In this document: piece by piece, positions 1-33,469 of the stretch | Position numbering within the stretch: position 1 is the first letter of the stretch | Layout of the letters: each line of letters begins with the position of its first letter | From: an uncultured Anaerolineae bacterium | GTDB lineage: Bacteria; Chloroflexota; Anaerolineae; Anaerolineales; Villigracilaceae | Reading direction: 5' to 3' | Length of the DNA: 33,469 bases | Assembly: GCA_903875215.1 (NCBI GenBank) | Contig: CAIQVH010000027.1 | Location: 1 to 33,469, forward strand | Position numbers and translations under genes: made by a program | Notes under the pieces: generated by a model | What the model saw: only the letters and a program-made list of their open reading frames with translations | What the model was told of the DNA's origin: nothing | The model's database searches: none

Positions 1-54
1 ACGGCAGGGCCAAGTTTGACCTGCTCCGAAACCGCGTTTTGTATGTTGGGTCAT
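1..54 (-). CDS. Possible partial CDS running off the left edge
   Basis: A minus-strand ATG at 54-52 opens 18 codons without a stop up to the window edge, beginning MTQHTKRGFGAGQ. A purine-rich AAAGGGGG stretch lies about 7 nt upstream and could serve as ribosome binding site. A good sigma-70-type promoter (188-216) points at it, with a leader of about 125 nt. A second ATG at 127-125 in another frame (MKNGLSRNLRE...) is also open to the edge, so the true frame is undecided. Product not recognised. Confidence 0.3.
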   Translation of the reverse strand, partial: MTQHTKRGFGAGQTWPCR

Positions 55-187
55 AAAAAAGCCCCCTTTGTGAGGATGTTGAGGCCGGTGTCGTTTCACG
101 CAAATTGCGGGAGAGCCCATTTTTCATTGCAAAAAACACAAGCCAGCCCGACGAGATTAGATCAGCATTTTTAGAGTGCTGAAGTCC

Positions 188-216
188 ATTATACTTCCCA
201 GCAACTTCCAGTTCAA
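188..216 (-). promoter_or_regulatory. Sigma-70-like promoter directed leftward
   Basis: On the minus strand TTGAAC (216-211) is followed after exactly 17 nt by TATAAT (193-188), close to consensus. The predicted start near 181 falls on a perfect 6-bp dyad TCAGCA...TGCTGA (162-182), so the transcript would begin with a small 5' hairpin. It drives transcription out of the left edge, away from the toxin-antitoxin genes. Confidence 0.5.
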
Positions 217-367
217 TCCCCTGGTTTTCGTTCTGTCGCCGGCGATAAATAACCATGAATTCAGCCCAAGTATCGCAGCGCCGACGAGGTTGAGGGCCGC
301 TTCGTTATAAAATTAAGTACGACGATACAACCCAGGAGTACGTAGAATCCAAATATTTCCCGTTTTT

Positions 368-400
368 CCATAAATATGGTAAAATATAAATATAGGTGAA
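368..400 (+). promoter_or_regulatory. Putative vapBC promoter/operator and RBS
   Basis: The 30 nt before the antitoxin ATG are very AT-rich (TAAAAT at about 380-385). They contain a short dyad CCATA-AA-TATGG (368-379), the kind of element to which a ribbon-helix-helix antitoxin could bind for autoregulation. An AGGTGA ribosome binding site (394-399) lies at good spacing from ATG 403. No clear -35 box is seen, so the promoter call is tentative. Confidence 0.3.
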
Positions 401-402
401 TT

Positions 403-642
403 ATGAAAACAACGATCGAAATTCCCGAACCGCTCTTTCGACAGGCAAAAGCCAAGGCCGCCATGGATGGTCTCACCTTGCGCGATCTTTTCGTACGCGG
501 GCTGCAATTGGCGGTGCAAACCCCATCAACCACTCCTAAACATCGAGCAACTTTCCCCCTGATCCGCGCTGCTAAAAGTGCCCCACGCCTCACTGATGAA
601 GAAATCTACGCGGCTCTGAATACAGATGAAGGGCTCGTCTGA
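403..642 (+). CDS. vapB: VapB-type ribbon-helix-helix antitoxin
   Basis: A 79-residue protein with the usual antitoxin layout. The N-terminal strand MKTTIEIPEPLFRQAKAKA and the following two helices (to about residue 37) form a ribbon-helix-helix DNA-binding fold that dimerises. The tail (about residues 45-79, including LTDEEIYAALN) is hydrophilic and would wrap the toxin. Its TGA overlaps the ATG of the PIN-domain gene by one base (TGATG at 640-644), so the pair is translationally coupled. The protein is expected to neutralise the toxin and repress the shared promoter. The assignment rests on sequence style plus the neighbour; the exact subfamily is uncertain. Confidence 0.8.
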   Translation: MKTTIEIPEPLFRQAKAKAAMDGLTLRDLFVRGLQLAVQTPSTTPKHRATFPLIRAAKSAPRLTDEEIYAALNTDEGLV

Positions 643-1070
643 TGGCTACGCTTTGTGATGTCAATTGCTTGTTGGCTTTTTGTTATGATCGACATGTGCA
701 CCACCCCAACGCAATAACCTGGCTCGAATCCCAGGATGAATTATCTGTGATAATTTGTCGCATTACCCAGTTGAGCTTGCTTCGGCTACTGACGAATACA
801 AGCGTTATGGGCAAGGATGTATGCGACTTGAAACAGGCTTGGACTATTTATGATACCTTGATGGGAGATGAACGGTTTGGCTTTTCCACAGAACCCATGG
901 ATTTGGAGCAACACTTGCGCCGATATACTGTTGGCGGACGGATTTCTCCCAAATTGTGGCAGGATGCATATCTGGCCGCCTTTGCACGTGCTGCCAAATA
1001 CCATTTGGTCACTTTTGATGGAGGCTTTCAGCAATATGAAGGATTACGCTTAACCCTCCTCGGAGCGTAA
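642..1070 (+). CDS. vapC: VapC-type PIN-domain ribonuclease toxin
   Basis: A 142-residue PIN-domain protein, the normal length for VapC. These toxins are Mg-dependent endoribonucleases that cleave tRNA or rRNA and stop translation. The first acidic residue is Asp6 (LCDVNCLL), and the C-terminal acids are Asp108 (LWQDAYLAAFA) and Asp126 (LVTFDGGF). The middle acidic position, usually Glu, appears to be Gln43 in ITQLSLLRLLTN. It is coupled to the upstream antitoxin by a one-base overlap. The two genes and their flanks are visibly more AT-rich than the following operons, consistent with horizontal arrival. Confidence 0.85.
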   Translation: MATLCDVNCLLAFCYDRHVHHPNAITWLESQDELSVIICRITQLSLLRLLTNTSVMGKDVCDLKQAWTIYDTLMGDERFGFSTEPMDLEQHLRRYTVGGRISPKLWQDAYLAAFARAAKYHLVTFDGGFQQYEGLRLTLLGA

Positions 1071-1204
1071 TTGCTTTATAGTTGATTTTATTATAGCGGT
1101 GAAAATATTTGAAATGAGGGTAGCAGACCACTTACAGCGGGGAGAGTAAATCTGGATTATGGCTATAATTTTTGCAAACGGAACGAAGGTGCACGTATAG
1201 AAAA

Positions 1205-1256
1205 AAAATAATCAAAAAGAATCGGCTGCAAGATGCCGGTTCTTTTTGATTATTTT
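1205..1256. terminator. 22-bp stem-loop after vapC
   Basis: Positions 1205-1226 pair with 1235-1256 along 22 bp with a single G-U wobble (1222/1239), around an 8-nt loop. The base of the stem is A-rich on the left and T-rich on the right, so it can act as a factor-independent terminator in either direction. It lies 134 nt after the vapC stop. No gene is read between them. Confidence 0.6.
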
Positions 1257-1321
1257 AGCGGCCCCGACGGGGGGTGGAGACCTCAATTATTTACCCAATA
1301 GTAAAATATATTTCCAGCCGA

Positions 1322-1346
1322 AGTGGCCTTTTTAAGGCCGCTTTTT
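1322..1346 (+). terminator. Rho-independent terminator between convergent genes
   Basis: AGTGGCCTT (1322-1330) pairs with AAGGCCGCT (1334-1342) around TTT and is followed by a T run (1342-1346). It ends + strand transcription from vapBC and sits 3 nt beyond the stop of the minus-strand hydrolase, so it separates the two convergent units. Confidence 0.6.
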
Positions 1347-1349
1347 CAT

Positions 1350-2468
1350 TTACGTTTGGAAGGATCGAGGAAGGTTATTGAATTTATCAATCAGGGCTTT
1401 TTGGTATTCTTTGGGCCGTTCCCAATGGATCTCGTGTCCCGTATCAAACCAGATGATTTCTTTTTGGGGCGCAGTGATGGTTTCCATCAACGCCACTGCT
1501 CCGCCTGGGACGGTCAGCAAATCCCATTTGCCGAGCAGGAAAAAGACCGGGATTTTGAACCCCGTTCCTTCCTGGTAAAGATCCAGATCGTCGTTGCATT
1601 CCTGATAAGTCAGGTTGACGGAATGCGCTTTGTTTTTAAGCCAGGCCGCCGCATCCGTCAGGGTGTATTCAGTCGAAAAAAGTAATTCTTTCACCACCAA
1701 ATTAGCGATTTTGATGTATTTTGAATCTCCGCCCAGCACCTCGCTCCACTTGAAGCGCACCATACTCCCGGCAAAAGCCTCGTGACCAGGTTCAGCCTGA
1801 TGCAAAACCCCTTTGACTTTGGGAATGTTCTTGTAGGGGGGCGCGCCCAGCAGTTCCAATTCTTTGATGGCTTCCCGGTGGTTGGCCGCGCGTGCCACCT
1901 TCAGCGTTTCGGCATACGCCAGCACTTCACCGTCTCGCGACATTTGCCCCAACCCGGCAAAGGCCCGGTAATATTCGGGATGCCGCACCGCCAGGATATA
2001 ACCCAGCCCACTGCCCCAGGAGTGACCAACCAGGAAAATCTTTTCCTGCTGGAAGCGCTCGCGCAGGTAGCGGGTCACTTCCAGCCCGTCGGCGACGAAT
2101 TGCTCCTTGTGATAGGTCTCGTCTGGAACCGGTTCATTGCCCGAAAGCCCCGCCCCGCGCTGATCCCATTGCACGACGACAAAATACTTTTCGAGTTCTT
2201 TTTGGAAATTTCGTAAAATACCAATATGCGCCGACCCCGGCCCGCCATGCACGAACAGCAACACCGGGTTGCGCCGGTCCACGCCGCGAATCAGCAGCCA
2301 TTGTTTGACACCGTTAATCGGCAATGAAAACAATTCGGCGATGGCATATTCGCCCATTATCTTTGGTGTGTGGCGCGGGGCAAAGTAGCGGTAGGCCACG
2401 AAACCGCCTGCTGCGAGCAAAATAACGCCCAGCAGGAGAGCGAGAGAAACCAGAATTGTGTTCAGCAT
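1350..2468 (-). CDS. Alpha/beta hydrolase, S33 proline iminopeptidase-like
   Basis: A 372-residue alpha/beta hydrolase of peptidase family S33. A hydrophobic segment at residues 4-27 should anchor the enzyme in the membrane with the catalytic domain outside. The family oxyanion motif HGGPG is at 74-78, WDQRGAG at 101-107, and the nucleophile elbow GHSWGSG at 148-154 (Ser150). The likely triad partners are Asp316 (GKWDLL) and His345 (DTGHEIHWE). Such enzymes release N-terminal proline or act as esterases, and the substrate cannot be told from sequence. Its ATG follows AGGAG at good spacing, 8 nt after the MFS stop, so it is the last gene of the hyi operon. Confidence 0.85.
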   Translation of the reverse strand: MLNTILVSLALLLGVILLAAGGFVAYRYFAPRHTPKIMGEYAIAELFSLPINGVKQWLLIRGVDRRNPVLLFVHGGPGSAHIGILRNFQKELEKYFVVVQWDQRGAGLSGNEPVPDETYHKEQFVADGLEVTRYLRERFQQEKIFLVGHSWGSGLGYILAVRHPEYYRAFAGLGQMSRDGEVLAYAETLKVARAANHREAIKELELLGAPPYKNIPKVKGVLHQAEPGHEAFAGSMVRFKWSEVLGGDSKYIKIANLVVKELLFSTEYTLTDAAAWLKNKAHSVNLTYQECNDDLDLYQEGTGFKIPVFFLLGKWDLLTVPGGAVALMETITAPQKEIIWFDTGHEIHWERPKEYQKALIDKFNNLPRSFQT

Positions 2469-2476
2469 AAGAACTC

Positions 2477-3733
2477 CTAGCGCGCTTCGCCGCGCGTGAC
2501 CGGCAGCAGAGCCAGAAGCGCCAGAATTTGCGCTCCGGCCATCACCAGCCAGATGACATTGTAATTGCTGCCCGCTGCCTGGATGGCCCAGCCGCCCAAA
2601 ATTGGGCTGGCGACAAAGCCGAGCGTGCGCGCCACCTGCAAAATGGCACTATACGTGCCCAGTAACGCATCCGATGGGGCCGAATCGAGCATCATCGGCT
2701 CCTGTGTGACCATCACCAGCGCCCAACTCGCGCCGAGCAGCGCCATCAGCGGCCAAATCGTCAGCGTGGTGGCGAAAAAATAAACCAGCAGGGCCAGCGG
2801 CGCGAAAATCAAAATCCCGAGCATCTGCGTGGATTTGCGTTTGAGCCATTTTGTGGCGATGGCGCTGGCCGGGAAACTGAACAGGATAAAGGCCGCGCCG
2901 CCCGCCGCATAGACCAGCGACGAATTGGCGGCGGCCAGCCCCAGCACCGACACGCCGTAGGAACTGGTAAAAGCCTGCATCTGCCCGAAGGCAATGTAGG
3001 TAAAAAAGGTGTTGAAAATGAGCAGGAGGGTGCTGGTGAGATGCTCACGCGGCAGGGATTTCAGTTGCCCAAGCAACTGCCCCGGCGAGGGGCGGGAAGC
3101 CGACTCCCCGTCGGCCTGGATTGCCGGTTCCCGGACATAGACCGCCGCTGAAAGGATTGCGGCGCCCACCACGCCGCTGACCACCCAGAACGGCAACTCT
3201 GGGCGGATTCCGAACAGGGCGGCGGCAGCCAGCGCCCCGAGGATGCCGGCTGTCCCGCCCGCGACTCCGCTCAGGGCAGCGGCCAGGCCGCGATATTTGG
3301 AGGGCGTGATGTCGTAGAGAAGGACAGTGGCCGGGCCGCGCATAATCGCCAGGGCAAACAGGAAAATGCCCAGATTGAGCAGGAAAACTGTCAGCGTTGA
3401 CGAGTGCGCGAGGAACGGAATCAGGCACAGGGTCAGCAGGATGAACGGCGCCGGGAGGGTGTACCACGGTTTTCGTCGCCCGAAGCGGCTGCGGGTGGAG
3501 TCGCTCAAAATCCCCACAACGGGATTGACCACCAGCCCGATTAAATTGCCGAGGGTCAGAATCAAGCCCGTCGTCGCCGCGCTTAATCCAAAACCGGATA
3601 GATTACTGGAAAAGTTGGCATTGCCCGCCTGGAGCCAGAGCGGAACGTAGGTGTTGTACAACACCCAGACCAGTTCCGCGCTGGCCGGCACCAGGGCGGC
3701 GACGAGCATTTGCTTCCAGTTGGGCGCGTTCAT
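2477..3733 (-). CDS. MFS transporter (second of two paralogues)
   Basis: A 418-residue, about 12-helix major facilitator with the cytoplasmic loop 2-3 region typical of sugar:cation symporter-like members (SDSTRSRFGRRKPW, about residues 77-90). Its start, LVWVLYNTYVPLWLQAGN, matches the start of the other MFS protein of this operon (NIIWGVYNNYMPVFWQSGN), so the two are paralogues. Its ATG shares one base with the stop of hyi (TGATG at 3735-3731), giving translational coupling. Substrate unknown; a small sugar acid or carbohydrate would fit the neighbours. It is not a drug exporter by any motif I can see. Confidence 0.85.
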   Translation of the reverse strand: MNAPNWKQMLVAALVPASAELVWVLYNTYVPLWLQAGNANFSSNLSGFGLSAATTGLILTLGNLIGLVVNPVVGILSDSTRSRFGRRKPWYTLPAPFILLTLCLIPFLAHSSTLTVFLLNLGIFLFALAIMRGPATVLLYDITPSKYRGLAAALSGVAGGTAGILGALAAAALFGIRPELPFWVVSGVVGAAILSAAVYVREPAIQADGESASRPSPGQLLGQLKSLPREHLTSTLLLIFNTFFTYIAFGQMQAFTSSYGVSVLGLAAANSSLVYAAGGAAFILFSFPASAIATKWLKRKSTQMLGILIFAPLALLVYFFATTLTIWPLMALLGASWALVMVTQEPMMLDSAPSDALLGTYSAILQVARTLGFVASPILGGWAIQAAGSNYNVIWLVMAGAQILALLALLPVTRGEAR

Positions 3734-4539
3734 CAGAGAGTCAGGTCAGCCACAGAGCACGAACCCCGTTTTTCGATGGGCAGCCAGCCAAAGGAGCCGA
3801 GGGTATCTGGCGCGGGAATGTATTCCAGGCCAATGTAGCCAGTGTAATTCAGGGCTTCGAGTTGGCCGAGCAGGTACTTCCAGTTGATTTCGCCGGTGCC
3901 GGGCTGGTTGCGGGCGGGTGAATCGGCGATCTGGATGTGGCCGATGTGCGCGAAGTGGGTCTGGATGAGTTTGGTGAGATTGCCTTCGGTGCGCTGGGTG
4001 TGGTAAACATCGAATTGCAGTTTCAGGCGCGGATGGTTGAGGCGCGTGATGATTTCGAGGGCATCGGAGGTGCGCCCGAGAATGTAGCGGGTGTGCTCGA
4101 AGCGGTTGAGCGGTTCGAGGAAAAAGGTGATATTGGGGCTTTGTTCCAGCGCCCAGGCCAGGTTTTCGGCCAGGCAGTCGAACATTTCGGCGCGGGACAG
4201 GCCGGGGACTTCGTTGCCGGCCTGGACATTGATGCGGGAACAGCCGCCGAGCCGTTCGGCCAGTTCGATGGCAACCAGGATACGCTCGAGCCACCACTCG
4301 CGCCGGGCCGGGTCATTGGGGAAGCCGCGCTCGCCCGCCGGGACATCGCCCGAATCAACGTTGAAAAGCGCCACTTCCACGCCGGAAGCGGCGCGGGCGG
4401 CCACCAGCGCGTCGAGGTCAACGCCGATGGGCCACATAAATTCCACAGCGCGGAATCCGGCATCAGCGGCGGTTTGCAGGCGTTCAAGGAAAGGCTTTTC
4501 CTTGAACAGCATGGTGAGATTGGCAGACCATTTGAGCAT
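3733..4539 (-). CDS. hyi: Hydroxypyruvate isomerase-like TIM-barrel protein
   Basis: A 268-residue xylose-isomerase-like TIM barrel of the hydroxypyruvate isomerase family, which interconverts hydroxypyruvate and tartronate semialdehyde. The four metal and catalytic positions are in place: Glu142 (FLEPLN), Asp177 (FDVYH), Gln203 (HIQIAD) and Glu239 (GLEY). This spacing matches my memory of E. coli Hyi almost residue for residue. The gene lies between two MFS genes: 11 nt after the upstream one and overlapping the downstream one by one base. With the tartronate semialdehyde reductase upstream it forms the core of glyoxylate/hydroxypyruvate metabolism. Other members of the fold (sugar epimerases) are an alternative. 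Confidence 0.85.
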   Translation of the reverse strand: MLKWSANLTMLFKEKPFLERLQTAADAGFRAVEFMWPIGVDLDALVAARAASGVEVALFNVDSGDVPAGERGFPNDPARREWWLERILVAIELAERLGGCSRINVQAGNEVPGLSRAEMFDCLAENLAWALEQSPNITFFLEPLNRFEHTRYILGRTSDALEIITRLNHPRLKLQFDVYHTQRTEGNLTKLIQTHFAHIGHIQIADSPARNQPGTGEINWKYLLGQLEALNYTGYIGLEYIPAPDTLGSFGWLPIEKRGSCSVADLTL

Positions 4540-4550
4540 AAGGTTCTCGC

Positions 4551-5903
4551 TTACCAGTTGGCTTCCTCAGCAGTGGCGGCTTTGGCTTCGCCAACTTCCT
4601 TGCCTAGCGTTGAAACCAGGAGGAAGCCGAGGGTTGGAAAAATCGCCATGCCAATCCACAAAATGCTGAAATCGTTGTTCAGGCTCTGGATGACAGCGCC
4701 CCAGAACGGCACCGCCAGGATGGAGGCCAGGGTCACCATCGAACTGCCAATCCCCAGGACAACGCCCATGATCTTTTTCAGGGTAGCCACATCGGCAATC
4801 ATCGGCTGGATCATCACATCTGTGGTGCTGTTGGCAGCCCCGGCGATAACCAGGACGAAGTACATCAGGGTCAGGCTGTGCAGGAAATATTGGGTCAGGC
4901 CAGCGACGATGAAAGCCACGCAAGCGATTTTCAGCATCGTTTTGCGCCCGATTTTGGCGGAGATGTACCCGGCGGGGATGGCCATAAACAAATATCCCAG
5001 GAAGTAGATCGCGATCAACATCCCGGCCTTGGATTCATCCAGCCCGAGGTTGTTGACCACATAGGAGGATGCGAAGGTTTCCAGGCCGGCCACACCGAAC
5101 CAGATCAGGAACTTGGTAAAGGCAATCGTAAAGATGTTCTTTTTCTGCTCGCCCGACAGCAAATTCCAACCGGATGCAATTCCCTTGAGACCGGCGGCTT
5201 CTACATTTTCATCCGCGGCAAGCGTTGCCCCGGCTGGTTCCACGATGAAAAACTGGTAAAGAATCACGCACAGGAGCAGGAAACCCGCGCCAATCCAGAA
5301 CGGAAAGCCCGGATGAATCTTGTAAAACAGGTTGCTCATGGTGAAGGTCAGCACAAAACCCAGGCCGCCGAACACCGCGCCGTAACTGTACACTTGCGTT
5401 CGTATGGCCGAGGGGATAATCGAATAGCGCAGGCCGCTCTCGGCGTTGAGCGCCACGGACCAACTCAAAATCATCAGGAAGGCAAACCCGACGGTTAGCA
5501 CGAAAGGCAGCATCAGGGAGTTGAATTGGCCGCTTTTGTCGGCGGGGATGCTCAAAAATCCCAAGGGCAGCAGCGCATAAAAGGTCGCGGTGAGCAGGCC
5601 AAAGAGAACCACCAACGGTTTGCGGCTCCTGGCCCGGTCGCTGATGGCGCCAAAGACCGGCCCCAGGATGGCATTGGATAGATTGTCGATAGACATAATC
5701 AGCCCGGTGACGAATGCGCCCATCCCAAAGCCAACCGCTGTGGAAGCGCCCAGCACGTTATAGTTAGGGTTGCCCGACTGCCAGAAAACCGGCATGTAGT
5801 TGTTGTACACCCCCCAGATGATATTCCAGGCGGCTCCCCATAAGCCAAAGATAATCACATACTTCCAGTTCATTTTGATTTTTGGTGCAGTTTGCTTGGC
5901 CAT
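4551..5903 (-). CDS. MFS transporter (first of two paralogues)
   Basis: A 450-residue, 12-helix major facilitator resembling the GPH/SLC45-like sugar symporters. The loop 2-3 signature AISDRARSRKPLVV and the N-terminal NIIWGVYNNYMPVFW motif are clear. The start has a good ribosome binding site (AAAGGATAAG before ATG 5903). It is the first of a tight run MFS-hyi-MFS-hydrolase with gaps of 11, -1 and 8 nt. As the permease upstream of hyi it probably imports the substrate or product of that pathway, but its specificity cannot be read from sequence. Confidence 0.85.
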   Translation of the reverse strand: MAKQTAPKIKMNWKYVIIFGLWGAAWNIIWGVYNNYMPVFWQSGNPNYNVLGASTAVGFGMGAFVTGLIMSIDNLSNAILGPVFGAISDRARSRKPLVVLFGLLTATFYALLPLGFLSIPADKSGQFNSLMLPFVLTVGFAFLMILSWSVALNAESGLRYSIIPSAIRTQVYSYGAVFGGLGFVLTFTMSNLFYKIHPGFPFWIGAGFLLLCVILYQFFIVEPAGATLAADENVEAAGLKGIASGWNLLSGEQKKNIFTIAFTKFLIWFGVAGLETFASSYVVNNLGLDESKAGMLIAIYFLGYLFMAIPAGYISAKIGRKTMLKIACVAFIVAGLTQYFLHSLTLMYFVLVIAGAANSTTDVMIQPMIADVATLKKIMGVVLGIGSSMVTLASILAVPFWGAVIQSLNNDFSILWIGMAIFPTLGFLLVSTLGKEVGEAKAATAEEANW

Positions 5904-6018
5904 TTTTACTTATCCTTTTATTTGGAATGAAATATGGATACTGCCAGCGGAATATCTCTCCGCACATGCCCTTATTTCTACGCTTTAGCAGCGCTGCGCG
6001 CGGGACTTCAACCTGCTT
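5904..6018. other. Gap between garR and the MFS operon
   Basis: This is the only wide gap in the 5' half without a clear member of the three repeat families. It holds a GC-rich patch right after the garR stop (5985-6012) with a perfect GCAGCGCTGC palindrome (5988-5997), then AT-richer sequence that may hold the operon promoter. No convincing -10/-35 pair was found. Confidence 0.4.
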
Positions 6019-6924
6019 CTAACCATCGATACGAGTCCTGGCTTCGTGCTTTGCCAGCCGCTCCAGCACCGTAATCAGCCCGGTGTGGTCGAGGTCGCCA
6101 CCGCCTGAGTCAAGCAGTTCGGCAAACAATTGGTGGACGGTGGTCGTCACCGGCAGTTCCACGCCATAATCCGCGCCGGTTCTCAGGATGATGTTCAAAT
6201 CTTTGAAGTGGAAGCGGCTCTTGAACCCCGGCTGGAAATCACCCCGGACGACTTTCGGCCCGCGCACATCCATCACCCGGTTCTGGGCATAGCCACCGCC
6301 CAGCACTTGCAGGATGATGGCCGGGTCCACCCCGGCTTTGGCCCCCAGAACCAGCGCTTCGCACATCCCGGCAATGTTCAACGCCACCTGCACCTGGTTG
6401 CAGGCCTTGACGATTTGTCCCGCCCCATTTGCCCCGCAGAGCGTGATGGTTTTTCCCATCGCCTGGAAAATGGGCAGCACTTCATCGAGAACTGCCTGTT
6501 CGCCGCCCACCATGATGGACAGGGCGGCATTTTGCGCCCCCACCTGCCCGCCGCTGACCGGGGCATCGAGACAGCGCATCCCTTTTTCGCCCAGCGCGCG
6601 CGCCACCTTGACGGCGCTGGCCGGGGCGATGCTGCTCATGTCGATGTGGATCTTCCCCGCTGCCGCGCCTTCGATAATGCCATCTTCGCCCAGCGCCACG
6701 GCTTCCACGTCCGGCGAATCGGGCAGCATGGTGATGATGACATCGCTCTGCGCTGTAACTTCTTTCGGGGAACTGGCTTTTTTCGCACCCAGGGCGATGA
6801 GTTCATCGACTGGAACCGGGTTTTTATCCAGGACAACCAGGCTGTACCCGGCCTTGAGCAGGTGCCCGGCCATCGGGCGTCCCATGATGCCCAGGCCGAT
6901 AAATCCGATGATGGGGTTGGTCAT
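6019..6924 (-). CDS. garR: 2-hydroxy-3-oxopropionate (tartronate semialdehyde) reductase
   Basis: A 301-residue beta-hydroxyacid dehydrogenase that reduces tartronate semialdehyde to D-glycerate. The Rossmann motif IGFIGLGIMGRPMAG is at 6-20, the substrate-binding motif DAPVSGGQVGA at 120-130, and the catalytic Lys173 lies in GAGQIVKACNQ. The stretch ITMLPDSPDVEAVALGE is very close to E. coli GarR/GlxR as I remember it. Asp33 at the end of the second strand suggests NADH preference. Strong RBS (AAAAGGAG) before ATG 6924. It follows the TPP enzyme and precedes the MFS-hyi block. Other 3-hydroxyacid dehydrogenases share the fold, but the motif match favours this reaction. Confidence 0.88.
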   Translation of the reverse strand: MTNPIIGFIGLGIMGRPMAGHLLKAGYSLVVLDKNPVPVDELIALGAKKASSPKEVTAQSDVIITMLPDSPDVEAVALGEDGIIEGAAAGKIHIDMSSIAPASAVKVARALGEKGMRCLDAPVSGGQVGAQNAALSIMVGGEQAVLDEVLPIFQAMGKTITLCGANGAGQIVKACNQVQVALNIAGMCEALVLGAKAGVDPAIILQVLGGGYAQNRVMDVRGPKVVRGDFQPGFKSRFHFKDLNIILRTGADYGVELPVTTTVHQLFAELLDSGGGDLDHTGLITVLERLAKHEARTRIDG

Positions 6925-6946
6925 AGTTTTTCTCCTTTTGTGCGCG

Positions 6947-7023
6947 CCCTCATCCCCGGCCCTTCCCCCGCAGGGGGAAGGGGGAAAGTCCCCTCTCCCT
7001 TCGGGAGAGGGTTAGGGTGAGGG
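6947..7023. repeat. Class A GC-rich cruciform repeat, copy 1
   Basis: A 77-bp element with outer arms CCCTCA...TGAGGG enclosing two hairpins, CCCTTCCCCC-gca-GGGGGAAGGG and CCCTCTCCC-tt-GGGAGAGGG-like. It begins 7 nt after the stop of the TPP enzyme gene in transcription order and ends 22 nt before the garR start. Confidence 0.85.
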
Positions 7024-7030
7024 ATTGTCT

Positions 7031-8707
7031 TTATTTCGGCGCCCAGGGCGGCGGGACGCGGGCCGAGAAGTCGGTCATCACTTCTACAACGGCGGGGGCA
7101 TTGGCCGCGAGCGCCTGCCGGATGGCCGGGGCGATGCCTTCGGGTGTCTCCACGCGGAGGCCGAAACAGCCCATATCTTTGGCAATCTGCGCGAAACTGA
7201 CTTTCTCAAAACGATACAGTTCCGTCGGGTCGCCGGGGCGCTCACCGTACATTTTGTGGACATCCTCGATGCCCTGGCTGAAGCCGTTGTTATTGTTGAC
7301 CACCGTGACGGTATGAATGTTGTGGCGGCGGGCCGTCTCCAACTCGGCGAAGTGATACCAGAAGCCGCCATCGCCGGTGAAGCAGAGCACCGGGCGGTCG
7401 GGGGCGGCGCATTTCGCGCCCAGCGAGGCCGGGAAGCCCCAGCCGAGCGAACCCGCCGCGCGGATGAAGGTCTGCGTGGGGCGGGTGATGTGCAGCATGG
7501 TGGCGGCCCAAATTGCGGAGTAGCCGGTGTCGGTGACCAGGATGCCGTTTTCGGGCAGGGCCTCGGTCAGTTCTTTGCAAATCCGCTCGGGGCGGATGGG
7601 GGTTTCGGCGGAGAAACGCAGCGGGTTGACTTCGGCCAGCCAATCGGCAACCAACTGGCGGGTGCGAGCCAGCCAATCCGCATTGCCCGTTGAAGGTTCG
7701 AGCGCGGCCAGCAGGTGCTGGAGCGTGATTTTGGCATCCCCCAGAACGCCGATGGTGTCGGGGTAGTTGCGGCCAAGTTCGGCGGGGTCGATGTCAATCT
7801 GGACAATTTTCACGCCGGGGGCGGGGACTTTCCAACTGTTGGTGGTCTGGTCGCCGGTGGCCGAGCCGATATAAATCACCAGGTCGGCTTCGCAAACGGT
7901 TTTGTTGGCGCACCAGGCCGAGTAATTGCCGGCCACGCCCACGCTGAGCGGGTGGGTTTCGGGGATACTGCCTTTGCCGTCCACCGAAGTGGCAACGGGA
8001 ATCTGGCGCTTTTCGGCCAGGGCGACGAGTTCTGCCGCCGCGCCGGAGATGCGCACCCCGCCACCCGCCACGAGGACGGGACGCTGCGCTGCCCGGATGG
8101 CATCGGCGGCCAGTTTAACGGAAGCCGCATCCGGGGCGGGGCGGAAAGGCGGGATGTGGATAAACTGCCGGTCAACGGCCACAGGCGCGGGGATGGCGGC
8201 CACTTCCAGTTCCCGTGCTTCGCGCCCAATCATATCCAGATGCACCGGGCCGGGTTTGCCGCTGACGGCTTCGCGGAAGGCCTGGCGCAGCAGGTGGGGC
8301 AGTTGCTCCGGGGCGACAACATCCGCGTTATATTTGGTGACCGGCTCAAACATCGGCCAGTGGTTGATTTCCTGGTAGGAGTTGCGATACTGCCAGAACG
8401 GGGGCTTTTTACCGGTCAGGGCGATGACCGGGCTGCTGGCGAGGCAGGCATCCTGCAGCCCGGCGGCGAGGTTGGCCGCGCCGACAGATTGCGCCATGCA
8501 GACGCCCGCGCGCCCGCTGATGCGGGCGTAGCCATCGGCCATGTAGGCGGCGGCTTTTTCGCTGTGGGTGACCACGCGGCGGATGCCAAGTTCTTCCAGG
8601 TCAACCATGGCTTTGCGGAGCATGGCATCCACATAGAAAACGTGGGTGACGCCGTAGCCGCTGAAGGTTTCGGCGATGAAGCGCGCGCCGCTGAGATGAT
8701 TTGTCAT
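7031..8707 (-). CDS. Thiamine pyrophosphate enzyme, acetolactate synthase-like
   Basis: A 558-residue three-domain TPP enzyme: Pyr domain about 1-170, central domain about 190-335, PP domain about 370-545. The cofactor motif is GDGG (445-448) followed by NNNNG (471-475), which binds Mg-TPP. The catalytic Glu that activates the thiazolium is present as Glu50 (THSEKAAAYMADGYAR). Its neighbours (garR, hyi) suggest glyoxylate carboligase, yet that enzyme characteristically has Val at this position. The protein is therefore more likely an acetolactate synthase-like carboligase, decarboxylase or lyase of unknown substrate. No regulatory subunit is nearby, which argues against biosynthetic ALS. Good RBS (AAAGGA) before ATG 8707. 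Confidence 0.8.
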   Translation of the reverse strand: MTNHLSGARFIAETFSGYGVTHVFYVDAMLRKAMVDLEELGIRRVVTHSEKAAAYMADGYARISGRAGVCMAQSVGAANLAAGLQDACLASSPVIALTGKKPPFWQYRNSYQEINHWPMFEPVTKYNADVVAPEQLPHLLRQAFREAVSGKPGPVHLDMIGREARELEVAAIPAPVAVDRQFIHIPPFRPAPDAASVKLAADAIRAAQRPVLVAGGGVRISGAAAELVALAEKRQIPVATSVDGKGSIPETHPLSVGVAGNYSAWCANKTVCEADLVIYIGSATGDQTTNSWKVPAPGVKIVQIDIDPAELGRNYPDTIGVLGDAKITLQHLLAALEPSTGNADWLARTRQLVADWLAEVNPLRFSAETPIRPERICKELTEALPENGILVTDTGYSAIWAATMLHITRPTQTFIRAAGSLGWGFPASLGAKCAAPDRPVLCFTGDGGFWYHFAELETARRHNIHTVTVVNNNNGFSQGIEDVHKMYGERPGDPTELYRFEKVSFAQIAKDMGCFGLRVETPEGIAPAIRQALAANAPAVVEVMTDFSARVPPPWAPK

Positions 8708-8727
8708 AAAGATTCCTTTCGATTGGC

Positions 8728-8821
8728 GTAGGGGCGACCCGCCTGGGCATAAAAGTCAAGATTGCTGGCAAGGCTGCCTGGCATAACTAGCCGCCGGAGG
8801 GCCTTGATGGGTCGCCCTTAC
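8728..8821. repeat. Class B ~94-bp inverted-terminal repeat element, copy 1
   Basis: A 94-bp element that starts GTAGGGGCGACCCGCC and ends with the inverted arm GGGTCGCCCTTAC. It starts 3 nt after the stop of the C45 gene (in transcription order) and fills the gap to the RBS of the TPP gene. The interior shares CTGGGCATAAAA with copy 3 but otherwise diverges. MITE-like; it carries no coding capacity. Confidence 0.8.
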
Positions 8822-8824
8822 GGT

Positions 8825-9943
8825 TTAGAAGGTGTATGTGCGGAACGGCGTGGAGCAGGGCGGGCCGCCAGCGATGTTCAGGCGCGGACTTTGCGCATCC
8901 AGTTCCATGATGAGGCAGCCGAGGGTGTAATTGCCTTTGCCGAGGTGATGCAGGCAGACCGGGGCGGTGTGGTCGCTGAGAATCTCGGCGGCGCGGCGCA
9001 CATCCAGCGGCAGGTCGGCTTCGACATCGCGTTTCAGGGCGACGAACCGGTCGAAGGTGGTCTGGCGGGCTTTCATCTGCGCCACCATCTGCGGGGCTTC
9101 GCGCTCGCCGCGCTCCATGAGCGCATTCCAACTGCGGGTGTCATCGTTTTGGAGCGGGTGGTTGGTGTGGAACACCCGTTGAGTCTCTGGCTGGGGCGGA
9201 ATTTCCACCACTTTGTGGGCGGAACATTCCAGGTCGGTGACGCGTTTGGGGTCGCCGATGACATAATTCTGGCCGGAGGCGTGCGGGATGGATTTCATGA
9301 ACGCCAACACAGCCTCCAGGTTCTTTTGCTGGAGCACCTTGCGGACGATGAAATCTTCGGGCAGGCCGCGCGGGTTGAAATCCAGTTGCAGGACGGTGTT
9401 GCAGCAAATGCCGACGCCCTGATTGTTCATCCCGGCCAGCGAGAGTTTCCCGGCAACGGTGAACACCAGGCTTTCGACATCCGAATCCGGTTCGTGGACG
9501 CGCAGGAGCATCTGGAAACCGTCATAATACAGCGGCGAATCCATGTTCTGGGCAATCAGGCTGCGCCCGGTTTCGCTTGTGCCGAGGCAGGAACAGTTTT
9601 CCGGTACCGCGCGCCCGAACTTGACGATTTGCCGGAACCAGGGGTCCTCGTCACTGAGTTGACGCGCCAGGGTCTCGTCAAAGTTGCGCCCGGAACCTTC
9701 GGCGATGCCGCGCACTTCCTCCAGCAGGTCGGGGGCGTATTTTTCGATGGCGGGCATGAAGTCCGTTTCGGCGTACATACGGTCGAAAAAGACCTGGGCG
9801 TCGAGGCCGGTATCCTGCTGGATATTTTCGCGGTACAGGTCGAGGTGGCGGCCTATTTCCTCGCGCAGTTCCTCGCCGTGCTGGCGTCCGCGCTGGCGGG
9901 GGGTGCCTTTCAGTTCGAGCACACGCATTTTGTAGAGGGCCAT
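8825..9943 (-). CDS. C45 family acyltransferase/peptidase
   Basis: A 372-residue Ntn-hydrolase related to acyl-CoA:6-aminopenicillanate acyltransferase (peptidase family C45). These proteins self-cleave before a Cys that becomes the N-terminal nucleophile. Here it is most likely Cys117 in ENCSCLG, followed by the typical GRSLIAQNMD strand. The N-terminal segment (GTPRQRGRQHGEELREEI) is the characteristic propeptide start of the family. Family members hydrolyse or transfer acyl groups on amide bonds; the substrate here is unknown. No signal peptide is seen, so it is probably cytoplasmic. Strong AAAGGAG RBS. It lies among several peptidases, suggesting a role in breakdown of amides or short peptides. 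Confidence 0.8.
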   Translation of the reverse strand: MALYKMRVLELKGTPRQRGRQHGEELREEIGRHLDLYRENIQQDTGLDAQVFFDRMYAETDFMPAIEKYAPDLLEEVRGIAEGSGRNFDETLARQLSDEDPWFRQIVKFGRAVPENCSCLGTSETGRSLIAQNMDSPLYYDGFQMLLRVHEPDSDVESLVFTVAGKLSLAGMNNQGVGICCNTVLQLDFNPRGLPEDFIVRKVLQQKNLEAVLAFMKSIPHASGQNYVIGDPKRVTDLECSAHKVVEIPPQPETQRVFHTNHPLQNDDTRSWNALMERGEREAPQMVAQMKARQTTFDRFVALKRDVEADLPLDVRRAAEILSDHTAPVCLHHLGKGNYTLGCLIMELDAQSPRLNIAGGPPCSTPFRTYTF

Positions 9944-9956
9944 AAAATCTCCTTTG

Positions 9957-10037
9957 CCCTCATCCCCGGCCCTTCCCCAGAGGGGGGAAGGGAGTAAATT
10001 CCCTTCTCCCCCCGGGAGAAGGGTTAGGGATGAGGGG
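9957..10037. repeat. Class A cruciform repeat, copy 2
   Basis: Outer arms CCCTCATCCC and GGGATGAGGG enclose hairpins CCCTTCCCC...GGGGGAAGGG and CCCTTCTCC...GGGAGAAGGG. Compared with copy 3 both an outer-arm pair and a hairpin pair have changed on both sides, which keeps base pairing. It abuts the stop codon of the upstream M29 gene with no gap. Confidence 0.85.
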
Positions 10038-11165
10038 CTATTTCCGGTTCAACGCCGTGAACGGCTCCAGCACAAAAATTCCATCTTTGCGCAGCAGTTT
10101 CCCATCCAGCCAGATTTCGCCGCCGCCGTGCGCGGGGTCTTGCATACAGACCTGGTCCCAGTGGATGGAGGAACGGTTGCCGTTGTAGGCGTCGTTGTAG
10201 CAGTTGCCGGGGGTGAAGTGAAAGGAACCGGCGATTTTTTCGTCGTAGTGGATGTCGTTCATCGGACGGGTGACATCCGGGTTGATGCCCAGGGCAAACT
10301 CACCGATGTAGGATGCGCCTTCATCGGTCTGGAAAATGGCATTCAGCGCGGCTTCATCACCCACCCGGCAGGTGGCGCGCACGATTTTGCCCTTTTCAAA
10401 CTCCAGGCGGATGCCCTCAAACGTCCGCCCCATGTAGATGGACGGAACCGTGAAGGCCACATAGCCCTCAACGCTCTCGCGCACCGGGGCGGTGTACAAT
10501 TCGCCATCGGGGTAACTGTTGGCCGCCGCGCCAATGATGGTGTTGATGCCTTTTTTGCTAAAGCGCAGGTCAGTTCCGGGGCCAACAATGTGCACCCGGT
10601 CGGCGGCGTCGAGCACCGCCTTGGCGGGCAGGGCGGCGGCGTGCATGGCGGCATAATCCACCAGCGAGATGTCCATCACGAATTTGTAGAACTCGGCATA
10701 GGTCATCCCGGCTTTTTCGGCCTGGAGCGGGGTCGGCCAGTCGAGCACCACCCACTTCTTTTCGTTGGTGAAGCGGTGGAACAACTGCCCAAATTTCTGC
10801 TGGTAAGCCATCAGCGTTTTGACGGTTGCCCCGGCGTAGGGCGTGTCCGTTTCTTTCGAGCGGATGACCACCACGGCTTCGACGCCATCCATCATCAGGT
10901 TCAGCGGGTCAACATACGTCCCAATCGCTTCAGCCAGGATTTTGTCGTCATCCTGCGGCAGGGAAGCGAGAAAGAGCCGGGTCAGTTCCTCATCCATCAC
11001 ATAAGTTATGGGGATGGCTCCCGCCTGGACACATTGCTCCGCAAAGGCTTTTGCCAACGGGTAGGCGCTGTACCCCGCCGCAATCAGACAGCGCTCGCCC
11101 CTTTGCAGTTTCAGCGAATAATGGGCCATTCTCTCGGCTAAGACATCCAATCGGTCAAATTCCAT
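10038..11165 (-). CDS. M29 family aminopeptidase (copy 1)
   Basis: A 375-residue metalloaminopeptidase of family M29 (AmpS/AmpT type, dinuclear metal). The family ligands are present: Glu222 (PDGELYTAP), Glu289 (IGEFALGIN), His316 (GSFHFTPG) and the His335-x-Asp337 pair (SIHWDQV). I chose ATG 11165 (MEFDRLDVLAERM) because AAGGA lies 8 nt upstream; the frame extends to 11210 but reads into a repeat. The length is slightly under the ~410 residues usual for the family. No signal peptide, so cytoplasmic. It shares clear similarity with the second M29 gene at 15443-16549, so the two are paralogues, likely with different peptide preferences. Confidence 0.85.
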   Translation of the reverse strand: MEFDRLDVLAERMAHYSLKLQRGERCLIAAGYSAYPLAKAFAEQCVQAGAIPITYVMDEELTRLFLASLPQDDDKILAEAIGTYVDPLNLMMDGVEAVVVIRSKETDTPYAGATVKTLMAYQQKFGQLFHRFTNEKKWVVLDWPTPLQAEKAGMTYAEFYKFVMDISLVDYAAMHAAALPAKAVLDAADRVHIVGPGTDLRFSKKGINTIIGAAANSYPDGELYTAPVRESVEGYVAFTVPSIYMGRTFEGIRLEFEKGKIVRATCRVGDEAALNAIFQTDEGASYIGEFALGINPDVTRPMNDIHYDEKIAGSFHFTPGNCYNDAYNGNRSSIHWDQVCMQDPAHGGGEIWLDGKLLRKDGIFVLEPFTALNRK

Positions 11166-11181
11166 ATTGAGATTCCTTATG

Positions 11182-11262
11182 AACCTAAACACAAAGGACA
11201 CAAAGGTCACGAAGGAAAACCTTTTGTCTTTCCCCTTTGTGTACTTCGTGTCCTTCGTGGTT
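11182..11262. repeat. Class C CACAAAGG/CACGAAGG inverted repeat, copy 1
   Basis: Arms of about 29 nt (AACC...CACGAAGG at 11182-11215 and CCTTTGTG...GTGGTT at 11234-11262) are imperfect inverted repeats made of ACAAAGG/ACGAAGG units. The right arm overlaps the stop codon of the M28 gene, so the last base pairs of the element are read as the end of that gene. Confidence 0.75.
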
Positions 11263-12448
11263 AATCGGTTTTGTATGAACGTTCATCCGCCACCATCCCT
11301 GCCAGCGCCTGGGAGATTTCGGCCAGGCGGTCAAAGTCGATGTGGTCGATGGTATCCGCCGGGGTGTGGATATAGTTTGAGCGCGCCGTAGACGAGTCGA
11401 AAATAAACAACGCCGGGATGCCCGCCTGCCAGAACGGCGCGTGGTCAGAGTTCAAGCCCATCGGCTGGTAGGCCACCACCTGCTGGTAATCCAGCGGGGC
11501 ATGGAGCCAGCCGTAGGGCAGGTTAATGTCGTCCTTTTCGCAGTTTTCCGTGAAAACCGCTCCCAGGTGTTGGGAGGGCTGGTGCGTTACCAGCATGGAG
11601 AAATTGCCGATTTCCTTTTGCGGGTCGGTGCGATATTGTTTGCTGAACGACTCAAAACCCAGACCGCCCAGTTGACCCTGGGACTTCGGCTCGTAACGGA
11701 AAACCCCCGGCTCGTCCACGTTGACATTGAAAGCAATTTTCTTGCCCGTCTCCAGGGCTTCCTTCACCCAGCGCGTGCTGCCGATGCGGCTGCGCGTCCC
11801 GATAGCCGATTCCACGGTAACGGTCTCGTACAGCGGCGCAATCTCCTCGATGTGGGCGCGCAGGTTGGCTGGAACCGCTTCTCCAAGTTCTGCCAGCGCC
11901 TGGCGGTAGCCCTCGGCCTGGGTTTTGCCCGAATTCAGGATTTCTATCGCCCGCGCCTGGATTTTCTGCCCGGCTTTGGCGCACGCCCAACTGGTGTAGC
12001 GCTTCTGCCCATCCAGCACGCCGTGCCGCAGGGCGCTTTGCTGGACTTTGGTGTAAATGACGGGATTGCTGCTCTCCTCCAGGCTGACCGCCACGATGTA
12101 GACCGGCGGCGGGTTGTCCATCTGCGATAGCAGCCGCGCGGCTTCGAGAATGACCGCAATCCCGGCGGCATCATCGTTCGCGCCGGGAGAAAGCACACTA
12201 TCGTAGTGGGCGGTCAGCACGGCGGCGGGTTTTTCGCCCACCGGGCCGAGACTGCCCTCGATGTTGCGGAAGGGACGTTCCCAGCCTTCGATGGTGAAAA
12301 CCTGCTCGCGAACGGTCAACCCGTACTCGCGCATTTTCGCGGCGATGTAGTCAGCGGCTTTGTCCAACGCTTCGGGGCTTTCAACGGGGTGACGCATCCC
12401 TTCGAGGTGGTAGACGGTCTGGTAGATGATTTCGGGGTTTGAATTCAT
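11261..12448 (-). CDS. M28 family metallopeptidase
   Basis: A 395-residue zinc aminopeptidase of family M28. Ligands: His81 and Asp83 (TAHYDS), bridging Asp92 (GANDDAAG), catalytic Glu124 with Glu125 (SLEESSNP), and His361 in the closing YIHTPADTIDHID motif. Start chosen at ATG 12448 (MNSNPEIIYQ), where AAAGGAG lies 7 nt upstream; the frame reaches 12478. An insertion of about 90 residues between the Glu pair and the distal motifs is rich in charged helices. No signal peptide is visible, unlike many secreted M28 enzymes, so it may act on imported peptides. Its stop lies within a class C repeat. Confidence 0.85.
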   Translation of the reverse strand: MNSNPEIIYQTVYHLEGMRHPVESPEALDKAADYIAAKMREYGLTVREQVFTIEGWERPFRNIEGSLGPVGEKPAAVLTAHYDSVLSPGANDDAAGIAVILEAARLLSQMDNPPPVYIVAVSLEESSNPVIYTKVQQSALRHGVLDGQKRYTSWACAKAGQKIQARAIEILNSGKTQAEGYRQALAELGEAVPANLRAHIEEIAPLYETVTVESAIGTRSRIGSTRWVKEALETGKKIAFNVNVDEPGVFRYEPKSQGQLGGLGFESFSKQYRTDPQKEIGNFSMLVTHQPSQHLGAVFTENCEKDDINLPYGWLHAPLDYQQVVAYQPMGLNSDHAPFWQAGIPALFIFDSSTARSNYIHTPADTIDHIDFDRLAEISQALAGMVADERSYKTD

Positions 12449-12525
12449 CAGGTTTCTCCTTTGGAGGGTGCATCGCACCAGATAGAGTTCGTTTTTGATA
12501 ACTTAAGAAGCAACGGTTTTCAGCA

Positions 12526-12646
12526 CAAAAAGGCAAAAACTGGACACGGATTACGCGGATTACACGGAAAAAGCACGGATTTAAGAGCTTAAAAACAGGT
12601 TATATCCGTGTTCATCCGTCAAATCCGTGTACAAAGGCTTTTTGCA
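12526..12646. repeat. Class C-like ACACGGATT inverted repeat, copy 2
   Basis: ACACGGATTACGCGGATTAC (from 12544) pairs imperfectly with ATCCGTGTTCATCCGTC...ATCCGTGT (12604-12630). A looser outer arm GCAAAAA/TTTTTGC extends it. It lies downstream of the amidohydrolase stop with a gap of about 16 nt to the outer arm. The gap to the M28 start contains nothing else. Confidence 0.65.
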
Positions 12647-12661
12647 TTGGATGAACTCCGG

Positions 12662-13873
12662 TTACTTTTGCAAAAGGGCTTCCATCATGCTGCGGGTGGG
12701 GACGTGCCTGCGGTGGCTTTCCCGCACCGGGATGATTTCGCCGTTTTTGATGGTGATTTGCGGCGACAGGAACACACTGGCCGGAATGAGATTTCCCGCC
12801 CGCCCGTCGTGGAGCAGGAATTCGCCTTCGTGGTAGCCCAAAATGCTGATGTCGGCGGCCAGGCCGGGGCGCAGGCTGCCGCGTTGATCCTGCTCGCCGA
12901 GCATTTTCGCCGGGTTGCAGGAGGCGGCCCGGATGGCGTCCCCCAGCGACAGGCCGAGCGCCATGAATTTGCTGGCAACGGCGGCCACGTTATAGAAATG
13001 CGGCTGCTGCTCGGGCAGTTTGACCACGTCGGTGCCGAAGGCCTGGGGCGCGAATCCGCGCTGGAGGGCGGCGCGCGCCAGGTTGAAGTTGATATGCCCA
13101 CGGCCGGGAGCGGCGTCGAGGTAGACTCCACGCCCCAGGGCGGATTCCAGCCCCGGCAGGGGCGAACCATCTAAACGGAAGACACCGCCGGGCTTGTCGG
13201 TAAAAGCATGGGTCAGGATGTCGCCCTTTTCCAGCATCCCCAACATGCGGGTGATGAAAGCGTCGATTTCATCCGCAGGAACCGGCTCGTTGAAGCCCAT
13301 CCCCAGGTGAACCATGAGCGGCAATCCGGCTTTGTGGGCGATGCGCACGGCCATTTTGACAACATCCACTTTGACGGCGTAAATCAGTTCGGCGATGGCG
13401 CGCAGTTTAATGCCGCGCACCACGTCGCGGTTGGTGTCGATGACCCGCAGGAATTCGGCTTCGTCGAGGATGTCGAAGCCGGTTTCGGGCAGGACGACTT
13501 CGCCGAAGGGCGAGATGTTGAGAAAGACGAAAACATCCGTTTTGGCCGGTTCGATGGCGTATTTGCGGAAGGGGTGCAGGTGCAGGTAGCCAACGCTGCC
13601 CGCATCGCTGACGGCGGTACAGCCAGCGGTGATGCCCGCTTCGTCTGGGTCAACCGCCAGCGAGACCAGGTCGCGGGAAACGTGGGCGTGCAGGTCAATC
13701 AGGCCGGGGCAGACCAGTTGGCCGGTGGCGTCGAGGGTCTGGGCGGCTTCGGTAGCGGCGGGCGCATCCAGGGCGGAGATTTTCCCGTCGGCGATGGCGA
13801 TGTTTGTGATGCGGTCAATGTTTTGGGAGGGGTCAACGACTCGTCCGTTTTTAATCAACAAATCTACTGGCAT
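12662..13873 (-). CDS. Amidohydrolase/deacetylase family metallohydrolase
   Basis: A 403-residue TIM-barrel amidohydrolase of the dihydroorotase-like group. Metal ligands: His62-x-His64 (DLHAHV), the probable carboxylated Lys156 (RGIKLRA), His189 (MVHLG), His222 (THAFTD) and a late Asp in FGTDVVK. The overall pattern fits the amidohydrolase/deacetylase group to which the Atu3266 and EF0837 proteins belong, some of which remove N- or O-acetyl groups. The exact substrate is unknown. Good RBS (AGGAG) before ATG 13873. Between an aminotransferase and peptidases, it could remove an acyl group before transamination. Confidence 0.8.
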   Translation of the reverse strand: MPVDLLIKNGRVVDPSQNIDRITNIAIADGKISALDAPAATEAAQTLDATGQLVCPGLIDLHAHVSRDLVSLAVDPDEAGITAGCTAVSDAGSVGYLHLHPFRKYAIEPAKTDVFVFLNISPFGEVVLPETGFDILDEAEFLRVIDTNRDVVRGIKLRAIAELIYAVKVDVVKMAVRIAHKAGLPLMVHLGMGFNEPVPADEIDAFITRMLGMLEKGDILTHAFTDKPGGVFRLDGSPLPGLESALGRGVYLDAAPGRGHINFNLARAALQRGFAPQAFGTDVVKLPEQQPHFYNVAAVASKFMALGLSLGDAIRAASCNPAKMLGEQDQRGSLRPGLAADISILGYHEGEFLLHDGRAGNLIPASVFLSPQITIKNGEIIPVRESHRRHVPTRSMMEALLQK

Positions 13874-13889
13874 GATGGCTCCTGTTTTC

Positions 13890-13964
13890 CCTCACCCCGG
13901 CCCTCCCCCGAAGGGGGAGGGGGAAAGTCCCCTCTCCCGCTGGGAGAGGGCGGAGGGTGAGGGC
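13890..13964. repeat. Class A cruciform repeat, copy 3
   Basis: The most perfect copy. Outer arms CCCTCACCC and GGGTGAGGG surround hairpins CCCTCCCCC-gaa-GGGGGAGGG and CCCTCTCCC-gct-GGGAGAGGG. It begins 4 nt after the stop of the aminotransferase gene and ends just before the RBS of the amidohydrolase. Confidence 0.88.
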
Positions 13965-13968
13965 GTTT

Positions 13969-15345
13969 TCACATTATCAAGTGCGGCGTGAGGTCGGCGG
14001 CGTAGGGCTTGAGGGTGTAGAGCGCGGCGCGCAGGGCGGCCAGGGTCTGGTCAACTTCGGCGGCGGTCATGGGCGTGGACAGGTTGAACATGCCACGGTT
14101 GGCGGCGAAAATGCCCTGGTTGAGCAGTTCCAGGTGCAGCAGGCGCGGCAGTTCGGCGGCTTTTTGTTTCCAGCGCACCACATCGGCGGCGGAGGTGACT
14201 TTTTCGGCTGTCCAGTGGATGTAGGCCAGCGAGCCTTCGCCGGTGGCGCAGCCGTGGATACCGGCCTCGGCAAAGGCTTCGTCAACCCCTCGGCGGAATT
14301 CTGCGCCGAGTTGGTTGATGTGGTCAATGGCCTGGGGCGTGAGCGCGCTGACCGAGGCCATCCCGGCGGCCATCGCCAGCGGGTTGCCGTTGAAGGTGCC
14401 GGAGTGGTGGAATCCGTTCGGGCGGGCGGGGTCGTACAGGCTCATGATTTCGGCGCGCCCGCCAAAAGCGCCGATGGCCAGCCCGCCGCCAATCAGCTTG
14501 CCGAGGGCGGTCAGGTCGGGGATAACGCCGGTTTTGGCCTGGTAGCCGCCTTCGTGCAGGCGGAACGTGACCACTTCGTCGAAAATCAGCAGGACGCCGT
14601 AGCGGTCGGCCAGGGTGCGCAGGCCCGGCAGGAAATCGTCGCTGGCCACCACCATCCCGGCGGAGTTCATCAGCGGCTCGGTGATGATGGCGGCGATTTC
14701 CCCGGCGCGGGCTTTGAGCAGCATCTCGACGCTTTCCAGGTCGTTGAAACGCGCCACCGCCACCGCGCCCAGCACGGCCTCGGCCACGCCATCGGCTTCG
14801 ACTTTGGGAATGGGCAGGCGGCTGTCGCTTAAGTCTGGGGTGATGTTGACTTCGGTCATGTCGTGCGAGCCGTGATAGCCGCCGTCCATTTTCAGGATGA
14901 CGGGTTTGCCGGTGAAGGCGCGGGCGGCGCGCATGGCCATCATGGTGGCCTCGGTGCCGGAGTTGGTGTAACGCAACTGGTCCACGCCGGGCAGGCGTTT
15001 GGTCAGCAGGTCGGCCAGTTGGAACTGCCCTTCGGCAGGCGCGCCGTAGACCACGCTGTTGACGGCTTGCGCCTGGACGGCGGCGGTGATGGCCGGGTGG
15101 GCGTGTCCGTGCACCAGCGAGGTGTAGTTGTTCTGGAAGTCGAGGTAGGTGTGTCCGTCTACATCGGTCAGGGTGCAGCCTGCGCCGCGCGCCATGTAGA
15201 TGGGATAGGGCAGGTGGTAGGTGGCCCAGCGCGTATCGCCGCCGGGTAGGGATGTCTTGGCCTGGGCATCCAGTGCGCGGGATTGGGGGGTGCGCTCGGT
15301 GTAGCGGGCGAGGATTTGGTCTTTGACGGGGTGATTGGTGGGCAT
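13969..15345 (-). CDS. Class III PLP aminotransferase, GSAM-like
   Basis: A 458-residue fold-type I PLP enzyme related to glutamate-1-semialdehyde aminomutase and aspartate/ornithine-type aminotransferases. Motifs: NSGTEA (128-133) for phosphate binding, GGYHGSHD (155-162), Asp256 in FDEVVTFR, and the Schiff-base Lys283 in ALGKLIGGG. Start set at ATG 15345 (MPTNHPVKDQ), where GGAGATTTC gives an RBS; the frame to 15486 only translates the class C repeat. Being among catabolic hydrolases rather than haem genes, it is more probably an omega/beta-amino-acid aminotransferase than HemL. Confidence 0.8.
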   Translation of the reverse strand: MPTNHPVKDQILARYTERTPQSRALDAQAKTSLPGGDTRWATYHLPYPIYMARGAGCTLTDVDGHTYLDFQNNYTSLVHGHAHPAITAAVQAQAVNSVVYGAPAEGQFQLADLLTKRLPGVDQLRYTNSGTEATMMAMRAARAFTGKPVILKMDGGYHGSHDMTEVNITPDLSDSRLPIPKVEADGVAEAVLGAVAVARFNDLESVEMLLKARAGEIAAIITEPLMNSAGMVVASDDFLPGLRTLADRYGVLLIFDEVVTFRLHEGGYQAKTGVIPDLTALGKLIGGGLAIGAFGGRAEIMSLYDPARPNGFHHSGTFNGNPLAMAAGMASVSALTPQAIDHINQLGAEFRRGVDEAFAEAGIHGCATGEGSLAYIHWTAEKVTSAADVVRWKQKAAELPRLLHLELLNQGIFAANRGMFNLSTPMTAAEVDQTLAALRAALYTLKPYAADLTPHLIM

Positions 15346-15363
15346 GAAATCTCCAAAAATCTC

Positions 15364-15436
15364 AAACACGAAGGGCACGAAGTACACCAAGGGGCCGGTT
15401 TTGTTTTCCTTCGTGTCCGTGGTGTCCTTTGTGTTT
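15364..15436. repeat. Class C inverted repeat, copy 3
   Basis: AAACACGAAGGGCACGAAG... (15364-15392) pairs with CCTTCGTGTCCGTGG...GTGTTT (15408-15436) around a GC/T-rich loop. It lies 6 nt beyond the stop of the second M29 gene and fills the space before the aminotransferase RBS. Confidence 0.78.
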
Positions 15437-15442
15437 AGAAAA

Positions 15443-16549
15443 TTACTCCAACATGAATTTGCCGTCCTGGTACAGCAGGTCGCCATCCACGGTGATGCTA
15501 CCGCCGGAGCGCAGGTCGCAAATCAGATCCCAGTGGATGACAGATTTGTTCTGTCCGCCAGTTTCCGGATAGGAATTGCCCAGGGCGAGATGGAAACTGC
15601 CGCCGATTTTTTCATCGAACAGGATTTGGCCGGTGAAACGGTTGATGCCGTAGTTGGTGCCGATGGCGAATTCACCCAGGAAACGCGCCCCGGCGTCGGT
15701 GTCGAGTGCGGCGCGGAGGAACTGCTCGTTTTTGTCGGCTTCGGCGCGCACGACGCGGCCATTTTCAAACCACAGGCGCACGCCGGATAGTTCGTGTCCG
15801 TTGTAAATGGCCGGGTATGAAAAAGAAACGTGCCCGTTGACGCTGTCTTCCACCGGGCCGGTGTAGATTTCGCCATCGGGCACGTTATGCTGGCAGCACG
15901 AATTCATGAAAAGCCGCCCCGCGATGCTGAGATGCAGGTCGGTATCGGGGCCGAGCAGGTGGACGTGTTTTTTGCCGTTGAGCCAGTCGATGATGCGCGC
16001 CTGCTGCGCTTCCACCCCGCGCCAGTAGCCGATTGGGTCCTCCAGGTCAGGCATACAGGCGCGGTAGACAAAATCCTCGTATTCGCGCAGGCTCATGGCG
16101 GCATCCTGGGCGTAGGCGTTGGTGGGGAATAAGACCGAGACCCATTTCATGGTCCCGGCGGCGGCGCGGCGCATGACGGTCTGCATCAGCGGGGCTTCGG
16201 CTTGTTGAGCCAGGAGCAATTTCCGGGGCGGGATGTTTGCCAGGGCTTTGGTATTGTCCTCGCCGCGCACCAAAATCACAGCGTCGAAAGTGTCCACTGC
16301 GAATTTTTCCACATCAGAAACATGCGCGAGTTGCTCATCGGTGGCAACTTCAAAGAAACGGGCGGCGGTTTCGGGGAATTTGAGCGCAAGGAAAGGGTAG
16401 CCGCCCGCGACGGTAATTTGGGCGTACAGTTCGTTCAGCAGCGGCCCGGCGGGCGTCAGGCTGCGGATGATAACTTTTTCGCCCGGCTGGACGGCGATGG
16501 AGTAGTTGACGATCAAGTCGGCCAGTTTGGGGATGCGCGGGTCAAGCAT
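15443..16549 (-). CDS. M29 family aminopeptidase (copy 2)
   Basis: A 368-residue M29 metalloaminopeptidase, paralogous to the one at 10038-11165. Metal ligands: Glu227 (PDGEIYTGP), Glu293 (LGEFAIGTN), His320 (GSFHLALG) and His339-x-Asp341 (VIHWDLI). The RBS GGAG sits 7 nt before ATG 16549. It is the first gene after the terminator of the LuxR unit, so it probably starts the hydrolase/aminotransferase transcript, although no convincing promoter is seen in the 48 nt upstream. Cytoplasmic; it probably removes N-terminal residues from short peptides. Confidence 0.85.
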   Translation of the reverse strand: MLDPRIPKLADLIVNYSIAVQPGEKVIIRSLTPAGPLLNELYAQITVAGGYPFLALKFPETAARFFEVATDEQLAHVSDVEKFAVDTFDAVILVRGEDNTKALANIPPRKLLLAQQAEAPLMQTVMRRAAAGTMKWVSVLFPTNAYAQDAAMSLREYEDFVYRACMPDLEDPIGYWRGVEAQQARIIDWLNGKKHVHLLGPDTDLHLSIAGRLFMNSCCQHNVPDGEIYTGPVEDSVNGHVSFSYPAIYNGHELSGVRLWFENGRVVRAEADKNEQFLRAALDTDAGARFLGEFAIGTNYGINRFTGQILFDEKIGGSFHLALGNSYPETGGQNKSVIHWDLICDLRSGGSITVDGDLLYQDGKFMLE

Positions 16550-16597
16550 GGGGTCTCCAGGTAGAAAAATTCAGTAGCCCGTTTAATGAGGATAAAT

Positions 16598-16631
16598 AAA
16601 AAAGACCTCCGGCTGCGTCAACCGAAGGTCT
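16598..16631 (-). terminator. Rho-independent terminator after the LuxR gene
   Basis: Reading the minus strand, AGACCTTCGG (16631-16622) pairs with CCGGAGGTCT (16612-16603) with one A-C mismatch around a 9-nt loop, followed by TTTTTT (16603-16598). It is the best classical terminator in the window and separates the sugar/regulator unit from the M29 operon. Confidence 0.75.
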
Positions 16632-16662
16632 GATATGGGGGGATGATTTTTTGCAGGGTACG

Positions 16663-16756
16663 GTAGGGGCGACCCGTCTGGGCTAGAAAGCACGTTGGTT
16701 TAATAGGATTTTTTACCCGAAAAGGTGATTTTTCGCGCCGAATGGGTCGCCCTTAC
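16663..16756. repeat. Class B ~94-bp repeat element, copy 2
   Basis: GTAGGGGCGACCCGTC at one end and GGGTCGCCCTTAC at the other, 94 bp overall; the interior differs from the other copies. It lies 6 nt after the stop of the LuxR gene in transcription order and before its terminator. Confidence 0.8.
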
Positions 16757-16762
16757 TCTTTT

Positions 16763-19438
16763 TCAGATTAATTTTAGTTCCCGCGCCCGGACAATGGCCT
16801 GGGTGCGGCTGGTGACATCCAGTTTACTGTAGATGCGGGTGATGTGGGTTTTGATGGTGCTGAGGGAGATGACCAGTTTTTCGGCGATTTCCTGGTTCGA
16901 GAGACCAGTCGCCAGCAGGCGCAGGACTTCGGCTTCGCGTTCGGTCAGCGATTCGGACAGGTTCCCGGCCTGGGGCTGGCTGCCAGGCAGCAGGGCCAGC
17001 AGGCGGCTGGCATATTCGGCGTGCAGGTCGTGCTGGATGGCGAGTTGCAATAATTCTGCCACGGGCGCGCCTTCATCCACAAACAGGCGCACGTAGCCTT
17101 CCGGTTCGGCCAGGGTCAGGGCGCGCTGGAATTTTTGCAGGGCGTCGGGGGTGCGTTTGAGCAGTTGCAGCGCCAGGGCTTGCAGCAGCAGGATTTCGAT
17201 GACGCTGCCCGCGCGGGCGGATTGCTGCGCCGAGGTGAGCATCCGCTCGAGGAAACGGTAGACTGCCTGCGGGTCGGAGGCGCGGGAGCGGCGCGCTCGT
17301 TCGAGGTGAATCCGCGCCAGGGTCAGGGCTTCATCTTCACGCTGGAAAATGACCTCCGCCTCCGCCAGGGGGTGAACGGCCAACCAGTCTGTTTCCCCGC
17401 TTTTGAGCAGTCGCACCCGGAATTGTTCCACCCAGGCGTGGAGCAGTTCACTGCCCGAGGTGGCGGCGCGGCTGGCGGATTCGAGCGCCTGTTCCACAGC
17501 CTGGATTTCGCCGCGAGCCGCTTTCAGGCGCGCCAGCGAAACCAGGCTAAAGACCAGATAACGCTGGTAACCGGCCCACTCACACTGCCGGATGCTGGCC
17601 GCAAGGATTTGTTCGGCGGCGTCGAGGTCGTTGCGCTCGCGCAGAAGATCGCCCAGCAAGGTGTACGCCTGCGCCACCGGGAAGAGGGGATGATAGCGCT
17701 CGCCGCCCCAGGCCAGCACCTCGCGGCAGATGGTTTCGGCGTGGCGCAGTTGGCCCATTTTGACGCGCAGGCGCGCCAAATCCATGCGCATGGTCAGGCT
17801 GGCGGGGTACTGGTCAAGCGCCTCGGCCATGGCCAGCGCCTCGGAATAAGCCTGGCTGGCGGCAGCAAAGTTATCGGCATCGCGGCAGGCATCGCCGAGC
17901 GCAGCCAGGACGGCAAAACGGCCCAGTTTTTCCCCGGCGGGCAGGTGTGAGAGCGCTTCGCGTGCCAGGCGAATGCCCTGCTCCGGTTTGCCGTGGTTGA
18001 CCGAGACAAACGTGCGCAGCGCAAAAACCTGCGCCAGCATCTCGCCAACCTGGGATGGCAGGTTGGCGGGCCAGGATTCAACGGTTTCAGGTTCCAATCC
18101 CAGTGTGCGCAGGGCAGCGCGCAGGTGCGGTTCGACGGCGTCAATATCGGTCATGAAAAAATGTGCCCAGGCAAACATGAGCGGGATGCGCGGGTTTGAA
18201 AGGCTCATCTCGCGCGGCAGGGTCTCCAGCCACTTGAGCATGGTGCCGATTTCACTGCGCATCGCCAGCGCCGGGGTGGCATTGACCATCATCCCAATCG
18301 CCAGGTCATACTCCTGGGCTGCCAGGGCGTATTTGATAGCCTCGAAAGATTGTTTATGGGCCTCCAACCAGAGGGCGGCCCGGTGATGCAGTTCGGCCAG
18401 TTCGGGGGCGGGGAACTGCTCGGCGCGGTTTTTCAGCAAGTCGGCAAACAGGTGATGATAACGGTACCACTGCCCCTGCTCATCGAGCCTGACGATGAAC
18501 AGGTTTTCACGCTCCAGTCTGTTGAGCATGGCCCGGCCATTATTCTGCCCGGTCACGGCATCGCACAGCCCGGCAGTCATCCGCTCGAGGATGGAGGTTT
18601 TTAGCAGGAAATCACAGGTTTCGGGAGATTGGCGCGAAAAAACTTCATCGGCCAGGTAATCGAGAATATAACGGTGGCTGCCGGTAAAGTCGCGGACGAA
18701 ACGGTCAATATCGCTGTGTCCGCTCAGGGCCAGGGCGGCCAGTTGCAGACCGGCAGCCCAGCCTTCGGTGCGGTCATCCAACGCGGACACCTGCGCCGGG
18801 GAAAGCGTTAATCCGCTGGATTGGTTGAGAAAAGTCTCCGTCTCGGCGCGGGTGAAACGCAAATCGGGGGCGTGGAGTTCGTTCAACTGGCGACGCGCCC
18901 GCAGCCGGGAAAGCGGCAGGGGCGGGTCGCTGCGGCTGGCGATAACGATGTGAATACTATCGGGGATGTAATCGAGCGCAAAAGCCATCGAAGTGTGGAC
19001 GGCGGGATTGTGGATGACGTGATAATCGTCCAACACCAGGACGACCGGCGCTGTCCCTATCGGAAGCGCGGCGAAGTCGTTGAGCAAGGCCGCCATCGGT
19101 GACTCCAGCGGCACGCCCTGCGCCGCCGCCTGCGAAATGGCCTGGAGATGCTCATCCAGCCCCATATTTAAGGCGCGCAGGGCCGCCATCACGTAAGTGA
19201 TAAAACGCCCGTGGTCGTTATCGCCCTCGTCCAGGGCCACCCAGGCCGCGGCCAGTTTTTTCTCTTTCAGCCATTCGCACAGCAGGGTGGTTTTCCCAAA
19301 GCCTGCCGGGGTGGAAACCAGGGTCAGTTTTCTCGAGAGACCGGCCTGCAAACGCGCCACCAGTTGCGGACGCGGCACAAAGTCGCTGCGCAGGGGCGGG
19401 ATATGCAATTTCGTGGTCAGCAGGGCGTTAGCGGGCAA
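16763..19438 (-). CDS. LAL-family (MalT-like) LuxR transcriptional regulator
   Basis: A large ATP-dependent regulator of 891 residues, very near the length of E. coli MalT (901). It has an N-terminal STAND ATPase with Walker A PAGFGKT (residues 44-50) and a Walker B-like VLVLDDYH, a long TPR-like helical middle, and a C-terminal LuxR helix-turn-helix ([15 protein letters not shown] ... [16 protein letters not shown]). I set the start at TTG 19438 ([15 protein letters not shown]): AAAGGA lies 6 nt upstream, and the farther TTG at 19483 lies upstream of the TATAAT box. It follows the sugar operon and probably senses an oligosaccharide, by analogy with MalT and maltotriose; that is inference. 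Confidence 0.87.
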
Positions 19439-19460
19439 AGCGAGTCCTTTGGTCAGGATG

Positions 19461-19512
19461 ATTATAGCAAATCGGCCCGCCAAATCCCACCGATAACCGG
19501 TTGGTCAGGTGG
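19461..19512 (-). promoter_or_regulatory. Extended -10 promoter and dyad for the LuxR gene
   Basis: The minus strand has TGCTATAAT (TATAAT at 19466-19461), an extended -10 box, with the predicted start about 16 nt before TTG 19438. Upstream, a dyad (CCACC at 19487-19491, GGTGG at 19508-19512) is centred on the perfect palindrome AACCGGTT (19495-19502). It could be an operator or simply the 3' hairpin of the preceding gene. No -35 box is evident. Confidence 0.5.
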
Positions 19513-19513
19513 A

Positions 19514-20515
19514 TTAAAGTCCACTCAACGCCTGCGATTGCGCCAACAGGTTTTCAGCGGGAGTTTGATCCGGGATTTCGCAGCCAGCCCCGCTGAACAG
19601 GCGTTTCCCGCCCTTTTGGATGCACTCGCGCGTCGCCGCCCTGACGGTTGCTCCCGTACCCTGGAGCATGACCGCCACCGGGTCAAAATTGCCGCAAATC
19701 GCCGCCCGGTCATCGAACAACTGCGCGGCCTTTTCGATATCCACCATCCAATCCAGGTCGATGATGTCCGCGCCACTCTGGAGCATGTCGGGCAGCAGGC
19801 GGGTGGTGTTACCGCAGATGTGCAGGCGCGCCACCGCGCCCATTTCGTGGACAGCGGCGAAAATGCGCTGCTCATACGGCAGGGCAAACTGCCGGTACAT
19901 TTTGGGCGAAATCTGCGAACAAACCGCATCGCCCAGGCCGATAATATCCGCCCCGGCTTCGATTTGGGCACGGGCGAAGGCGATTTCCACTTCGGCGCAG
20001 GTTTCCAGCAGTTCCGTCAGCCAGTCCGGGCGGCTGACCAGGTCGGTCATGGTCAGGTACATCGAGCGCAGGTCGCTGGCTTCTGCCAACGCGCCCTCCA
20101 CCCAGCCCATGATCGGGATTTCGCCCCCGGCTTTTTCGCGGAACAGGCGGATGGCTTCCAGCCGGTCACTCATCCGTCGCCCGGTGGCCGGGTTCGGCGC
20201 GACGAGGTTTTTCAGGTCGTCCGGCTCGGCAATCAGCGGTTTGCGGTTGAGCGGCAGGTTGTCTTCGGGAAATTCCACTTCCAGGCCAAAATCGGCGGCT
20301 TCGCGGTAGGGGTCGGAGATGGCTTGCAGGATGTCCACGCCAAAATCGGCGGCAACGGCCAGGTTGGCCTCCACCAGCACGCGATGGTCGAGGTAGTAGC
20401 GCGAGAGCGGCGCGCCGATGTGATGCGCGGCGCGGGTCATGAAAATGTCAAAGTTGGGAATGCGGTCAACGGGCTGGCCGTGCAGTCGAGCGGTAAAGCG
20501 TTCGGAAGAGTTCAT
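19514..20515 (-). CDS. MtaA-like URO-D family methyltransferase
   Basis: A 333-residue member of the uroporphyrinogen decarboxylase superfamily. It carries the zinc motif of the MtaA/MtbA corrinoid:thiol methyltransferases, His232-x-Cys234-x77-Cys312 (RLHICGN ... GAGCEIP). Those enzymes activate a thiol with zinc and move methyl groups from a corrinoid protein; true URO-D lacks this motif. Its ATG shares one base with the GH127 stop (TAATG), so both are made together. No corrinoid protein or second methyltransferase is encoded in the window. A role in demethylating methoxylated sugars or aromatics is possible but is inference. Confidence 0.78.
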   Translation of the reverse strand: MNSSERFTARLHGQPVDRIPNFDIFMTRAAHHIGAPLSRYYLDHRVLVEANLAVAADFGVDILQAISDPYREAADFGLEVEFPEDNLPLNRKPLIAEPDDLKNLVAPNPATGRRMSDRLEAIRLFREKAGGEIPIMGWVEGALAEASDLRSMYLTMTDLVSRPDWLTELLETCAEVEIAFARAQIEAGADIIGLGDAVCSQISPKMYRQFALPYEQRIFAAVHEMGAVARLHICGNTTRLLPDMLQSGADIIDLDWMVDIEKAAQLFDDRAAICGNFDPVAVMLQGTGATVRAATRECIQKGGKRLFSGAGCEIPDQTPAENLLAQSQALSGL

Positions 20516-22413
20516 TAGACCTCGAAAGTTACTTTTCTCAGGATGCTCGCGCCCAGGGGGATGAGATGCACTGGTAACGGGTTTTTGCCAGGGTCGAGTA
20601 GCTCCCCTGTCAGCAAGAGCGAGTCAAAGGGGCGGGAAGCGTCAAAGGGGCTTTTTTCCAGCGTGAAATCGGTTTGGGGTGCGAGACGCAGCGACAGGGC
20701 GGATAAATCTGCCGGAGCGTAGTACGAGTCCCGAAAACCGGGGGCATATTCCCGGCCCGGCGAAAATTCCCCCTCCAAAGGCAGGCAAAACAGGAGCGGG
20801 CCATACGTCACGATGTTCTCGCCGCGCCAGGGCTGGATTTTGACCTCCGCATCGAAGCGCAGGGTGACGGTGTCGCCGGTTTGCCAGGTTTTTTGGAGGT
20901 GGATGAGATTGTCCTGGATTGTGAAACTTTCCGTATCGACGCTGAAGCTGCTGGCCCAGGAAGGAATCCTGAAACTGAGCCTGAATTCCGTTGGTTGGGC
21001 AGTTTCCACCCTGAAAGTGATGCCCGTGTCGAAGGGGTAATCCGTTTCCTGGATGATGTTCACGCTGACGCCGTTGACCTGCGTCTGGAGGCTGGATGCG
21101 CCATACAGGGCCGCCACCAGCCCCCCGGCGGAGCGCAGCCACTGGGCCTTGACGTAATACGGCGCAATCCGCCCGGCGTTGGGCACGCAGCACACGGCCA
21201 CATCCTGGTGAACCGGCGAGTATTTGTAGCGGATTTGCGGGTTTTCGGAGTCTTGCGGGTCGTCGGGATGAAGCGGCCCGGTCATCGAGAGCGAGTTGTC
21301 GGTTTTCAAGTAGGCGATAGCACTTTGATTGGGGTGCCGCGCGCCCTGCGCAGCGTTGAAAAACAGCCACTCGGCGCGGTCGGCCCACTTCATCTCGCCG
21401 GTTTTTTGCAGGAGTTGGGTGTAGGTGTCGAGCAGTTCGTGGATGGAGCAGTATTCGTAGCCGGTTTCGCTGGCATCCGCTGCGCGCCCGCCGATAAATT
21501 CATCGCCAATCGGGCCGCCGGAGGGGGTGAGACAGGTCTCCAGTTTGGCGAGCGCGGCGGCGAGAGCGGAATCCAGTTGCGGGTCGTCGGCGGCGCAGGC
21601 GGCGGTCAGCAGTGAACGGATTTGTTCGTAGGTATGGACACCGTGCGCCTTGAAACGGTAATCGCGGTCGAGCAGGTGCGCCAGTTGCAGGTCATCCTGG
21701 CTGAGCGGCTGGCGGCTGTATTCCAGGTAAAGCCAGCGGGCGTAGGCGGGGTAGCGCGCGTCGCCGGTCAGTTGGTGCAGGCGGTCGAGAATGTCGGTGA
21801 ACACCAGTCCGTGACCGACCCCGGCGAAGTCGTTTTGCACATCAAAGGGATGGGATTCCCCGATGGGCCAGGCGCGCATGGTCACCTCCACCGCGCGGCG
21901 GATGGCGGCCAGGGCGCGTTCATCGCCGGTAGCTTCGTGCCAGCCGAGCAGGGCGCGAAAGAGCGAGGCCTGCGCCCACAGTTCGCCGTTCTCGCCGCTG
22001 AAGTTGTAGCGCAGGTCAGGGGCGTAGATGCCCAGGTAGCCGTCGTCGTCCTGGGTGGCGAGCAGGTGTTCGAGGCGGGCGCGGGCCTTCTCGATGAAAT
22101 CCGGCTGGTCGAGCAGGAGCGCGGCGCGGGCCAGGCCATCCAGCCAGTTGGATTGGGTTTCGCTGTTCCACCACAGGAATTGGACTTCCCACTGGCTTTC
22201 TTTCGCGACAACGCCCAGTTCCTTGGTTTTGGCGGCCTTTGTCAGCCGGTCAGCGCCATAAATGTCGTCGCGCTGGATCAGGTCGGGGACGAGTTCATCG
22301 AGGTGGCCGACGAAGCCGTGTTCAAGGTCGTGTTGCATTTGGGCGCGAATCCAGCCGGAGGGTTTGATCGCGCTGAAGGGGGTGAATTGGTAGGTTTGGG
22401 GGTTGATTGTCAT
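20515..22413 (-). CDS. GH127-like beta-L-arabinofuranosidase (DUF1680)
   Basis: A 632-residue (alpha/alpha)6-barrel glycosidase of the GH127 type, close to the usual length. The zinc and nucleophile set of this family is present: Glu320-x-Cys322 (YEYCSIHELLD) and Cys408-Cys409 (VAVCCVPN), where one Cys acts as the unusual thiol nucleophile. The C-terminal third is beta-rich. No signal peptide, so it works on imported sugar. Its specificity in this subfamily (arabinofuranose or another beta-L sugar) cannot be fixed. No good Shine-Dalgarno sequence precedes ATG 22413. It is coupled to the MtaA-like gene downstream. Confidence 0.82.
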   Translation of the reverse strand: MTINPQTYQFTPFSAIKPSGWIRAQMQHDLEHGFVGHLDELVPDLIQRDDIYGADRLTKAAKTKELGVVAKESQWEVQFLWWNSETQSNWLDGLARAALLLDQPDFIEKARARLEHLLATQDDDGYLGIYAPDLRYNFSGENGELWAQASLFRALLGWHEATGDERALAAIRRAVEVTMRAWPIGESHPFDVQNDFAGVGHGLVFTDILDRLHQLTGDARYPAYARWLYLEYSRQPLSQDDLQLAHLLDRDYRFKAHGVHTYEQIRSLLTAACAADDPQLDSALAAALAKLETCLTPSGGPIGDEFIGGRAADASETGYEYCSIHELLDTYTQLLQKTGEMKWADRAEWLFFNAAQGARHPNQSAIAYLKTDNSLSMTGPLHPDDPQDSENPQIRYKYSPVHQDVAVCCVPNAGRIAPYYVKAQWLRSAGGLVAALYGASSLQTQVNGVSVNIIQETDYPFDTGITFRVETAQPTEFRLSFRIPSWASSFSVDTESFTIQDNLIHLQKTWQTGDTVTLRFDAEVKIQPWRGENIVTYGPLLFCLPLEGEFSPGREYAPGFRDSYYAPADLSALSLRLAPQTDFTLEKSPFDASRPFDSLLLTGELLDPGKNPLPVHLIPLGASILRKVTFEV

Positions 22414-22462
22414 GTTTGGGGAAAAAAGGCTCTCCCCGGATTAACGGGAAAAGTTGAGAACT

Positions 22463-22598
22463 TTCACCACCAAGGCACAAAGCCACGAAGTTCTAAACTA
22501 AAAAGCCTTGAAATACTTTGTGCATCGGTGACTTGGTGGTAGCAAAGAACGCGGAGAAAATACAAAAACTCAAGGAACTCCATGTCTCCGTGGTGGAA
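22463..22598. repeat. Class C inverted repeat, copy 4
   Basis: CACCACCAAGGCACAAAG (from 22465) pairs with CTTTGTGCA...CTTGGTGGT (to 22541). A third arm TCCGTGGTGG (22587-22596) can compete for the left arm. The element spans nearly the whole gap, starting 6 nt after the esterase stop in transcription order. Confidence 0.65.
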
Positions 22599-22604
22599 TG
22601 TATA

Positions 22605-23489
22605 TTACTTGTTTTCCAGCAAAAACTCCAGCGGAATGTGCACCCGCTCGCGCCAGGAGCATTCGGAGTGTTCGGCGCCTTCAAATTTGCGCGTCAGCCA
22701 GTCCACGCCAAAGGTGAACCCGGCGGTGCGCATGTGCGCGTCCATGCGGGTTTGGAAGGGTTCGTAGGCGGCGTCGAGGGTTTCGGTGCCGTAGTCGAAG
22801 TAGATTTTATTTTTTCCCGGTTTGGGCAGGACGCTGGCGAAATAATCCACCATCAGGTTTTCCCCGGCCACCCAATGCGTGGAGAGACAGCCCGCGCCGC
22901 CAAAGACCTGCGGGTACTCGGTCAGGGCGTAGAGAGAAATCAGCCCGCCCATGCTGGAACCCATCACAAAGGTGTCGGGCTGGCCGGGGCGGGTGCGGAA
23001 GGTGGCGTCGATGAAGGGTTTGAGTTCCGTCACCAGGAATTTTAGATAGGAATCGGCGCACATCTTGCCAACCAACTGGTCGGGGAAACGGGCGGCGAAA
23101 GCCCGGCCCTGGGGCATGTCCGCCGGTTTTTGGGGCAGGTACTCGCCCCAGCGGTTCCCGCCAATGTTCCAGATGCCAACGACGATTGCGCCGGGGATTT
23201 TGCCATCCTCCATCAGCCGGAGGATGGCTTTGTCCACGCCCCAGGGTTCGCCACCGTAGGAGTAGCCGGGCAGGAACAGGTTTTGGCCGTCGTGCATGTA
23301 GAGGACGGGGAAGCTATCCCTCACCCCGGCCCCTCTCCCGGGGGGAGAGGGGGGAGATTCTACGGGGGAGAAGGGGCCGTAGTTTGGCGGGAGCCAGATG
23401 TCGACGTGGCGCGGGGGGACGAGGCGGGAGGGGAAGTTTTCGTAACGGAGCAGGGTTCCGGGGGTGTGAGGGAGGGGGATGGGGTTCAT
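22605..23489 (-). CDS. Enterochelin esterase-like alpha/beta hydrolase
   Basis: A 294-residue esterase of the Fes/IroE/esterase D-like group, which includes enzymes that remove feruloyl or acetyl groups from polysaccharides. Nucleophile elbow GSSMGG with Ser179; His274 in GAEHSECSWRERV; the probable acid is Asp232 or Asp239. The LYMHDGQNLF strand (63-72) is diagnostic. Residues about 38-60 (GPFSPVESPPSPPGRGAG...) are encoded by a class A repeat lying in frame at 23318-23376 and probably form a Pro/Gly-rich surface loop. No Shine-Dalgarno sequence is seen: a class B element sits 13 nt upstream of the ATG. No signal peptide. Confidence 0.82.
   Translation of the reverse strand: MNPIPLPHTPGTLLRYENFPSRLVPPRHVDIWLPPNYGPFSPVESPPSPPGRGAGVRDSFPVLYMHDGQNLFLPGYSYGGEPWGVDKAILRLMEDGKIPGAIVVGIWNIGGNRWGEYLPQKPADMPQGRAFAARFPDQLVGKMCADSYLKFLVTELKPFIDATFRTRPGQPDTFVMGSSMGGLISLYALTEYPQVFGGAGCLSTHWVAGENLMVDYFASVLPKPGKNKIYFDYGTETLDAAYEPFQTRMDAHMRTAGFTFGVDWLTRKFEGAEHSECSWRERVHIPLEFLLENK
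23318..23376. repeat. Class A repeat inside the esterase coding region
   Basis: CCCTCACCCCGGCCC followed by the perfect hairpin CCCCTCTCCC-GGGGGAGAGGGG and a degenerate second half. The same opening is found in the intergenic class A copies. It keeps the esterase frame open and is translated as about 20 Pro/Gly/Ser-rich residues. Confidence 0.75.
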
Positions 23490-23501
23490 GGGATTTGATA
23501 C

Positions 23502-23596
23502 GTAGGGGCGACCCGCCAGGGCATAAAAATCATCATTTCTGGCAGGATAAACTGGCTTAACTGCAACCTTGTCTGGCCTTGACGGGTCGCCCCTAC
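23502..23596. repeat. Class B ~94-bp repeat element, copy 3
   Basis: The best-preserved copy: GTAGGGGCGACCCG at the left, CGGGTCGCCCCTAC at the right, forming a perfect 14-bp inverted repeat. Total 95 bp. It begins 2 nt after the GH13 stop and ends 12 nt before the esterase ATG, so it makes up essentially the whole junction. Confidence 0.85.
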
Positions 23597-23598
23597 AG

Positions 23599-25365
23599 TT
23601 ACACGAGAAATGCCCCGGTTTGGGCGGGTAAATCTACCACAAGTGCGCCATTTTCTTGAGTGACTGGGCAATTGTTGAGCGCGTCGCGCATTAGCGGGAG
23701 GCCGGGGAGGAAAATTCGCCGGGGTTCGGTGGACAGGTTGAAGGCGGCCACCACCACCCCGGAGGCAGATTCGCGGGCGTAGGCGAAAATTTGGTCGTCG
23801 AGGTGCAGCAGGCGGCGGGGGCTGTCGAGCAGGAGCGGGTGCGCGCGGCGCAGTTCAATCAGGCGGCGGAAGGTTTCGCGCAAATCGGCATCCTGTTCAT
23901 CGCCCCATTTCATCGGCAGGCGGGCTTCCTCGAAAATGCCGAAGTCGTTCTGGTGAATGGGGCGTTCCTGCGAAACCCCGGCTTCGGTGCCGTTGTAGAC
24001 AATTGGCGGGCCGGAGAGGGTGAACAGCGCCAGCGCGGCCAGTTTGACCCTGGCCTTGTCGCCGTTGGAAATGAACAGGAAACGGTTCATGTCGTGGTTG
24101 TCGAGAAATGCCGGGCGCGAAAAATCTGTCGGGAAATAGGCTTCGTGCTCGGCCAGGAAAGACTCGAAGCGCGAGAGCAGCCAGTTGCCATGCCCAAAAG
24201 TCTCGCGCAGGGCGCGGCAGAGCAGGAAGTCGAGCGTACCGTCCATCGTCCCGGCGTAGGAGAGTTGGGTTTCGGGGGTGTGGATGATTTCGCCAAAGGT
24301 CCAACAGTCGGGGTTGGCCTGGCGGCAGGCGCGGCGGAAATCGGCCCAGAAATCGTGCGAGGGGCCGTAAGCGTAGTCGAGGCGGAAACCGTCCACGCCC
24401 ATTTCGAGCCAGAAGCGGGCGCTTTTGAGCAAATAGTCGCGCGCCGGGCCGGGTTTCAGGTTCAGTTCGGGCAGTTCGCGCACGCCGAAGTAGGTGGCGT
24501 AATCGTCGGGCCAGTCCAGCCAGGTGAACCAGTCGCGGGTTGGGCTGTTGGGGTCGGTTTTGGCGGATTGGAAGGCCGGGTGCTGGTCGGAGCAGTGGTT
24601 AGCGACAAAATCGAGAATCAGGCGCAAGCCGCGCGCGTGGGCTTCGGCCAGCAGTTCCTTGAAGTCGTCGAGGGTGCCGAAACGCGGCTCGATGGCGAAA
24701 TAATCGAGCGCGTCGTAGCCGTGATGGGTCAGGCTGGGGAAAATGGGCGAGAGCCAGATGGCGGTGAAGCCCATCTCGCGGATGTAATCCAGTTTTTGGA
24801 GCACGCCGCGCAGGGTGCCGCCGTAAAACCCGGCCAGGGTGTCGGGATTTTTCCAGGGGACGTTGTCGCCGGGGTAAAAGCGGTCAACAAAGACGTGGTA
24901 GACGACGGCCTCCCGCGCCCAGGCCGGAATCGGGTCGTTCGCGGCCCAATACGCGAAGCGGGTGGCCTCGGCGGCGGTGGCGGACTGGTTATCGGCGTAG
25001 ACCCAGGTCTCGGAACCGGCGACGTGGGCGGCGAGGCGGTAATGCACCATCGTCCCGGCGGGCTGGGGCGGCAGGATTCCGCGCCAGGTGCGGATGTAAT
25101 CGCCCAGGGCGTTGTCCCAGGTCACTTTAACGGGAGCCAGGTCGAGGGCTGATTCCGCGCCACTTTCAGGCTGGAACCAGCAGGTTAAACGGTCAAACGG
25201 CTGCGGGCCGGAGGTGGTTACGGTCAATTCCACCGGCTGTTCCGGCTCCACATCCAGCGGATTCCGCCGGTGAAGGTGACGGACGCCCGTCAAACTGGAT
25301 TGGTGCATGGCTAAACGGGTCTCCGGGTCAAACAATTGGCCGAAAATTTTGTCGCGGTACGACAT
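23599..25365 (-). CDS. GH13 maltogenic amylase/neopullulanase-like glycosidase
   Basis: A 588-residue GH13 enzyme of the cyclomaltodextrinase/neopullulanase/maltogenic amylase type. Residues 1-140 form a beta-sandwich (CBM34-like), followed by the catalytic barrel from WAREAVVYHVFVDRF. Catalytic residues: nucleophile Asp330 (GFRLDYAYG), acid/base Glu359 (TFGEII) and Asp425 (FLDNHDMNR). DFVANH at 252-257 is region I. No signal peptide, so it acts in the cytoplasm on imported maltodextrin or cyclodextrin. It starts 2 nt after the malG stop, so it is part of the mal operon and strongly supports an alpha-glucan substrate for the transporter. Confidence 0.88.
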   Translation of the reverse strand: MSYRDKIFGQLFDPETRLAMHQSSLTGVRHLHRRNPLDVEPEQPVELTVTTSGPQPFDRLTCWFQPESGAESALDLAPVKVTWDNALGDYIRTWRGILPPQPAGTMVHYRLAAHVAGSETWVYADNQSATAAEATRFAYWAANDPIPAWAREAVVYHVFVDRFYPGDNVPWKNPDTLAGFYGGTLRGVLQKLDYIREMGFTAIWLSPIFPSLTHHGYDALDYFAIEPRFGTLDDFKELLAEAHARGLRLILDFVANHCSDQHPAFQSAKTDPNSPTRDWFTWLDWPDDYATYFGVRELPELNLKPGPARDYLLKSARFWLEMGVDGFRLDYAYGPSHDFWADFRRACRQANPDCWTFGEIIHTPETQLSYAGTMDGTLDFLLCRALRETFGHGNWLLSRFESFLAEHEAYFPTDFSRPAFLDNHDMNRFLFISNGDKARVKLAALALFTLSGPPIVYNGTEAGVSQERPIHQNDFGIFEEARLPMKWGDEQDADLRETFRRLIELRRAHPLLLDSPRRLLHLDDQIFAYARESASGVVVAAFNLSTEPRRIFLPGLPLMRDALNNCPVTQENGALVVDLPAQTGAFLV

Positions 25366-25367
25366 GG

Positions 25368-26264
25368 TTATTCTTTCACAGCGCCGACGGTTAAGCCGCC
25401 CGCAATCTGGTCTTGCAAGGCCAGGTAGATAATCATCACCGGCAGGGCGCCGATGAGCGCGCCCGCGGAGAACGGGCCCCAGTTTTGGGCGAACTGGTTG
25501 TTGGTAAAGAGCGCCAGGCCGACCATCAGGGTGTAGTTTTCGGCTTTGGAGAGCAGGATGCGAGCCAGGACGAAGTCGCCATAGGTGCCGATGAAGGCCA
25601 GGATGCCGACCACGACCAGGATGGGGCGCAGGAGCGGCAGGAGCAGTTGGGTGAAAATCTGCCAGTTGGTGGCACCGTCGAGCATGGCGGCCTCGTCGAT
25701 GGCGCGCGGGATGGTGTCCAAAAAGCCTTTCATCAGCCAGATGTTGATGCCCATCGAGCCGCCCAGGTAGACCAGGATCAGCCCGGCGTGGGTTTCCAGC
25801 CCCAGCCAGGGGATGATGTGGCCGGTTTGCTCAATCATCAGGTAGATGGCAACCAGCGCCAGCAGGTTGGGGAAAACCTGGATGAGCAGGATGGCCTTGA
25901 GCATGGTGATGCGGCCCGCAAAGCGCAGGCGCGAGAAGGCGAAGGCGGCCATGGTGGTGATGGAAATGGAAAGGATGGTGGTGATGCCGGAAACCTTGAT
26001 GGAGTTCCAGACCCATTTCCAGAAGGGCAGGAGCGGGTCGTTGAACAGTTTTTCAAAGTTCTGGAACCCGGCCTGGGGGGGAATCAGGCTCTGGGAGCCG
26101 AGCTGGCTGGTGGGGTCGAGGGCGGCGGAGAAAATCCACAGCACCGGGAAGACCGAGAAGACCACCAGGATGACGGCGATGACCAGTTTGATGACCAGGC
26201 TGACACGATTCATGAAGCGCTGGGACGAGCGCAGGTTCTGGTAGGTGCTGGCGAGTTTAGACAT
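25368..26264 (-). CDS. malG: Maltodextrin ABC transporter permease MalG
   Basis: A 298-residue, six-helix binding-protein-dependent permease. The EAA loop that contacts the ATPase reads EAAMLDGATNWQIFTQLLLP. I start it at ATG 26264 (MSKLASTYQN), preceded by a strong GAGGAGGT RBS; the frame extends to 26393 but that part overlaps malF and is low-complexity serine. It overlaps the end of malF by 8 nt. It pairs with MalF in the membrane. No ATPase subunit gene is in the operon. Confidence 0.9.
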   Translation of the reverse strand: MSKLASTYQNLRSSQRFMNRVSLVIKLVIAVILVVFSVFPVLWIFSAALDPTSQLGSQSLIPPQAGFQNFEKLFNDPLLPFWKWVWNSIKVSGITTILSISITTMAAFAFSRLRFAGRITMLKAILLIQVFPNLLALVAIYLMIEQTGHIIPWLGLETHAGLILVYLGGSMGINIWLMKGFLDTIPRAIDEAAMLDGATNWQIFTQLLLPLLRPILVVVGILAFIGTYGDFVLARILLSKAENYTLMVGLALFTNNQFAQNWGPFSAGALIGALPVMIIYLALQDQIAGGLTVGAVKE

Positions 26265-27849
26265 TTTTACTGACCTCCTCCCACATGTTGGTGAATCGGA
26301 ACTGGACGAGGGTGATGGTGCCAACGATGAAGAAGACGATGATGCTGATGGCCGAGGCGAGACCGTACTGGACGCCGCGCCCGCCCGAGGCAAAAGCCAG
26401 GTTATAGACGTAGCTGATCAGGATGTCGGTGTGACCGGCCTGGGTGGTTGCGCCGACAATCGGCGGGCCGCCGTTAATGAACAGGTAGATCAGCCCGAAG
26501 TTGTTGAAGTTGTAGACGTAGGAGGCAATCAGCAGGGGGCCGACCGCGACGAGCAGAAGCGGCAGGGTGATGTTGCGGAAAGCCTGCCAGCTGTTCGCGC
26601 CGTCAATTTTGGCGGCTTCGTACAAATCGGCGGGGATGGATTGGAGTGCGCCGCTGGTAATCAGCATGAAGTAGGGATAGCCCAGCCAGAGATTGACCAG
26701 CAGGACACCGGCCTGGGCCCAAATCGGCTCGGAGAACCAGGGCGGGGAGAAGCCAAACCAGGTTTTGGTCAGGTGGTTGATGATGCCCAGGTCGGGGTTC
26801 ATCATGCCGCGCCAAATCAGGACGGTGATGACCGAGGGGATGGTGTAGGGAATCAACAGCAGGGTGCGGAAAACTTTTTTCAACGGGAAATCTTTATCGT
26901 TGAACATCAAGGCGATTGCCAGCCCCAGGCTGAAGGTGGAAAGCACGCTCAGGGTTGGGAAAACAAAGTTCCAGACCAGGATTTGCACCAGCGGGCCGCG
27001 CAAGGCCGGGCTTTGGACAAAATTGACAAAGTTCTGGAAGCCAATAACCGCCCGGTAGCCGGGGACGATTGCCTTGCCGCTTGTCCGCGAGGTGTAGGTG
27101 CCGTTAACATCGTTGTAGACTTCGCCGTTTTCCTGGTCGGTCAGGGTGTTGGCGGCGGGGTCATAAGCGTAGCGGGGTTTGAGTTCGGCGGCTTCGGATG
27201 GGGAACGAATCTGGATGGTTTTTCCCGCCTCGCCGAACTTGATGTTCGGAAGTTCCTTGTCGGTGGCGGCCAGGATGGGGTTCAGGCGGGTGAAGCCATC
27301 GATGGAAGTTGGAATGCCATTCGAATCAGCCTGCCCGATGCCGGGGTCGCCGGGTTTGGCTGGGACGAGGGCCGAGCCAACCTTGCCGAGGTAGGTGTTG
27401 CCGTCCGGGTCAATCAGCCAGAGGGCGTAGGAATTATCTGCAGCCTTGAAGGCAGTCCATTTGTAGGATTTGCCAGTCTTGGGCAGGTAGGTTTCTTTTT
27501 CAATGACGGCCAGCGCCTGTTGCTGGGTCAGCAGGTGACCATCCCCGTAGTTGGTGAAGGCGATGTATATGGTGAACAACATCGGGTAGATGGTGAACAA
27601 GACCAGGAAGGAAAGCCCGGTCACCATCCAGCGGTAGGCGTAGGCCTGGGGCAGCAGGAGGACGAGATTTACGAGCAGGAAGACAACTCCCACCACGGCG
27701 GCCAGTTGGAGATAACCTGACTGGACAGCCTGGACGATGAACCAGCCTGACCCCAGGTCAAAGACCAGGAGAAAAAACAGACGCAGGAGCACGGAGAAGG
27801 GATTTTCTGCCTGTTTTTTTGGTTGTGGTACAGGATTGTTTGCAGTCAT
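26257..27849 (-). CDS. malF: Maltodextrin ABC transporter permease MalF
   Basis: A 530-residue permease that follows the E. coli MalF plan, including the large P2 periplasmic loop (about residues 101-285) that docks onto MalE. Recognisable MalF-like stretches are YIAFTNYGDG, LLLIPYTIPSVIT, LWLGYPYFM and the EAA loop EAAKIDGANSWQAF (411-424). Preceded by AGGAG at good spacing from ATG 27849. The presence of P2 marks the system as the maltose/maltodextrin type rather than a general sugar permease, which usually lacks this loop. Confidence 0.92.
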   Translation of the reverse strand: MTANNPVPQPKKQAENPFSVLLRLFFLLVFDLGSGWFIVQAVQSGYLQLAAVVGVVFLLVNLVLLLPQAYAYRWMVTGLSFLVLFTIYPMLFTIYIAFTNYGDGHLLTQQQALAVIEKETYLPKTGKSYKWTAFKAADNSYALWLIDPDGNTYLGKVGSALVPAKPGDPGIGQADSNGIPTSIDGFTRLNPILAATDKELPNIKFGEAGKTIQIRSPSEAAELKPRYAYDPAANTLTDQENGEVYNDVNGTYTSRTSGKAIVPGYRAVIGFQNFVNFVQSPALRGPLVQILVWNFVFPTLSVLSTFSLGLAIALMFNDKDFPLKKVFRTLLLIPYTIPSVITVLIWRGMMNPDLGIINHLTKTWFGFSPPWFSEPIWAQAGVLLVNLWLGYPYFMLITSGALQSIPADLYEAAKIDGANSWQAFRNITLPLLLVAVGPLLIASYVYNFNNFGLIYLFINGGPPIVGATTQAGHTDILISYVYNLAFASGGRGVQYGLASAISIIVFFIVGTITLVQFRFTNMWEEVSKNV

Positions 27850-27952
27850 TGGGATTCTCCTGATTTGGAGTGCGCAAGTTCTACTTCCGTACCCTAAAAT
27901 CCAGATGAAAAGCTGGGGCCCTCTGGAAATCGCTGTGGTTTAAACCCTTATT

Positions 27953-27979
27953 GGACACGGATTTCACGGGTTTCACGGC
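27953..27979. repeat. Half of a class C-like repeat in the malE-malF gap
   Basis: GGACACGGATTTCACGGGTTTCACGG resembles one arm of the ACACGGATT element at 12544-12568. No matching right arm is found, so it looks like a remnant. The rest of the 196-nt gap holds the malE hairpin and no open frame. Confidence 0.45.
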
Positions 27980-28003
27980 AAAGCCCAAAGAGCCAAAACT
28001 GGT

Positions 28004-28029
28004 CAGGAGGCCGGTTGCCCGGCCTCCTG
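28004..28029 (-). terminator. Perfect 11-bp hairpin 3' of malE
   Basis: CAGGAGGCCGG and CCGGCCTCCTG pair perfectly around a 4-nt loop, 17 nt beyond the malE stop. On the minus strand only a short TTTT follows after several bases, so it is a weak terminator at best. Its place between malE and malF fits a barrier that protects malE mRNA and gives more MalE than MalFG. Confidence 0.6.
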
Positions 28030-28046
28030 GTTTGTGATGGCGGAAA

Positions 28047-29642
28047 CTACTTGATTGTAACGGTCAAGATGTGCGTTTCGGGGTCGTAGGAGAAAGAGAC
28101 TTCGCCATCGGCTGTGAGCGAGAATTTGATGTTGTCGCCGCCGGCCTTGCCATCGACACCGTAGTTGGTCGTCCAGGTGCCGTCCAGCGCAACTTTGACT
28201 TCGTAATCGCCAGCCTTGAGTTTGAAGGGGCCGGAGACATAGCTTTTTCCGTCGTCGCTCTTCTGCATCGCGGTAGCGGCGCAATCGGGTTTCCAGTTGC
28301 CAGCGTCGCCGTCACCACAGCCGGCCTGGTTCTGGTAGGAGCCGGGGACGTTGACCATGCCGGTCAGCGGGTTGGCGATGACATCGCGGATTTTCTTGGC
28401 GGCATCCTGAAGGGCGGCATCGGGAGCCTGTTTGCCCTGGAAAACCAGCGTGATGGCGGTGCCCCAGTTGGCCCAGACCGCGCCCATCGCGGGGATGGCG
28501 GGCATCGGCTGGGAGTTGGCGCCAGCCTGGCCGAAGGCCAGCAGGTCGGGGTCGGAAATCTTGTCGAAAACGGGTTTATAGGCCGAGGGGCGGTTGCCGC
28601 CGGTCTGGAGCTGGGACATCACATCGTCAGTGGCGATGTATTCGGTCAGGAAGGACTGGGCCAGCAGCAGGTTCTGGCTCTTGGCATTCAGCATAAAGCC
28701 CTGGACGCCAGAGAAGGGTGCGCCGTTGCTGGGGAAGGTGCTCATGCCGTAGGGCACTTTGGCAGTCTTGATGGCATCCAAATCCCACGGGCCGGTGATA
28801 AAGAAGGGTTCTTTGCCATCGGTGAACAGCTTGAGGGCGGTGTTGCCATCGATGGTGGAGCTCAGGCAGCCGTTTTTGACATTGTCATCGAGGAACTGAA
28901 CCGCCTTGATGAAGCCTTCGTTATCGAGGCCGACATCCTGCGGGTTGTAGTTGCCCTGGGCGTCTTTGCCGAAAATGTAGCCGCCGAAGGAGGTATAAAG
29001 TGAATACAGGTGATAATCGGGGCTGCCAAAGCCGAGGCAGTAGGTGGCTTTGCCATCGTCCTGGAGCTTCTTGCCAGCCGCCATCAAATCTTCCCAGGTT
29101 TTGGGCAGGTCGGTAACCAAATCTTTATTGTAGAACAGGGCCACGTTCTCAACGGCGTAGGGCATGCCGTAGAGTTTGCCATCAATGGTGAAGGCATCCA
29201 GCGCGGGTTGCAGGAAGGAGGCTTTCTTGTCGCCCAGGTCGAGCGGCGCGACGAGGCCGTTGGCAACCAGCACACCGGCCTGGTCGTGCGGCACGATGAT
29301 AATATCGGGGCCGTTGCCGGTCGGGGCGGCGGTCTGGAACTTGTCGCGAATCTGGCCGAAATCGGTCACCTGGATATCCACCTTGACATTATATTTCGCC
29401 AGGAACTCATCGGCTACCTGCTTGAAGACCGGCGCTTTGGTGGCGTCGACCCACATGACGAGGGTCGCGGCGGGTTCAGCGGGCGCTTCGGTCGCGGGAA
29501 CAGCGGTGGGGGCCTCGGCTGGCGCTTCGGTCGCGGCGGGCTGTTCAGGGGCGGTTGTGGCAGTCGCGCCGCCGCCGCAGGCGGCCAGCAGCATGGAGAC
29601 CGCGACGAGCAGGGAAAGAACGAGATACAGTTTGCGGAACAT
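28047..29642 (-). CDS. malE: MalE-like maltodextrin-binding lipoprotein with C-terminal X25 module
   Basis: A 531-residue solute-binding lipoprotein. Signal peptide 1-21 with lipobox LLAAC (Cys22), a Pro/Ala/Thr/Glu linker (about 23-60), then a MalE-type type I binding domain (about 61-430; e.g. FFITGPWDLDAIK, GGNRPSAYKPVFD). Residues about 431-531 form a separate beta module whose signature (GNWKPDC, YEVKVALDGTWTTNYG, VSFSYDPETHILTVT) matches the X25 domain of amylopullulanases. Start set at ATG 29642 (MFRKLYLVLS) with GGAG; the frame reaches 29678. It is the first gene of the operon with malF, malG and GH13. Two cysteines (442, 454) in the X25 region might bond. Confidence 0.9.
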   Translation of the reverse strand: MFRKLYLVLSLLVAVSMLLAACGGGATATTAPEQPAATEAPAEAPTAVPATEAPAEPAATLVMWVDATKAPVFKQVADEFLAKYNVKVDIQVTDFGQIRDKFQTAAPTGNGPDIIIVPHDQAGVLVANGLVAPLDLGDKKASFLQPALDAFTIDGKLYGMPYAVENVALFYNKDLVTDLPKTWEDLMAAGKKLQDDGKATYCLGFGSPDYHLYSLYTSFGGYIFGKDAQGNYNPQDVGLDNEGFIKAVQFLDDNVKNGCLSSTIDGNTALKLFTDGKEPFFITGPWDLDAIKTAKVPYGMSTFPSNGAPFSGVQGFMLNAKSQNLLLAQSFLTEYIATDDVMSQLQTGGNRPSAYKPVFDKISDPDLLAFGQAGANSQPMPAIPAMGAVWANWGTAITLVFQGKQAPDAALQDAAKKIRDVIANPLTGMVNVPGSYQNQAGCGDGDAGNWKPDCAATAMQKSDDGKSYVSGPFKLKAGDYEVKVALDGTWTTNYGVDGKAGGDNIKFSLTADGEVSFSYDPETHILTVTIK

Positions 29643-29701
29643 TTTCTTCTCCTTTTGTTGGTTTTGACTTGTACCCATTCAGGGGTAATGGAACTATGCT
29701 C

Positions 29702-29744
29702 ATTATATAAACTCGCCGTTGCGCAGGCGTTGCGCGGAAGTTGC
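29702..29744 (-). promoter_or_regulatory. malE promoter with three 11-bp-spaced SARP-like operator repeats
   Basis: The minus strand has TATAAT (29707-29702), with the start expected about 52 nt before the malE ATG. Upstream, GCAAC occurs three times at exactly 11-bp spacing (29744-29740, 29733-29729, 29722-29718), the two nearest as GCGCAACG. The nearest 7-mer GCAACGG ends 8 nt from TATAAT, covering the place of a -35 box, which is otherwise poor. Direct repeats at an 11-bp pitch over the -35 region are the known binding pattern of SARP activators. Confidence 0.6.
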
Positions 29745-29761
29745 AACCACCCCATTCCCCG

Positions 29762-29873
29762 CCTTCCCCCAAATACGGACAAAAAAACGTCCGTATTTGG
29801 GGGAAGGAGCCAAAACCTGGCAGAAAACGGGTTTCTCCTTCCCCCATTTTCAAAAACCGAAAATGGGGGAAGG
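29762..29873. repeat. Double-hairpin cruciform between malE and the SARP gene
   Basis: Two perfect inverted repeats: CCTTCCCCCAAATACGGAC (29762-29780) with its complement at 29789-29807 (19 bp), and CCTTCCCCCATTTTC (29837-29851) with its complement at 29859-29873 (15 bp). Imperfect outer arms CCCCATTCCCCG and CCGGGAAGGGGG surround both. The architecture is that of class A with a different sequence. Confidence 0.85.
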
Positions 29874-29892
29874 CCGGGAAGGGGGTCAACGG

Positions 29893-29904
29893 TATAATTC
29901 CTCC
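29893..29904 (+). promoter_or_regulatory. -10 box giving a leaderless SARP mRNA
   Basis: TATAAT (29893-29898) ends 6 nt before ATG 29905, so the normal start point falls on the A of the start codon. No Shine-Dalgarno sequence is present. No -35 box is recognisable; its place overlaps the end of the second hairpin at 29859-29873. Confidence 0.55.
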
Positions 29905-32900
29905 ATGCCCCGCCTGACCCTGCGCCTGTTCGGTCTTCCCCGCCTCGAATTGGACGGCCAGCCCGTTGTGACTGACCGCCGCAAGGCGCTGGCCCTGTTG
30001 ATTTATCTCTCCGTCAACGGGCTGGACTATACCCGCGAGACGCTCGCCACCCTGCTGTGGCCCGACCAGGATACTAGCCATGTGCTGGCCTACATGCGCC
30101 GCACGCTCTGGGAAATCGGCCAGGCCTTTGGGCCGGGCTGGGTGCGGACGGAACGCGACATCGTCGGGTTGTCGCCGGATGCGCGGGCGCAGATGTGGAT
30201 TGACGTCAGCCGTTTTCGCACGCTGGTGGCGCAGAGCCGCGCGCGTGACAGCCGCCAGGATGTGATTCCACTGCTGGCGGAGGCGGTGGACCTGTACCGG
30301 GATGACTTCCTGGCCGGGTTCGCCCTGAAAGAGGCCTCGCTATACGAGGAGTGGGTCAGCGCCCAAAGCGAGGCGCTCAAACGGGATTATTTCCTCGCGC
30401 TGGAGGCCCTGTCGCAGGCGCGGGCCAGGGCCGGGGAGTTGGAGAAAGCCATCGAAACGGCCTCCATCTGGGCCGGGCGCGACCCGCTCAACGAGTCGGC
30501 GCACGGGCTGTTGATGGAACTCTACGCCCGCAACGGGCAGGCCAGCGCCGCCATCCGTCAATACCAGGAATGCGCGCGGGTGCTGATGCGCGAGTTGGGC
30601 CTGGAACCCTCGTCGGGGACGAAAATGCTGTTCGAGCGGCTCAAAAAGGAAGCGGGGCGGAAAGTCGCGGAACCCGCTCCCGGCGCGGGGAAAGCCTCCA
30701 CGCGGCAAAATCTCCCAGAATCCACCTATTCCACCTCCTTTTTCGGACGCCGCAACGAGCTGACCGAACTGGAAAAACTGCTGCGCGACCCGCAGGTGCA
30801 TCTCATCAGCATCCTGGGGCCGGGCGGGGCCGGGAAAACGCGCCTGGCGCTCGAGGCGGGCAGAATCCATAGCCCGGCTTTTGCGGATGGGGCCTGTTTT
30901 GTGCCGCTGGCGGCGGTTTCGCGGCCTGAATATGTCGTTTCGTCGATTGCCGAGGCGCTTGGGGCGCGGTTTGCGGCATCCGAAAGCCGCTCGCAACTGG
31001 CGCAACTGGCTGAATTCCTGGCTCCGCGCCACCTGCTGCTGATTTTGGACAACCTGGAGCATCTGCAAGCCGGTTCGCGCGCCCTGCCCGACCTGGTGGA
31101 AACCTTGCTGAAAGCCGCGCCGCGCCTGACGGTGCTGGCGACCTCGCACGAGCGGCTCAACCTGGCGCAGGAGTGGGCGCTGAACGTAGGCGGGATGCCC
31201 GTCCCGGCGGCGGAGGCGGGCGACTGGGAGCAGTACGGCGCGGTGCAGTTGTTCATCCAGAATGCGCGCAAGGCCGCCGGGACGCTGCGCCTGGGCGAGG
31301 CCGACCGCCGGGCGATTATCCGTATTTGCCAGTTGGTGGGCGGCCTGCCGCTCGGGCTGGAACTGGCCGCGGCCTGGGCCAGGATGCTCACCTGCGAGGA
31401 AATTGCCGGGGAAATCGAGCGCGGGCTGGACTTCCTGAAAACGCCGCACAAAAACGTGGTGGAACGTCACCAAAGCCTGCGCGCCACCTTTGAATATGCC
31501 TGGAACTTCCTGAGCGAGACCGAACAACAGGCGCTGGTGCGGCTGGCGGTCTTTCGCGGCGGATTCCGGCGCGAGGCGGCAGGGGCCGTGGCCAGGGCCG
31601 CGCTCACTACCCTGGCCGAACTGGCCGATAAATCCTTTATCCAGCGCGATGAAACCGGCCGTTTCGACATTCACCAGTCGCTCAAGCCGTTTGTGCTCGA
31701 AAAACTGGGCCAGCATCCCGCCCTGCAAACCGAAAGCGCCGCCCGGCACGGCGCGTACTTTGCCGCCTTCACCGACGAGCGCCGCCTGGCCCTGCGCGGT
31801 CACGGTCAGCGCGCCGCCCTCGACGACCTGACCGCCGAACTGGACAACCTGCTGGCGGGCTGGGGCTGGGCCATCGCGCAGGGCGGCGAAAGCGATGTGC
31901 AGGCCTACTACGAGGGCCTGTTCCGCTATTTCGACCTGCGCAACCGCTTCCAGGATGCTGAAGCGCTCTTTGGCCGCGCCGCCGAGCAGTGGCAGGCGCG
32001 CGCCGGGAGCGAAAACGCCACCTTTGGGCTGCTGCTGGCCTGCCAGGCCTGGTTTTGCAACCGTCTCAGCCACATCACCCAGGCGCACCAACTGCTGCTG
32101 CGCAGTCTCGAACTCCTGCGCCGCCTCGCCGCCCGTCCGCAACTGATGTTCGCCAACAGCCTGGCGCTCTACGTTGTGCCAATGATGGACGACATGGCCG
32201 AAGTCGAGCGCATCGCCCAGGAGTGCCTGGCCTACTACCAGGCACAAAACGACCGCTGGGGCATGGCCCAGGTGCTGCCGTTTTTCCATCGCATCAAAAC
32301 CCCGCAGGGCTTGCAGGACGCCATCCGCCTGCACAACGAAACCCTGCAAATCCAGCGCGAAACCGGTGATTCCGCCGGGCTGGCCGCCACGCTCACCTCG
32401 CTCGGCGAACTGCTGCACTACGCCGGCGACTACGAAAACGCCCGCCGCTGTCACCAATCCAGCCTGGAGATTGCGCGCGAACTCGACGACCGGCGCGTCA
32501 TCGCCGCCAGCCTCGATTATCTTGGTTTTATCAACCGCCAGTTGGGGGAGTTTGATTTGTCCCGCCGCCAGCATCAGGAAAGTATGGAAATTTCACGGGA
32601 ACTGGGGAATGCGCTGGGGATAGCGGGTTCGCTCGACAACCTGGGTATGATTGCCCTCAACCAGAGGGATTACCCGGAAGCCTTGTCGCTGTTTCGACAG
32701 GCCTTGCCCCTGCGCCGCGACTCGGGCCAGACAGGCTCCGTGGCGATTTCCCTCGAACACATCGCCACCGCCGCCCTGCGGCTGGGTGACCTGGCCCTGG
32801 CCGAATCCTGTCTCCGGGAATCGCTCGCCCTGTTTGCCCGCGACCCCGAATGGGCGCTGACCTCCCACGCCCTCAACCGCCTCGGCGACCTGGAACTGAC

Positions 32901-33204
32901 CCGCGGCAACCTCCCCGCCGCCGAATCCCACTACCGCGCCGCGCTGGAGACCGCCACCCAGCACGAAAGCATCTCCGTCGCGCTGGACGCCTCCCTGTGC
33001 CTGGTCACCCTCGCCGCCGCCCAGCGCGACCAAGTCCGCGCCGTGGAACTGGCCGCCTACGTCGAGCATCATCCCGCCAGCGAGTTTGCGCTCAAAGACC
33101 GGGCAAAAGAAAAATTATCGGAACTGGAAAAGATCATCGACCAGGTCGCCTTTTCAAATGCTATCCTGAAAGGTCATAATATTCTGACCCTGACTGCCGA
33201 ATGA
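29905..33204 (+). CDS. SARP/AfsR-like regulator (BTAD, NB-ARC ATPase, TPR)
   Basis: A 1099-residue regulator. Residues 1-95 form an OmpR-like winged-helix DNA-binding domain (LTLRLFGLPRLELDG, RKALALLIYLSVNG). Residues about 96-240 form the bacterial transcriptional activator domain, ending in RVLMRELGLEPSSGT. An NB-ARC/AAA ATPase follows, with Walker A GPGGAGKT (305-312) and Walker B LLLILDN (377-383). From about 680 on there are TPR repeats (e.g. GDYENARRCHQSSLEIAREL). I start at ATG 29905 because the frame upstream only translates repeat DNA. It is divergent from malE, whose promoter carries SARP-type repeats. AfsR is the best-known protein of this layout. Confidence 0.9.
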   Translation: MPRLTLRLFGLPRLELDGQPVVTDRRKALALLIYLSVNGLDYTRETLATLLWPDQDTSHVLAYMRRTLWEIGQAFGPGWVRTERDIVGLSPDARAQMWIDVSRFRTLVAQSRARDSRQDVIPLLAEAVDLYRDDFLAGFALKEASLYEEWVSAQSEALKRDYFLALEALSQARARAGELEKAIETASIWAGRDPLNESAHGLLMELYARNGQASAAIRQYQECARVLMRELGLEPSSGTKMLFERLKKEAGRKVAEPAPGAGKASTRQNLPESTYSTSFFGRRNELTELEKLLRDPQVHLISILGPGGAGKTRLALEAGRIHSPAFADGACFVPLAAVSRPEYVVSSIAEALGARFAASESRSQLAQLAEFLAPRHLLLILDNLEHLQAGSRALPDLVETLLKAAPRLTVLATSHERLNLAQEWALNVGGMPVPAAEAGDWEQYGAVQLFIQNARKAAGTLRLGEADRRAIIRICQLVGGLPLGLELAAAWARMLTCEEIAGEIERGLDFLKTPHKNVVERHQSLRATFEYAWNFLSETEQQALVRLAVFRGGFRREAAGAVARAALTTLAELADKSFIQRDETGRFDIHQSLKPFVLEKLGQHPALQTESAARHGAYFAAFTDERRLALRGHGQRAALDDLTAELDNLLAGWGWAIAQGGESDVQAYYEGLFRYFDLRNRFQDAEALFGRAAEQWQARAGSENATFGLLLACQAWFCNRLSHITQAHQLLLRSLELLRRLAARPQLMFANSLALYVVPMMDDMAEVERIAQECLAYYQAQNDRWGMAQVLPFFHRIKTPQGLQDAIRLHNETLQIQRETGDSAGLAATLTSLGELLHYAGDYENARRCHQSSLEIARELDDRRVIAASLDYLGFINRQLGEFDLSRRQHQESMEISRELGNALGIAGSLDNLGMIALNQRDYPEALSLFRQALPLRRDSGQTGSVAISLEHIATAALRLGDLALAESCLRESLALFARDPEWALTSHALNRLGDLELTRGNLPAAESHYRAALETATQHESISVALDASLCLVTLAAAQRDQVRAVELAAYVEHHPASEFALKDRAKEKLSELEKIIDQVAFSNAILKGHNILTLTAE

Positions 33205-33469
33205 AACCGCGCTCGAATAGCCCTGTTTGTATATTCCCCCAACTCTATCGCTAAATCGAAAAACAAGTTTTTAGATTCATTGCCACTATTTTATGCCGAA
33301 GAACCACATAATTTGATTGATCCAACAACTGAATGGCTTTGCTGAGGACCAACGAGCCCGACGAGCATAGGCTCATCACAAATTCCTCCATATTGAGAGA
33401 ATTTGCCAACCTATCATCGCCGGGCTAACCCTGGCGCAGCCAGGATAAACGAAAAACCAGAGCCCGACG
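33205..33469. other. AT-rich right flank without a recognised gene
   Basis: No open frame of note. Small dyads: GAGCC...GGCTC (33354-33374) and CCTGGC-gca-GCCAGG (33430-33444). The 10-mer GAGCCCGACG occurs at 33354 and again at the very end (33460), and AGCCCGACGAG also at 145-155. No clear terminator for the SARP gene was found. Confidence 0.45.

Follow-up and report, generated by a model that had tools for sequence, protein, structure and literature searches.

The window analysed here, a 33,469-nucleotide stretch of DNA from an uncultured Anaerolineae bacterium of the Villigracilaceae, contains a gene for a large SARP (29905-33204, plus strand) that is divergent from a maltodextrin operon on the minus strand. 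The operon encodes a MalE-type maltodextrin-binding protein with a C-terminal X25 domain (28047-29642), the permease MalF (26257-27849), a MalG-type permease (25368-26264) and a GH13 alpha-amylase or neopullulanase-like enzyme (23599-25365), with a putative esterase (22605-23489) as the next downstream gene. MalF passes the corresponding NCBIfam model (394.5 against a cut-off of 392); for MalE and MalG the best NCBIfam models are MalE and MalG, yet the scores lie under the cut-offs. Against PDB structures, MalE hits maltose-binding proteins and the amylase hits neopullulanase and cyclomaltodextrinase. The neighbours of the SARP are thus maltodextrin transport and hydrolase genes and not an antibiotic cluster, which confirms the operon that the original prediction, made from the letters of this DNA, had placed here. 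The X25 domain of the binding protein (residues 430-525) is of a kind named after a pullulanase.

Upstream of malE, on its own strand, three GCAAC units (29744-29740, 29733-29729 and 29722-29718) follow one another at a pitch of exactly 11 bp and form a predicted SARP operator (29718-29744, minus strand). Read from 29744 to 29702, the malE strand has the form GCAAC-N6-GCAAC-N6-GCAAC-N10-TATAAT, the last heptamer (GCAACGG) being followed after exactly 8 nt by the -10 element of the malE promoter (TATAAT, 29702-29707, minus strand). This promoter has no TTGACA-like -35 element, and the array occupies the -35 position. The SARP start codon is 160 bp away from the edge of the array and some 200 bp away from the -10 element. 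The arrangement first described, with three repeats at an 11-bp pitch over the -35 region, 8 nt from a perfect TATAAT and a divergent SARP about 200 bp away, is therefore present in the letters. Its comparison with the known direct-repeat architecture of SARP sites also holds: the part of PMC10936776 available to us gives the rule as direct repeats at an 11-bp pitch over the -35 region with the 3' repeat 8 bp from the -10 element, and the pitch and spacing found here are equal to it. SARP-type operators are direct repeats with a pitch of 11 or 22 bp that overlap the -35 region, and the array is of this form.

The product of the divergent gene combines a winged helix, a BTAD, an AAA/STAND ATPase and TPRs. 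Pfam places the BTAD at residues 99-246 (E = 9.4e-26) and recognizes AAA_16 (34.0 bits, cut-off 32.6) and TPR_12 (112.8 bits), while NB-ARC, at 21.4, is under its cut-off of 23.5; large SARPs of the STAND type are marked by an NB-ARC-like ATPase and TPRs that follow the SARP domain. Pfam returned no winged-helix family for residues 1-98 at an E value of 0.001, and this domain is assigned because residues 8-246 match AfsR in phmmer and because of a predicted model. The AlphaFold2 model of the 248 N-terminal residues (14-row alignment, mean pLDDT 93.5) contains a winged helix and a helical BTAD, and a Foldseek search with it gave AfsR and EmbR chains as the sole matches at E ≤ 0.001, the top solved structures being those of AfsR (8k60/8hvr). 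An N-terminal OmpR-type winged helix followed by a BTAD is the SARP arrangement, and the identity first proposed for this gene is borne out by sequence and predicted fold alike. The score against the NCBIfam AfsR equivalog is 76.1 bits against a cut-off of 1430, so that the protein is a large SARP but not AfsR. Nor does it belong to the MalT family, with no GerE match in Pfam and a TPR_MalT score of 32.1 against a cut-off of 45.

A second TATAAT (29893-29898, plus strand) stands 6 nt before the ATG of the SARP. The same TATAAT-N6-ATG arrangement (29893-29905 in the window) is found in the related genomes G002, G064 and G072, with N5 in G247, and since the -10 element lies so close to the start codon, the SARP is probably translated from a leaderless mRNA. 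Between the array and the SARP there are two long perfect hairpins (29762-29807 and 29837-29873) framed by CCTTCCCCCA...TGGGGGAAGG. A third exact copy of the second hairpin occurs at G000:C19:225235-225271, the frame has no further match in the genome of the window, and G002 has a hairpin at the equivalent place that is differently filled.

The array is conserved together with the SARP. A search of 152 family genomes with the SARP protein, in which at most five candidates were scored per genome, gave orthologues in G002 (86% identity), G072 (75%, cut by the end of a contig) and G064 (67%), and a sample of 400 genomes at the level of the order added G247 (79%) and also G198 (44%); the source genomes are mostly MAGs. 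All five SARP orthologues found with at least 67% identity, the window included, have an intact array, and the spacing to the malE-side TATAAT is N10, or 8 nt from the last repeat, in all five promoters. In G002, G072 and G064 the array is flanked by the SARP gene and a divergent gene for a sugar-binding protein, and in G247, where the SARP and malE are in tandem, it begins about 20 nt past the SARP stop codon, before malE. The original prediction had staked itself on conservation of the repeats in orthologous promoters, and with five of five at an invariant N10 it survives. The flanks have drifted, with a mean pairwise identity among the five promoters of 0.26 for the 40 nt upstream and 0.37 for the 40 nt downstream of the -10 element; the 6-nt gaps stand at 0.64 and the spacer at 0.57, and the value of 1.00 for the pentamers and TATAAT is by construction, the exact pattern having placed the promoters. 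The four arrays of the family are unforced evidence in that they were reached through the SARP protein and a two-repeat pattern and again by a mismatch scan; the G247 locus was likewise reached through the SARP protein and also by a pattern scan. In G064 the array has been kept though the transporter is not orthologous (33, 31 and 36% identity to MalE, MalF and MalG; 71% for the amylase). None of 17 malE homologues (38-57% identity) that are not beside this SARP has an array, or even a pair of repeats, in the 320 nt upstream.

In its own 3.77-Mb genome, the triple GCAAC with TATAAT occurs at one site (reversed-pattern control, none), and for two GCAAC units with TATAAT and up to two mismatches the locus is the sole match. 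Across the 152 family genomes, a scan allowing up to three mismatches gave 14 sites, four with none and ten with three. The four are in the genomes with a close SARP orthologue, outside which no site with zero to two mismatches was found, and the ten are at chance level, because the reversed pattern gave nine matches in the same genomes. A chance origin of the array was considered and is opposed by its uniqueness in the genome and by this family-wide scan.

Taken together, the array and its uniqueness, its joint conservation with the SARP, the fold of the SARP and the content of the operon make it very probable that the repeats are the operator of the divergent large SARP, which is predicted to activate the malEFG-amylase genes. 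Three other readings were weighed. The array might be the operator of a LacI-type or other palindrome-binding sugar repressor, with TTGCGCAA inside it as a half-visible palindrome. LacI-family factors are common for maltose genes according to the part of PMC4052901 at hand, which counts for such a repressor, and TTGCGCAA does occur in the array in three of the five genomes; it is missing from the other two, the window among these, whereas all five carry the GCAAC direct repeats. The same portion of PMC4052901 describes LacI motifs as even palindromes of 16-22 nt, mostly with a central CG, and no centre common to the five promoters averages at least five of eight palindromic pairs. A repressor site is thus very unlikely.

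More improbable again is that the array serves primarily as the autoregulatory site of the SARP, with malE merely its neighbour. Its position between two divergent genes in four of the five genomes would suit this, but in G247 the array is upstream of malE only, past the SARP stop codon, no array being found upstream of the SARP, and the malE-side TATAAT at N10 in all five promoters argues against regulation of the SARP alone. In G064 the array is also 8 nt from the SARP's own -10 element, in the opposite orientation, so that there the SARP may regulate itself in addition.

Most improbable of all is that a MalT-like LuxR-type STAND protein encoded in the same window (16763-19483, minus strand) binds the repeats and runs the operon, since for all its TPR_MalT and GerE domains, and although MalT acts on maltose genes, its gene lies 9 kb from the malE promoter and none of the other four genomes with the array encodes a close orthologue (best matches 40% in G002, 39% in G247 and 39% in G072, and in G064 30% over residues 16-432 only). 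A 36% homologue of this MalT-like regulator is found on the SARP contig of G002.

The reading as a SARP, an operator array and a maltodextrin operon is supported at the level that sequence can reach. Most likely, the SARP activates the operon and so does the job of MalT with the DNA-binding half of AfsR; we infer activation from the position of the array relative to the -10 element. SARP protomers would occupy the 11-bp direct repeats next to one another, over the missing -35 element, and would recruit sigma region 4 and RNA polymerase to the TATAAT, a good -10 element, thereby activating the malEFG-amylase genes. As in STAND proteins, activation is probably gated by the C-terminal half with its ATPase and TPRs, presumably under the control of ATP, and the signal sensed by this half is perhaps a maltodextrin, by analogy with MalT.

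MalT of Escherichia coli has the same ATPase and TPR sensor architecture and the same target function, maltodextrin uptake. It carries a C-terminal LuxR-type HTH, and this domain is absent from the window SARP by Pfam scan, in which TPR_MalT is under its cut-off. AfsR of Streptomyces coelicolor, a large SARP of the STAND type, shares the DNA-binding domain, BTAD, ATPase and TPRs. AfsR and MalT are both named as STAND regulators in the section of PMC10936776 that we have, which gives MalT as activated by maltotriose and ATP and describes AfsR site geometry (11-bp repeats over the -35 region, 8 bp to the -10 element) that is the same as in the window. In contrast to the three GCAAC units and consensus TATAAT found here, AfsR has a two-repeat afs box and a weak -10 element; its target is afsS rather than a maltodextrin operon, its recognition helix has T88 and R92 where the window SARP has R and E, and the two proteins share about 23% identity. 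Three heptameric direct repeats overlapping the -35 region are described for small pathway-specific SARPs in the part of PMC10972967 available. ActII-ORF4 and DnrI, two such SARPs, have three-repeat operators over the -35 region like that of the window; unlike the window SARP, they have no ATPase/TPR half, and their targets are antibiotic clusters.

To our knowledge, SARPs are known almost wholly as activators of antibiotic genes. A SARP operator that is conserved and has a sugar operon as its single target would mean that the same machinery serves carbon supply, and the joining of AfsR's DNA-binding half to a MalT-like sensor plan would make maltodextrin a concrete candidate signal for large SARPs. 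Among the matches listed in the open-access PMC literature, none was on the control of a sugar-uptake operon by a SARP.

Upstream regions of large SARPs were scanned with a motif-free finder (at least three hexamers at a pitch of 11 or 12, with a TANNNT resembling TATAAT 7-11 nt on). An array with its own -10 element was found in the divergent direction in 28 of 162 regions, four of these belonging to the window group, whereas the SARP strand and the reversed strings gave 5 each and six shuffles 0, 0, 0, 1, 0 and 1; the regions are the best-matching part of match lists and not a random sample, and at least three of the 28 arrays (L277, L280 and L283) have poor units and are probably false. Removal of same-locus duplicates leaves 158 regions and costs no array locus. 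Regions that were too short (L130, L211 and L219) or had runs of N (L180 and L228) were left out, although L228 does carry an array. The pitch is 12 and then 11 in most of the 28, and 11 and 11 in the window group. An earlier strict scan (8 nt, 11, 11) of 106 SARP regions at p ≤ 0.01 had given 10 divergent regions and 3 on the SARP's own strand, with 3 and 4 in reversed strings and none in 27 sugar-binding-protein control regions on either strand, a modest excess that became clear once a first pitch of 12 bp was allowed.

Of 22 divergent first genes extracted, nine were scanned, comprising two DUF6789-like membrane proteins (one under the cut-off), EthD, ydhR, GNAT, a homocysteine S-methyltransferase and three unmatched products. 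Since these targets are varied and include no sugar transporter, the maltodextrin operon looks like one recruit, and one case in a wider radiation of local regulators. The use of a SARP here, originally called unusual for the family, is so by comparison with the Streptomyces literature and less so in this order, where many large SARPs appear to act on non-antibiotic neighbours.

The arrays of these relatives suggest which SARP residues read which DNA letters. Units were aligned by the -10 element (first base = -12) and helices by sequence alignment, and with G247 added, 29 arrays fell into 24 clusters when grouped at 70% N-terminal identity; the helix is readable in 23 of these. ACG occupies -24 to -22 in 17 of the 23 clusters. 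Base -25 varies with the residue at AfsR position 88 (permutation p = 0.0067) and base -26 is linked to residues 89, 91 and 92 (p = 0.007, 0.001 and 0.001), these p values being uncorrected for 56 position pairs and the clusters sharing ancestry. Base -25 is A in 12 of the 16 clusters that have R at 88 and in one of the seven with other residues (Fisher p = 0.019); both clusters with Q have G, and the two with H have C and A. Base -26 is T in six of nine clusters with S at 91 and in one of 11 with W (p = 0.017). L236 (R with G) and L276 (H with A) are exceptions. The AfsR residues T88 and R92 contact base pairs -25/-36 and -27/-38, respectively (PMC10936776, in the part seen), a comparison in which the offset to AfsR numbering may be one base out. 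We would give about even chances to the broader reading that AfsR-like SARP-STAND regulators have undergone a large radiation in the Anaerolineales, each being locked to its divergent neighbour by an 11/12-bp array with a readable code (R/A, Q/G and H mostly with C or A for 88 and -25, residues 89-92 for -26, and an ACG core), of which one branch was recruited to a maltodextrin operon. With such covariation between operator and helix, SARP targets in uncultured Chloroflexota would become predictable.

The triple-GCAAC pattern does not by itself identify a SARP, as a pattern search of genome contigs for three GCAAC units and N10 TANNNT gave 46 loci with a SARP by tblastn (1e-5) at four. Exact TATAAT is present at five of the 46, namely the four SARP loci and a Lachnospiraceae locus (L101) without a SARP match. 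In a class sample of 249 genomes there was one 1-mismatch site besides the window (G624), where the listed neighbouring ORFs do not read as a SARP by eye. Three Chloroflexota loci, two titled Kouleothrix and one AL-N1, have GCAACAT direct repeats before a TACANT-like box (L086 166-208, L094 7377-7419 and L110 928-970), followed in L086 and L110 by a gene resembling acyl-CoA dehydrogenase; none of the three has a SARP match by tblastn, and another regulator may use these arrays. Tandem 11-bp repeats of the GGCAACGACAC type occur in L078, L095, L102, L107, L114, L115 and L117 (Paludibacteraceae, Bacteroidales and Lachnospiraceae titles). A conserved GCAACTTCGCGGCAACTTTACTGCAAC array lies upstream of a probable secreted-protein gene in two Anaerolineales genomes (L063, L065, L100 and L120), with no SARP match by tblastn for L100 and L120. 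The SARPs of L243, L272, L254 and L234 share LRRTLS helices and GTAACG arrays, and each lies opposite a small membrane protein with which it forms a conserved SARP-target pair; the membrane protein is DUF6789-like in L243 and L272, and those of L254 and L234 are alike by eye.
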